64,000 nt of DNA, from NCBI GenBank assembly GCA_004799545.1, contig SSMU01000010.1, positions 62,001 through 126,000 on the forward strand, in the 5' to 3' direction. Below, piece after piece: positions 1 through 64,000 of the stretch. The translations under genes and the position numbers were made by a program. The first letter of the stretch is position 1. Every line of letters starts with the position of its first letter. Under the pieces are notes generated by a model. It ran no database searches. It saw only the letters and a program-made list of their open reading frames with translations, and had not been told where the DNA came from. The stretch comes from Phenylobacterium sp. (GTDB lineage: Bacteria > Pseudomonadota > Alphaproteobacteria > Caulobacterales > Caulobacteraceae).

Positions 1-32
1 AACAGGCGGTGGATGTCGGCGAGCGTGATCAT
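1..32 (-). CDS. ABC transporter ATP-binding protein, first codons only
   Basis: Only the first ten codons lie inside the window, reading MITLADIHRL on the minus strand, and the rest runs off the left edge. This opening is typical of MacB/LolD-type ABC ATPases, which begin with a short strand before the A-loop. The start lies 8 bases after the stop of the adaptor gene, so the two are probably co-transcribed. Adaptor followed by ATPase is the usual order for MacAB-like exporters, normally with an FtsX-like permease next. The call rests mainly on context. Confidence 0.55.
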   Translation of the reverse strand, partial: MITLADIHRL

Positions 33-40
33 GCGGGGCC

Positions 41-1342
41 TCAGCGCAGGAGGAGGTGCTTGTAGGGCGCGAGGCCCGAGTAGGAGGAGACGACGACGCG
101 GTCGCCGGCGGCCAGGCCGCGGGTGACCTCGACCTGTTCCGGGTTGCGCCGCGCGGTGGTGATCGCCCGGCGCTCGGCGCGGCCGGACGAGGTGAGCACG
201 AAGGCCCAGGCGCCGCCGGAACCCTCGATCCAGGGCCCGTTGGGTAGGACCAGGGCCGGGCGTACGCCGCCGAGTGTCAGGCGCAGGTCCAGGCTCTGGC
301 CGCGCTTCAGGCCGGCGGGCGGGGCGCCCACGAAGCCAAGCTCGGCGCGGAAGCGACCGTCGGTCACCTGTGGCAGCACGCGCAGCACGGTGAGCGCCAC
401 GGTCCGGCCGTCCAGTTGGGCGTTGGCGGTCTGCCCGGGCGCGATCCGGCCCAGGTAGAATTCGTCGATCTCGGCCAAGAGCTTGTAAGCGCCCTCGGTG
501 TCGACCTGGCCCACGGTGTCGCCGGCCTTCAGCGGCTGGCCCGGCTGCAGGGTGAAGTTGGTCAGCCGCCCGGCGGTGGGCGCGCGCAGGGTCAAGGCGC
601 CCAGGCTCGACTGGACGACGTCCAGGTTGCTGCCCAGCCGCGCGGCGGTCTTGCGGATCTGGTCGGCCTGGGCCTGGCGTAGCGCGCTCTCGTCGGCGAG
701 CTGGCGCCGCAGGGTGGCGAGGCGTTCGGTCTCGTAGGCCACCTCGTCGGTGAACGGGCGCACGGCGGCGTCGGCCTCGAGGCCGGCGGCGTGCAGCCGT
801 TCGTGCTTCTCCAGATCGCGCTTGGCGGTCAGCAGCTTGTAGGTGGTGTCGGCCACCTCGGCCTCGCGCGCGGCGGCGGCCTGCTGCAGGGCGAGCTCCT
901 GGCCGCTGGCGTCGCCCAGCCGGCCGGAGATCTCCGCCTCCCGCGAGGTGACGTCGAGGGTGAGCTGCGGATTGGCCAGGCGGGCCAGCGGGGCGCCGGC
1001 CGCCACCTCCTGGCCGTCCTGCGCCAGCACCTGGGCCACCTGGCCGCCCTCGACCGCGGCCACGAAGGTGGAGGTGAGGGGGGCCACGGTCGCGCGCAGC
1101 GGCAGGTAGTCCTCGAACGGCGCGCGGCGCACCGCGGCGATCTCCACCTCGGACCTGTTGAGGACGATCGAACCGGAGGTCGGGCCCAGCCAGATGGCCG
1201 CCGCGACGGCGATCAGGGCGAGGGCGCCCGCGCCGCCGGCGATCAGCCGCCGCCGCCGACGCCTGGCTTGCGGTTGGGCGACCGGCTTATCCATGCCGCC
1301 GTCGCCGGGGTCGATGTAGGAGATACGGGAACTGGACGCCAT
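41..1342 (-). CDS. MacA/HlyD-family periplasmic adaptor of an ABC exporter
   Basis: About 433 residues. A cytoplasmic head with a run of arginines is followed by one membrane segment (LIAGGAGALALIAVAAAIWL), so the protein is anchored in the inner membrane and faces the periplasm. Next come a split biotinyl-lipoyl-like domain, a long alpha-helical hairpin rich in Ala, Gln and Arg, a beta-barrel domain and a C-terminal membrane-proximal domain (GLAAGDRVVVSSYSGL). Adaptors of this family link an inner-membrane ABC or RND pump to an outer-membrane channel. The ABC ATPase that follows makes an ABC pump likely. The start at 1342 gives MASSSR; a second in-frame ATG at 1294 (MDKPVAQ) is possible. The open frame extends further upstream but would overlap the divergent regulator gene. 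Substrate unknown. Confidence 0.85.
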   Translation of the reverse strand: MASSSRISYIDPGDGGMDKPVAQPQARRRRRRLIAGGAGALALIAVAAAIWLGPTSGSIVLNRSEVEIAAVRRAPFEDYLPLRATVAPLTSTFVAAVEGGQVAQVLAQDGQEVAAGAPLARLANPQLTLDVTSREAEISGRLGDASGQELALQQAAAAREAEVADTTYKLLTAKRDLEKHERLHAAGLEADAAVRPFTDEVAYETERLATLRRQLADESALRQAQADQIRKTAARLGSNLDVVQSSLGALTLRAPTAGRLTNFTLQPGQPLKAGDTVGQVDTEGAYKLLAEIDEFYLGRIAPGQTANAQLDGRTVALTVLRVLPQVTDGRFRAELGFVGAPPAGLKRGQSLDLRLTLGGVRPALVLPNGPWIEGSGGAWAFVLTSSGRAERRAITTARRNPEQVEVTRGLAAGDRVVVSSYSGLAPYKHLLLR

Positions 1343-1452
1343 GGGCCTTCGAATGCAAGCTGTCAGGCTCAGGATACCGCAAGAAGCGTCCAGGCTAAGC
1401 TGTCGGATATGTTGAAGTTTTTCGAGCGCGAACGACGGTCGCGCGCGGTTTT

Positions 1453-1476
1453 GGACAGGGTGTCCGTTTCCGGACA
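1453..1476. promoter_or_regulatory. Interlocked TGTCC/GGACA palindromes in a divergent promoter
   Basis: GGACA-GGG-TGTCC (1453-1465) runs directly into TGTCCG-TTTC-CGGACA (1461-1476), sharing the middle half-site, so three half-sites are regularly spaced. Both inverted repeats are perfect. They lie 12 bases upstream of the regulator's GTG start and in the only gap between the regulator and the exporter genes, which suits an operator for an autoregulating Fis-type DNA-binding protein. Binding is inferred, not shown. Confidence 0.45.
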
Positions 1477-1487
1477 GGGCTAGAGGC

Positions 1488-2738
1488 GTGTCAAGCGAAA
1501 CCCCCATCGTCCTGTTCGTCGATGACGACGCCGATGTGCTGACCTCGGCCCAGGTGCTGCTGGGCCGCAATGGCTGGCGGATGCTGCAGGCCAGGAGCCC
1601 GGCGGAGGCCTGGAGCGTGCTGGCCGCCGACCGGCCCGACGTGATCCTCCTGGACCTCAACTTCAGCCGCGGCGCGACCAGCGGCGAGGAGGGCTTCCGC
1701 TGGTTGGCCGAGGTCCGCGCCCACGATCCGGAGGCGGTCGTGGTGGTGGTGACCGGCCACAGCGGAGTCAACATCGCGGTGGCGGCGATGAAGGCCGGGG
1801 CCAGCGACTTCGTGATGAAGCCGTGGAGCAACGCCCGCCTGCTGGACACCCTGCGCGACGCCTTGGCGCTGGGGCGACGGCGGGATCAGGCGTCGGAGCC
1901 GGCCACGGCCGAGGCGCCCGCCCTAATCCTCGGGGAGAGCCCGGCGATCGCCCGCGTCGCCGACCGCATCGCCCGCGCCGCGCCCACCGACGCCGCCGTG
2001 CTGATCCACGGCGCGGCGGGGACCGGCAAGAGCCTGGCCGCCCAGGTGCTGCACGCCCGTTCGCCGCGCGCCGCCCAGACGCTGGCGCGCCTCGACCTGC
2101 GCAGCCTCGTCGCCGACCCCGCCACGATCGACAAGGCGCTGGCCGACGCGGCGGGCGGCACCCTGGTGCTTGACGAGATCGCCGCCTTGCCGGCGGGCGC
2201 GCAGGGCGAGCTGCTGGCGGCGCTGGACCGCGGCGTCGACGTGCGGCTGGTCGTCACCACCCGCGACCTGGAGGCGGCCCGCGCCACGGTGCGCGACGAC
2301 CTGCTGGCGCGGCTGGGCGTCGTCGAGATCCGCATGCCGCCGCTGGCCGAGCGCGGCGAGGACGCCGTGCTGCTGGTGGAGCACTTCGTCCGGCTGTTCG
2401 CGCGGCGCCACGGCCGGCCGCCCAAGCCGCTGGACGAGACCGCCATCGTCCGGCTGACCACCGAGCCGCCGCCCGGCGAGGTGCGCGGCCTGCGCCAGGC
2501 CGCCGAGCGGGCCGTGGTGCTCAGCGAGGCCGACATCCTCACCGCCGCCGACTTCGCGCCGGCCGAGCCGCCCGGCCGCGCCGCGGCCGCCGGTCCCGAC
2601 TTCAACCTAGCGCGCACTGAACGGGCCGCGGTCGAGGCGGCGCTGAAACGCCACGCCCACAACGTGACCCAGGCCGCCCGCGACCTCGGCCTGACGCGGG
2701 CCGCCCTCTATCGCCGCATGCTCAAGCATGGCCTCTAG
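1488..2738 (+). CDS. NtrC-like response regulator lacking the GAFTGA loop
   Basis: 416 residues with a GTG start behind AGAGG. The receiver domain occupies about residues 5-125, with the acidic pocket D12-D14, phospho-acceptor D56 (LLDLNF), T89 and K111. The AAA+ domain follows, with Walker A GAAGTGKS at 175-182, Walker B GGTLVLDEIAALP near 223-235 and the sensor segment VVTTRDLEA. A C-terminal Fis-type helix-turn-helix (NVTQAARDLGLTRAALYRR) ends the protein. The stretch between Walker A and Walker B is only about 40 residues and contains no GAFTGA motif, the loop that touches sigma-54 in NtrC proteins. It therefore probably does not activate sigma-54 promoters. Its gene overlaps the partner kinase gene by 11 bases and diverges from the adaptor gene. 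Confidence 0.88.
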   Translation: MSSETPIVLFVDDDADVLTSAQVLLGRNGWRMLQARSPAEAWSVLAADRPDVILLDLNFSRGATSGEEGFRWLAEVRAHDPEAVVVVVTGHSGVNIAVAAMKAGASDFVMKPWSNARLLDTLRDALALGRRRDQASEPATAEAPALILGESPAIARVADRIARAAPTDAAVLIHGAAGTGKSLAAQVLHARSPRAAQTLARLDLRSLVADPATIDKALADAAGGTLVLDEIAALPAGAQGELLAALDRGVDVRLVVTTRDLEAARATVRDDLLARLGVVEIRMPPLAERGEDAVLLVEHFVRLFARRHGRPPKPLDETAIVRLTTEPPPGEVRGLRQAAERAVVLSEADILTAADFAPAEPPGRAAAAGPDFNLARTERAAVEAALKRHAHNVTQAARDLGLTRAALYRRMLKHGL

Positions 2739-3927
2739 CGCCCGCCTGGCCCGGCTCGCCGCCCAGGCGCTGGTGTTCGCCGGCGGGGCCCTGGCGGTGC
2801 TCGCCTGGCGCGCCGGACTGCCGGCCAACGCCCTGTTGGCCGCGGTTGCGGCGCTGGCCCTGGCCGTCTGGCTGGTCAACCGGGCGATCGCCGAGGCCTC
2901 AGCGCCGGAGCCGCCGCCGGCCGAGGCCGACGCCTTGCGGCTTGACGAGGAGCGGGCGCGCCGCACCCTGCAGGCCTATCTCGACCAGGCGCCGACCCCG
3001 CTGGTCACCCTGCAGGCCGACGGCCCGCTGACCGCGGTCAACCGCGCGGCGCGCCGGCTGTTCCGCACCGACGGGGTGGTGGCCGAGGCCGCGCCGGAGC
3101 TGACCGAAGCCATCGCGGCGGCCAGCCCCGATGGCCGGCGGACCGTGCGGCTGAACGCCGGCGGCCTGCCCAGGACCTACGCCCTCTCGGTGGCCGAGGT
3201 GGTGGGGGCGGGCGGGGCGCTGCGGCTGGCGGCGCTGACCGACATCCAGGCGGAGATCCAGGCGGCCGAGGCGGCGGCGCTGAAGGAGCTGCTGCAGGTG
3301 CTCAGCCACGAGATCATGAACTCGCTCACCCCGCTGGCCTCCCTGGCCCAGAGCGCCGAGGAGCTGCTGGCCGAGGGCGGGGCGGCGAACACGCGCCTGG
3401 CCCGCGACAGCCTTGGCGTCATCGCGCGGCGGACCGCCGGCCTGCAGCGCTTCGTGACCGCCTACCGCAAGCTCGCCCGCCTGCCGGACCCGTCGCCGCG
3501 CACGGTCAGCCTGTCGGAGCTGCTGGAAGAGGCGGCGCGGCTGTTCCGCACCCGCTGGACCGGGGTGGCCCTGGAGGTCGAACCGCCCAATCCCGACGTG
3601 CGGGTCCGCCTCGATCCCGACCTCACCGCCCAGGCCCTGATCAACCTGCTGGCCAACGCCGCCGACGCCGCCCTGGCCGGTGAGCGCCCGCCGCAGGTCT
3701 GGCTGGCCGGGGTCTCGGCGGGGGAGGGGATCGCCATCACCGTGCGCGACAGCGGCGCCGGCGTGGCGGCTTCGGGCGACATCTTCCGCCCGTTTTTCAC
3801 CACCAAGCCCGAGGGCAGCGGCATCGGCCTCAGCCTCGCCCGCCAGGCCATCGTCAGCCAGGGCGGCCAGCTGGTGCTCGCGCCCCACGCCGAGGGGCAG
3901 GGCGCGACCTTCGTAATCGAGCTTTAG
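2728..3927 (+). CDS. NtrY-like sensor histidine kinase
   Basis: 399 residues. Two closely spaced membrane helices (about 12-28 and 33-50) with a very short loop mean there is almost no periplasmic sensor domain. A PAS-like segment (ARRTLQAYLDQAPTPLVTLQADGP) follows at about 77-175. The dimerisation/phosphotransfer helix carries H194 in the H-box LLQVLSHEIMNSLTPL, and the ATPase domain has the N-box LINLLANAADAAL, G1 box DSGAGV and G2 box GSGIGLSLA. It most likely phosphorylates D56 of the regulator encoded just upstream, whose gene it overlaps. The short loop suggests a signal from the membrane or cytoplasm, possibly the transport state of the neighbouring exporter; that last point is inference. 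Confidence 0.88.
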   Translation: MASSARLARLAAQALVFAGGALAVLAWRAGLPANALLAAVAALALAVWLVNRAIAEASAPEPPPAEADALRLDEERARRTLQAYLDQAPTPLVTLQADGPLTAVNRAARRLFRTDGVVAEAAPELTEAIAAASPDGRRTVRLNAGGLPRTYALSVAEVVGAGGALRLAALTDIQAEIQAAEAAALKELLQVLSHEIMNSLTPLASLAQSAEELLAEGGAANTRLARDSLGVIARRTAGLQRFVTAYRKLARLPDPSPRTVSLSELLEEAARLFRTRWTGVALEVEPPNPDVRVRLDPDLTAQALINLLANAADAALAGERPPQVWLAGVSAGEGIAITVRDSGAGVAASGDIFRPFFTTKPEGSGIGLSLARQAIVSQGGQLVLAPHAEGQGATFVIEL

Positions 3928-4343
3928 GGGCGGGGGGCGGCGGGCGCCGGCTTCCCCGGCGTGATCGTGGCCGTGATGTCGGGCTGTGGGTCGAGCTGTT
4001 CGACGTGCTTGGCGACCGCAACCGGCGCGCCTTCCTCGGTGGCCAAAGGCTTGCCCCAGGGGTTCATCCCGATGCAGGCGCCGCTGAGGTTGCCGCACTG
4101 CCGCACCTCGCCGGTCGCGCTGTCCAGGACGATGATCACCTGCTCGTCGTCGGCGGGCTTCGCCACGGCGGGATTCTGGCCCGCAGCCCGGCGCACGACC
4201 TGGGTCCACATCCGCCCCGGGCTGAAGTGGCCGATGCCCACATAGCGGCCGTGACCCGCGCCCGCGCCGCCGCTGTCCGCCGCTTTCTGACAGCCAGTGA
4301 GGGCGACCGCGACGAGCAAACCAACAAGGGGAGCCAGCTTCAT
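3924..4343 (-). CDS. Putative lipoprotein of unknown function
   Basis: 139 residues. The N-terminus MKLAPLVGLLVAVALTGC is a lipoprotein signal with the lipobox cysteine at position 18, so the mature protein should be lipid-anchored on the periplasmic side. The middle contains a short beta-rich stretch (DEQVIIVLDSATGEVRQCG) and two further cysteines in CGNLSGAC. The tail is proline- and alanine-rich. A strong GGAGG lies before the start. Its 3' end overlaps the kinase gene by four bases in convergent orientation, and its 5' end faces the SOS promoter of the sidA-like gene. I do not recognise the family. Confidence 0.7.
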   Translation of the reverse strand: MKLAPLVGLLVAVALTGCQKAADSGGAGAGHGRYVGIGHFSPGRMWTQVVRRAAGQNPAVAKPADDEQVIIVLDSATGEVRQCGNLSGACIGMNPWGKPLATEEGAPVAVAKHVEQLDPQPDITATITPGKPAPAAPRP

Positions 4344-4376
4344 GATGTCCTCCGAACGCCGACGAACGGTACCAGC

Positions 4377-4418
4377 TTGACAGTGAGAACAAAAGGCGAA
4401 TAAGAACGTTCAGGGAAC
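4377..4418 (+). promoter_or_regulatory. SOS promoter with LexA box ahead of sidA-dnaE
   Basis: A -35 element TTGACA at 4377-4382 is followed by an A/T-rich -10 candidate near 4398-4404. A LexA box of the alphaproteobacterial form GAAC-N7-GAAC occupies 4404-4418, overlapping the -10 and the likely start of transcription, where a bound repressor would block RNA polymerase. Two more GAAC words flank it (4387-4390 and 4430-4433) but not at the seven-base spacing. An identical box geometry sits on the lexA promoter in this window. Confidence 0.75.
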
Positions 4419-4440
4419 ATCCACAGCAGGAACGTCGCAC

Positions 4441-4530
4441 ATGGTTCGTCTGGCAAGAGAATCGCTGGCCTTTGTATCGGTCGCCAGCTTTGTCTGGATG
4501 ATGTGTGTCGTGGCGGTCCATCTGGGCTGA
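4441..4530 (+). CDS. sidA: SidA-like SOS-induced cell division inhibitor, 29 residues
   Basis: A 29-codon frame starting with ATG at 4441, nine bases after AGGA, and ending with TGA at 4528-4530. The peptide begins [11 protein letters not shown] and continues as one hydrophobic helix of about 20 residues (roughly 8-28) ending VAVHLG, so it should be a tiny inner-membrane protein. Caulobacter SidA is known as a 29-residue, SOS-induced membrane peptide that blocks division through FtsW/FtsN. Size, topology, the LexA box 23 bases upstream and the position in front of dnaE all match. It is far below the length limit of ordinary gene finders. The symbol is assigned from these features and memory of the family, not from an alignment. 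Confidence 0.8.
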
Positions 4531-4535
4531 TCACC

Positions 4536-7996
<3,461 letters not shown>

Positions 7997-7997
<1 letters not shown>

Positions 7998-8161
7998 TGC
8001 GCGCAGCAATAACCTTCGGCCTCGTCCTGGCCCTAACCCTCGCCGGCGCCGCGGCCGCCCGCGGCCATCGGGCCAGTTTCCACGCCCCGCGCGCCCACCA
8101 CGCGGGCCACGCGAAACACGCCGGCTTCCACGTCCCGCGCGGTCACCGGTCGCGCCTCTAG
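7997..8161 (+). CDS. Small secreted histidine-rich peptide
   Basis: 54 residues. The ATG overlaps the dnaE stop by one base (TGATG), so translation is probably coupled. Residues 1-21 form a clear signal peptide ending in AGAAAA. The mature part of about 33 residues holds eight histidines, several arginines and two similar HxPR-type units (HAPRAHH and HVPRGH), with no cysteine and few acids. Such composition suits binding of transition metals or of acidic polymers, but no function is known to me. Codon use resembles the neighbours. Confidence 0.55.
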
Positions 8162-8220
8162 CACGGCTAGGCTTGCCGCCCCGCCGGCCGCGGCGTCATG
8201 ATGCGGCGGGGGAGGCGTCG

Positions 8221-9306
8221 ATGTCGAAGAAGAGGTGGGTGTCCGCGCTTGGCCTGCTGGCGGGCGCGCTGCTGGCCGCCGCCGCGGCCCTGGCCCAGCC
8301 GACGTCCCCGCCCGCTGGCCGCACCATCGAGGTCGGCAAGACGGGCTGGGCGCTCAAGCGGCCGGTGTTCGCCGCGGCCTGTCCCGACGCCTGTCCCTGG
8401 GGCGAGCTCGGCGACTTCGTCCGAGAGGCCATGGCGCCAGCCGGCTACGACGTGGTGCTCTGCCGCAACTGCAACCGCGCGGAGGGCCCGCGCCTGGTCG
8501 CCAAGGCCGCCCTGCCGCCGCCGCTCAATCCGGTGGAGTTCGTGGTCGGCACGACCGAGCGGTTCGACGCCCCGGTCGACTTCGGGGCCACCGCCAGCGA
8601 CTTCCTGACCCAGGCCTACGAAGGCCGCGGCGCCTACCGCGCCGACGGGCCGATGACCAACCTGCGGCTGATCGCCCACATCGAGGATCCAAGCTACCTG
8701 CTGGTGGCGGTCAAGGCCTCGTCCGGCATCACCGACCTCGCCCAGGTCGCCCGCGACAGGCGGCCGGTGAAGATCCTGGCGGGCGGGCAGGGCGCCGAGG
8801 TCATGCTTGCCCACTACGGCCTGACGCGCGACGCGGTGAAGGCCTTCGGCGGATCGATCGTCCCGGCGCTCGGCCAGAACAACACCGCCGACTTCGACAT
8901 CATCGTCAGCGACCAAGGCAGCGCCGCCAACAATCCCGAAGCCTCGTTCTGGAGCGCGCTCAGCCAGCGCTTCACCCTGCGCTTCCTCGACATTCCCGAG
9001 CCGGTGATCGCGGACCTCGTCGCCGGCGGTGGTTACGAGCGGGTGACCGCCAAGTGGGGCCTGCTGCGCGGCGTCGACCGGGCCATCCCGACGGTCGGCC
9101 GCTCCGGCCACGCGATCTTCGCCCGCGCGGACATGCCCGACGACGCCGCCTACGCCGCGGCCAAGGCGATCGACGAGCATCGCGGCCAGCTCAAATGGTA
9201 CGTCCGGCCCTATTCCTGGGATAGCCGCACGGTCTGGAAGAACGGCGCCGTGCCGCTGCATCCGGGCGCCGCGCGCTACTACCGGCAGATGGGCTATCTG
9301 AGGTAG
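8221..9306 (+). CDS. TAXI-family periplasmic solute-binding protein
   Basis: 361 residues with a signal peptide (MSKKRWVSALGLLAGALLAA, cleavage near ALA-Q at 25-26) behind a purine-rich GGGGGAGG. The fold signatures match TAXI-type TRAP transporter binding proteins, for example a segment around KILAGGQGAEVMLAHYGL and the C-terminal GAVPLHPGAARYYRQMG. These proteins bind organic acids or amino acids in the periplasm and hand them to a TRAP permease. No permease gene is adjacent. Four cysteines, the only ones in the mature protein, lie in CPDAC (C54, C58) and CRNC (C81, C84) near the N-terminus, which is unusual for the family and could hold disulfides or a metal. Confidence 0.78.
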   Translation: MSKKRWVSALGLLAGALLAAAAALAQPTSPPAGRTIEVGKTGWALKRPVFAAACPDACPWGELGDFVREAMAPAGYDVVLCRNCNRAEGPRLVAKAALPPPLNPVEFVVGTTERFDAPVDFGATASDFLTQAYEGRGAYRADGPMTNLRLIAHIEDPSYLLVAVKASSGITDLAQVARDRRPVKILAGGQGAEVMLAHYGLTRDAVKAFGGSIVPALGQNNTADFDIIVSDQGSAANNPEASFWSALSQRFTLRFLDIPEPVIADLVAGGGYERVTAKWGLLRGVDRAIPTVGRSGHAIFARADMPDDAAYAAAKAIDEHRGQLKWYVRPYSWDSRTVWKNGAVPLHPGAARYYRQMGYLR

Positions 9307-9330
9307 CGCGGTCCCAAGTCCCCGCCGGGC

Positions 9331-9359
9331 TTGCAATTTCCGGCCTTAGCCCCTATCTC
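9331..9359 (+). promoter_or_regulatory. Likely rpsB-tsf promoter
   Basis: TTGCAAT at 9331-9337, a 14-base spacer, and CCTATCTC at 9352-9359 match the Caulobacter housekeeping promoter pattern (TTGACGS, 10-14 bases, GCTANAWC) at most positions. It would leave a leader of roughly 130 bases before rpsB. That leader contains complementary arms TCCCGCC (9405-9411) and GGCGGGA (9446-9452), which could form a long-loop hairpin; autoregulation by S2 is possible but unproven. Confidence 0.45.
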
Positions 9360-9498
9360 CCCGCCTCATTCCACACGCAGGCGTTTGGCGGCGACGGGGA
9401 GACATCCCGCCGTTCTCCATTCCGGTCCTCCCTCCAAGACGATTTGGCGGGAGGGTGGCCTGCGGAGGTTCAACCGGAAGAAGGACTTTGTAACGCCG

Positions 9499-10521
9499 AT
9501 GGCGCTTCCCGACTTTTCTATGCGTCAGCTCCTGGAAGCTGGCGCCCACTTCGGCCACCAGACCCACCGCTGGAACCCGAAGATGGAGCGCTACATCTTT
9601 GGTAGCCGCTCCAACATCCACATCATCGACCTCAGCCAATCCATCCCGCTGCTGCACCAGGCGCTGGTGAAGGCGCGCGAGGTTGCGGCGGCCGGTGGAC
9701 GGATCCTGTTCGTCGGCACCAAGCGCCAGGCGTCGGACCCGATCGCCTCGACGGCCAAGCGCTGCGCCCAATATTACGTCAACCACCGCTGGCTGGGCGG
9801 CACGCTCACCAACTGGCGCACCGTGTCGGGCTCGATCGCCCGCCTGCGCGAGCTGGAAGGCCTGATGGAAAGCGGCGAGAGCGGTCGCACCAAGAAGGAG
9901 CTGCTGCAGCTGACCCGCGAGCGCGACAAGCTCGAGCTCAGCCTCGGCGGGATCAAGGACATGGGCGGCATCCCCGACCTGATGTTCGTGATCGACACCA
10001 ACAAGGAAGCGATCGCGATCCAGGAAGCCCGCAAGCTGAACATCCCGGTGATCGCCATCCTCGACACCAACTGCAACCCGGACGGCATCACCTATCCGAT
10101 CCCGGGCAACGACGACGCGGCCCGCGCGATCCAGCTCTACTGCGACCTGCTGGCTGACTCGATCCTCGACGGCCTGGCGGCCGGCCAGGCGGCGTCCGGC
10201 GTCGACCTCGGCGCGAGCGAGACTCCGATGGAGCCGGCCCTGGCCCGCAGCGAAGCGGCGGAACCTGAAGCGCCCAAGGCCAAGGCCCCCAAGCCGCCTA
10301 AGGCCGAAGCCGCTCCGGCGGCCAAGGCCGAGCCCGCTGAGGCGCCCAAGGCCGAAGCCGCTGAAGCGCCCGCGGCTGAGCCCGATACCACCGCGGCCGA
10401 GGCGCCCGCGCCCGAAGCGCCTGCCGAGGAGACGGCTGCGGCCGCCGATGCGGCGGCTCCGGCCGCCGACGCCGGCGTCGAGGAGACCTCGGAGCAGCCG
10501 AGCGAAGAACAAGCGAGCTAA
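9499..10521 (+). CDS. rpsB: 30S ribosomal protein S2 with long charged tail
   Basis: 340 residues. The S2 core is clear from the start [21 protein letters not shown] through [15 protein letters not shown] and [12 protein letters not shown], ending near residue 237. S2 binds the head-body junction of the small subunit and is needed for S1 recruitment. The remaining ~100 residues are a low-complexity tail of Ala, Pro, Glu and Lys (for example repeated PKAEA units), so the protein is about 90 residues longer than standard S2. The open frame extends upstream to 9331, but only the ATG at 9499 begins at the conserved N-terminus. tsf follows, the usual pair. Confidence 0.97.
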
Positions 10522-10552
10522 GGGCTTTCCGGCCCGGACTCGCGAACTGTCA

Positions 10553-10581
10553 CGCCGGACCGGCATGCTGCAGGTCCGGCG
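10553..10581 (+). other. Strong hairpin between rpsB and tsf
   Basis: Nine-base perfect arms CGCCGGACC (10553-10561) and GGTCCGGCG (10573-10581) with an 11-base loop, ending 24 bases before the tsf start. No T-run follows, so it is unlikely to be an intrinsic terminator. It may be a processing or stability element setting the S2 to EF-Ts ratio. Confidence 0.5.
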
Positions 10582-10605
10582 GCCCAACCTATGAAGGAGC
10601 TGACC

Positions 10606-11547
10606 ATGGCGGAAGTGACCGCTGCGCTGGTCAAGGACCTGCGCGAAAAATCCGGCGCTGGCATGATGGACTGCAAGAAGGCCTTGCAGGAGAACGCCGG
10701 CGATGTGACCGCGGCCATGGACTGGCTGCGCACCAAGGGCCTGTCCAAGGCCGCCAAGAAGTCGGACCGCGCCGCGGCCGAGGGCCTGGTTGCGGGCCTG
10801 GTGTCGGCTGACGGCAAGTCGGGCGTGCTCATCGAGCTCAACGCCGAGACCGACTTCGTGGCCAAGAACGACAAGTTCCAGCAGGCGGCCCGGCACATCG
10901 CCGCGACGGCGCTGGAGCATGAGATCCTGGAGACCATCGCCCAGGCCAAGACGGCAAATGGCGAAGTGGTCGGCGACATGATCACCGGCCTGATCGCCAC
11001 CATCGGCGAAAACATGCGCCTGCGCCGCACCTCGCGGCTCAGCGTCGGCCAGGGCGTTGTCGCGCTCTACCTGCACAACGTGCAGGGCGAGGGCGTCGCG
11101 CGGCTTGGCGTGCTCGTGGCCCTGGAAAGCGCCGGCGACCAGCAGGTGCTGAAGGACGTCGGCCGCCGCATCGCCATGCACGTGGCCGGCACGCCGACCC
11201 CGCCGCTGGCGCTCGCCTCCGACGAGCTCGACCCCGCGGTCGTGGCCAAGGAGCGTGAGATCCAGACCCAGACGGCGATCGAATCGGGCAAGCCCCGCGA
11301 GATCGCCGAGAAGATGGTCGAGGGCCGGATCCGCAAGTGGCAGGAAGAGGTCGTGCTCCTGAAGCAGCCCTTCGTCATGAACCCGGACCAGACGATCGAG
11401 CAGCTGGTCGCCGAGACGGCCAAGCAGGTCGGCTCGCCGGTGACCGTCACGGGCTTTGTCCGCTTCGCCCTCGGCGAAGGCGTGGACAAGGGCCCGGCGG
11501 GCCCGGATTTCGCGACCGAAGTGGCGCAGCTTTCCGGCCAGAGCTAG
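10606..11547 (+). CDS. tsf: Elongation factor Ts
   Basis: 313 residues. EF-Ts exchanges GDP for GTP on EF-Tu. The N-terminal UBA-like domain ([20 protein letters not shown]) and the EF-Tu-contacting motif TDFVAKN are present, followed by two dimerisation-type subdomains. The frame is open from an upstream ATG at 10591, but that ATG lies in the sequence ATGAAGGAG whose AAGGAG forms an ideal ribosome binding site for the ATG at 10606, giving the conserved start MAEVTAALV. Length is normal for alphaproteobacteria. Confidence 0.97.
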
Positions 11548-11569
11548 TCGGTCCTAAGATCTGCTGAGA

Positions 11570-11599
11570 GGGCGCGGCGCGTTCACGCGCGCCGCGCCC
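11570..11599 (+). terminator. Hairpin terminator after tsf
   Basis: Perfect 12-base arms, GGGCGCGGCGCG at 11570-11581 and its complement at 11588-11599, with a six-base loop. Only TT follows directly before GGCATATGTT, so the T-run is poor. It lies 22 bases after the tsf stop and probably ends or attenuates the rpsB-tsf transcript. Confidence 0.6.
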
Positions 11600-11627
11600 T
11601 TGGCATATGTTCAGTTTGCGCTAGGGA
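11600..11627 (+). promoter_or_regulatory. Candidate pyrH promoter
   Basis: TTGGCAT at 11600-11606, a 13-base spacer and GCTAGGGA at 11620-11627 fit the Caulobacter housekeeping pattern. The start of transcription would fall within a few bases of the pyrH ATG at 11636, implying a leaderless or nearly leaderless mRNA. Confidence 0.35.
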
Positions 11628-11635
11628 TTGAGCCC

Positions 11636-12355
11636 ATGCCTGACCGCCAGCCCCGCTACAAACGCATCCTCCTGAAGCTCTCGGGGGAGGCGGGCGTCGG
11701 CGGCGACAAGTTCGGCATCGATCCCGCGACCCTCGACACGGTGTGCGAGGAGATCGCCCAGGTGACCGCCGCCGGCGTGCAGATCTGCCTGGTGGTTGGC
11801 GGCGGCAACATCTTCCGCGGCGCCGTGCTCGCCGAGAGCGGCATGGAGCGCGCCAGCGCCGACTACATGGGCATGCTGGCGACGGTGATGAACGCGCTCG
11901 CCCTGCAGGCCTCCCTGGAGAAGAAGGGCGTCTACACCCGCGTCCAGTCGGCCATCCCCATGGAGGCGGTCTGCGAGCGCTATATCCGCAGGCGCGCCCT
12001 GCGCCATCTCGAGAAGGGCCGGGTGGTGATCTTCGCCGCCGGCCTCGGCGCGCCCTATTTCACCACCGATTCCGCCGCCGCCCTGCGGGCCGCCGAGATG
12101 GGCTGCGACGCCCTCTTCAAGGGCACCAGCGTCGACGGGGTCTACACCGCCGATCCCAAGAAGGATCCGGACGCCAAGCGCTACGAGACGCTCAGCTATA
12201 TGGACGTGCTGTCGAAGGACCTGCGGGTGATGGACACCTCCGCCGTCAGCCTGATGCGCGACAACAGCATCCCCATCGTGGTCTTCTCGATCCGCGAACG
12301 GGGCAACCTGCTGAAGGTGCTGACCGGCGAGGGCGTGTTCACCACCATCGCCTGA
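11636..12355 (+). CDS. pyrH: Uridylate kinase (UMP kinase)
   Basis: 239 residues, the normal length. It phosphorylates UMP to UDP with ATP in pyrimidine nucleotide synthesis; bacterial PyrH is a hexamer controlled by GTP and UTP. Amino-acid-kinase signatures are visible: [12 protein letters not shown] near the N-terminus, [10 protein letters not shown], and [21 protein letters not shown]. The start at 11636 ([10 protein letters not shown]) is preferred over an in-frame upstream codon at 11600, which lies against the terminator stem. frr follows 32 bases downstream, the conserved order. Confidence 0.97.
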
Positions 12356-12387
12356 GCGCCTCGAAGCCGGAAGGAAGGGAGCAAGAC

Positions 12388-12954
12388 ATGGCCACCACGG
12401 AAAAGCCGGTGATCGCCCGGTACAAGGACCGCATGGACAAGGCGGTCGCCGCCTTGAAGGAGGAGTTCGGCTCTCTGCGGACCGGCCGGGCCTCGGCGGG
12501 GCTGCTGGACCAGGTGCACGTGGACGCCTATGGCGCGACCATGCCGCTGAGCCAGGTGGGCGCGGTCAGCGTCCCGGACGCCCGCATGCTGATGGTCAAC
12601 GTGTGGGACCGTGGGCTGGTGATCTCGGTCGAAAAAGCCATTCGGAACGCCGGCTTGGGCCTGAATCCTATGGTGGATGGCCAGAACCTGCGGATTCCGA
12701 TCCCGCCGCTGACCGAGGAACGCCGCAAGGACCTGGTCAAGGTGGCCGGCAAATATGGCGAGCAGCAGCGCATCGCGGTGCGCAACATCCGCCGCGACGC
12801 CAACGACGATCTGAAGAAGGCGGAGAAGGACGGCGCCATCAATCAGGACGAGCACAAGCGGCTTGAGGGCGAGGTCCAGAAGATCACCGACGAGGCGATC
12901 AAGCGCATCGACGAAGCCTTGAAAACCAAAGAACAAGAGATCATGCAGGTTTAA
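12388..12954 (+). CDS. frr: Ribosome recycling factor
   Basis: 188 residues. RRF splits post-termination ribosomes together with EF-G. The whole protein matches the two-domain family: helical domain start [26 protein letters not shown], the beta domain ([27 protein letters not shown]), and the C-terminal helix rich in K and E ([20 protein letters not shown]). A GGAAGGAAGGGAG ribosome binding site precedes the ATG at 12388. The in-frame open sequence upstream overlaps pyrH and is not part of the gene. Confidence 0.97.
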
Positions 12955-12987
12955 GCGGCGCGCTGCGCCCGAAGGATCCTCAAGCTA

Positions 12988-13764
12988 ATGGCCGCCCAGA
13001 AGAACACGACGCCCGCGGGCGCGCCGGCCGATTCCGCCGAAGCGCCGCCGCTGCACGTGGCGATCGTCATGGACGGCAACGGCCGCTGGGCGAAGCGCCG
13101 CGCCCTGCCGCGAACGCTCGGCCACCGGGCCGGCGTCGAGGCGCTGAAGCGCATCGTCGAGGCCGCCCCGGACATGAACATCCGCTGGCTGACCGTGTTC
13201 GGCTTCTCCACCGAGAACTGGAGCCGCCCGGCCGCCGAGGTGGCCGAGCTGATGGCCTTGCCCAAGCGCTACTTCGAGACCGACATCGCCCGGCTGGAGC
13301 GGGAAGGGGTCCGCGTCCGGGTGATCGGCAGTGACAAGGGCCTGTCGCGGGACCTGCTGAAGATCTGCCGAGAGGCCGAGCAGCGCACCGCCAAGAACGA
13401 CCGCTTCTTCCTGAACGTCGCCTTCAACTACGGCGGCAAGGCCGACATCGTCGACGCGGCCCGCAAGTTCGCCGAGGCCGTGGCCGCCGGCCGCGCGCGG
13501 CCCGACGACCTGACCGAAGCGCTGTTCGAGAGCCAGCTCGCCACCGGCGACGCGCCGCCGCCGGACCTGATCGTGCGGCCCTCCGGCGAGCAGCGGCTGT
13601 CCAACTTCATGCTCTGGCAGGCGGCCTATGCCGAATTCGTCTTCCAGGACGTGCTCTGGCCCGACTACACGGCGGCCCACCTGCAGGCCGCGATCGCCGA
13701 GTTCCAGACGCGCAATCGCCGCTATGGGGCCGTCGTGCCCGATGACGCCCTTGCCGCAGGCTAG
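12988..13764 (+). CDS. uppS: Isoprenyl transferase (undecaprenyl diphosphate synthase)
   Basis: 258 residues. It condenses isopentenyl diphosphates onto farnesyl diphosphate to make the C55 lipid carrier for peptidoglycan and surface polysaccharide. The active-site signature VMDGNGRWAKRRALPRTLGHRAG contains the catalytic aspartate; FGFSTENWSRP, FNYGGKADIV and LIVRPSGEQRLSNFMLWQ are also conserved. An Ala/Pro-rich stretch of about 20 residues precedes the core. Its end overlaps cdsA by 23 bases, so the genes are tightly coupled. Confidence 0.97.
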   Translation: MAAQKNTTPAGAPADSAEAPPLHVAIVMDGNGRWAKRRALPRTLGHRAGVEALKRIVEAAPDMNIRWLTVFGFSTENWSRPAAEVAELMALPKRYFETDIARLEREGVRVRVIGSDKGLSRDLLKICREAEQRTAKNDRFFLNVAFNYGGKADIVDAARKFAEAVAAGRARPDDLTEALFESQLATGDAPPPDLIVRPSGEQRLSNFMLWQAAYAEFVFQDVLWPDYTAAHLQAAIAEFQTRNRRYGAVVPDDALAAG

Positions 13765-14569
13765 GCGCTTCGACTGGTCGAACCTCGGCCTGCGCGTCGC
13801 TTCGGCGGTCGTGCTGATCCCCGCCGCGCTCGGCGCCGCCTGGTACGGCGGCTGGCCCTATCTCGTGCTGATCTCGGTGGGCCTGGCCCTGCTGTCCATC
13901 GAATGGGGCGGCATGAGCGCCCCGCGCGCGCCGGTGCGGGTGGCCGCCGCGGTCACCGCGGCCGTGCTGGTGGCGGTCTTCCTGAGCCACCTCGGCTACT
14001 TCAAGACCGCCTGGCTGGCGGTCCCGATCTGCGCGCTGGCCGCGGCCCTGGTGGCGCGCGGCGTGGCGGAGCGGGCGGTGGATGCCGGCTATGGCGTGCT
14101 CTACATCGCCCCCGCGGCGGTCTGCCTCGTCTGGTTGCGCTCCACCAACCAGGGGCATTGGTGGACCATGATGCTGTTCGCCTGCACCTGGGCCGCCGAC
14201 ATCGGCGCCTTCGCGGTCGGCAGCGTGCTCAAAGGCCCGAAGTTGTGGCCGCGGTTCTCGCCCAACAAGACCTGGTCAGGATTCATCGGCGGCCTCGCGG
14301 CGGCCAGCGCCACGGCGACAGGCATGGCGGGGCTGTCGGTGTTCCGGCTCGACCTGCGGGCCGCGGCCCTGGTCGGCCTGGCGGTCGGCCTCGCCACCAT
14401 GGCCGGCGACCTCTGGGAATCGGCGCTCAAACGGCGCTTCGGCGTGAAGGATTCCGGCGACCTGATCCCGGGCCACGGCGGCTTGCTCGATCGCGTCGAT
14501 GGGTTGATGTTCGCCGTCGTCGTGATGGCCGGCGCCCGTCTCGCCAACCACCTCGGATGGGGCCATTGA
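13742..14569 (+). CDS. cdsA: Phosphatidate cytidylyltransferase
   Basis: About 275 residues with many membrane helices. CdsA makes CDP-diacylglycerol from phosphatidate and CTP, the branch point for phospholipids. The family signature lies near the C-terminus: [28 protein letters not shown], shown here in two overlapping pieces, with the conserved SALKR, KDSGD and HGGLLDR. The start chosen at 13742 overlaps the end of uppS; the frame is open further upstream but that region is the uppS gene read in another frame. Confidence 0.95.
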
Positions 14570-15756
14570 ACCTGCCACGCAAGATCACCGTCCTGGGCTC
14601 CACAGGATCGGTGGGCGTCTCGACCCTGGATGTGCTCGAGAAGTCCGGCGTCGAGCTGGAGGTCGTGGCGCTGACCGCCGGGCGCAACGTCGAGCGGCTG
14701 GCCGAACAGGCGCGTCGCTGGCGCCCGGCGATCGCCGTCGTCGCCGACGAGGCGGCCCTGCCGGAGCTGCGCGAGCGGTTGGCCGGAAGCGGCATCGAGA
14801 CCGCCGCAGGGGCAGGGGCCGTGCGCGACGCCGCCCAGGCCGATTCCCAGTGGGTGATGTCGGCGATCGTCGGCTTCGCGGGCCTCGCGCCGACCCTGGC
14901 CGCGGCCCGGCGGGGCGCCGTCGTGGCGCTCGCCAACAAGGAAAGCCTGGTCTGCGCCGGGCCGGAGCTGCTGCGCATGGCGAAGCTCTCCGGGGGCGCC
15001 GTGATCCCGGTCGATTCCGAGCACTCGGCGATCTTCCAGGTGCTGGAGCCGGAGAACGCCGGCCAGGTGTCGCGCCTGATCCTCACCTCCTCCGGCGGCC
15101 CGTTCCGCGGCGCGACCCAGGACCAGATGGCCCGCGCCACGCCGGAGCAGGCGCTGGCCCACCCCAACTTCAGCATGGGCTCGAAGATCTCGATCGATTC
15201 GGCGACCATGATGAACAAGGGCCTGGAGGTGATCGAGGCCTCCTACCTGTTCAACATGCCGGCCGAGAAGATCGAGGTGCTGATCCACCCGCAGCAGATC
15301 ATCCATAGCCTGGTGGAGTATGCGGACGGCTCGACGCTGGCCCAACTCGGCCCGCCGGACATGCGCCCGCCGATCGCCTGCGCCTTCGCTTGGCCGGACC
15401 GGCTGCCGTGGCCCGCGCCCAAGCTCGACCTGGTCCGCTCCGGCCCGCTAACCTTCGAGGCGCCGGACCCCGGCCGATTCCCGGCGCTCTCCATCGCCAA
15501 GCAGGCGCTGGCCGCCGGCGGCCGCGCGCCCGCGGCCATGAACGCGGCGAACGAGCGCGCGGTCGCGGCCTTCCTTGACCGCAGAATCGGCTTTCTCGAT
15601 ATTGCGCGCGTCGTGGGCGAGACGCTGGAGCGGATGGACCGCCATGCGGTGGGCGCAAACACCAACGAGGATGTCCTGGAATCGGCGCGAACAACCGATG
15701 CGACGGCGCGCCGCGTGGCGGACGACGTCGTAAGCGCCCTTATGGCCCAGGCCTAG
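14557..15756 (+). CDS. dxr: 1-deoxy-D-xylulose 5-phosphate reductoisomerase
   Basis: About 399 residues. First committed step of the non-mevalonate isoprenoid pathway, turning DXP into MEP with NADPH. NADPH-binding [14 protein letters not shown] lies at the N-terminus; metal/substrate residues are in [39 protein letters not shown] and [12 protein letters not shown] are all conserved. It starts at ATG 14557 inside the cdsA tail; a TTG at 14566 overlapping the cdsA stop is an alternative. ispDF, acting later in the same pathway, lies at the far end of the window. Confidence 0.97.
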
Positions 15757-15777
15757 GCTCAAAGGAGCAGCCCATCG

Positions 15778-16995
15778 ATGATCGGCTTCGTGGACAACAT
15801 CCTGCTCTATGTGATCCCGATCATGGTCATCCTCGGCGTGGTCGTGACGATCCACGAGGGCGGCCACTTCCTCGCCGCCCGCCTGCTGGGCACCGCCGTC
15901 GATCGCTTCTCCATCGGCTTCGGCCGTCCGATCGTTCAATGGCGTGACCGGGCCGGGGTCGAGTGGCGAATCGGCTGGCTGCCGCTGGGCGGCTACGTGC
16001 GCTTCGCCGGCGACGACAATGCCGCCAGCGTACCGGACGCCGAAGACCTCGGCGCCCTGGAGCGCGAGATCGTGGAGCGGGAAGGTCCCGCTGCGCTCAG
16101 CCGCTATTTCCATTTCAAGCCGCTCTGGCAGCGGGCGATCATCGTGGCCGCTGGCCCGGTGGCCAACTTCATCCTGGCCGTGGTGGTGTTCGCGGGCCTG
16201 TTGATGACCGTGGGTGAGCCGCTGCAGCCGGCCCGCGTCGACGTGGTGACCCCGGGCGGGGCGGCGGAAGCGGCGGGCTTCAAGGTCGGCGACCTCGTGC
16301 AGACCGCCGACGGCCGCGCGATCGACAGCTTTTCAACTCTGCAACGGATCGTGTTCCTGAAGACCGGCACGCCGATCCAGTTCGTCGTGCGCCGCGCCGG
16401 CCATCCGGTGGCGCTGACCGCCACGCCCAGGCGGGGCGTGATCCTCGACCGGCTCGGCCACCCGCAGCACCTCGGCGTGCTGGGTCTCGAGTACCAGTCC
16501 AAGCCGGGCGACCTGCAGATCCGCCACTTCACCCCGCTCGAGGCGGTCGGCGGCGGCGTCGATCGCACCGTCGACGTGGTCGATACGACCCTGCATTACC
16601 TCGGCCGGCTGGTGGTCGGCCGCGAAACCGCCGAGCAGCTGTCCGGCCCGTTGGGCATGGCGCAGCTGTCCGGCGAGATCGCCAAACAGACCGCCCAGGA
16701 ATCGCCGAACGTCCAGACGCTGATCGCCAACGCCGCCATCACCATGCTGGAGCTGGTGGCCAACATCTCGGTCGGCATCGGCTTCCTCAACCTGATGCCC
16801 ATCCCGGTCCTCGACGGAGGCCACCTGCTCTTCTATGCGTACGAAGCGGTGGCGCGGCGCCCTCTTGCTGCCAAGGTTCAGGCAGCAGGGTATCGCGTGG
16901 GGCTTGCTCTGGTGCTCGGTTTGATGTTGTTCGCGACTTGGAACGATCTGCAGCGCCTGCGCGTGCTCACTTTCCTGGGCGGGCTATTCTCGTAA
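15778..16995 (+). CDS. rseP: Site-2 protease RseP/MmpA, membrane zinc metalloprotease
   Basis: 405 residues. The zinc motif HEGGH is at residues 26-30 in the first membrane helix; a PDZ domain (VTPGGAAEAAGFKVGDLVQTADGRAID) follows about residue 155; the conserved NLMPIPVLDGGH lies in a late membrane helix. These proteases cut membrane proteins within the bilayer. In E. coli RseP degrades RseA; in Caulobacter the orthologue, MmpA, degrades the polarity protein PodJ and sits in the same place between dxr and bamA. A single PDZ domain is evident, whereas E. coli RseP has two. Confidence 0.95.
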   Translation: MIGFVDNILLYVIPIMVILGVVVTIHEGGHFLAARLLGTAVDRFSIGFGRPIVQWRDRAGVEWRIGWLPLGGYVRFAGDDNAASVPDAEDLGALEREIVEREGPAALSRYFHFKPLWQRAIIVAAGPVANFILAVVVFAGLLMTVGEPLQPARVDVVTPGGAAEAAGFKVGDLVQTADGRAIDSFSTLQRIVFLKTGTPIQFVVRRAGHPVALTATPRRGVILDRLGHPQHLGVLGLEYQSKPGDLQIRHFTPLEAVGGGVDRTVDVVDTTLHYLGRLVVGRETAEQLSGPLGMAQLSGEIAKQTAQESPNVQTLIANAAITMLELVANISVGIGFLNLMPIPVLDGGHLLFYAYEAVARRPLAAKVQAAGYRVGLALVLGLMLFATWNDLQRLRVLTFLGGLFS

Positions 16996-17024
16996 GTTCG
17001 CTTTCCCCTGTAACGGCTGATTCG

Positions 17025-19574
17025 ATGTACAAACACCGCGCCCAAGGCGCTGCGCTAGCCTCCGGTCTTGCCCTGCTTCTGGGGACAACGGCGCTCATTG
17101 CGCCAGGCCTGGCCATGGCCCAGGCGCCGGCCCAGCCGCAACCTCCCGCCACGCCGCCGGCGCCAGCTGACCAGCCTCCGGCCGGCACAGCCGCCCCGGC
17201 GACCTCCACCCCGGCCGCGGGCGCGGCGCCGGCGCCGGCCGCGCTGCCGCCGCGATCCCAGGGCGGGGTCATCCAGCGCATCCTGGTGCGCGGCAACGAG
17301 CGGATCGAACCCTCGACGGTGATCTCCTACCTGCCGCTGCAGGTGGGCGACACGGTCGACGACGCCAAGGCCAACCAGGCGCTGAGCGCCCTGGCCCGCA
17401 CCGAGCTGTTCGCCGACGAGAAGATCGAATTCCAGAACGGCGACCTGATCGTCACCATCGTCGAGAACCCGATCATCAACCGGGTGCTGTTCGAGGGGAA
17501 TTCGAGCCTCAAGGACGACAAGCTGAAGGACGAGGTGAGCGTCCGCCCGCGCGGCATCTTCACCCGCGCCAAGGTGCAGTCCGACGTGGCGCGGATCCTC
17601 GAGCTCTACCGGCGCGCGGGGCGCATCTCGGCGACCATCACGCCGCAGATCGTCGAGCTGCCGCAGAAGCGGGTCGACCTGATCTTCAAGATCGACGAGG
17701 GCCCGAAGAGCGGCATCCTCCGGGTCAACTTCCTCGGCAACAAGGCCTTCTCCGACAACGACCTGCGCGGCGTCGTCGTGACCGAGGAATCCAAGTGGTA
17801 CAAATTCTTCTCCACCAACGCGAACTACGATCCTGACCGGCTCGAGTACGACAAGGAGCAGCTGCGCAAGTTCTACCGCAACCGCGGCTACTACGACTTC
17901 CGGGTGATCTCTTCGGTCGCCGAGCTGTCGCCGGACAAGAACGGCTTCGCCGTCACCTACACGGTGGAGGAGGGGCCTGAGTACAAGTTCGGCAAGGTGA
18001 CCGTCGAGACCGAGCTGCAGAAGCTCGACAAGAACGTCCTGCAGTCGCTGGTGCCGATCCACCAGGGCGAGATCTACGAGGACCAGCGGGTCGAACAGGC
18101 GACGGATTCGCTGACCTTCGCGGCGGGCGCCGCCGGCTTCGCCTTCGTTGACGTGCGGCCGCGCTTCGTGCGCCATCCGCAGAACGGCACCGTCGACGTG
18201 GTGTTCGACGTGAAGGAAGGCCCGCGGGTCTACATCGACCGCATCGACATCGTCGGCAACACCCAGACCCTGGACTACGTCATTCGCCGCGAGATGAACG
18301 TGGCCGAGGGCGACGCCTACAACCGCGCCCTGGTTGACCGGTCGAAGGCGCAGGTCCGGGCGCTGGGCTTCTTCAAGAACGTCGACATCACCGAGACCCC
18401 CGGCTCGGCGCCCGACCGCACCGCCCTGCAGGTGAAGGTCGAGGAGCAGCCGACCGGCGAGCTGTCGTTCAGCGCTGGCTATTCGTCGGTCGACCAGTTG
18501 GTGATCGACCTGGGCTTCACCGAGCGCAACTTCCGCGGCCGGGGCCAGGAGCTGCGGGCCCGGGTCTCGGTGGGCTCGCTGCAGCAGGACATCGACTTCT
18601 CGTTCACCGAGCCCAGGTTCGGCGGCCGTGACCTCTCGGTGGGCTCCGACGTCTACTACTACAAGTACGACCTGACCCAGTTCTCCTCCTATAAGGAGAC
18701 CACCGTCGGGGCGAGCCTGCGGACCCAGTTCCCGCTGAGCCTCAATTCGCGCGGCTCGGTGCTCTACACCCTGCGCAGCGACGACGTGGAGATCGATCCG
18801 TCGCTCTGCGACCCGTCGCAGGAGCTGCTGTCGTTCTCGGTCTGCTCCGAGCGCGGCGCCTTCGTCACCTCGCTGATCGGCTACGGGGCGCGCATCGATC
18901 GCCGGAACGACCCGGTCAATCCGACCCGCGGCTTCAACATGGGCTTCAACCAGGACCTGGCGGGCTTTGGGGGCGATGTGAAGTACGTCCGCACCACCGG
19001 CGACGCCGGCTGGTACCACGGGTTCAGCAAGAACTTCATCCTCAGCGTCACCGGCTCGGCCGGCTTCGTCGGCGGCTGGGGCGGCGACCACGTGCGGATC
19101 AACGACCGCTTCTACGAGGGCGGCAACACCTTCCGCGGCTTCGAGACCGCCGGCATCGGCCCGCGCGACCTGAGCTTCGGCCGGACCGATGCGCTCGGCG
19201 CCAAGGCCTACGCCATCGGCCACGTGGAGCTGACGCTCCCGACCTATCTGCCGGAGCAGTACGGCATCAAGGCCGGCGTGTTCTCCGACTTCGGCACCGC
19301 CGGCGGCCTCGATCCGGTCGACAGGCTGGCCCCGGTGCTGGTCGATCCCAACGACACGACCAAGGGCTTCGTGAAGGACGCCAATGGAAATCTGGTGCTG
19401 ACCCGCAGCCCGGACATCCACGACGACTTCGGGCTGCGCGCTTCGGTCGGCTTGAGCATCTTCTGGAAATCGCCCATGGGTCCGCTCGAGTTCGACTTCA
19501 GCCAAGTTTTGGCCAAACAGCCCTACGACAAGACTGAACTTTTCAGGTTCTCCACCTCAACGCGGTTCAATTAG
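17025..19574 (+). CDS. bamA: Outer membrane protein assembly factor BamA
   Basis: About 849 residues. A signal peptide (GLALLLGTTALIAPGLAMAQ) is followed by a Pro/Ala/Thr-rich linker of roughly 50 residues, then POTRA repeats starting at GGVIQRILVRGNERIEPSTV, and a 16-strand barrel from about residue 470 (FSAGYSSVDQLVIDLGFTERNFRGRGQ). BamA folds and inserts outer-membrane barrel proteins. The linker before POTRA1 is longer than in E. coli, and the final residue is Asn (TSTRFN) rather than the usual aromatic. The start is set by the signal peptide; the frame is open upstream into rseP. Confidence 0.96.
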   Translation: MYKHRAQGAALASGLALLLGTTALIAPGLAMAQAPAQPQPPATPPAPADQPPAGTAAPATSTPAAGAAPAPAALPPRSQGGVIQRILVRGNERIEPSTVISYLPLQVGDTVDDAKANQALSALARTELFADEKIEFQNGDLIVTIVENPIINRVLFEGNSSLKDDKLKDEVSVRPRGIFTRAKVQSDVARILELYRRAGRISATITPQIVELPQKRVDLIFKIDEGPKSGILRVNFLGNKAFSDNDLRGVVVTEESKWYKFFSTNANYDPDRLEYDKEQLRKFYRNRGYYDFRVISSVAELSPDKNGFAVTYTVEEGPEYKFGKVTVETELQKLDKNVLQSLVPIHQGEIYEDQRVEQATDSLTFAAGAAGFAFVDVRPRFVRHPQNGTVDVVFDVKEGPRVYIDRIDIVGNTQTLDYVIRREMNVAEGDAYNRALVDRSKAQVRALGFFKNVDITETPGSAPDRTALQVKVEEQPTGELSFSAGYSSVDQLVIDLGFTERNFRGRGQELRARVSVGSLQQDIDFSFTEPRFGGRDLSVGSDVYYYKYDLTQFSSYKETTVGASLRTQFPLSLNSRGSVLYTLRSDDVEIDPSLCDPSQELLSFSVCSERGAFVTSLIGYGARIDRRNDPVNPTRGFNMGFNQDLAGFGGDVKYVRTTGDAGWYHGFSKNFILSVTGSAGFVGGWGGDHVRINDRFYEGGNTFRGFETAGIGPRDLSFGRTDALGAKAYAIGHVELTLPTYLPEQYGIKAGVFSDFGTAGGLDPVDRLAPVLVDPNDTTKGFVKDANGNLVLTRSPDIHDDFGLRASVGLSIFWKSPMGPLEFDFSQVLAKQPYDKTELFRFSTSTRFN

Positions 19575-19587
19575 GTTTCATAGACAC

Positions 19588-20244
19588 ATGACCTTCAAAC
19601 CCTTCGCCGCAGCCATGCTCGCGGCGGCCAGTACTCTCGCCCTGGGCTCGAGCGCCTTCGCTCAGGCCGCGGCCCAGTCGCCGGTGACCCACGGCCCGCC
19701 GGTCCCCGGCGTGTGCATCATCTCCGTCGAAGGCGCGATCGGCGGCTCGACCGTCGGCAAGTACGTCGAGACCCGGTTGCAGCAGATCGTGGCCCAAGTG
19801 CAGGCCGAGCTGAACGGCGAACGGGCCTCCATCGAGACCGAGGGCCGGACCCTGGAAGCCTCGCGTGGCACGCTCGACCAGAACACCCTCGAGCAGCGCG
19901 GCGCGGCCCTGCAGGTGCGCGCCAACGCCCTGCAACGGAAGGCCCAGCTGCGCGACCGCGAAGTGCAGGCCACCGAGCAGAAGGCCCTGCAGCGGGTCGG
20001 CGAGGAAATGGAGCCGCTGATCCGTCAGGTCTACCAGCAGAAGAGCTGCTCGCTGCTGCTGCAGCGCACGGCCGTGGTGCTCGGCAACCCGGCGATGGAC
20101 ATCACCCCGCAGGTGGTGGCCGCGCTGAACGCCAAGATCACCACCTTCGCCTTCGATCGCGAGCATCTGGACCAGGCCGCCACGGGCGGCGCGCCGCCGG
20201 TGACGACCGTCCCGACGACGCCGCGTCCGGCCACCCGCAAGTAA
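19588..20244 (+). CDS. OmpH/Skp family periplasmic chaperone
   Basis: 218 residues with a signal peptide ending at SAFAQA near residue 26. The mature protein is mostly charged coiled-coil (for example ETRLQQIVAQVQAELNGERASIETEGRTLE, split here by family convention into helix pairs), matching the OmpH/Skp fold that holds unfolded outer-membrane proteins. A short Ala/Thr/Pro tail ends the protein. It starts 13 bases after bamA, the standard order bamA-ompH-lpxD, so it very likely delivers clients to BamA. Confidence 0.9.
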   Translation: MTFKPFAAAMLAAASTLALGSSAFAQAAAQSPVTHGPPVPGVCIISVEGAIGGSTVGKYVETRLQQIVAQVQAELNGERASIETEGRTLEASRGTLDQNTLEQRGAALQVRANALQRKAQLRDREVQATEQKALQRVGEEMEPLIRQVYQQKSCSLLLQRTAVVLGNPAMDITPQVVAALNAKITTFAFDREHLDQAATGGAPPVTTVPTTPRPATRK

Positions 20245-20289
20245 TCGGGCCTTCCGTCGTGAGGCGCGCGGGTCGAGGATAGGGATTCC

Positions 20290-21309
20290 ATGCCCGATCC
20301 GCGCTTCTTCGAGGACCTCGGTCCCATCTCCCTGGCCGATCTGGCCGGGCTGAGCGGGGCTGAGCTCGCGCAATCCGGCGCGGCCCGCAAACAGGTCCGC
20401 GCCGTCTCGATCCTCAGCCGCGCCGAGGGTGACACCGTCACCTTCCTGTCTGACCGCAAGCTGGCGCCCGAGCTGCAAGCGGCTAAGGCGGGCGCCTGCT
20501 TCGTGCCGCCGGACCTGGCGGACAGCGTCCCCGACGGCTGTGTCGCCCTCTTGACCCCGCGTCCGCAGGCCGCCTACGCCCTGGCGGCGCAGCGGCTGCA
20601 TCGGCTGCGCACCACGCCCTCGGGCGTGGCGATCGCCGCCGACGTCGCGCTGGAGGACGGTGTCGAGCTGGCCCCCGGCGTGGTGATCGGACCCGGGGCG
20701 CGCATTGGCCGGGGCTCGCGCATCGGCGCCAACACGGTGATCGGGCCGGGCGTCGCCATCGGCCGCGACTGCGCCATCTCCGCGCGGGTGAGCCTGAGCT
20801 GCGCCCTGGTCGGCGACCGGGTCACGATCCTCGCGGGGGCGAGCATCGGCGAGGCCGGCTTCGGCGCAACCGTCGGGGCCCAGGGGCTGGTCGATATTCC
20901 GCAGCTCGGCCGCGTCATCCTGCAGGACGGCGTCACCGTCGGGGCCAACAGCTGCATCGACCGCGGGGCCTTCGACGACACCGTGGTCGGCGAGAACACC
21001 AAGATCGACAATCTGGTGCAGATCGCCCACAACGTCCGCGTGGGACGCAATTGCGTGATGGCCGCACACACCGGGATCTCCGGCAGTGTGACGATCGGCG
21101 ATGGCGCGCAGCTCGGCGGCCGGGCCGGCATCGCCGACCACGTCACCATCGGCGCGGGCGCGCGGATCGGCGCCGCGGCCGGCGTGATGCGCGACGTCCC
21201 GGCCGGCGAGACCTGGGGCGGTTTCCCGGCGCAGCCCTTGAGGGGTTGGATGCGGGAGATCGCCTGGGTGAGGAAGATGTCCAACCGTCGAGGAGGAGCG
21301 GACCAATGA
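20290..21309 (+). CDS. lpxD: UDP-3-O-acylglucosamine N-acyltransferase
   Basis: 339 residues. Third step of lipid A synthesis, adding the N-linked 3-hydroxyacyl chain from acyl-ACP. The N-terminal uridine-binding domain ([20 protein letters not shown]) is followed by a left-handed beta helix of hexapeptide repeats ([20 protein letters not shown]), with the catalytic histidine expected in [21 protein letters not shown]. The C-terminal helix ends at GGADQ. Its stop overlaps the fabZ ATG by four bases (ATGA). Confidence 0.96.
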
Positions 21310-21779
21310 GCCGCAAAGCGCCGACGGCCGAGGACGACACCCAGATCGACATCACCGAGATCCTCGCCCGGATCCCGCACCGCTTCCCGTTCCTGCTGGT
21401 CGACCGCTGCGAGGACTATCGGCCCAACCAGTCGATCGTCGGCATCAAGTGCGTGACCGTGAACGAGCCGTTTTTCCAGGGCCACTTCCCCGACTATCCG
21501 GTGATGCCCGGCGTGCTGATCGTCGAGGCCCTGGCCCAGACCGGCGCGGTGCTGATGTCGAAGTCGCTGGACGTCGACGTCGGCGGCAAGGCGATCTTCT
21601 TCATGTCGCTGGACAACTGCCGTTTCCGTGCGCCGGTGCGGCCGGGCGCGGTGATCCGTCTCAACGTCGAAGTGCTGCGGGCCCGCGGCGACGTCTTCAA
21701 GTTTCGCGGCAAGGCCGTGGTGGACGAGAAGGTCGCGGCCGAAGCGGAGTTCGCCGCCATGGTGGTCGAGACCCAGTGA
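21306..21779 (+). CDS. fabZ: 3-hydroxyacyl-ACP dehydratase FabZ
   Basis: 157 residues. It dehydrates 3-hydroxyacyl-ACP in fatty acid elongation and competes with LpxA/LpxD for the same substrate pool. The hot-dog fold signature is intact: [15 protein letters not shown], then [23 protein letters not shown] with the catalytic histidine (GHFP) and glutamate (VEALAQ). Four-base overlaps on both sides (ATGA with lpxD, GTGA with lpxA) point to coupled translation. Confidence 0.97.
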
Positions 21780-22573
21780 GCATCGCGATCCATCCGACCG
21801 CTATCGTCGCCAAGGGGGCCGAGCTGGCCGGCGGCGTCTCCATCGGTCCGTTCTGCGTGATCGGTGAGCACGTGAAGATCGGGGCGCGTACCGAGGTCCT
21901 GGCCCATGTTGTCATAGAGGGCCACACCCGCGTCGGGGCGGACTGCATGGTGCGCAATTTCACCAACCTGGGCGGCCCCCCCCACCACACGGGCTACCGG
22001 GGCGAGCCGACCGAGCTGATCATCGGCGACCGCAACAAAATCTGGGAACACGTGACGATGCATATCGGCACGCCCGATGGCGGGGGCGTCACCCGTGTCG
22101 GCGACGATGGCATGTTCATGGCGACCTCCCACGTCGGTCACGACTCCTACGTCGGCGACAATGTGATCCTGGCGCACTCCGCGACGCTCGGCGGTCACGT
22201 GCATATCGGTGACTTCGTGATGGTGAGCGGCCTAGCGGCTGTGCATCAGTACTGCCGCGTCGGCCGCTACTCGTTCATCGGCGGGTTGGCCGCGGTGACC
22301 AAGGATGTGATCCCTTACGGACTCGTCTGGGGAAACCACGCCCACCTCGAGGGCCTCAACCTTGTCGGTCTGAAGCGCCGCAACTTCGACCGCGAAACGA
22401 TCAGCGCCCTGCGCTCCGCCTACCGGCTGCTGTTCGCCGAGGAAGGCACCTTCCAGGAGCGAGTCGATGACACGGCGACGACCTTCGGCCAGAGCACGCC
22501 GGTGATGGAGATTATCGAGTTCATCCGCGCCGACGCCAGCCGGCCGCTCTGCCTGCCCGAACGCGAAGTGTGA
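21776..22573 (+). CDS. lpxA: UDP-N-acetylglucosamine acyltransferase
   Basis: 265 residues with a GTG start overlapping the fabZ stop. First step of lipid A synthesis. The N-terminal two-thirds is a hexapeptide beta helix ([42 protein letters not shown]), with the conserved catalytic histidine region [14 protein letters not shown] and [17 protein letters not shown]-terminal helical domain follows. An eight-cytosine run near 21977-21984 codes for the GGPPHH loop and is a place where a sequencing slip would matter. Its stop overlaps the lpxI start. Confidence 0.96.
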
Positions 22574-23412
22574 TGGACAAGCTCGGCCTGATCGCCGGCG
22601 GCGGCGGTCTGCCAGCCGAGATCGCGGATCATTGCCAGCGCGTCGGGCGGCCGTTTTTCGTCATCCGCCTGAAGGGGTTCGCCGGCGTCGAGGTGGCGGG
22701 TTTCCCCGGCGCCGACGTGGGCCTGGCCGAGCTCGGCAAGTGCATCCGGCTGCTCAAGCGCGAAGGCTGCAGTTCCGTCTGCCTGGCCGGGACGGTCAGT
22801 CGGCCGGATTTCTCGACCCTGATCCCGGACGGGCGCGGCCTCCTGGCATTGCCGGGCGCCATCCGCGCGGCGCGCCAGGGCGACGACGCCCTGCTGCGGT
22901 TCCTGGTCGGCGAGTTCGAGAAGGAGGGCCTGCTGGTCGAGGGCGCCCATGAGGTGACCGACGACCTGACCCTGCCCGCGGGGCCGCTCGGCGCCCATGC
23001 CGCCGGCGAGGCGCACATGGCCGACGTCATCCGCGCCATGGAGGTCGCCCGCGCCATCGGCCAACAGGACATCGGCCAGGCCGCCGTGGTCTGCCGCGGC
23101 CTGGTGCTGGGCGTCGAGGCCCAGGAGGGCACCGCGGCCCTGCTGCAACGGGTCGCCGGCCTGCCGCAAGCCCTGCGCGGCGGCGCGGGAGCCCGGGCCG
23201 GCGTGCTCGCCAAGGCGCCGAAGCCGATCCAGGAGGTGCGCGTCGACATGCCGGTGATCGGGCCGGAGACCATCGCCGCCGCCGCCCGGGCGGGCCTGGC
23301 CGGTGTCGTGGGCGAGGCGGACCGGCTGCTGGTGCTGGACCGCGCCGCGACCATCGCTGCGGCCGATACGCTGGGCCTGTTCATCCTGGGCCTGGAGCCC
23401 GACCCGACGTGA
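22573..23412 (+). CDS. lpxI: UDP-2,3-diacylglucosamine pyrophosphatase LpxI
   Basis: 279 residues. LpxI hydrolyses UDP-2,3-diacylglucosamine to lipid X and UMP and replaces LpxH, to which it is unrelated; it was first characterised in Caulobacter. Family segments are clear: LGLIAGGGGLPAEIADHC at the N-terminus, CLAGTVSRPDFS, GAHEVTDDLTLPAGPLG, and DMPVIGPETIAAAARAGLAGVV. The ATG at 22573 shares its A with the lpxA TGA. It lies directly between lpxA and lpxB, as expected for the step between them. Confidence 0.96.
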   Translation: MDKLGLIAGGGGLPAEIADHCQRVGRPFFVIRLKGFAGVEVAGFPGADVGLAELGKCIRLLKREGCSSVCLAGTVSRPDFSTLIPDGRGLLALPGAIRAARQGDDALLRFLVGEFEKEGLLVEGAHEVTDDLTLPAGPLGAHAAGEAHMADVIRAMEVARAIGQQDIGQAAVVCRGLVLGVEAQEGTAALLQRVAGLPQALRGGAGARAGVLAKAPKPIQEVRVDMPVIGPETIAAAARAGLAGVVGEADRLLVLDRAATIAAADTLGLFILGLEPDPT

Positions 23413-24574
23413 AGCCGCTCACCGTCATGCTGGTGGCCGCCGAGGCCTCCGGCGACGATCGCGGGGCGGGCCTGGCGCGGGCCTTGAAGGCGTGGCTGGG
23501 CGAGGGTGTGCGGTTCGTGGGCGTCGGCGGGGCGCGGATGGCGGCGGAGGGGGTGCAGAGTCCCTTCGACATCGCCGAGCTTTCCATTCTCGGCCTCTGG
23601 GAGGGCCTGCTCGCCTATCCCCGCGTGGTGCGCCGCGCCGACCAGACCGCGGCCCTGGCGGTGCGCGAGCGGCCCGACGTGGTGGTGCTGATCGATTCCT
23701 GGGGCTTCACCCTGCGCGTGGCCCAGCGCCTGCGGAAGGCGATGCCGGGGCTGCCGCTGATCAAGTACGTGGGACCGCAGGTCTGGGCGACGCGGCCGGG
23801 CCGGGCGAAGACCCTGGCCGGGGCCGTCGACCACCTGCTCTCCATCCACGCCTTCGACGCCCCCTTTTTCGAGGCCGCGGGCCTCCCGGTGAGCTTCGTC
23901 GGCAACGCCGCCCTGACGCTGGACTTTTCCAAGGCCGATCCCGGGCGGCTTCGCCAGCGGATCGGGGCCGCCGCCGACGAGCCGATCCTGCTGGTCATGC
24001 CCGGCAGTCGCCCCGGCGAGATCGCCCGCGTGCTGCCGGCCTTCGAAGCCGCGGTGAACATCCTGAAGGCGCAACGCCCCGGGCTGCGCGTGGTCGTGCC
24101 GGCCGCGCCGACGGTGGCCGATGTGGTCAAGTCGCAGGTCGCCGGATGGCCGCACCGCGCCACTGTGCTGGAAGGCGAAGCGGCCAAGCTCGACGCCATG
24201 AAGGCCGCGACCGTGGCGCTCGCCTGCTCCGGAACGGTCACCACGGAGCTGGCGCTGGCCGGCGTTCCCATGGTGGTCGGCTATCGGCTGGGACCGCTGA
24301 CGCACGCGATCCTCAAGCGCCTGATCCGCACCAAGTACATCACCCTGTTCAACATCGCTGCCCAGGCCTTCATCGCGCCGGAGCTGGTGCAGGACGACTG
24401 CAACGGTCCGAACCTGGCGCGCGAGCTGGCGCTGCGCCTCGACGACCCGGCGTTGCGGGCGCGTCAGGTGGCGGCCCAGAACGCCGCGCTCGACAAGATG
24501 GGGCGCGGCGGCCCCGATCCCTCGGAGGCCGCGGCGGGGGCCGTCCTGGATATCCTGAAGACGAGGGCGGGGGG

Positions 24575-24578
<4 letters not shown>
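23409..24578 (+). CDS. lpxB: Lipid-A-disaccharide synthase
   Basis: 389 residues, GTG start overlapping the lpxI stop by four bases. It joins UDP-diacylglucosamine and lipid X into the lipid A disaccharide. The GT19 family pattern is visible: [62 protein letters not shown] and [23 protein letters not shown]. It is the last gene of the run; its end overlaps the convergent gltA by four bases, so no terminator separates them. Confidence 0.96.
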
Positions 24579-25858
<1,280 letters not shown>

Positions 25859-25882
25859 GCGGGATCCCCTACTCGAAAGAAT

Positions 25883-25896
25883 GAAACGCCTGTTTC
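25883..25896. promoter_or_regulatory. Inverted repeat upstream of gltA
   Basis: GAAAC-GCCT-GTTTC, a perfect five-base-arm inverted repeat 25 bases upstream of the gltA start. A TTATAA-containing stretch at about 25906-25912 lies behind it on the minus strand and could serve as a -10. It may be an operator; five-base arms are short enough to arise by chance. Confidence 0.25.
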
Positions 25897-25914
25897 GATC
25901 GGCCTTATAACGCT

Positions 25915-27333
25915 TTACCGCACCAGCGAAAGAGCGTCGTCGAGGCGGCCGAGGCTTTCGTCCTTCCCCAACGACACCAGGGTGCCGGCCAGGTCGGGCG
26001 CGGGCGATCCGCCGCCCAGCACCATGCGCAGCGGCGCGCCGAACTTGCCGATGCCCACGCCTTCGCGTTCGGCGAACGCGCGGATGCGGGCTTCAAGCGC
26101 CGGGACGTCCCAGTCGGACGCCGTCGCCAGGTCGTCCCGCAAGCGGGTGAGGCGGTCGTGGACCTCTTCGGTGAGCATCGCTGCGCCCTTCTCGGGCAGC
26201 TCCAAGGGCCGGGTCCTGAGCACGAAGACCAGGGCGTCGGCGAGGTCGAGCAGGGTCTTGGCGCCGTCGCGCACCAGGGGGATGGTCCGCTCGATCAGGG
26301 CGGCGTCGGTGCTCTTCAGCTTCCAGTCGCGGCTCTCGAGGATCGGGACGACGAGGGCGACCAGCCGGGCCGGTTCCGCCTCGCGGATGTAGTGGTTGTT
26401 GAGGTGGTTGAGCTTGTCCCAGTCGAGGCGGGCCGGGGCGCTGACCACGTGGGCGATGTCGAACCACTCCACGGCCTGGTCGTCGGAGAAGATCTCGTCG
26501 TCGCCGTGGCCCCAGCCGAGCTTGGCCAGGTAGTTGCGCATGGCCTCGGGCAGATACCCCATATCCGCAAACTCAGAGACGGCTTGGGCGCCGTGGCGCT
26601 TGGAGAGCTTGGCGCCGTCGGGCCCGTGGATCAGCGGCAGGTGCGCCCAGACCGGCGCGTCCCAGCCGAGGCCCTGGTAGATTAGGGTCTGGCGGGCGGC
26701 GTTGTTCAGGTGGTCGTCGCCGCGGATCACGTGGCTGACGCCCATCTCGTGGTCGTCGACCACCACGGCGAGGTTGTAGGTCGGCGAGCCGTCGGTGCGC
26801 AGCAGGATGAGGTCGTCGAGGTTGGCGTTCTGGAAGCGGACCTGGCCCTTCACCTGGTCGTCGACGATGGTGTCGCCGTCGAGCGGGGCCTTGAGGCGCA
26901 CCACGAAGGGGCGGTCCGGCGCGTCGTTGGGGCTGAGGTCGCGCCAGGGCGAACGGACGACGCGCCCCTCGGCGCGGGCGGCCTCGCGCTCGGCGTCGAG
27001 CTCCTCGGGCGTCATGTAGTCCTTGTAGGCCGCGCCGCGGGCCAGCATCTGCTCCACCGCCGCCCGGTGGCGGTCGGCGCGGGCGAACTGGAACACCGGC
27101 GTCTCGTCGGCCTCCAGGCCCAGCCACTTCAGGCCGTCGAAGATCACCTGCACGGCCGCCTCGGTGGAGCGCTCGCGGTCGGTGTCTTCGATGCGCAGCA
27201 GGAACTTGCCGCCGGTGTGACGGGCGTAAAGCCAGTTGAAAAGCGCCGTCCGGGCCGTGCCTATGTGCATCATGCCGGTGGGAGACGGGGCGATCCGGGT
27301 GACGACAGGGCCGGGACGAGAATTGGCGGGCAT
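25915..27333 (-). CDS. gltX: Glutamyl-tRNA synthetase
   Basis: 472 residues. Class I synthetase charging tRNA-Glu. The HIGH-type motif is [19 protein letters not shown] and the KMSKS-type motif is [11 protein letters not shown]. The anticodon-binding domain occupies the C-terminal third. The ATG at 27333 starts [20 protein letters not shown], the last possible start before the catalytic domain; an in-frame ATG at 27396 exists but would overlap comEC much more. The start shares the four-base CATG with the predicted start of the divergent comEC, so there is no conventional promoter space between them. Confidence 0.96.
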
Positions 27334-29525
27334 GGAGATCGCGGGGTCCGGGGAGGCCGCGGCGCGGGTGGCCGCCTGGGCCGGGCCTCTTACCACGCGG
27401 ATTCGTAAGCTTCCTAGCGCCGCCGAGGCCTGGGCCTGGCTGGCGGAACAGGTGATCGGCCAGGGCGAGCGTTGGACGCTGTGGACGCCGGTCTCGCTGG
27501 GCCTCGGCGCCAGCCTCTACTTCGTCCTGCGCCGCGAGCCGCAGCTGTGGATCGCCTATGCCGGGGCGGCGCTGGCCGTGGGCCTGCTGGTCGCGGCGGC
27601 GCGGTGGCCGGGCGCGCGGGTGGTCACGGCGGTCCTGGTGCTGGTCGCCTGCGGGGTGGGCGGCTTCTCGGTCGCCAAGTTGCGCACCGAACATGTGAAG
27701 GCGCCGATCGCGCCGCTGAAGGGGCCGCCGACCCGGCTGGAGGGCTGGGTGATGGATATCGCCAGTCCCGGCCAGGGCGGCCGGCGGCTGCTGATCGCAC
27801 CGGCCCATATCGAGGGCTGGGCGCCGCAGGCGACACCGTCGCGGGTGCGGGTGACGCTGCGGGGCGGCTACACGCCCTCGCCGGGCGAGCCGATCAGCCT
27901 CTTGGCGGTGATCAACGCGCCGCCCGGGCCGGCCAGCCCCGGGGCCTACGACTTCGCCCGCGACGCCTATTTCCAGAGCGTCGGCGGGGTGGGCTTCGCG
28001 CTCGGTCCGCCGGCCAGCTGGACGCCGGACGCGCCGGCCCCCTGGCGGCTGCGCCTGGTCATGCGGATCAACGCCACGCGCTGGGCGCTGACCCGCCAGA
28101 TCATCGGGGCGCTCGGGGTGGAGGAGGGCGGTCTGGCCGCGGCCATGACCACCGGCCACGACGCCTTCATCCCGCAAGCCCAGGAGAACGACCTGCGCCT
28201 CGGGCCTGGCGCACATCACCTCGATCTCCGGCCTGCACATGGCCATCGTCGGCGGCTTCGTGTTCGCGGCCGTGCGGCTGCTGATCGCCGCCTGGCCGTG
28301 GCTGGCGCTGCGGATCAACGGCAAGAAGGCGGCCGCCGCGCTCGGCCTGACCGCGGTGCTGAGCTACCTGGTGCTCTCGGGCTGGCCGCCGCCGGCCGAG
28401 CGCTCGGCGATCACCGCCACGATCGCCTTCGGGGCCGTCCTGGTGGACCGCCAGGCCATCAGCCTGCACGCCCTGGCGCTGGCGGCGATCGCGGTCATCC
28501 TGCTGCAGCCGGAAGCGGTGACCCAGCCCGGTTTCCAGATGTCCTTCGCGGCCACCGCCGCACTTCTGGCGCTCGCCGAGCTCTGGCCAAGGCGCGTGCG
28601 GGAGATCAACGCTCCGTGGCCGATCCGCATCGCCCAGAACGCCGGCGGCTGGTTCCTGGCGGGCGTGGCGGCGAGCTTCGTGGCGGGGCTGGCGACCTCG
28701 CCCTTCAGCCTGCAGGACTTCAACCAGATATCGACCTGGGGCGTGATCTCGAACCTGCTCTCCGACCCGATCTCCACCTTCCTGATGATGCCGGGGTTGG
28801 CGTTGGGTGCGGTGCTGGCGCCCTTCGGCCTTGGCGACGCCCCGCTGGCCGTGGCGGGCTTCGCGATCCGGCTGATCAACGGCATCTCCCACGCGGTGGC
28901 CTCCGCGCCCTTCGCCCAGTTCCATGTGGCGAGCGGCCCCGGCTGGAGCCTCGCCGTCGCCTTCCTCGGCATCCTCTGGCTTTGCCTCTTCAAGGGGCCG
29001 CTGCGCTGGATCGGCCTGCCGTTCGCCTTTGCGGTCTCGCTGGCGCCCCGGCCGGCCGCCTCGGACGTCTGGGTGAGCGGCGACGGCGCCGCGGTCGCCG
29101 TGCGGAGCGGCGGCCAGGCGATCCTCTTCCGGCCGGACGTGAAGTTGTTCGGGGCGGAGATGTGGGCGAAGCGCCGGGGCCTCGACGCGTCCGGCGGCGC
29201 GCCGGCCCGGGACGCGGCCTACGACTGCGACCACTGGAGCTGCACGCCGAAGCCGGGCGCGCCGGTGAGCGTGGCGGCGGCGTGGAACGTCAAGCGGGGG
29301 CTGAAGCCGGAACGGCTGGCGGCGTTGTGCGGCGCTGGGCTGGTGATCCTGCGCGACGACTTCGCGGCGGGGACCTGCCCCGGGCGGACGGTGCTGACCG
29401 GCGCGGACTTCGCGGCCGGCGGCTCGGCGGAGCTGTTCCGGCAGCGCGATGGGAGCTGGAAGGCCTGGTGGGCGCAGGACCTGCGCGGGCGGCGCCCGTG
29501 GACCTGGGGGCCAGACCTGAGATGA
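27332..29525 (+). pseudogene. comEC: comEC/rec2 DNA-uptake channel gene, split by a frameshift
   Basis: ComEC is the inner-membrane channel for DNA uptake. The 5' part (27332 to about 28198) encodes an N-terminal membrane region and the OB-like DUF4131 domain, ending DAFIPQAQENDLR. The 3' part, read in the next frame from about 28197 to 29525, continues with A-SGLAHITSISGLHMAIVGG and the competence membrane domain. The two join perfectly if two bases (GC) are restored in CGCC at 28196-28199 to give CGCGCC. The 5' frame happens to stay open to 29806, producing a false long product with nonsense in the middle and the next gene at its end. Either a real 2-base deletion has inactivated the gene or the sequence has an error. 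Confidence 0.85.
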
Positions 29526-29806
29526 GCCTGTCCTTCACCAAGCGGCTGCGCGAACCGATAAGGCGCGGCGAGATCACCTGCACGGTGCGCATCTGGCACA
29601 GCCTGCGCGTCAAGATCGGCGCCCGCTATCCGTTGGAGGGCGGCCACGTGGAGGTCACACGCATCCAGCACGTCGACCGCAGCGACATCACCGAGGAGAT
29701 CGCCCGCCGCTCAGGCTTTGCGGACCTGGCCGACCTGATGGGCGTCGCCCAGCACGGCTCAGGCGAGCAGGTCTTCCTGATCGACTTCGTCTACGATGAA
29801 GGCTGA
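29522..29806 (+). CDS. Small ASCH/PUA-like protein
   Basis: 94 residues. The ATG overlaps the comEC stop (ATGA), so it is translationally coupled to comEC. The N-terminal part (FTKRLREPIRRGEITCTVRIWHSLRVK, conserved basic and Trp positions) followed by GARYPLEGGHVEVTRI resembles the ASCH fold, a PUA-like domain thought to bind RNA or modified bases. The rest is a helical segment and a C-terminal strand (QVFLIDFVYDEG). It ends six bases before the convergent lexA stop. The family assignment is tentative; the gene itself looks genuine. Confidence 0.65.
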   Translation: MSLSFTKRLREPIRRGEITCTVRIWHSLRVKIGARYPLEGGHVEVTRIQHVDRSDITEEIARRSGFADLADLMGVAQHGSGEQVFLIDFVYDEG

Positions 29807-29812
29807 CGCCGC

Positions 29813-30502
29813 CTAGTGGTAGCGGCGGATCAGGCCCACCAGCTTGCCCTGCACGGCCACCTGGTCGGGGCCGAAGATGCGGGTCTCATAGGCCGGGTTG
29901 GCGGCTTCGAGGGCGATCGAAGCGCCCTTCTTGCGCAGGCGCTTCAGGGTGGCTTCCTCGCCGTTCACCAGGGCCACCACGATCTCGCCGGAGCTGGCGC
30001 TGTCGGTCCGGCGGATGACCACGAAGTCGCCGTCGAGGATGCCGGCGTTGATCATCGAATCGCCCTGGATCTCCAGGACGAAATGCTCACCGGCGCCCAG
30101 CAGGCTCTCCGGCACCGGGATGCGGTCGCGCTCCTGCTGGATCGCCTCGATGGGCGTGCCGGCGGCGATCTTCCCGAGGATCGGCAAGTCGCGGCTGTCG
30201 TTGGCCGAGCCGGGCGCGTCGGCGCTGGCCTCGACCAGCTGTGGCTTGAAGGGCGCGCGGCCCTTGGGGGGCGCGGCGGCGGTCGCCTGGGAGGGCAGCT
30301 TGGTGACCTCCAGCGCCCGGGCCCGGTGCGGCAGGCGGCGCAGGAAGCCGCGCTCCTCCAACGCCGTGATCAGCCGGTGGATGCCCGACTTCGAGGCCAG
30401 GCCCAGGGCGTCCTTCATCTCATCGAAGGAGGGGGAGACGCCGGTCTCCTTGATCCGCTCGTGGATGTACATGAGCAATTCGTGCTGCTTGCGCGTCAGC
30501 AT
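29813..30502 (-). CDS. lexA: SOS repressor LexA
   Basis: 229 residues. Winged-helix DNA-binding domain at about 1-65 ([24 protein letters not shown]...), then a linker and the S24 peptidase domain. The self-cleavage site is A114-G115 in [10 protein letters not shown]; the catalytic pair is S149 (QGDSM) and K187 (EATLKRL). RecA filaments trigger cleavage after DNA damage. The gene is preceded by its own LexA box. It lies between comEC and the trp genes. Confidence 0.98.
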
Positions 30503-30564
30503 GGGGGCGACACCTCAGAAACTTCTTCGCGCCCTGCGAGAACAAAGCGCAAACGTTATGGGAT

Positions 30565-30593
30565 GTTCTCTAGGTGTTCCGCATTAATGTCAA
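30565..30593 (-). promoter_or_regulatory. lexA promoter with overlapping LexA box
   Basis: Read on the minus strand, TTGACAT (30593-30587), a 12-base spacer and CCTAGAGA (30574-30567) match the Caulobacter housekeeping promoter. A GTTC-N7-GTTC LexA box (30565-30579, given on the plus strand) covers the -10 element, which is the arrangement for autorepression. It lies 63 bases upstream of the lexA start. The plus strand of the -35 region also reads TTAA-N7-TTAC (30584-30598), one base short of a CtrA site. Confidence 0.8.
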
Positions 30594-30668
30594 GTTACCG
30601 CTGTTCCGCTTGAAAACATGACGGAATTCCGTGCTCGGAAGAACACGCCGGCGACTCGGGAGATTCGC

Positions 30669-31460
30669 CTAGGCGGCGAGCAGGGCGCGGGTGGCGGCGG
30701 CGACGTCGGCCTGGCGCATCAGGCTTTCGCCCACCAGCATGGCCTTGGCGCCGGCGGCCTCCAGGCGGGCGGCGTCGGCGGCGGTGAAGATGCCGCTCTC
30801 GGTGACCAGCAGGGCGTCCCGCGGCGCGCGGGCGGCCAGGCGCTCGGTGACGGCGAGGTCGGTGACGAAGGTCCGAAGGTCGCGGTTGTTGACGCCCAGC
30901 AGGCCCGCGCCCAGGGCCGCGGCGCGGTCGAGCTCGGCCTCATCGTGGACCTCGACCAGGGCGTCCATGCCGAGGTCGCGGGCGGCGGCCATCAGCTCGG
31001 CGGCTAGGCCGTCGTCGACCATGGCCAGGATCACCAGGATGGCGTCGGCGCCCAACGCCCGGCTCTCCGCCGCCTGCCAGGGATCGACCAGGAACTCCTT
31101 GCGCAGGCAGGGCAGGGCGACAGCGGCGCGGGCCGCGGCGAGATAGGCGTCGGCGCCCTGGAAGCTGGGGCCGTCGGTGAGAACCGAGAGGCAGGCCGCG
31201 CCGCCGGCCTCGTAGGCCTTGGCCAGGGCCGGGGGATCGAAGTCCTCGCGGATCAGGCCCTTGGAGGGCGAGGCCTTCTTGATCTCGGCGATCAGGGCGA
31301 GGCGGCCGGGCGCGTGGGCGCGCTCCAGGGCGGCGCGGAAGCCGCGGGGCGGGGCGGCGGCGGCCGCGGCGGCCTCGATCATCGACTGGGGCTGGGCGAC
31401 CTTGCGGGCGGCGACATCGTCGCGCTTGTAGGCGGCGATCTTGGCGAGGATGTCGCTCAT
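30669..31460 (-). CDS. trpC: Indole-3-glycerol phosphate synthase
   Basis: 263 residues, single-function TrpC (no TrpF fused). Fourth step of tryptophan synthesis. The TIM-barrel motifs are present: [61 protein letters not shown] and [12 protein letters not shown], carrying the catalytic Lys, Glu and Asn positions. The start at 31460 overlaps the trpD stop by four bases. The open frame extends upstream inside trpD but is not coding there. Confidence 0.96.
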
Positions 31461-32482
31461 GCCGGTTCGGGGGCGCGGGTGATCGCGACCAGCCGGTCGA
31501 GGGCCGCCTGCGCGCGGCCGTCGTCGATCACCTGGGCGGCCAGGTCGACGCCGTCGCGCAGGGTCTCGACCTTCTCGGCCACCAGGAAGGCGGCGGCGGC
31601 GTTCAGCAGGACGATGTCGCGGTAGGGCCCCTTGGCGCCGGCCAGCAAGGCCCGCAACGCCACGGCGTTCTCCGCCGGGCTGCCGCCGGTCAGGTCGGCG
31701 AGCGCGGCGCGGGGCAGGCCGACGGCTTCGGGGGTGATGCGGAACAGCCGCATCTGGCCGTCGCGCCATTCGGCGACCTGGGTCTCGCCGGTGGTGGTGA
31801 TCTCGTCCATGCCCTGGCCGTGGACCACCCAGGCCCGCTCGGAGCCGAGGGAGCCCAGCACCTTGGCCAGGGGCTCGACCCACTTGGAGTCGTAGACGCC
31901 GAGCAGCTGGCGCCTGGCCTGGGCGGGATTGGTCAGCGGGCCCAAGAGGTTGAAGACGGTGCGGAAGCCGAGCTCGGCGCGGATCGGTGAGACATGCCGC
32001 ATGGCCCCGTGGTGGGCCGGGGCGAACATGAAGCAGATGCCGGCCTCGTCCAGGGCCTTGAGTTGCTGGGCCTGGGTGGCGGCGATGTTGACGCCCAGCT
32101 CGCTCAGCACGTCGGCGCCGCCGGACATCGAGGAGAGCGCGCGGTTGCCGTGCTTGGCGACCTTCAGTCCGCCGCCCGCCGCCACGAAGCCCACCGCGGT
32201 GGAGATGTTGAGGGTGTGCAGGCCGTCGCCGCCGGTGCCGCAGACGTCGATCACCTCGAACGGATGGTCGAGCACCACCGCGGCCTTGCGCATGGCCCGG
32301 GCGCAGGCGGTGATCTCGCCCAGCGTCTCGCCGCGCATGCGCATGGCGGTCAGCGCCGCGGCCACCTGGGCCGGGGTCGGCTCGCCGCGCAAGCAGGCGG
32401 CGAAGAACTCGCCGGCGTCGTCTTCCGAGAGGGTTGCGCCGTCGGCCAGACGGCTGAGCAGCGGCTTGAAGGCGTCGGACAT
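31457..32482 (-). CDS. trpD: Anthranilate phosphoribosyltransferase
   Basis: 341 residues, normal length. Transfers phosphoribose from PRPP to anthranilate. The PRPP site [16 protein letters not shown], the [10 protein letters not shown] loop and the [14 protein letters not shown] substrate region are conserved. It lies eight bases after trpG and overlaps trpC, so trpG-D-C form one transcript. It is not fused to TrpG. Confidence 0.97.
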
Positions 32483-32490
32483 GGGGGCGC

Positions 32491-33081
32491 CTAGGCTTCC
32501 GCGAGGCGCCTTACGCCGGCGATCTGGAGGAAGTTGGCCAGCAGCTCATGGCCGCATTCGGTGGCGATGGACTCCGGGTGGAACTGCACGCCGTGGACGG
32601 GGCGGGTCTTGTGCTGGAAGCCCATGATCTCGCCGTCTTCGGTCCAGGCGGTGACCTCCAGCTCGGCCGGCAGGTCCTCGCGGCGCACCGAGAGCGAGTG
32701 GTAGCGGGTCGCGGTGAAGGGGTTTTTCAGGCCTTCGAACACGCCCTGGCCGGTGTGCTGGATGGCGCTGGTCTTGCCGTGCATCAGGCTGGCGGCGCGG
32801 ACCACCTCGCCGCCATAGGCCTGGCCGATCGCCTGGTGGCCGAGGCAGACGCCGAGGATGGCGAGGTCGGCGGGGGCGGCGCGCAGTAGGGCCAGGCAGA
32901 TGCCGGCCTCGTTGGGCGTGCAGGGGCCGGGCGAGAGCAGGACGCCTTGCGGCTTGAGACCCAGGGCCTCCTGGACGGTGATCTGGTCGTTGCGGTGGAC
33001 AAGCGTCTCCGCGCCCAGCTCATTGAGGTAATGAACCAGGTTGTAGGTGAAGCTGTCGTAGTTATCGATCACCAGGATCAT
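32491..33081 (-). CDS. trpG: Anthranilate synthase glutamine amidotransferase component
   Basis: 196 residues. Supplies ammonia from glutamine to TrpE. Class I amidotransferase triad: Cys in [11 protein letters not shown], His and Glu in [10 protein letters not shown]. The start at 33081 ([16 protein letters not shown]) is the conserved one; an in-frame ATG at 33090 adds three residues. It is separated from trpE by about 290 bases holding a small gene on the other strand, so trpG-D-C probably has its own promoter. Confidence 0.97.
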
Positions 33082-33162
33082 GGGTCCCATCTAGGCCGTG
33101 CGTGGCGATCCGCCAAGCGCGCGGATTGGCGGGCGGGGCGAGTCGGGCGATCCTGGCCAAAG

Positions 33163-33363
33163 ATGTCCGCCCTTGAACCCGCCGTCGATCCCGAGGCCCT
33201 GGCCCGCGCCCGGGCCCTGCTGGAGCCGCCCAAGACCCGCGAGCGGATCTGGCCGGTGCTGGGGGCTGCCACCCTCCTGGCCCTCTCGGCCCTGGCCTTC
33301 GCCACGGCGATGATCATGGCCCCGCCGGTCGTCAGCGAGCACGTGCTGAAGAGCACGCCCTAG
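33163..33363 (+). CDS. Small single-span membrane protein of unknown function
   Basis: 66 residues. A charged N-terminal half (EALARARALLEPPKTRERIW) leads into one membrane helix (about 32-53, VLGAATLLALSALAFATAMIM) and a short tail ending KSTP. It occupies the gap between trpG and trpE on the opposite strand, ending four bases before the convergent trpE stop. Codon use is like the neighbours and the composition looks like a true membrane protein. No family recognised; the gene call is moderately sure. Confidence 0.55.
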   Translation: MSALEPAVDPEALARARALLEPPKTRERIWPVLGAATLLALSALAFATAMIMAPPVVSEHVLKSTP

Positions 33364-33367
33364 GGGC

Positions 33368-34900
33368 TTAGACGAAGCGCCAGCTTTCCTCGGCGGCGCT
33401 GCGCAGGGCGCGGGCCTTCTGGAGGGTCTCTTGGTATTCCGCGTCGGGGTCGCTGTCGGCGACCACCCCGCCGCCCGCCTGGACGTACATGATCCCGTCC
33501 TTGAACAGGGCGGTGCGCAGCACGATGCAGGTGTCCACCGAGCCGTCGCAGCCGAAATACCCCGCGGCCCCCGCATAGCCGATCCCGCGCTTCTCGATCT
33601 CCAGCTCGTCGATGATCTCCATGGCCCTGACCTTGGGCGCGCCGGAGAGGGTGCCGGCGGGCAGGGCGGCCATCACCACGTCCACCGGATCGAGGCCATC
33701 CGGCGCGTCGCCCTCGACGTTGGAGACCAGGTGCATGACGTGGCTGTAGCGCTCCACGAAGAAGCTGGCGGTGACCCGGACCCGGGGGCTGGCCGTGGTG
33801 GCCGGCGGCTCGTTCGCGCCCGAGGCCTTCAGCATGGCGACGCGGCCGACGTCGTTGCGGCCGAGGTCGAGCAGCATCAGGTGCTCGGCGCGTTCCTTGG
33901 GATCGGCGATCAGCTCCTGTTCAAGAGCCAGGTCCTCGGCGGGCGTCGCGCCGCGGGGCCGGGTGCCGGCAAGCGGCCGGATGGTGATCTTGCCGTCCCG
34001 CAGCCGGACCAGGATCTCCGGCGAGGAGCCGGCGAGCTGGAAGTCGCCGAAGTTCAGATAGAACAGGAAGGGCGAGGGGTTGGTGCGGCGCAGCGACCGG
34101 TAGAGCGAGAAGGGATCGCGCGGGAAGGGCGCGCGGAGCCGATGGCTCGGCACCACCTGGAAAACGTCGCCGGCGCGGATGTAGTCCTTGGCTTTCTCGA
34201 CGATGGCCCGATAGGCCTCGCGGTCGACCGGGGTGGTGAAGCTGTCGGGTTGGGCCTCGCCATTGCCCAGCAGGCGCGGCGCCGGGTTGCGCAGGTCGGC
34301 CATGACGGCGGCGAGCCGGCCCTGCGCCGCCGCATAGGCGTCCCGGGCCGAGGCGCGGCCGGGACGGACCGGCGTCACCAGGAGGATCTCCTGGGCGATG
34401 GAATCGAACACCGCGACAATCGACGGCCGGGTCAGGACGCCGTCGGGCAGGTCCAGCGGGTCGGGATTGACGCCGGGCAGATGCTCGACCAGCCGGATCA
34501 TGTCGTAGCCGATGGCGCCGAACACGCCGGCGGCCATGGGCGGCAGGCCGGCGGGCAGATCGATCCGCGCGGCGGCCACCAGGTCGCGCAGGCTGTCGAG
34601 CGCCCCGCCGGGCTGGGCGGTGAAACGGCCGGCGGCGATATCCTCGCCCTCGGCGACCTCGGCCCGGTCGCCGCGGCAGCGCCAGACCAGGTCGGGATCG
34701 AGGGTGATGATCGAATAGCGGCCGCGCCAGGCGCCGCCCTCGACGCTCTCGAACAGGAAGGCGTAGGGCCGGCCGTGGCCGATCTTCAGATAGGCCGAGA
34801 CCGGCGTCTCCAGGTCGTCGATCAGCCGGGTCCAGACGAGCTGCGGCGCGCCCGTCCCGTAGGCGGCCTCGAAGTCGGGAAAAGCGGGCTCCGAGTTCAC
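33368..34900 (-). CDS. trpE: Anthranilate synthase component I
   Basis: 510 residues. Converts chorismate to anthranilate with TrpG. The tryptophan-feedback element near the N-terminus (YAFLFESVEGG, the ESVE core) is present, so it is likely inhibited by tryptophan. The chorismate-binding C-terminal domain has FQVVPSHRLRAPF, ILVRLRDGKITIRPLAGTRPRG, DLGRNDVGRVA and AALPAGTLSGAPKVRAMEII. It starts with GTG at 34900, overlapping the ppiD stop (GTGA); the frame is open upstream only because of ppiD. Confidence 0.97.
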   Translation of the reverse strand: MNSEPAFPDFEAAYGTGAPQLVWTRLIDDLETPVSAYLKIGHGRPYAFLFESVEGGAWRGRYSIITLDPDLVWRCRGDRAEVAEGEDIAAGRFTAQPGGALDSLRDLVAAARIDLPAGLPPMAAGVFGAIGYDMIRLVEHLPGVNPDPLDLPDGVLTRPSIVAVFDSIAQEILLVTPVRPGRASARDAYAAAQGRLAAVMADLRNPAPRLLGNGEAQPDSFTTPVDREAYRAIVEKAKDYIRAGDVFQVVPSHRLRAPFPRDPFSLYRSLRRTNPSPFLFYLNFGDFQLAGSSPEILVRLRDGKITIRPLAGTRPRGATPAEDLALEQELIADPKERAEHLMLLDLGRNDVGRVAMLKASGANEPPATTASPRVRVTASFFVERYSHVMHLVSNVEGDAPDGLDPVDVVMAALPAGTLSGAPKVRAMEIIDELEIEKRGIGYAGAAGYFGCDGSVDTCIVLRTALFKDGIMYVQAGGGVVADSDPDAEYQETLQKARALRSAAEESWRFV

Positions 34901-36831
34901 TTCGCCAGGTCGGAGGACTTGCCGGCCGGCTTGCCCGGCGTCGCCGGCTCCAGGCCCAGCGCCGTGCGGGCGCGCTCGGGATCGATCTTGACCTTGATCT
35001 CCCGCCGCGCCGCGCCCTCGGCCCCCGACTGCATCTCGCGGACATAGGCGGTGCTCATCTGGCCGCGGGTCTCCTCCGCGGCGCGGGCCAGCATGGCCGG
35101 ATCGCCCGGGCGGATCGCCTGGATCTTGCCGACCACGAAGCCGACCCGCGGATCGGTGGCGGTGAACACGTCGCCCGGCTTGCCGTTGAACGCGCCGGCC
35201 AGGATCTCCTGGGAGATCGCCTGGTTCTGGCTGGCGGTCTGGCGGTTGAGGCCGCTGATCGGGATCACCTTCAGACCCGCCGAGGCGGCGACCGCCTCCA
35301 GGCTCTCGCCCTTCTTGACCCGGGCGGCGAGTTCCTCGGCCTTGGCCTTCAGGCGGGTGAGCAGGTCGCGGCGCAGCCATTCGCGAGTGAGCTGGGGCTT
35401 GATGTCGGCGAGCTGCGGGATGGCCGGGGCGATCACCTTGTCGACCCGCAGCGCGAAATATTCGCCATTGCCGGCGTCCACCAGTTCGCTCTCGCCGCCG
35501 GCCGGCAGGGAGAAGGCGGTGTCCATGATCTTCTGGCTGAGGCCGGCCACCGGCTTGCCCTGTTGGTCGAGGCCCTGCTTGGCCACCGGCGGGATGACGA
35601 TCACCGCCACGCCGGCCTTCTGGGCGGCCTCGGGCAGGGTCGCGCCCTTGGCGTGGGCGTCGTCATAGGCCTGGGTCATGGCGTCGATCTTGCTGCTCGC
35701 CGCGTCCTTGCGGATCTCGGCCTCGAGCGCCGGGCGGATCTCCTCCAGGGTCACGACGTGGCCGGGGGTCACGGCGTCGACGCGCACCACGGCCAGGCCC
35801 AGGTCGCCCTGCACCGGCGCGGTCTGGCCGGACTTCAGCTGGAAGGCGGCGACGGCCAGCTTGTGGTCGGGGATCGCGCTCTGCGGCTTGTCGGCATAGC
35901 TGATCGCCTCGACGCCGAAGGCCTTGGCGACGGCCGAGGGGGATTCGCCCTTGGCCAGCCGCGCCGCGATCTGGACGGCGGTCGCCTGATCCTTGGCCGG
36001 CACCTGGTCGAGGGTGCGGGTCTCGGGCTTGGAGAGGGTGTCCTTGCGGAAGTTGTAGCGCTTCTGCAGCTCGGCCGGGTCGATCGGGGTGGCGGCGACC
36101 GCCACGGCCTCGGGCGAGAAGCGCACCAGGCTGAGCGCGCGGAACTCCGGTCGCAGCAGCTGGGCGGCGTTGTCCTTCAGGAAGCCGTTCAACTGGGCGT
36201 CGGTGGGCATGGCCGGCGGCGGCACGCTTTGCGGGCCCACCACCATCAGGGCCACGTCGCGGTTCTCCAGGCCATAGACCGCCGCCATGGCGGTGTAGGC
36301 GCGGGGCACCACCAGGCCGCCGGCGATGCCGATCACCAGGTGCTGGGCGGCGATGTCGTCGTGGATCATCTGCTCGAAGACCGGCACGCTCAGGCCGTTC
36401 TCCTGCAGGCGCTGCTGGTAGGCGGCCTTGTCGAAGCGGCCGGAGACCTGGTCGAAGAAGGCGGGGATCTTCTGGATCTCGGCGACCTCGAGCTTGTCGG
36501 ACGGTTGCACGCCCATCTTGCGCAGCAGCTCGTAGAAGGCCTCCTGGTTGGCCATGCCCTCCAGCACCTGGCGGTCGAGGCCGTTGGCGACGGCCATCTC
36601 GGTGGGAATCGGCTGGCCGACCTGCTGCTCGAAGCGGGTCTTCTGGCTGTCGAACTCGTGCTTGAACTGGGCCGAGGTGACGGTGCGCGAGCCCGCGGAG
36701 ATCACCGAGTCGCTGACATGGCCGGTGAAGACGTCCTTGCGAATGCCCCAGACGGCGAAGGCGAAGATCAACACGCCCATCAGGACGGCGGCGACCCAGG
36801 ACTTCGCGAAGGCGCGGAAGGCGGCGAGCAT
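34897..36831 (-). CDS. PpiD/SurA-type peptidyl-prolyl isomerase, membrane-anchored
   Basis: 644 residues. One N-terminal membrane helix (SWVAAVLMGVLIFAFAVWGI, about 11-30) anchors it to the inner membrane with the bulk in the periplasm. A SurA_N-like helical region follows (FKHEFDSQKTRFEQQ...), then a parvulin-type rotamase region and a second similar domain, ending in a Lys/Pro-rich tail. PpiD-type proteins assist folding near the Sec exit. An AAGGGA lies before the ATG at 36831. Its stop overlaps the trpE start, so an envelope chaperone and tryptophan synthesis share a transcript. Confidence 0.9.
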   Translation of the reverse strand: MLAAFRAFAKSWVAAVLMGVLIFAFAVWGIRKDVFTGHVSDSVISAGSRTVTSAQFKHEFDSQKTRFEQQVGQPIPTEMAVANGLDRQVLEGMANQEAFYELLRKMGVQPSDKLEVAEIQKIPAFFDQVSGRFDKAAYQQRLQENGLSVPVFEQMIHDDIAAQHLVIGIAGGLVVPRAYTAMAAVYGLENRDVALMVVGPQSVPPPAMPTDAQLNGFLKDNAAQLLRPEFRALSLVRFSPEAVAVAATPIDPAELQKRYNFRKDTLSKPETRTLDQVPAKDQATAVQIAARLAKGESPSAVAKAFGVEAISYADKPQSAIPDHKLAVAAFQLKSGQTAPVQGDLGLAVVRVDAVTPGHVVTLEEIRPALEAEIRKDAASSKIDAMTQAYDDAHAKGATLPEAAQKAGVAVIVIPPVAKQGLDQQGKPVAGLSQKIMDTAFSLPAGGESELVDAGNGEYFALRVDKVIAPAIPQLADIKPQLTREWLRRDLLTRLKAKAEELAARVKKGESLEAVAASAGLKVIPISGLNRQTASQNQAISQEILAGAFNGKPGDVFTATDPRVGFVVGKIQAIRPGDPAMLARAAEETRGQMSTAYVREMQSGAEGAARREIKVKIDPERARTALGLEPATPGKPAGKSSDLAK

Positions 36832-36842
36832 CAATTCCCTTT

Positions 36843-36898
36843 CCGGGGCAGAAAGATTGGCCGGGGCAGACCAGATTGGCCAGGGCAGAACAGAGGGG
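36843..36898. repeat. Three imperfect 18-19-base tandem repeats before ppiD
   Basis: Units at 36843-36860, 36861-36879 and 36880-36898 share the core CCGGGGCAGAnnAGATTGG, the third more diverged (CCAGGGCAGAACAGAGGGG). They lie in the ppiD leader, within the divergent gap to tpiA. They could be direct-repeat protein sites or a replication slippage product. Confidence 0.6.
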
Positions 36899-36992
36899 CC
36901 GGTATAGTGGAGGCCGAGACCTGCCCGCAAGCGCGTGACAGAGCCGGCGGCTTGGCTTAACCGCCCCACCGCGAAGACAGAAGTGAGGCCAA

Positions 36993-37739
36993 ATGACCGC
37001 GCGCGCGCCACTGATCGCCGGAAACTGGAAGATGAACGGCCTGCGCGCCTCGCTGGCGGAGGCCGCGGCGATCGCCAAGGGCGCCGAGCAGAGCGCGGCG
37101 CGGGTGGTGATCTGCCCGCCGGCCTCGCTGCTGCATCAGATGAGCGAGGCGCTGGCCGGGACCCGGGTGCTGGTGGGCGGACAGGACGCGCATTGGGAAG
37201 AATCGGGCGCCTTCACCGGAGAGGTCTCGGCCGAGATGCTCGCCGACGCCGGGGCGAAGCTGGTGATCCTCGGCCACTCCGAGCGGCGGACCGCGCGCGG
37301 CGAGACCGACGAGGTCGTGGCGGCCAAGGTGAGGGCCGCCCTGCGCGCCGGCCTCGAGCCGATCGTCTGCGTGGGCGAGACCCTGGGTGAGCGCCAGGCG
37401 GGCCAGGCGCTGGCCGTGGTCACCGGGCAGGTGCGGGGCTCGCTGCCGGCCGAGCTGGCGGGCCGCGCCTTCTCCGTCGCCTATGAGCCGGTCTGGGCGA
37501 TCGGCACGGGGCTGACCCCCACCACCGCCGAGATCGAGGAGATGCACCGGGCGATCCGGGCGAGCCTGGTCGAGCTGTTCGGCGCCGCCGGCGCGGATAC
37601 ACCGATTCTCTATGGCGGCTCGGTGAAGCCCTCGAACGCCCGGGAAATCCTGCACGCGGCAGAGGTCGGCGGCGCGCTGGTTGGCGGCGCCTCGCTGAAG
37701 GCTGTGGACTTCCTGGCGATCGTCGAGGCGGCCGCCTAG
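36993..37739 (+). CDS. tpiA: Triosephosphate isomerase
   Basis: 248 residues. Interconverts DHAP and glyceraldehyde 3-phosphate. All hallmarks are present: GNWKMNG with the catalytic lysine, ILGHSERR with the histidine, [11 protein letters not shown] with the glutamate, and the phosphate-binding [15 protein letters not shown] lies before the ATG. It diverges from ppiD and ends 24 bases before the convergent hemerythrin gene, with complementary CTCGCC/GGCGAG arms (37742-37771) that may end both transcripts. Confidence 0.98.
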
Positions 37740-37762
37740 CTCTCGCCAGGCGGCCTGAGCCT

Positions 37763-38272
37763 CTAGGCGAGGGTGGTGCCGGTGAAGGTCGGGGTCTCCG
37801 GCCTTGGCAGGCCGGAGGACTTGTAGCTGGCGATCAGCTTCTCTTTCTCGGCCGCCATCTGTTCGCCCAGCGAATCCATGTCGAGGCCGGCCTTGCGGGC
37901 CTGGCTGAACATGCCCTCGACGCGCTTTTCCTCCTCCTCGACGTGGTGCTCGATCATCTCGGACAGCACCTTGACCTTGGCGTCGTAGAACTCGTCATCC
38001 GGGCCGCCAGCTTCGATCTCGGCGATCAGCACCTTGGCGCCGTCGTGCTCGACATAGGCCTCCTGCAGCAGGTCTTCTTCGACCGCGCCCTCGCAGGCCG
38101 GATAGAAGACGTCCTCCTCGATCTTGGTGTGGACGGTGAGCTCCATGCAGATCTCTTCGGCCAGCTTCTTCTTCTTGCCGTCGCCCTTGGCGGCTTCGAA
38201 GTCGGCGAACAGGCCTTCGACCTTGCGATGGTCGGCCTTCAGCAAGGCGATAGCGTCGGGTTTGTCGGTCAT
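37763..38272 (-). CDS. Hemerythrin HHE domain protein
   Basis: 169 residues. The four-helix bundle carries the expected di-iron ligands: H15 (LLKADHRKVE), H48 and E52 (TVHTKIEEDVFYP), H76 (YVEHDGAK), H109/H110 and E114 (MIEHHVEEEE). Proteins of this family bind oxygen or nitric oxide or act in iron and redox sensing. A C-terminal extension of about 40 residues is Lys/Glu-rich. It stands alone between tpiA and a GNAT gene, in an otherwise housekeeping stretch. Confidence 0.88.
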   Translation of the reverse strand: MTDKPDAIALLKADHRKVEGLFADFEAAKGDGKKKKLAEEICMELTVHTKIEEDVFYPACEGAVEEDLLQEAYVEHDGAKVLIAEIEAGGPDDEFYDAKVKVLSEMIEHHVEEEEKRVEGMFSQARKAGLDMDSLGEQMAAEKEKLIASYKSSGLPRPETPTFTGTTLA

Positions 38273-38337
38273 GTTGGCATCCTCCAGATATCCGGAGGCG
38301 CAACGCCGCGCCGCAGCCGACGTTCCTGGGACTTGCC

Positions 38338-38877
38338 CTAAAGCAACAGGCCGAACAGGCGGCAGTCGCGCCGCTCGCCGTCGCGCAGCACGTGGCCGCG
38401 CAGCAGGCCTTCCTCGCTGAAGCCGAGCTTCTCCAGAAGGCTCTCCGAGCGGCGGTTGCCGAGGTGGGTGCGGGCGGTGAGCCGGCGCAGGCCGCTGGAG
38501 GCGGCGAAGGCGATCACCGCCTGCATGGCCTCCTGCGCATAGCCGTGGCCCCAGCTGTCGCGGCAGAGCATGAAGCCGACCTCGGCGCGCTTGTGCCGTC
38601 GGTCGATGTCGGAGAGGTCGCAGGAGCCCAGGAAGCCGTCATCGGCCAGGGCGTGTACGGACCAGTGGAGGGCGCGGCCCTCGGCCATGGCGGCCACCTG
38701 GCCGCGCACCATGCCGGCCACCACGTCCGGATCGTCGATTTCCGGCACGTCCCAGAAGGCCATGACAGCCGGGTCGTCCATCAGCGGGAAGATGTCGGTG
38801 GCGTCGGCCTCGGTGATTGGCCTCAGCGCCAGACGTTCGGTTTCGAGGATGGCCAGGCGCTGGGCGACGGGAATCAT
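38338..38877 (-). CDS. GNAT N-acetyltransferase, RimJ/RimL type
   Basis: 179 residues. Begins ETERLALRPITEADATDIFPLMDDPAVM, the usual opening of RimJ/RimL-like enzymes, and has the acetyl-CoA loop (C)RDSWGHGYAQEAMQAVIAFA in motif A, followed by GNRRSESLLEKLGFSEEG and a C-terminal strand. Likely acetylates an amino terminus or a small amine; the substrate cannot be told from sequence. It lies 65 bases from the hemerythrin gene on the same strand. Confidence 0.85.
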   Translation of the reverse strand: MIPVAQRLAILETERLALRPITEADATDIFPLMDDPAVMAFWDVPEIDDPDVVAGMVRGQVAAMAEGRALHWSVHALADDGFLGSCDLSDIDRRHKRAEVGFMLCRDSWGHGYAQEAMQAVIAFAASSGLRRLTARTHLGNRRSESLLEKLGFSEEGLLRGHVLRDGERRDCRLFGLLL

Positions 38878-38999
38878 GACTTGTCAAAGGACTGCGACCA
38901 CCTAGGTATGGCCAGGAAGCGGGCGCGGTGATAGAGCGCCCGCTTCATTTCGGCGTGGTGTGTCCGCGCGAACCCACCGGAAAAACCCTTAGGGCCCGC

Positions 39000-39443
39000 A
39001 TGCTCCTCAACCTCCTGCTCGTGATCGAGATCTTCGTCAGCGTGATGCTGGTGGTGGTCGTCCTGCTGCAGCGGTCGGAGGGCGGGGCGCTCGGCATGGG
39101 CAGCGGGCCCTCGGGCTTCATGACGGCGCGCGGGGCGGGCGATCTCTTGACCCGGACCACCTGGATCCTGGCGGCGATCTTCTTCTCCCTGATCATGGCG
39201 CTCACTCTGCTGTCGGGCCACAACCGGGCCGGCTCCTCGGTCGTCGATCGGCTGAAGGTGGACGCGATCAATCCGGCGACCCTGCAGCAGCCGACCCCGC
39301 CGCAAGCCCCGGCCGGCCAGCAGGGCGCGCCGGCGCCCGCGCCCTTCCAGGCGCCCAGGCCGACGGTGCACAACCCGTTCCTCGGCGACGTTCCGGCCGC
39401 CCCGGCGCCGGCAACGGCGCCGGCCGCGCCGGCGAAACCGTGA
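39000..39443 (+). CDS. secG: Preprotein translocase subunit SecG
   Basis: 147 residues. Two membrane helices (NLLLVIEIFVSVMLVVVVLLQ and TTWILAAIFFSLIMALTLL) flank the conserved loop QRSEGGALGMGSGPSGFMTARG. SecG supports SecYEG export. A Pro/Ala/Gln-rich tail of about 60 residues extends it well beyond the family minimum of ~75. The ATG at 39000 begins at the first membrane helix; the open frame upstream lacks a fitting start. The order tpiA, secG, pyrG is common in alphaproteobacteria. Confidence 0.93.
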   Translation: MLLNLLLVIEIFVSVMLVVVVLLQRSEGGALGMGSGPSGFMTARGAGDLLTRTTWILAAIFFSLIMALTLLSGHNRAGSSVVDRLKVDAINPATLQQPTPPQAPAGQQGAPAPAPFQAPRPTVHNPFLGDVPAAPAPATAPAAPAKP

Positions 39444-39502
39444 GCGCGGTGGATAGCCTCAGCATTTTGGACCTGACCGGGTTCGAATCACTGCTAATCT
39501 GA

Positions 39503-41931
<2,429 letters not shown>

Positions 41932-42015
41932 GCGCCAACCTCGCCGCCCGGCCGGGCGCGGTCAATCGTGCGGCGAACCCTCCCCAGGACGGCGCGGGAA
42001 AGCTAGGCTGTGGCC

Positions 42016-42342
42016 ATGCTCACCCGCGACGATGTCCGGAAGATCGCGCTCTCGATGCCTGAGGCTTCCGAGGAGCCGCACTTCCACATGGCCTCGTTCC
42101 GGGTGGCGAAGAAGATCTTCTGCACCCTGCACGCCCCGGAACCCCGGATCATGCTGAAGCTCGATCCCGAGGATCAGCACAACCTTGTCGAGGGCGGCGT
42201 GATCGAGCCGGTCCCGGGCAGCTGGGGCCGCAAGGGGTCGACCTTCATCTGGTTCGAGAAACTGGCGCCGGAACGGCTGCCGGAGCTGATGCGGCTGGCC
42301 TGGGCGAAGGTGGCGCCGAGCCGGCTGGTTCGAGACGCCTGA
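42016..42342 (+). CDS. MmcQ/YjbR family DNA-binding-fold protein (copy 1)
   Basis: About 108 residues. Typical YjbR/MmcQ pattern: an N-terminal helix (TRDDVRKIALSMPEASEEPHFHM), FRVAKKIFCTLH, the strand MLKLDPEDQHN, and GSTFIWFEKL followed by the C-terminal helix. The fold resembles the CyaY-like group; the function is unclear. A GTG at 42010 is an alternative start. A second member lies 520 bases downstream. Confidence 0.82.
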   Translation: MLTRDDVRKIALSMPEASEEPHFHMASFRVAKKIFCTLHAPEPRIMLKLDPEDQHNLVEGGVIEPVPGSWGRKGSTFIWFEKLAPERLPELMRLAWAKVAPSRLVRDA

Positions 42343-42408
42343 AACCGCCGCGGCTTGACGGCCCGCGGGGCCGGTGACCTCCTCAGGCCTTCGAGGGAGG
42401 GGCCTAAG

Positions 42409-42855
42409 ATGCCCGATCTGATCCTGGCGATCTTCCACCACATCCTGGTGTTCAGCCTGTTCGGCGTGCTGTTCGCCGAACTGGTGCTGGTGCGGCGGGG
42501 CATGGACCTGGCGACCGTGAGCCGGGTGTCGCGCATCGACCTGATGTACGGCGCCCTGGCCGGCCTGATCATCCTGGTGGGCTTCTCGCGGGCGGTGTTC
42601 GCCGCCAAGGGCTGGACCTACTACGCCCACAACATCTTCTTCCACGCCAAGATCGCCACCTTCGTGCTGATCGGGGTGCTCTCGATCCCGCCGACCCTCG
42701 ACTACATCCGCTGGCGGCGGGCGGGGACGGCGCCGAGCGACCCCCAGGTAGCCTCCGTTCGCCGGCTGCTGTGGATCGAGATGGCGCTCTTCCCCGCCCT
42801 GCTGGCCTTCGCGGCGGCCATGGCGCGGGGCTACGGCGAGCTGCCGATCCACTAG
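42409..42855 (+). CDS. DUF2214 family membrane protein
   Basis: 148 residues with four membrane helices (for example FHHILVFSLFGVLFAELVLV and IATFVLIGVLSIPPTLDYI). The early histidine pair FHH and the FFHAKI motif are kept in DUF2214 proteins and may bind heme or metal; that is a guess from position in the membrane. GAGGGAGGGG precedes the ATG at 42409. It lies between the two YjbR genes, nine bases before the second, suggesting one transcript. Confidence 0.8.
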   Translation: MPDLILAIFHHILVFSLFGVLFAELVLVRRGMDLATVSRVSRIDLMYGALAGLIILVGFSRAVFAAKGWTYYAHNIFFHAKIATFVLIGVLSIPPTLDYIRWRRAGTAPSDPQVASVRRLLWIEMALFPALLAFAAAMARGYGELPIH

Positions 42856-42863
42856 GCGGGTCG

Positions 42864-43229
42864 ATGGCTCAGCCGCACGATCTCCGCCGCTTCGCCCTCG
42901 CCCTGCCGGAGGCCTATGAGGACACCCACCGCGGCAAACCGGCGTTCCGGGTCGGCAAGCGGATCTTCGCCATGCTGTCGCAGCCGGGCGGGCAGGGGTT
43001 CATGGGGCTGGACCAGGACCAGATCGCGGTCCTGAAGCTCGACCGCGAGGACCAGCTGAACATGGCCGCGGCGCATCCCGGCGCGGTGACGCCCACCGAG
43101 ACCTATGGCCACCACGGTTGGACCTATGTGCAGCTGGCGGCGCTGGACGACCCCGGCCTGGCGACGCTGGTAAGGCTCGCCTGGACCCACGTGGCGCCGA
43201 AGCGGCTGTCGAAGGCGCTCGCCGCCTAG
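42864..43229 (+). CDS. MmcQ/YjbR family protein (copy 2)
   Basis: 121 residues. Same layout as the first copy: AQPHDLRRFALALPEAYEDTHRGKPAFRVGKRIFAM in two family blocks, then VLKLDREDQLNM, YGHHGWTYVQL and a C-terminal helix ending VAPKRLSKAL. The endings VAPSRLV and VAPKRLS in the two copies, and the shared FRV-KRIF core, mark them as paralogues, although they differ over most of their length. The end overlaps the convergent MAPEG gene. Confidence 0.82.
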   Translation: MAQPHDLRRFALALPEAYEDTHRGKPAFRVGKRIFAMLSQPGGQGFMGLDQDQIAVLKLDREDQLNMAAAHPGAVTPTETYGHHGWTYVQLAALDDPGLATLVRLAWTHVAPKRLSKALAA

Positions 43230-43651
43230 CGGGCGGCGAACAGCTTCACGAAGAACAGGATCCAGAACACCGTCAGCACCACGTTGCCGGTGGCGAAGGC
43301 GATCAGCCGGTGCATGACGTTGTTGTGGGTCAGGTGGATCAGTGAGTGCACGAAGCGCAGGGCCACGTAGGTCCAGGCGACGATGAGCACGACGCCGTCC
43401 ACCTTGCCCGTCACATAGAACATCAGCCCGCCCACGTAGAACAGCATGGGCAGCTCGAGCAGGTTCATCATGTTCCGGTTGGGGATCGAGACGTGGCCCG
43501 GAACGCGCGGCGATTCACCGAACTTGAAGTCCGCGGCGGTGATCTGCCCGGCCCGGCCGGCGGCGAACCGGCGGAACGGGATGACCATCAGGACGCCGAA
43601 GGTCAGGAAGGCCAGCGCCCCCATCGGCAAGAAGATCAACTGCTGTGGCAT
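43226..43651 (-). CDS. MAPEG family membrane protein
   Basis: About 141 residues with four membrane helices. Conserved MAPEG features include the region RNMMNLLELPMLFYVGGLMFYV and the later AWTYVALRFVHSLIHLTHNNVMHR, with the RxxHS motif near helix 3. Relatives are glutathione- or eicosanoid-linked membrane enzymes. The start at 43651 (MPQQLIFLPMG) is preferred; the frame is open to 43723. Confidence 0.85.
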   Translation of the reverse strand: MPQQLIFLPMGALAFLTFGVLMVIPFRRFAAGRAGQITAADFKFGESPRVPGHVSIPNRNMMNLLELPMLFYVGGLMFYVTGKVDGVVLIVAWTYVALRFVHSLIHLTHNNVMHRLIAFATGNVVLTVFWILFFVKLFAAR

Positions 43652-43786
43652 GAACACCCCCGGAGGCTTGCTGCGAAAGCCTAGCCCTGCCGCTTGATCG
43701 CGCCCAGGGTTTGATGCATACACCCCGGCTCCGCGACGACCCCTCCAGGCCGCCGCGCTCCATTTTCACGCCCGCGAGATACTCCG

Positions 43787-43969
43787 ATGGCCGTTCCTAA
43801 GCGCAAAACCTCGCCGTCCCGGCGCAACATGCGGCGCTCGCACCATGCCCTGCCCGCCAACGCCTTCGTCGAGGACAAGGAAACCGGCGAGCTGAAGCGG
43901 CCGCACCACGTCGACCTGAAGACCGGCATGTACAAGGGCCGCCAGGTCCTGACGCCGAAGGAAGACTAG
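43787..43969 (+). CDS. rpmF: 50S ribosomal protein L32
   Basis: 60 residues, basic, starting [21 protein letters not shown], the invariant L32 opening. The C-terminal half ([23 protein letters not shown]) lacks the CxxC zinc motif seen in some bacteria and is the cysteine-free form. It stands alone with a clear terminator 28 bases downstream. Confidence 0.98.
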
Positions 43970-43996
43970 GCTCCTCATCTCCACGAGATGATCGCG

Positions 43997-44024
43997 ACGC
44001 CGGCCCTTACGCGGCCGGCGTTTT
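43997..44024 (+). terminator. Rho-independent terminator after rpmF
   Basis: Nine-base perfect arms ACGCCGGCC (43997-44005) and GGCCGGCGT (44013-44021), seven-base loop, then TTTT. It lies between convergent rpmF and the enoyl-CoA hydratase gene; the T-run favours the rpmF direction. Confidence 0.8.
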
Positions 44025-44034
44025 GCGTCGGGCG

Positions 44035-46210
<2,176 letters not shown>

Positions 46211-46268
46211 GGAAAGGGGACATTAACCACGAGCGCGCGATCTATCGGGGTCGCCCCGAGGATTCGCC

Positions 46269-46565
46269 GTGCTCGCCCGTCTCCGTTCCTATCTGCCGAC
46301 GGCCGCGATCGGCCTGCTGATCGTCTATTTCGCGATCCACGCCTTCACCGGCGACCAGGGCTTGCTGACCTCCGGCCAGCGGGACGCCACCCTGATGGCC
46401 AAGACCCAGGAGCTGGCCGCGCTCACCGCGGAGCGCCAGGACCTGGAGAAGCGCGCGCACCTGCTCCGAGAGACCAGCCTTTCCCGGGACCTGCTGGAGG
46501 AAAGGGCGCGCTCCCTGCTAGGCTTCGCCGATCCAAGGGACTATGTGATCCGCATGAAGCCTTAG
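46269..46565 (+). CDS. ftsB: Cell division protein FtsB/DivIC family
   Basis: 98 residues with a GTG start. One N-terminal membrane helix (YLPTAAIGLLIVYFAIHAF) and a periplasmic coiled coil (MAKTQELAALTAERQDLEKRAH in the middle) followed by the DivIC-type end (LEERARSLLGFADPRDYVIR). FtsB joins FtsL and FtsQ at the septum. A TTAACC half-site (46233-46238) and a hairpin TCGGGG-TCG-CCCCGA (46245-46259) lie just before the start and could affect initiation. Confidence 0.9.
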   Translation: MLARLRSYLPTAAIGLLIVYFAIHAFTGDQGLLTSGQRDATLMAKTQELAALTAERQDLEKRAHLLRETSLSRDLLEERARSLLGFADPRDYVIRMKP

Positions 46566-46619
46566 GGGCCGCTCGGCGGTTCTACTAAGAGCACCCCAGG
46601 ACGGACCACGGAGTAACCT

Positions 46620-47662
46620 ATGGCGCGTGGGCAGGCCGGCGAAGCCGGCCGGCGGAAGGCCAACGGCGCGGACCCCAAGGGCGGGGCCGGCAAGGATGAG
46701 CTGCTAAAATACTATCGGGACATGCTGATGATCCGCCGCTTCGAGGAGCGCGCGGGTCAGCTCTATGGCATGGGCCTGATCGGCGGCTTCTGCCACCTCT
46801 ACATCGGCCAGGAGGCGATCGCGGTCGGCGTGCAAGCCGTCAAACAGCCCGGCGACCAGGTGATCACCGGCTACCGCGACCACGGCCACATGCTGGCCTG
46901 CGGCATGGACCCGAAGGAGGTCATGGCCGAGCTGACCGGCCGGGCCGGCGGCTCGTCCAAGGGCAAGGGCGGGTCGATGCACATGTTCTCGACCGAGGCC
47001 GACTTCTACGGCGGCCACGGGATCGTGGGCGCCCAGGTGAGCCTGGGCACCGGCCTGGCGCTGGCCGACAAGTACCGCGACAACGGCAAGGTGAGCTTCA
47101 CCTACTTCGGCGACGGCGCGGCCAACCAGGGGCAGGTCTACGAGAGCTTCAACATGGCAGAGCTCTGGAGCCTGCCGGTCGTCTACATCATCGAGAACAA
47201 CCAGTACGCCATGGGCACCTCCATCGAGCGGTCGAGCTCGGAGACCCATCTCTACAAGCGCGGCGCCTCGTTCCGGATCCCGGGCGAGGAGGTGGACGGC
47301 ATGGACGTCACCGCGGTGAAGGCCGCGGCCGGCAAGGCCGCCGAGCACGCCCGCTCGGGCAAGGGCCCCTACATCCTGGAGATGAAGACCTACCGCTACC
47401 GCGGCCACTCGATGAGCGACCCGGCCAAGTACCGGACCCGCGAGGAGGTCGACGCGGTGCGCAAGACCCGCGACCCGATCGACCACGTCGAGGAACTGCT
47501 GGAAAAGCACGGCTGGACCGACGAGGCGACGCTGAAGGCCATCGACGCCGAGGTGAAGAAGATCGTCGCCGACGCCGCCGAGTTCGCCCGCACTAGCCCT
47601 GAGCCCGATCCGAAGGAGCTCTATACGGACGTCTATACGGAAGCCTCCTCGGGGGCCGCTCA

Positions 47663-47666
<4 letters not shown>
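46620..47666 (+). CDS. pdhA: Pyruvate dehydrogenase E1 component, alpha subunit
   Basis: 348 residues. Decarboxylates pyruvate with thiamine diphosphate as part of E1 alpha2-beta2. The TPP motif [17 protein letters not shown]...ENN is intact; [26 protein letters not shown] and the phosphorylation-loop-like [17 protein letters not shown] are conserved. A Gly/Lys-rich N-terminus of about 25 residues precedes the core. The end overlaps pdhB by four bases. Confidence 0.97.
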
Positions 47667-49101
<1,435 letters not shown>

Positions 49102-49105
<4 letters not shown>

Positions 49106-49509
49106 GCGAGGCGGCCTTCACCTGGCGGGCCGGCGGCTGCCATTGCGGCGGGGTGCGCTTCGAGGTGGCCCTGGCCGAGGTGGTCGAGGCGCAGAGCTGC
49201 AACTGCTCCATGTGCGGCAAGACCGGCTTCGTGCACATCATCGTGCCGGAGAGCCGCTTTAGGATCACCAAGGGCGCCGAGCGGCTGGCCGAATACAGCT
49301 TCAACACCCGCGTGGCGAAGCACCTGTTCTGCTCGGAATGCGGCATCAAGGGCTTCTACCGCCCACGCTCCAACCCCGACGGCTGGAGCGTCAACGGTCG
49401 TTGTCTCGATTCGACCGATGGGCTGCAGATCAGGATCGAAGCCTTCGACGGCCAGAACTGGGAGGCCAACGCCAGCGGCCTGGCGCACCTGTCGCGGGAG
49501 CCGGCATGA
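49102..49509 (+). CDS. GFA/CENP-V domain zinc protein (copy 1)
   Basis: 135 residues. Zinc-ligand cysteines occur as in the GFA family: [20 protein letters not shown], and CSECGIKG. The family includes glutathione-dependent formaldehyde-activating enzyme, but most members have unproven roles. The start overlaps pdhB (ATGA) and the end overlaps copy 2, so it is translated as part of the PDH operon. Confidence 0.87.
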
Positions 49510-49943
49510 CCGTGCAGCTCGCCGGCCACTGCCATTGCGGCTCGGTCCGGGTGATCCTGGAGCCCGGTCGGCCGGTGGGCGAGATGCCGCTCCGCGCCTG
49601 CCAGTGCAGCTTCTGCCGCACGCGCTGCGCCGAGACCACCAGCGATCCGGGCTCGCACCTGTTCGTCGAGGCCGCGCCCGGCGCGCTGAACCACTACCAG
49701 TTCGGCCTGGGCGTCACCGACTTCCTGCTCTGCGCCGAGTGCGGGACCTATGTCGCCGCCGTGAGCGAGACCGAGGGCGGGCTGATGGGCGTGGTCAACG
49801 TCCGCGGCGTCGCCCTGCACGGCTTCGAAGGCCGCACCCCCGATCCCATGACCTATGACGACGAAAGCGCCGATGAGCGCCTGGCGCGGCGCCAGGACCG
49901 CTGGATGCCCGTCGTCGTCACCGAAGTCCAACCGAGCATCTAG
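49506..49943 (+). CDS. GFA/CENP-V domain zinc protein (copy 2)
   Basis: 145 residues. Cysteine motifs GHCHCGSVRV, CQCSFCRTRC and CAECG match the GFA fold; the body is diverged from copy 1 (for example HLFVEAAPGALNHYQFG), so the duplication is old or the two come from different subfamilies. It starts in the copy 1 stop and ends seven bases before pdhC. The frame is open upstream inside copy 1 but the ATG at 49506 is well placed. Confidence 0.87.
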   Translation: MTVQLAGHCHCGSVRVILEPGRPVGEMPLRACQCSFCRTRCAETTSDPGSHLFVEAAPGALNHYQFGLGVTDFLLCAECGTYVAAVSETEGGLMGVVNVRGVALHGFEGRTPDPMTYDDESADERLARRQDRWMPVVVTEVQPSI

Positions 49944-49949
49944 AGCCTC

Positions 49950-51260
49950 ATGTCCATCGACGTCCTCATGCCCGCCCTGTCGCCCACCATGGAGGAGGGC
50001 ACCCTCGCCAAGTGGCACGTGAAGAAGGGCGACCAGGTGAAGTCCGGCGACGTGATCGCCGAGATCGAGACCGACAAGGCGACCATGGAAGTGGAGGCCG
50101 TCGACGAGGGGACCGTCGAGGACATCCTGGTGCCGGAAGGCACGGAAGGCGTGAAGGTCAACGCCCCGATCGCCAGGCTGTCGGGCGAGGATAGCGGCAG
50201 CGCGCCGCCGCCGCCCAAGGCCGACCCCGCGAAAGCCGAGGCGCCCACGGCTGAAGCTCCGAAGCCGGCGCCCGAACCCGCGCCGCAGCCGGCTGAGGCC
50301 AAGGCCGCGCCGACCCCCGCGCCCGCCAAGGCCACGGACGGCGGCCGGGTGTTCGCCTCGCCGCTGGCCCGGCGGATCGCCGAGCAGAAGGGCATCGACC
50401 TGTCGGGCGTGACCGGCTCTGGACCGCACGGCCGGATCGTCAAGGCCGACGTGGAGACCGCGAAGCCTGGCCAGGCGCGCGGGCCGGCTCCCGGTCAGCC
50501 GCAGCCTGCCCCCGCCCAGGCGCCTGCCGCGCCGCGGCAGGTCCAGTCGCTGGAGCAGCAGGGTATCGCCGCCGGCAGCTACGACCTCATCCCGCTGGAC
50601 GGCATGCGCAAGACCGTGGCCCGGCGGATGACCGAAAGCTTCCGCGACGTGCCGCACTTCCCGCTGACCATCGACCTGGAGATCGACAACCTGCTGGCGG
50701 CGCGCAGCAAGATCAACGGCATCTTGGGCAACGACGCCCGGGTCAGCGTCAACGACATGGTGATCAAGGCCGTGGCCGTGGCCCTGAAGCGGGTGCCGGA
50801 GGCCAACGCCTCCTACACCCCCGAAGGCATCGCCATGCACCACCACGCCGACATCTCGATGGCGGTGGCGGTGCCCGGCGGGCTGATCACCCCGATCATC
50901 TTCCAGGCCGAGACCAAGGGCCTGGCGCAGATCGCCAAGGAGGCCAAGGATCTGGCCGAGCGGGCGCGGAGCAAGAAGCTGAAGCCCGAAGAATTCCAGG
51001 GCGGCACCTTCTCGGTTTCCAACCTGGGCATGTTCGGGATCAAGAACTTCGCCTCGATCATCAATGAGCCGCAGGGCGCGATCCTGAGCGTCGGCGTCGG
51101 CGAGAAGCGCCCCGTGGTGCGCGGCGACCAGCTGGCCATCGCGACGGTGATGAGCGTGACGCTGACCTGCGACCATCGGGTGGTGGATGGGGCGGTCGGG
51201 GCCCGCTTCCTGTCGGCCTTCAGGGCGCTGATCGAAGACCCGATCACCATGATCGTCTGA
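49950..51260 (+). CDS. pdhC: Dihydrolipoamide acetyltransferase, PDH E2
   Basis: 436 residues. One lipoyl domain (K43 in ETDKATMEV), an Ala/Pro-rich linker, the E1/E3-binding domain ([34 protein letters not shown]) and the catalytic domain ending in [17 protein letters not shown] with the His-Asp pair. E2 forms the core of the PDH complex and hands acetyl groups to CoA. It follows the GFA pair and precedes a glutathione peroxidase and lpdA. Confidence 0.97.
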
Positions 51261-51269
51261 GGTCGGCCG

Positions 51270-51746
51270 ATGAGCCTCTACGACTTCAGCGCCGAGACCC
51301 TGGACGGCCAGCCGGCGCCGCTCTCGGACTATCGGGACAGGGTGGTGCTGATCGTCAACACCGCGTCGAAGTGCGGCTTCACCCCGCAATACGCCGGGCT
51401 GGAAGACCTCTACCGCAAGTATCGGGACCGCGGCCTTGTGGTGCTGGGCTTCCCCTGCAACCAGTTCGGCGCCCAGGAGCCGGGCGAGGCGGCGGAGATC
51501 GCCAACTTCTGTTCCCTGACCTATGAGGTGGACTTCCCGATGATGCGGAAGATCGACGTCAACGGGCCCAGGACCCACCCGCTCTACGCCTATCTGAAGG
51601 CCGAGAAGAAGGGCCTGCTGGGCACCCAGGCGATCAAGTGGAACTTCACCAAATTCCTGGTTGACCGGGCCGGCGAAGTGGTCGGCCGCTTCCCGCCGAC
51701 CGCTGAACCCAAGGCGCTGGAAGGCGCGATCGAGGCGCTGCTCTGA
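51270..51746 (+). CDS. Glutathione peroxidase-like protein
   Basis: 158 residues. Thioredoxin-fold peroxidase with the peroxidatic cysteine C35 in VNTASKCGFTPQYAGLE, then GFPCNQFGAQEPG and WNFTKFLVDRAGEVVGRF, carrying the Gln and Trp of the catalytic set. Cysteine replaces selenocysteine. Many such enzymes use thioredoxin. It lies between pdhC and lpdA, sharing a base with the lpdA start (TGATG). Confidence 0.92.
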   Translation: MSLYDFSAETLDGQPAPLSDYRDRVVLIVNTASKCGFTPQYAGLEDLYRKYRDRGLVVLGFPCNQFGAQEPGEAAEIANFCSLTYEVDFPMMRKIDVNGPRTHPLYAYLKAEKKGLLGTQAIKWNFTKFLVDRAGEVVGRFPPTAEPKALEGAIEALL

Positions 51747-53146
51747 TGGACTTCGACGTCATCATCATCGGCTCCGGCCCCGGCGGCTATGTGACCGCCA
51801 TCCGCGCCGCCCAGCTCGGCCTGAAGACCGCCATCGTCGAGCGGGAGCTGCTGGGCGGCATCTGCCTGAACTGGGGCTGCATCCCCACCAAGGCCCTGCT
51901 GCGCTCGGGCGACATCTACGAACAGCTGGGCCACCTGGGCGACTACGGCCTGTCGGCGGAGAACCCCGGCTACGACTTCACCAAGGTGATCGCGCGCTCC
52001 CGGAAGGTGGCCTCACAGCTCAACTCCGGCGTCGCCTTCCTGATGAAGAAGCACAAGATCGAGGTGATCGAGGGGACCGCCAAGCTGGAGAAGGGGAGCC
52101 CCGCGCCCAAGGTGGTGGTGGCCCTGAAGGCCGGCGGCTCGCGGACCGTGCAGGCCAAGCACGTGATCCTGGCCACCGGGGCGCGGGCCCGTACCTTCCC
52201 GGAGACCGGCCTTGTGCCGGATGGCGACCGCGTCTGGACCTACCGCGAAGCCCTGGTCCCGAAGACCGCGCCCAAGAGGCTGATCGTCATCGGCTCCGGC
52301 GCCATCGGCATCGAGTTCGCGAGCTTCTACCGGGCCCTCGGCTCGGAGGTCACGGTGATCGAGATGCTGCCGCGCATCCTGCCGGTCGAGGACGAAGAGG
52401 TCTCCAAGGCGGCGCACAAGGCCTTCGAGAAGCGGGGGATCAAGTTCCGCGTCCCGGCCAGCGTGAAGACGCTGACCAAGTCGAAGACCGGCGTCGCCGT
52501 CGAGATCGAGGTCGGCGGCAAGGCCGAGACGCTGGAAGGCGACGTGGCGATCGTCGCGGTGGGCATCGTCGGCAACGTCGAGGACCTGGGCCTCGAAGCC
52601 CTGGGCGTGAAGGTCGAGCGGACCCACGTGGTCACCGACAGCCATGGCGCGACGGGCGTCGCGGGCCTCTACGCCATCGGCGACGTGGCGGGCCCGCCCT
52701 GGCTGGCGCACAAGGCGAGCCACGAGGGCGTCCACTGCATCGAGCAGATCGCCGGCCAGAATCCGCCGAACATCAACGCCCCGATCCCCGGCTGCACCTA
52801 TTCCAATCCGCAGGTGGCCTCGGTCGGGCTGACCGAGGCCCAGGCCAAGGAACAGGGGCTGGAGCCCAAGGTCGGCCGCTTCCCGTTCCGGGTGAACGGC
52901 AAGGCGATCGCCATGGGCGAGACCGAGGGCTTCGTGAAGACGGTGTTCGACGGCAAGACCGGGGCCCTGATCGGCGCCCACATGATCGGCGCCGAGGTCA
53001 CCGAGATGATCCAGGGCTTTGCGCTGGCCATGACCTTGGAGGCCACCGAAGTGGAGCTGCAGGCCACGGTGTTCCCGCACCCGACCCTGAGCGAGGCGAT
53101 GCACGAGGCCTCGCTCGACGCCTACGGCAAGGTGCTGCACATCTGA
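51746..53146 (+). CDS. lpdA: Dihydrolipoamide dehydrogenase (E3)
   Basis: 466 residues. FAD-dependent, reoxidises the lipoyl groups of PDH and similar complexes. Dinucleotide motif IIGSGPGGYVTAIRAAQLG, redox disulfide GGICLNWGCIPTK, a second Rossmann motif IVIGSGAIGIEFASFY, and the C-terminal VFPHPTLSEAMHEA with the catalytic histidine are all present. The last gene of the PDH cluster; GC-rich inverted repeats follow at 53157-53176. Confidence 0.98.
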   Translation: MDFDVIIIGSGPGGYVTAIRAAQLGLKTAIVERELLGGICLNWGCIPTKALLRSGDIYEQLGHLGDYGLSAENPGYDFTKVIARSRKVASQLNSGVAFLMKKHKIEVIEGTAKLEKGSPAPKVVVALKAGGSRTVQAKHVILATGARARTFPETGLVPDGDRVWTYREALVPKTAPKRLIVIGSGAIGIEFASFYRALGSEVTVIEMLPRILPVEDEEVSKAAHKAFEKRGIKFRVPASVKTLTKSKTGVAVEIEVGGKAETLEGDVAIVAVGIVGNVEDLGLEALGVKVERTHVVTDSHGATGVAGLYAIGDVAGPPWLAHKASHEGVHCIEQIAGQNPPNINAPIPGCTYSNPQVASVGLTEAQAKEQGLEPKVGRFPFRVNGKAIAMGETEGFVKTVFDGKTGALIGAHMIGAEVTEMIQGFALAMTLEATEVELQATVFPHPTLSEAMHEASLDAYGKVLHI

Positions 53147-53156
53147 CGCGGGCGCG

Positions 53157-53290
53157 GCGCGCAACGTTTCGCGCGCATCGCATCTCCTTGCGGCGCCGCA
53201 ACAAACCGACATCACGGCGCCGTGTTTGCGGTGGATGGAGCGCCTCGAAACGTGCGGGCTGGTGCTTTCCAATCAGAACCCGTAACGGGT
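53157..53290. promoter_or_regulatory. Palindrome-rich control region of the RND operon
   Basis: Four symmetric elements lie here: GCGCGC-AACGTTTC-GCGCGC (53157-53176), the 14-base palindrome TTGCGGCGCCGCAA (53188-53201), the 12-base palindrome CACGGCGCCGTG (53213-53224), and ACCCGT-A-ACGGGT (53278-53290), 28 bases before the adaptor start. The second and third share the core CGGCGCCG with centres 24 bases apart, as for a dimer binding two sites on one DNA face. A TetR-type repressor site is plausible, but no regulator gene is adjacent. Confidence 0.45.
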
Positions 53291-53318
53291 GTCCCGACAA
53301 CCAGACCGCCAGGTGTTG

Positions 53319-54494
53319 ATGCCGATCAAGCCACGTCATCTGCCTGCGCTGATGCTCCTGCTGCTCGCGGCGGGCTGCGGCGCGAAGGACCAAAAGAAAG
53401 GCCCGCCGACCCCGGAGGCGGGCTATGTCGTGCTGACTGCCCAGGATGTGCCGCTCGACGTGGTGCTGGGCGGGCGCACGAGCGCGTTCGAGATCTCCGA
53501 CGTCCGGCCGCAGGTCAACGGGGTGATCAAGTCCCGGAACTTCGTGGAAGGCTCGCTGGTCCGCCAGGGCCAGACGCTCTACGAGATCGATCCCAGCCTG
53601 TACCAGGCCGCCGTCGCCCAGGCCCAGGCGAACCTGGCCAGCGCCCAGGCGGCCTACGCCACGGCCGAAGCCAAGGCCCAGCGCTACAAGCCGCTGGCCG
53701 ACATCGAGGCGGTGAGCAAGCAGGACTATTCCGACGCCCTGGCCGCCGCCAAGCAGGCCGCCGCCCAGATCGGCCAGAACAAGGCGCTGCTGCAGACCGC
53801 CCAGATCAACCTGCACTACACCAAGGTCCCGGCGCCGATCAGCGGCCGCATCGGACGCTCCAGCGTGACCACCGGCGCCCTCGTGACCAGCGGCCAGACC
53901 AATGCGCTCGCGACCATCTCGCGGCTCGACCCGATCTACGTCGACATGCAGCAGTCGAGCGCCGACATCGTGGCGCTGCGGCGCGAGCTCTCCAGCGGCG
54001 GGGTGACCCCGTCGGCGGCGACCGCCCAGCTGACCCTGGAAGACGGCAGCGCCTACGGCTTTCCGGGCAAGATCGAGTTCGCCGAGGCCATCGTCGACCC
54101 CACCACCGGGGCGGTGACCCTGCGGGCCCGCTTCCCCAATCCGCAGGGCCTGCTGCTGCCCGGCATGTACGTGCGCTCTAAGATCTCGCAGGTGACCGCG
54201 CGCAACGCCATCCTGGCGCCGCAGGCGGCCGTGTCGCGCACGCCGCGCGGCGACGCGACGGTCTATGTGATCGGGCCGGGGAACAAGGCCCAGGTCCGCA
54301 CCGTCGTCGCCGACCGCACGGTGGGCGACAAGTGGCTGGTGACCAGCGGCCTGGCGGCCGGCGACAAGGTGATCACCGAAGGCCTCAACAACGTGAAGCC
54401 CGGCCAGGCCGTCATCCCGGTGCCCGCGGGGTCGCCCCCGAAGCGCCGGCCGGCCAGTGGCGGCGCTTCGGGCGGCGGCAGGTCGGGAACCTAG
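53319..54494 (+). CDS. RND efflux periplasmic adaptor (AcrA-type lipoprotein)
   Basis: 391 residues. The lipobox LLLAAGC near residue 21 marks a lipid-anchored adaptor. Order: lipoyl-like half (YVVLTAQDVPLDVVLGGRTSAFE), a coiled-coil hairpin rich in Ala/Gln (QAAVAQAQANLASAQAAYATAEAK in part), second half-motif (VPAPISGRIGRSSVTTGALV), beta barrel, and a Gly/Ser/Lys tail. It joins the inner-membrane pump to the outer-membrane channel encoded next. ATG at 53319 is chosen because it lies just before the signal; 53289 is in frame but poorer. Confidence 0.93.
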   Translation: MPIKPRHLPALMLLLLAAGCGAKDQKKGPPTPEAGYVVLTAQDVPLDVVLGGRTSAFEISDVRPQVNGVIKSRNFVEGSLVRQGQTLYEIDPSLYQAAVAQAQANLASAQAAYATAEAKAQRYKPLADIEAVSKQDYSDALAAAKQAAAQIGQNKALLQTAQINLHYTKVPAPISGRIGRSSVTTGALVTSGQTNALATISRLDPIYVDMQQSSADIVALRRELSSGGVTPSAATAQLTLEDGSAYGFPGKIEFAEAIVDPTTGAVTLRARFPNPQGLLLPGMYVRSKISQVTARNAILAPQAAVSRTPRGDATVYVIGPGNKAQVRTVVADRTVGDKWLVTSGLAAGDKVITEGLNNVKPGQAVIPVPAGSPPKRRPASGGASGGGRSGT

Positions 54495-54497
54495 GGG

Positions 54498-57400
54498 ATG
54501 ATCTCCCGGATCTTCATCGATCGTCCGGTGTTCGCCTGGGTGATCGCGATCGTGATCATGCTGGCCGGCATCGGGGCCATCCGCTCGCTCTCGGTCGAGC
54601 AGTACCCTGACATCGCCCCGCCGCAGGTGAACATCCGCGCCAACTACCCGGGCGCCGCGGCCGACGTGCTGGAGAACAGCGTCGCCCAGGTTATCGAGCA
54701 GCAGCTCACCGGCATCGACGGGCTGATCTACTTCCAGACCACCTCCAACTCGGCGGGCCAGGTCACCGTCACCGTGACCTTCGAGAAGGGGACCAATCCC
54801 GACATCGCCCAGGTGCAGGTGCAGAACAAGGTGCAGCAGGCGCTGCCCCGCCTGCCGCAGGAGGTCCAGCAGCAGGGCCTGGTGGTGACCAAGGCCAACC
54901 CCGACTTCCTGATGATCGTCTCGATCTACGACGGCACCGACCGGACGACGAGCGGCGACGTTTCCGACTACCTGGTGTCCAACCTGCAGGAGCCGATCGG
55001 CCGGATTCCCGGCGTCGGCGACGTCAGCGTGTTCGGCTCCCAGTACGCCATGCGCATCTGGCTCGACCCCTACAAGCTGAACAGCGTCCAGCTGATGCCG
55101 AGCGACGTGATCACCGCCATCACGGCGCAGAACACCCAGGTCGCGGCGGGTCAGATCGGCGCAGCGCCGTCGCCGGACGGCCAGATGCTGAACGCCACGG
55201 TCACCGCCCAGTCGCGGCTGACCACGCCCGACCAGTTCAAGCACATCATCCTGAAGACCCAGCCCGACGGCTCGAAGGTGCTGCTGCAGGACGTCTCCCG
55301 CATCGAGCTGGGCAGCGAAAGCTACACCACCGTCAGCCGCCTGAACGGCCACCCCGGCGCGGGGATCGCCGTGCAGCTGGCCCCCGGCGCCGACGCCCTG
55401 AAGACCGCGAGCCTGGTGCGCGCGGAGATCCTCAACCAGGCGAAGTCGTTCCCGTCGGGCTACCAGTACGCCTTCCCCAACGACAGCACCGCCTTCATCA
55501 AGCTGTCGGTCCGCGAGGTGGTGCAGACGCTGATCGAGGCCATCATCCTGGTGGTCATCGTGATGTTCGTCTTCCTGCAGAGCTGGCGCGCCACCCTGAT
55601 CCCGGCCATCGCCGTGCCGGTCGTGCTGCTGGGCACCTTCGGGGTGCTGGCCGTAGCCGGCTTCAGCATCAACGTGCTGACCCTGTTCGGCATGGTGCTG
55701 TCCATCGGCCTCCTGGTCGACGACGCCATCGTGGTGGTCGAGAACGTCGAACGGGTGATGGCCGAGGAGCCGGACATCACGCCACGGGACGCGACCATCA
55801 AGTCCATGGACCAGGTGCAGATGGCGCTGATCGCCATCGCCCTGGTGCTCTCGGCGGTGTTCTTGCCGATGGCCTTCTTCGGCGGCTCGGTGGGGGTGAT
55901 CTACCGGCAGTTCTCGATCACCATCATTTCCTCGATGATCTTGTCGGTGATCGTGGCCCTGGTGCTGTCGCCGGCCCTGGCCGCGACCCTGCTCAAGCGG
56001 CCGGGGGAGGAGCACGAGGGGAGCAACCTCGTCGACCGGATGCTCGGAAAGTTCGGCGGTCGGTTCAACCGCTGGTTCAACCGCAACGCCGACCGCTACC
56101 GTGGCGCGGTGGCGGTGGTGATCGAACGCTTCAAGCCGGCGCTGTTGATCTACGCCGCCTTGGTCGCCGTGCTGGTGGTCATCTTCCTGCGCCTGCCGAC
56201 CAGCTTCCTGCCCTCGGAGGATCAGGGCATCGCCCAGCTGCAGTACACCCTGCCGGCCGGGGCCACGATGAGCCGCACGCTCGCCGCCGTGCAGCAGATC
56301 GAGCACTACTTCCTGACCCAGGAGAAGGACAACGTCACCGCCGTCTACACCGTGGTCGGGCAGGGCCAGGCCGGCGCCGGCCAGAACGCAGGCCGCGGCT
56401 TCCTGGCGTTCACGCCCTGGGACGACCGCAAGGGCAGCAAGAACACCTCGCAGTCGATCACCCAGCGGGCGACGCGGGCGCTTGGCGCCCTGCGCGACGT
56501 GCAGTTCTTCGCGCTTAACCCGCCGCCGGTGCGCGGCCTCGGCCAGTCCAGCGGCTTCACCATGGAGCTGGAGAACAGGGCGGGCCTGAGCCGCGTGGCG
56601 TTCAAGGCCAAGGTCGACCAGCTGCTGGCCCAGGCCAAGCAGGATCCCGTGCTGAGCGGCGTGCGGCTGAACGCCCTGCCGGACACACCGGCGCTGCAGG
56701 TGAACATCGACCAGGAGAAGGCCGGCGCGCTGGGCCTCTCCCAGGCGCAGGTCAACCAGACCCTGACCACCGCCTGGGGCGGAACCTACGTGGATGACTT
56801 CGTCGACCGCGGACGGGTCAAGCGGGTCTTCGTGCAGGGCGATGCGCAGTACCGGAGCCGGCCGGAGGACCTCGACAACTGGTACGTGCGGACGGCCACA
56901 GGGACGATGGCGCCGTTCTCCTCCTTCTCGGAGGTGGCCTGGGGCCAGCAGCCTTCGACCCTGCTCAGGTTCAACGGCATCTCGGAGTACGAGGTGCAGG
57001 GCGACGCGGCCCTGGGCAAGAGCACCGGCGACGCCATGCAGCACATGACCGACCTGGCCGCCAAACAGGGCCTGACGGTGGAGTGGAGCGGGCTGTCCTA
57101 TCAGGAGCGGCTGTCCGGCGGGCAGGCCCCCATCCTCTACGCCATCTCGCTGATCGTGGTGTTCCTCTGCCTGGCGGCGCTCTACGAGAGCTGGTCGGTA
57201 CCGTTCTCGGTGCTGCTGGTGATCCCGCTGGGGCTGGTGGGCGCGGCGATCGCGGTCTGGCTGCGCGGCCTCTCCAACGACGTCTATTTCCAGGTGGGCC
57301 TGCTCACCACCATGGGGCTGTCGGCCAAGAACGCGATCCTGATCGTCGAATTCGCCGAGGCCGCGGAGAAGCAGGGCAAGGGCGTGGTGGAGTCGGCCCT

Positions 57401-57671
57401 GGAGGCGGCGCGGCTGCGGCTTCGCCCGATCCTGATGACCAGCCTGGCCTTCATCTTCGGGGTGTTCCCGCTGGCCATCGCCACCGGAGCCGGCGCCCAG
57501 AGCCGGATCGCCATCGGCACGGCGGTGATCGGCGGCATGCTGACCGCCACGGCGCTGGCGATCTTCTTTGTGCCGCTGTCCTTCGTCCTGGTCCGGCGGA
57601 TCTTCCACGCTCGCCACAAGACGGCGGAGGACCATCCCCCGGAGGCCGGCGAGCAGGAGGCTCCGGCGTGA
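54498..57671 (+). CDS. RND multidrug efflux pump, HAE-1 family (AcrB-type)
   Basis: 1,057 residues. Starts MISRIFIDRPVFAWVIAIVI. Twelve membrane helices and two large periplasmic loops. The proton-relay aspartates are in LLVDDAIVVVENVERVM and the lysine in TTMGLSAKNAILIVEFAEA; the YPDIAPPQVNIRANYPGA motif is also typical. Uses proton motive force to expel drugs or detergents. Four bases after the adaptor gene and overlapping the outer-membrane gene by four. Confidence 0.96.
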   Translation: MISRIFIDRPVFAWVIAIVIMLAGIGAIRSLSVEQYPDIAPPQVNIRANYPGAAADVLENSVAQVIEQQLTGIDGLIYFQTTSNSAGQVTVTVTFEKGTNPDIAQVQVQNKVQQALPRLPQEVQQQGLVVTKANPDFLMIVSIYDGTDRTTSGDVSDYLVSNLQEPIGRIPGVGDVSVFGSQYAMRIWLDPYKLNSVQLMPSDVITAITAQNTQVAAGQIGAAPSPDGQMLNATVTAQSRLTTPDQFKHIILKTQPDGSKVLLQDVSRIELGSESYTTVSRLNGHPGAGIAVQLAPGADALKTASLVRAEILNQAKSFPSGYQYAFPNDSTAFIKLSVREVVQTLIEAIILVVIVMFVFLQSWRATLIPAIAVPVVLLGTFGVLAVAGFSINVLTLFGMVLSIGLLVDDAIVVVENVERVMAEEPDITPRDATIKSMDQVQMALIAIALVLSAVFLPMAFFGGSVGVIYRQFSITIISSMILSVIVALVLSPALAATLLKRPGEEHEGSNLVDRMLGKFGGRFNRWFNRNADRYRGAVAVVIERFKPALLIYAALVAVLVVIFLRLPTSFLPSEDQGIAQLQYTLPAGATMSRTLAAVQQIEHYFLTQEKDNVTAVYTVVGQGQAGAGQNAGRGFLAFTPWDDRKGSKNTSQSITQRATRALGALRDVQFFALNPPPVRGLGQSSGFTMELENRAGLSRVAFKAKVDQLLAQAKQDPVLSGVRLNALPDTPALQVNIDQEKAGALGLSQAQVNQTLTTAWGGTYVDDFVDRGRVKRVFVQGDAQYRSRPEDLDNWYVRTATGTMAPFSSFSEVAWGQQPSTLLRFNGISEYEVQGDAALGKSTGDAMQHMTDLAAKQGLTVEWSGLSYQERLSGGQAPILYAISLIVVFLCLAALYESWSVPFSVLLVIPLGLVGAAIAVWLRGLSNDVYFQVGLLTTMGLSAKNAILIVEFAEAAEKQGKGVVESALEAARLRLRPILMTSLAFIFGVFPLAIATGAGAQSRIAIGTAVIGGMLTATALAIFFVPLSFVLVRRIFHARHKTAEDHPPEAGEQEAPA

Positions 57672-59122
57672 GGCGCGTCCTGACCCTCGGCCTGGCCGCG
57701 GCGACCCTGGCCGGCTGCACCCTCGAACCGCACTATGTCCGCCCGACGCCGGCGGTACCCGGCGCTTGGCCGACCGGCCCGGCCTATCCGCCGGCCAGCG
57801 CCGCGGCCCTGCCGGCGGTGAGCTACCCGGACATCTTCAAGGACCCGCACCTGCAGGCGATCATCGCCCAGGCGCTGGCCAACGGGCAGGACCTGCGGGT
57901 CGCCATGGCCAATGTCGAGATCGCCCACGCCCAGTACGTGGTGCAGCGGGCCGACCTGTTCCCGCACATCAACGCCGGCGTCGGCGGCACGGAGAGCGAG
58001 GGCAGGATCGCCACGGTGAACCCGAACGGGACCACCACCAGCCAGCGCAAATCCGAGCGCAGCTACGACGCCAGCATCGGCTTCAGCGCCTTCGAGCTCG
58101 ACCTGTTCGGCCGGATCCGCAGCCTGAGCCACGCCGCGCAGGACCACTATTTCGGCACCGAGGCCGGCGCGCGGGCGGCGCGCCTGACCCTGGTGGGCGA
58201 GGTGGCCAGCGCCTACCTGACCTACGCCGCCGACCGCAGCCTGCTGGCGATCTCCGAGGACACGGTGGCCAGCGCCACCCGCACCGTCCAGCTCACCCAG
58301 GCCAAGCTCTCCGGCGGCGTCTCGCCGCGCACCGACCTGACCCAGGCCGAGACCCTGCTGGACCAGGCGCGTTCGGATCGCGCCAGCCGGATCACCCAGG
58401 TCGCCCAGGACCGCAATGCGCTGGAGCTGCTGGTCGGCGCGCCGGTGGCCGACGCCGACCTGCCGGCCTCGATCGAGAGCGTCGACGGCCTGCTGGGCGA
58501 AGTCCCGGCCGGGCTGGATTCGCACATCCTGCTGCGCCGGCCCGACGTGGTGGAGGCGGAGTACGACCTGCGCGCGGCCAACGCCCAGATCGGCGCGGCG
58601 CGGGCGGCCTTCTTCCCGACCCTCAGCCTGACGGCGCTGGCCGGGGCGGCGAGCCCGGCGCTGGGCGCGCTGTTCTCGGGTGGCAATTCGACCTGGACCA
58701 TGGCGGCGAACGCCTCCGTGCCGATCTTCGCCGGCGGCGCCAACGTCGGCGGCCTGGCGCTCGCCAAGGGGCAGCGGAACCTGGCGGTGGCCGAATACCA
58801 GCAGGCGATCCAGACCGCCTTCCGCGAGGTCGCCGACGCGCTCGCCCGCCGCGGCACGATCAACGACCAGCTGTCGGCGCAGAACGACCTGCTGTCCGCG
58901 GCGACCACCAGCTACAACCTGTCCGAGGCGCGCTATCGGGAGGGGATCGACCCTTACCTCGACACCCTCGATGCCCAGCGCACCCTCTACAGCGCCCGCC
59001 AGACCCTGGCGGCGACCCGGCTGATCCAGGCCAGCAACCTGGTGGCGCTCTACCAGGCGCTGGGCGGCGACCAGCTGATCGACAGTCTGCCGCCGCCGAA
59101 GGTCGGGACAGCGAAACGCTGA
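57668..59122 (+). CDS. NodT/OprM-family outer membrane efflux lipoprotein
   Basis: 484 residues with a GTG start overlapping the pump stop (GTGA). Signal with lipobox LAAATLAGC near residue 16. Two OEP repeats form the TolC-like trimer; QALANGQDLRVAMANVEIAHAQYV and RRPDVVEAEYDLRAANAQIGAARAAFFPTLSL are characteristic of NodT/OprM. It completes the tripartite pump, as in the AcrAB-NodT system known from Caulobacter. Confidence 0.95.
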   Translation: MRRVLTLGLAAATLAGCTLEPHYVRPTPAVPGAWPTGPAYPPASAAALPAVSYPDIFKDPHLQAIIAQALANGQDLRVAMANVEIAHAQYVVQRADLFPHINAGVGGTESEGRIATVNPNGTTTSQRKSERSYDASIGFSAFELDLFGRIRSLSHAAQDHYFGTEAGARAARLTLVGEVASAYLTYAADRSLLAISEDTVASATRTVQLTQAKLSGGVSPRTDLTQAETLLDQARSDRASRITQVAQDRNALELLVGAPVADADLPASIESVDGLLGEVPAGLDSHILLRRPDVVEAEYDLRAANAQIGAARAAFFPTLSLTALAGAASPALGALFSGGNSTWTMAANASVPIFAGGANVGGLALAKGQRNLAVAEYQQAIQTAFREVADALARRGTINDQLSAQNDLLSAATTSYNLSEARYREGIDPYLDTLDAQRTLYSARQTLAATRLIQASNLVALYQALGGDQLIDSLPPPKVGTAKR

Positions 59123-59126
59123 GGCG

Positions 59127-59522
59127 TCAGACCCGCTTGCGCAGCTGGGCGTCGAGGCTCCATTCGCCGCCGCCCGCGAAGGCCAGGTAGAGGAACAGGA
59201 AGCAATAGAGGATCGCCTCGCCGCCCTGGTTGAGGCCCGGCCAGAAGCCCTGCTTGGCGTGCACCATGAAATAGGCGACCGCCATCTCGCCGGAGCAGAT
59301 GAAGGCGGCCGCGCGGGTGAAGAGGCCGAGGGTGATCAACCCGCCGCCGACGATCTCGATCAGCGCCGCCGCCATCATCAGCGGGGGCAGGGGGTCTGGC
59401 GCGCCCTGCTGCGGTCCCGGGAAATGGATGAGCTTCATCAGGCCGTGCTCGATGAACAGCAGGCCCGCGATGATACGCAGGAGGGAAAGCACGCGGGGCG
59501 ACCAGACGGTCAGATTGGGCAT
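59127..59522 (-). CDS. DoxX family membrane protein
   Basis: 131 residues with four membrane helices. Opening VLSLLRIIAGLLFIEHGLMKLIHFPG and the later LIEIVGGGLITLGLFTRAAAFICSGEMAVAYF match DoxX/DoxD-like proteins, small membrane partners in thiol and redox metabolism with few proven functions. It ends four bases from the convergent efflux gene, so no terminator separates them. Confidence 0.88.
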   Translation of the reverse strand: MPNLTVWSPRVLSLLRIIAGLLFIEHGLMKLIHFPGPQQGAPDPLPPLMMAAALIEIVGGGLITLGLFTRAAAFICSGEMAVAYFMVHAKQGFWPGLNQGGEAILYCFLFLYLAFAGGGEWSLDAQLRKRV

Positions 59523-59607
59523 GTGGGTGTCCCATGCGGTTGATGGCGAGATGGGCGCGTTCGCCCGCCGCTCAAGCCTTCATGCTTGTGACGCTGTAAG
59601 CGTTCCA

Positions 59608-61161
59608 TCAGGCCGCCCGGCGCAGCTCGGCGTCGACGATCCGCTGCAGGGCGACGTAGTCGGTCTTGCCGGTGCCGAGCAGGGGGATCTCCGCCACCCG
59701 GATGATCTTGCGCGGCACGGCGATCTCCGGCGCGCCGATCGACTGGGCGTGGACGATCAGCGGCGCGGCGTCGGCGTCCCGGCGATCGGTGACCAGCACC
59801 AGCCGCTCGCCCTTCTTGGAGTCCGGCACGGCCACGACGGCATGCCGGCCGTCCGGCCAGACCGAGGCGGCGAGGTCCTCGGCGGCGGTGAGCGAGACCA
59901 TCTCGCCGCCGACCTTGGCGAAGCGTTTGACCCGCCCCAGGATCTTGACCCAATCGTCGTCCGAGATGGAGACCACGTCGCCGGTGTCGTGCCAGCCGCC
60001 TTCCGGCGGCTCGAGGCCCGCGGCGGTGAGATAGCCGGCCATGACGTTGGGCCCGCGGACGTAGAGCTTGCCGCCGCCGGGGATGCCCTCCACCGGCTCC
60101 AGGCGGACCTCCATGCCGGGCAGGAGGCCGCCGACGGTGCCGCGGCGGTTGTCGACCGGCGTGTTGACCGCGATCACCGGCGAGGCCTCGGTGGCGCCAT
60201 AGCCTTCCAGCAGCGGCACGTTCCCGAACCGCTCGGCGACCAGGTTGTGGGTCTCGTCCCGCACCTTCTCGGCGCCGCAGACCACGAACTCCAGGCCGGA
60301 CAGCTCGCCGGGCTCGGCGGCGCGGGCGTACTGGTTCACGAAGGTGTCGGTGGCCAGCAGGATCGAGGCGCCCGTGTCCTTCACCAGCGGCGGGATCTGC
60401 TTGATGTGCAGCGGCGAGGGGTACTGGAAGGCCTTCATGCCGGTGAGGATCGGCAGCAGCACCCCGCCGGTCAGGCCGAAGCAGTGGAAGATCGGCAGCG
60501 GATTGAACATCACCCAGTTCGGATCGAGGTCGATGTGGGCGGCGATCTGGCGGACGTTGGCCACCAGGTTGGCCTGGGTCAGGACCACGCCGCGCGGCGC
60601 GCCGAAGCTGCCGGAGGTGAACAGGATCACGCCGGGGGCCGAGGGCTTGGTCCTGGCGGCGAACTGCTTGGGAAGCGCGCCGGCCGTGGCCGCGAACAGC
60701 TTGTCCGGCAGGCCCACCGTCTCGCGGACGTCCTCGAGGTAGGTCACCGTGGTCAGGGTCTCGAGCGCGTCGACCAGGTCGTGCAGCTTGCCCTGCTCGA
60801 TGAACCGGTGGGCGGTCAGCACCCGCTTGACGCCGGCCAGCTCGCAGGCGGCCCGCAGGTTGCGGATGCCGGCGGTGAAGTTGAGCATGGTGGGCACGCG
60901 GCCGAAGGCGTGCAGGGCGAAGAAGGTGACCACGCCGGCCGAGCTCGACGGCAGCATGACGCCGACGTTCTCACCGGCCTTGGTGAAGGCCGCGATCTTG
61001 CGGCCCAGGGCGAAGGCGGCGCGGATCAGGTCGGTGTAGCTGAGGGGATTGCGCTCCTGGTCCTCCAGGATCGGCTTCTTCGCTCCATAGGTCTGGCGGG
61101 CGTCAGCCAGGGCCTCGAAGATCGTGGTCTGCGCCTGGCTGGCGTCGAACGAACGCGGCAC
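59608..61161 (-). CDS. AMP-forming acyl-ACP/acyl-CoA synthetase-like enzyme
   Basis: 517 residues, GTG start behind GGGGAGGA. ANL superfamily: adenylation motif LFTSGSFGAPRGVVLT (a variant of the usual TSGTTGxPKG), GYGATEASP, WHDTGDV, hinge GRVKRFAKVGGEMV and the catalytic lysine in LLGTGKTDY. The order and the KRFAKVGGEMVSL segment resemble the synthetase half of Aas, which recycles fatty acids onto ACP in the membrane; here there is no acyltransferase half. Substrate is not proven by sequence. Confidence 0.85.
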   Translation of the reverse strand: MPRSFDASQAQTTIFEALADARQTYGAKKPILEDQERNPLSYTDLIRAAFALGRKIAAFTKAGENVGVMLPSSSAGVVTFFALHAFGRVPTMLNFTAGIRNLRAACELAGVKRVLTAHRFIEQGKLHDLVDALETLTTVTYLEDVRETVGLPDKLFAATAGALPKQFAARTKPSAPGVILFTSGSFGAPRGVVLTQANLVANVRQIAAHIDLDPNWVMFNPLPIFHCFGLTGGVLLPILTGMKAFQYPSPLHIKQIPPLVKDTGASILLATDTFVNQYARAAEPGELSGLEFVVCGAEKVRDETHNLVAERFGNVPLLEGYGATEASPVIAVNTPVDNRRGTVGGLLPGMEVRLEPVEGIPGGGKLYVRGPNVMAGYLTAAGLEPPEGGWHDTGDVVSISDDDWVKILGRVKRFAKVGGEMVSLTAAEDLAASVWPDGRHAVVAVPDSKKGERLVLVTDRRDADAAPLIVHAQSIGAPEIAVPRKIIRVAEIPLLGTGKTDYVALQRIVDAELRRAA

Positions 61162-61321
61162 GAGCGGATTCCTCCCCGGACCTGACGGCCCTTTTTCCCC
61201 GGCCGCGACCCTATCCGCGCGTTCCAGCCTTGAAAAGATCGGTTACAGGCCGTGATGCCGCGGCGGGAGGCGCGCGCATTCGCGGCTTGATCCGAAGCGC
61301 CCGACCGCCGATCTAGGGACC

Positions 61322-62284
61322 ATGGCCGTGGTCATCGACAATCTGGGCGAACGCCGCCCGCGCCATCCGGAGAAGCAGAACCGTCCGGATACCCCCTTGC
61401 TGCGCAAGCCCGACTGGTTGCGGGTCCGGGCGCCGGGCTCGCCGGGCTACGCCGCCACGCGGGCGATCGTGAAGGAACATCGGCTGGTCACGGTCTGCGA
61501 GGAGGCGGCCTGTCCGAACATCGGCGAGTGCTGGGACAAGAGCCACGCCACCTTCATGATCCTTGGCGAGATTTGCACCCGGGCCTGCGCCTTCTGCAAC
61601 GTCGCCACCGGCAAGCCCGAGGCGCTCGATCCGGACGAGCCGGCGCGGGTCGGCGACGCGGTGGCCAAGATGGGCCTCAAGCACGTGGTCATCACCTCGG
61701 TGGACCGCGACGACCTGGCCGACGGCGGGGCCGCGCAGTTCGTGGGCGTGATCCGCGCCATCCGCGCTGCGGCGCCGGCCACCACCATCGAGATCCTGAC
61801 ACCGGACTTCCTCCGCAAGCCGCTGACGGCCGTGGAGAGCGTGATCGACGCCAAGCCGGACGTCTTCAACCACAACCTCGAGACCGTGCCGCGGCTCTAC
61901 CTCTCCATCCGGCCGGGCGCGCGCTACTACAACTCCCTGCGCCTGCTCGAGCGGGTGAAGGAGCGCGATCCGACCCAGTTCACCAAGTCCGGCGTCATGG
62001 TCGGCCTCGGCGAGGCCAAGGACGAGGTCATGCAGGTGATGGACGACATGCGCTCGGCTGGCGTCGACTTCATCACCATCGGCCAGTACCTGCAGCCGAC
62101 CCGCAAGCACGCCGCCATCGACCGCTTCGTCCATCCCGACGAATTCCACGCCCTGGAGGAGATCGCCCGCGCCAAGGGCTTCCTGATGGTCTCGGCGAGC
62201 CCGCTCACCCGCTCGTCGCACCACGCCGGCGAGGATTTCGCCCGGCTGCAGGCCGCGCGGCGGGCCCGGGAAGCGGCGGCTTAG
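61322..62284 (+). CDS. lipA: Lipoyl synthase
   Basis: 320 residues. Radical SAM enzyme inserting two sulfurs into octanoyl groups on lipoyl domains such as those of PdhB and PdhC. Auxiliary cluster cysteines in [15 protein letters not shown], radical SAM cluster [10 protein letters not shown], and the C-terminal serine ligand region [10 protein letters not shown] are intact. It lies close to the PDH cluster it serves, separated by the RND block. Confidence 0.98.
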
Positions 62285-62290
62285 GGGCCC

Positions 62291-62764
62291 GTGCGGCACC
62301 ACGTCTCCAAGCTCCTGCCGTTCACGCCGGACCAGCTGTTCGCCCTGGTGGGCGACGTCGCCGCCTATCCCGACTTCGTGCCGTGGATCACCGCCATGCG
62401 CACCTGGAACGCCCGCCGCCTGAGCGAAGGGATCGAGAGCGTGGACGCCGAGGCCGGGGTGGGATTCGCCTTCCTGAAGGAGCGGTTCTCGACCCGCGTG
62501 CGGCGCGACGCCCGTGCGCGGCAGATCGACGTGAGCCTGCTCTCGGGGCCGTTCCGGAAGCTGGAGAACCGCTGGCGGTTCCTGGACGCAGGCCACGGCT
62601 GCACGCGCGTCGAGTTCGACATCGATTTCGCGTTCAAATCCAGGCTGCTGGAAGCGCTGCTTACCGCGAACTTCGGCCATGCGGTGGACAGGCTGATGCA
62701 GTGCTTCGAGGCGAGGGCGAAGACCTTGTACGGGAAACTCGAGAGACCTTCCACTCCGGCTTGA
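62291..62764 (+). CDS. Coq10/RatA-type START domain protein
   Basis: 157 residues, GTG start seven bases after lipA. SRPBCC (START-like) fold: SKLLPFTPDQLFALVGDVAAYPDFVPWI and the C-terminal helix FGHAVDRLMQCFEARAKTLYG. Mitochondrial Coq10 binds ubiquinone and RatA of E. coli binds 50S subunits; which applies here is open. lipA followed by this gene is a usual alphaproteobacterial pair. Confidence 0.9.
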   Translation: MRHHVSKLLPFTPDQLFALVGDVAAYPDFVPWITAMRTWNARRLSEGIESVDAEAGVGFAFLKERFSTRVRRDARARQIDVSLLSGPFRKLENRWRFLDAGHGCTRVEFDIDFAFKSRLLEALLTANFGHAVDRLMQCFEARAKTLYGKLERPSTPA

Positions 62765-62771
62765 CTTATGA

Positions 62772-62786
62772 GAACATAGCGCGAAC
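62772..62786. promoter_or_regulatory. LexA-box-like GAAC-N7-GAAC between convergent genes
   Basis: A perfect GAAC-ATAGCGC-GAAC lies between the ends of the ratA-like and cinA genes, just after TTGACT (62761-62766). No good coding start follows on either strand. In a genome this GC-rich about one such match is expected by chance in a window of this size, so function is uncertain. Confidence 0.3.
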
Positions 62787-62790
62787 TTTT

Positions 62791-62819
62791 CCTCTCCCGC
62801 GTGCCGCGGGAAAGGAAGG
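62791..62819. terminator. Hairpin between convergent genes
   Basis: TCCCGCG-TGC-CGCGGGA forms a seven-base perfect core; pairing extends outward through CCT/AGG with one mismatch, to about 13 base pairs. No T-run is present. It may end both transcripts, or belong to a family of CCTCTCCCGC-type repeated hairpins found in many GC-rich genomes. Confidence 0.45.
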
Positions 62820-62820
62820 G

Positions 62821-63312
62821 CTAGGTCATCCGGTCGCGGAGCGCGGTGAGGGCCGCCTGCACCGCGGCCAGCTGGATGCCTTCGCGGGTGTCGTCCTCGA
62901 AGAACTCCTCGCGGTGCATCAGGCCGTGGTTGCTTCGGGCGGTGGCGATGTGGACGGTGCCGACCGGCTTCATCGGGGTGCCGCCGCCGGGGCCGGCGAT
63001 GCCGGTGACCGCCACCGAGACGTGGGCGTTGGAGTTCTCCAGCGCGCCCTCGGCCATCATCCGCGACACCGCGTCGGAGACCGCGCCCAGGTCGGCGATC
63101 AGGTCGCCGGGGACCCCCAGCATCTCCTGCTTGGCGCGGTTGGAGTAGGTGATGAAGCCGCGTTCGAAGACGTCCGAGGCGCCCGACACCTGGCAGATGG
63201 CGCCCGCCACCAGGCCGCCGGTGCAGCTTTCAGCGGTGACGATGCGCAGCGAGCGCTCGCGGGCCTCGTCGACCAGCAGCCGGGCGAGGGTGACGATCTC
63301 CAGCGGGAACAT
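62821..63312 (-). CDS. Nicotinamide-nucleotide amidohydrolase (CinA C-terminal domain)
   Basis: 163 residues. PncC/CinA family: TAESCTGGLVAGAICQVSGASDVFERGFITYSN in two conserved blocks, then AVTGIAGPGGGTPMKPVGTVHIA and a C-terminal helix. The enzyme deamidates NMN in pyridine nucleotide recycling. Only the C-terminal domain is present, the short form. The start at 63312 (MFPLEIVTLARLL) fits the family; an in-frame ATG at 63336 is less likely. Confidence 0.93.
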   Translation of the reverse strand: MFPLEIVTLARLLVDEARERSLRIVTAESCTGGLVAGAICQVSGASDVFERGFITYSNRAKQEMLGVPGDLIADLGAVSDAVSRMMAEGALENSNAHVSVAVTGIAGPGGGTPMKPVGTVHIATARSNHGLMHREEFFEDDTREGIQLAAVQAALTALRDRMT

Positions 63313-63410
63313 GGGGACGTAACTCCTCGAGGCCACTTCAGCTCAGGCTGACCAGAGCATCGCTGGCGCCTCCGCATCAAGGCCCTTCGGACCCAGATGG
63401 CGCCGAGCGG

Positions 63411-64000
63411 CTAGGGCGGCGTCTCGATCGAGACCACCGCCTGGGCCATTAGGCCTTCTTCGCGGCCGGTGAAGCCCATGCCCTCGGTCGTGGTGGCCTT
63501 GACGCTGACCCGGCGGATCGGCACGCCCAGCAGCTCGGCGATGCGGGCGCGCATGGCGTCGCGGTGCGGGCGGATCTTCGGGCGTTCGCAGATCAGGGTG
63601 ACGTCGGCGTTCAGCACCCGGCCGCCCTGCGCGGTCATCAGGCTCACCGCGTGGCGCAGGAACTGGTCCGAGGAGGCGCCCTTCCAGCGCGGGTCCGTCG
63701 GCGGGAAGTGCTCGCCGATGTCGCCGTCGCCGATGGCGCCCAGCACCGCGTCGGTCAGGGCGTGCAGGCCGCAGTCGGCGTCGGAATGGCCCACCAGGCC
63801 GAGGTCGTGCTCGATGCGGATGCCGCACAGCCAAACCACGTCGCCCTTGCCGAACCGGTGGGCGTCGACCCCAAAGCCGATGCGGACGATCCGGCGGCCG
63901 GCCGCCAGCTGCTCGGCCAGCAGGAAGTCCTCCGGATAGGTCAGCTTCATCAGCATCGGGTCGCCGGGGACCATGGCCACGTGGCCGCCGGCCCGCTCCA
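63411..64000 (-). CDS. ispDF: IspDF bifunctional MEP-pathway enzyme, 3' part
   Basis: The open frame runs past the right edge of the window, so only the C-terminal part is visible. The IspF domain is complete: [10 protein letters not shown] with metal ligands Asp and His, [35 protein letters not shown], and the C-terminal [23 protein letters not shown]. It makes the cyclic diphosphate MEcPP. Upstream, [20 protein letters not shown] is the typical end of an IspD domain, which shows the fused IspDF form common in alphaproteobacteria. It serves the same pathway as dxr. Confidence 0.92.

Follow-up and report, generated by a model that had tools for sequence, protein, structure and literature searches.

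The 64,000-nt stretch of Phenylobacterium sp. DNA analysed here (the window) carries a short gene, directly upstream of dnaE, that encodes a 29-residue single-helix membrane peptide of the SidA family. Taken as a whole, the locus is best explained as a Caulobacteraceae SidA, a division inhibitor that would be held off by LexA, released upon DNA damage and directed at FtsW/FtsN. We assign this reading a probability of roughly 0.93.

The sidA gene and its neighbours

The sidA open reading frame occupies positions 4441–4530 of the forward strand, with an ATG start and 29 codons. A ribosome binding site, AGGA (4428–4431, forward strand), is located 9 nt 5′ of the start codon. The hydropathy profile of the peptide peaks over residues 10–26 (17 residues, mean 2.35). 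The 29-codon gene with a ribosome binding site and a single-helix membrane product, proposed earlier from the letters of the DNA, is thus borne out. Pairwise comparison of 15 of the 17 same-genus sidA sequences (105 pairs) yielded 468, 408 and 1039 differences at codon positions 1, 2 and 3, respectively, and because the third position varies most, the pattern is that expected of a coding gene.

The peptide matches the curated NCBI equivalog model for SidA, NCBIfam NF033228.1, at 61.6 bits, where the cut-off is 35. SidA of Caulobacter crescentus is described, in the available part of PMC4211646, as an inner-membrane protein of 29 amino acids. The window peptide agrees with it in length, in the single helix, in sequence as judged by the model match, and in the presence of a LexA box. 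It also shares its location before dnaE with three named Caulobacter genomes (L198, L199 and L203), where dnaE directly follows the peptide too. The operators differ: the window gene has one perfect and one degenerate box, whereas these three Caulobacter loci lack an exact box. The model match, the published length and membrane nature, the LexA box and the position before dnaE together support the assignment of the peptide as a genuine SidA, and the likeness to SidA suggested in the earlier note stands. The same note expected automatic annotation to miss the gene. This does not apply to the window copy, because the cut-off of NF033228.1 is clearly exceeded and NCBIfam-based pipelines can find it; it does apply to relatives, since the cut-off is passed in 43 of the 398 genomes of the order.

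The gene for the replicative DNA polymerase III alpha subunit, dnaE (4536–7997, forward strand), matches NF004226 with 1469.2 bits in a frame that extends over 4503–7997. Its ATG at 4536 is only 5 nt past the sidA stop codon, so the two genes are probably co-transcribed. On the other side, a small divergent gene (3924–4343, reverse strand) with a lipoprotein-like start, MKLAPLVGLLVAVALTGCQ, has no match in Pfam or NCBIfam. Because it shares its promoter region with sidA, the sidA operators might act on it too. The SOS repressor gene lexA (29813–30502, reverse strand; TIGR00498.1, 185.6 bits, cut-off 110.95) lies in the same window, about 25 kb from sidA. An exact LexA box at 30565–30579 (forward strand) precedes the lexA start (30502, reverse strand) by 62 nt and would allow autoregulation of lexA. 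Another exact box, at 62772–62786, is situated between convergent 3′ ends with no obvious target gene; it is flanked by a RatA-like gene (62291–62764, forward strand, below the model cut-off) and a PncC-domain gene (62821–63336, reverse strand).

Tandem LexA operators upstream of sidA

The LexA operator GAACGTTCAGGGAAC (4404–4418, forward strand) is an exact match to GAAC-N7-GAAC, and 22 nt separate it from the sidA ATG, which confirms the perfect LexA box previously placed just upstream of the gene. A LexA-like operator with one mismatch, GAACAAAAGGCGAAT (4387–4401, forward strand), precedes it as the first of a tandem pair, at a spacing of 17 bp. The box had also been described as overlapping the promoter. 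A possible −35 hexamer, TTGACA at 4377–4382 (forward strand), tentatively recognised from the letters, makes such an overlap plausible, although a sigma-70 promoter scan of the region before sidA returned no match.

The window contains three exact LexA boxes versus 1.04 expected. A lone box is not significant, because at least three exact boxes occur in 8 of 100 window shuffles; genome-wide, the exact pattern has 103 matches versus 40 for a reversed-pattern control. The significance of the sidA box rests instead on its conservation across 93 family loci, comprising 73 matches to the SidA model (the match L052 being left out) and 20 relatives found before dnaE. If one mismatch is allowed, all 93 loci have a box no more than 90 nt upstream of the start; 77 have an exact box there, compared with a mean of 0.41 and a maximum of 3 in letter shuffles. 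In 85 of the 93 loci, two boxes of no more than one mismatch each stand in tandem, 17 bp apart in 19 and 18 bp apart in 66; in 200 letter shuffles this spacing was found in a mean of 0.03 loci and a maximum of 1. These counts do not represent independent events, since the loci are related. Among the eight loci without the 17–18 bp tandem, the boxes are 16 bp apart in L043, L045 and L048 and 26 bp apart in L050, and L022, L065, L070 and L071 have a single box within 90 nt before the start. The tandem operator may be a conserved switch of sidA in Caulobacteraceae.

SidA relatives and candidate relatives before dnaE in Alphaproteobacteria

NF033228 matches 73 of the 398 genomes of the order at E ≤ 0.001, all within the window's family, and among 14 control genomes it matches only Caulobacter vibrioides. 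Of the 74 matches in the order, 60 have an exact LexA box within 250 nt and 72 lie ahead of a same-strand dnaE, the two exceptions being L051, which keeps its peptide and box away from dnaE, and L052. A second, weak match in one genome (L052, G017:C3), 37 amino acids long and accompanied by neither a box nor dnaE, is probably spurious. Each of the 20 family genomes without a model match nevertheless encodes a relative of 28–31 amino acids before dnaE, and these score 19.3 to 62.8 bits against a profile made from other members. Two Caulobacteraceae peptides reach 20.5 and 17.4 bits against NF033228, below its cut-off of 35. Judged by these sequences, the SidA family is larger than the model recognises.

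Elsewhere in the order, the family labelled f4 comprises the Maricaulis, Oceanicaulis and Robiginitomaculum group, which we take to be Maricaulaceae. All 16 of its sampled dnaE loci carry a single-helix reading frame of about 30 amino acids after LexA-like boxes (at most one mismatch), and the single sampled locus of family f5 likewise has a box and a single-helix reading frame. With a profile built from the 16 peptides, 120 of the 137 f4 genomes are detected at E ≤ 0.1, and 119 of these have E-values below 1e-3. Each of the 30 best-scoring f4 loci is followed by a same-strand dnaE, whose alignment begins 1.3 kb away in one case (L156), and each carries a box of no more than one mismatch, exact in 23. 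In families f2 and f3, a box-plus-peptide arrangement before dnaE was found in none of the 20 and none of the 3 loci, respectively. In two f3 loci, L112 and L113, which lack a SidA-like peptide, LexA-like boxes with one mismatch lie 63 and 70 nt ahead of the start of the dnaE match, and direct LexA control of dnaE is possible there.

Two samples extend beyond these families. The first, a named set, consists of 80 dnaE loci, of which 76 have at least 400 nt of upstream sequence; the set is not random, its loci having been ranked by similarity to the f4 DnaE. An exact GAAC-N7-GAAC is present within 500 nt in 37 of the 76, and in 36 of these 37 (all but L194) a helix-bearing reading frame of 20–60 amino acids begins 12–100 nt past the box, compared with a rate of 13.2% at random anchors in the 39 named loci without an exact box. 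Among the 36 are Parvibaculum, Tepidicaulis, the PS1 clade, Aquisalinus, Marinicaulis, Pseudolabrys and Methylopila. Four of the 39 loci lacking an exact box still carry a peptide, namely Oceanicaulis L177 and the Caulobacter loci L198, L199 and L203. The 39 also contain all 13 Rhodospirillales, Rhodospirillaceae, Magnetovibrio, Pelagibius, Telmatospirillum and Defluviicoccus records, as well as Methyloceanibacter, Hyphomicrobium and some Hyphomonadaceae and Hyphomicrobiales records. The second sample covers the class: dnaE was found in 139 of 144 genomes, the window and the family member G002 were set aside, and 88 dnaE loci were covered, leaving out 49 that are mostly the most distant. An exact GAAC-N7-GAAC occurs within 500 nt in 15 of the 88, each with a helix-bearing reading frame (15 of 15 versus 7.8% at random anchors). 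The other 73 have no exact GAAC-N7-GAAC before dnaE; in 5 only a GTTC-oriented box lies close to dnaE, with no such reading frame, and 68 have neither box orientation, peptides having been sought there only beside exact boxes. The dnaE-linked arrangement of box and peptide is patchy and not universal. Most of the peptides share a layout, in which a basic start and an acidic residue precede the helix, and occupy the same place after the LexA box.

A direct class-wide search with a profile of the Caulobacteraceae alignment retrieved 4 of 289 genomes, three within the family and one with a weak 14-residue match. Because of this outcome, the wider family rests on synteny and profile tests and not on database-level E-values, and dnaE synteny was used to locate the wider candidate relatives in place of the direct search. 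When eight peptides from outside the window's family were compared with NF033228, none matched even at E ≤ 1, and none passed a cut-off in NCBIfam or Pfam, where the weak sub-cut-off matches were to unrelated families. Profile–profile alignment by hhalign gives a graded picture. The f4 peptides and SidA give an ungapped alignment of 23 columns with a probability of 94.2, a score reached by none of 200 full and 300 layout-kept column shuffles and by 0 of 560 shuffles over all tests. The Parvibaculales-type score is reached by 0 of 60 shuffles. The Rhodobiaceae/PS1 group and a mixed class group both score above 60 of 60 shuffles, yet with a low (20.8) and a middling (76.1) probability, respectively. 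The Hyphomicrobiales result is marginal (21.4 versus 21.1 for the best shuffle), and the Aquisalinus/Marinicaulis type shows no significant similarity to SidA in this comparison, its score being reached by 15 of 60 shuffles.

In leave-one-group-out profile tests, the mean of each of the seven groups exceeded 100 of 100 layout-kept shuffles, the groups being perhaps not fully independent, and 65 of 69 peptides, taken singly, outscored 95% of the shuffles made from them (23/24, 14/16, 6/6, 5/5, 3/3, 5/5 and 9/10 by group). Left out of the group tests were L255 and L267, which have unclear starts, and L182 and L258, which are near-identical to L181 and L257. We assigned L232 to Hyphomicrobiales, L257 to Parvibaculales, L316 to PS1 and the f5 locus L114 to the Aquisalinus/Marinicaulis group, for which we presume the name Parvularculaceae; the class families pooled in the mixed group could come from orders that the named groups already represent. 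These comparisons tend to favour homology to SidA for most groups, not all.

TisB of Escherichia coli is an SOS-controlled single-helix membrane toxin. Outside Caulobacteraceae, the peptides could likewise be unrelated SOS membrane peptides, for example depolarisers resembling TisB or DinQ, that arose separately at the same place. The great shortness of the sequences, the failure of the direct class-wide search and the weak hhalign results for the Aquisalinus/Marinicaulis and Hyphomicrobiales types speak for such separate origins. We regard them as unlikely in view of the seven group means, even if group independence is incomplete, the hhalign scores of the Maricaulaceae and Parvibaculales types, which no shuffle reached, and the layout and position common to most peptides. 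Common descent is the reading that we favour, with reasonable though not high confidence: SidA would represent, in Caulobacteraceae, an old family of SOS peptides whose genes precede dnaE in several orders of the Alphaproteobacteria. An overlooked division inhibitor would then account for some dnaE entries of published LexA regulons, and in Caulobacteraceae the tandem operator would be its conserved switch. The relatives upstream of dnaE in other Alphaproteobacteria would then be homologous division inhibitors. The available portions of the open-licence literature yielded no report of SidA outside Caulobacter and none of the wider dnaE-linked distribution.

Predicted action of SidA and its meaning

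In the proposed mechanism, LexA keeps sidA off by binding to what we infer to be two operators in joint use. DNA damage would activate RecA and lead to self-cleavage of LexA, and the loss of LexA would give rise to a transcript of sidA and probably of dnaE, if the two are read jointly. The peptide would then insert in the inner membrane, bind the late divisome at FtsW/FtsN and hold the septal wall synthesis complex inactive until the damage is repaired. The close homology to C. crescentus SidA suggests that the window copy acts in the same way. For the C. crescentus protein, the accessible sections of PMC4211646, PMC12700426 and PMC13384398 describe SOS induction, interaction with FtsW/FtsN and filamentation. 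Those of PMC12700426 and PMC13384398 present sidA as a LexA-regulated early SOS gene with a strong promoter, whose deletion relieves the filamentation of a lexA mutant. A contact of SidA on TM7 of FtsW has been modelled with low confidence (PMC13396833, in part).

Because the peptide is encoded between the LexA box and dnaE, sidA would be the primary LexA target, with dnaE read along where the gap is short. That the boxes instead serve dnaE, the short reading frame serving polymerase expression as a leader peptide or coupling device, accords with the 5-nt gap in the window and, as far as the available text goes, with PMC3323433 on C. crescentus, but is most improbable given that the peptide is conserved in sequence while its codons vary mainly at the third position, that the gap to dnaE extends up to about 320 nt in some relatives, that in one genome (L051, G380) peptide and box stand away from dnaE, which is on another contig, and that plasmid-produced C. 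crescentus SidA is active (PMC4211646, in part).

Several other systems, known here from partial texts, resemble SidA in some respects. DidA of C. crescentus is likewise a small membrane inhibitor that acts on FtsW/I/N; it is set apart by description, as it is activated by DriD and independent of SOS, unlike SidA (PMC4211646). YneA, SosA, ChiZ and DivS of other phyla are likewise DNA-damage-induced membrane inhibitors of division (PMC13396833, PMC4211646), and yneA, divS, chiZ and sidA are all described as unrelated to sulA (PMC4211646). DinQ of Escherichia coli is likewise an SOS-controlled single-helix peptide, and its description with an antisense RNA sets it apart from SidA (PMC3567139).

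The window gene confirms a known checkpoint, and sidA here is one more ordinary representative of a family already known. Beyond Caulobacteraceae, the comparisons suggest that several groups of Alphaproteobacteria carry an SOS division inhibitor in a fixed place that family models miss, and this fixed place before dnaE would make a checkpoint shared by these groups directly testable. The listing of dnaE among SOS genes may in that case be due to its neighbour, and behind some of the dnaE entries in published LexA regulons of Alphaproteobacteria would stand a division-inhibitor gene that has been overlooked.
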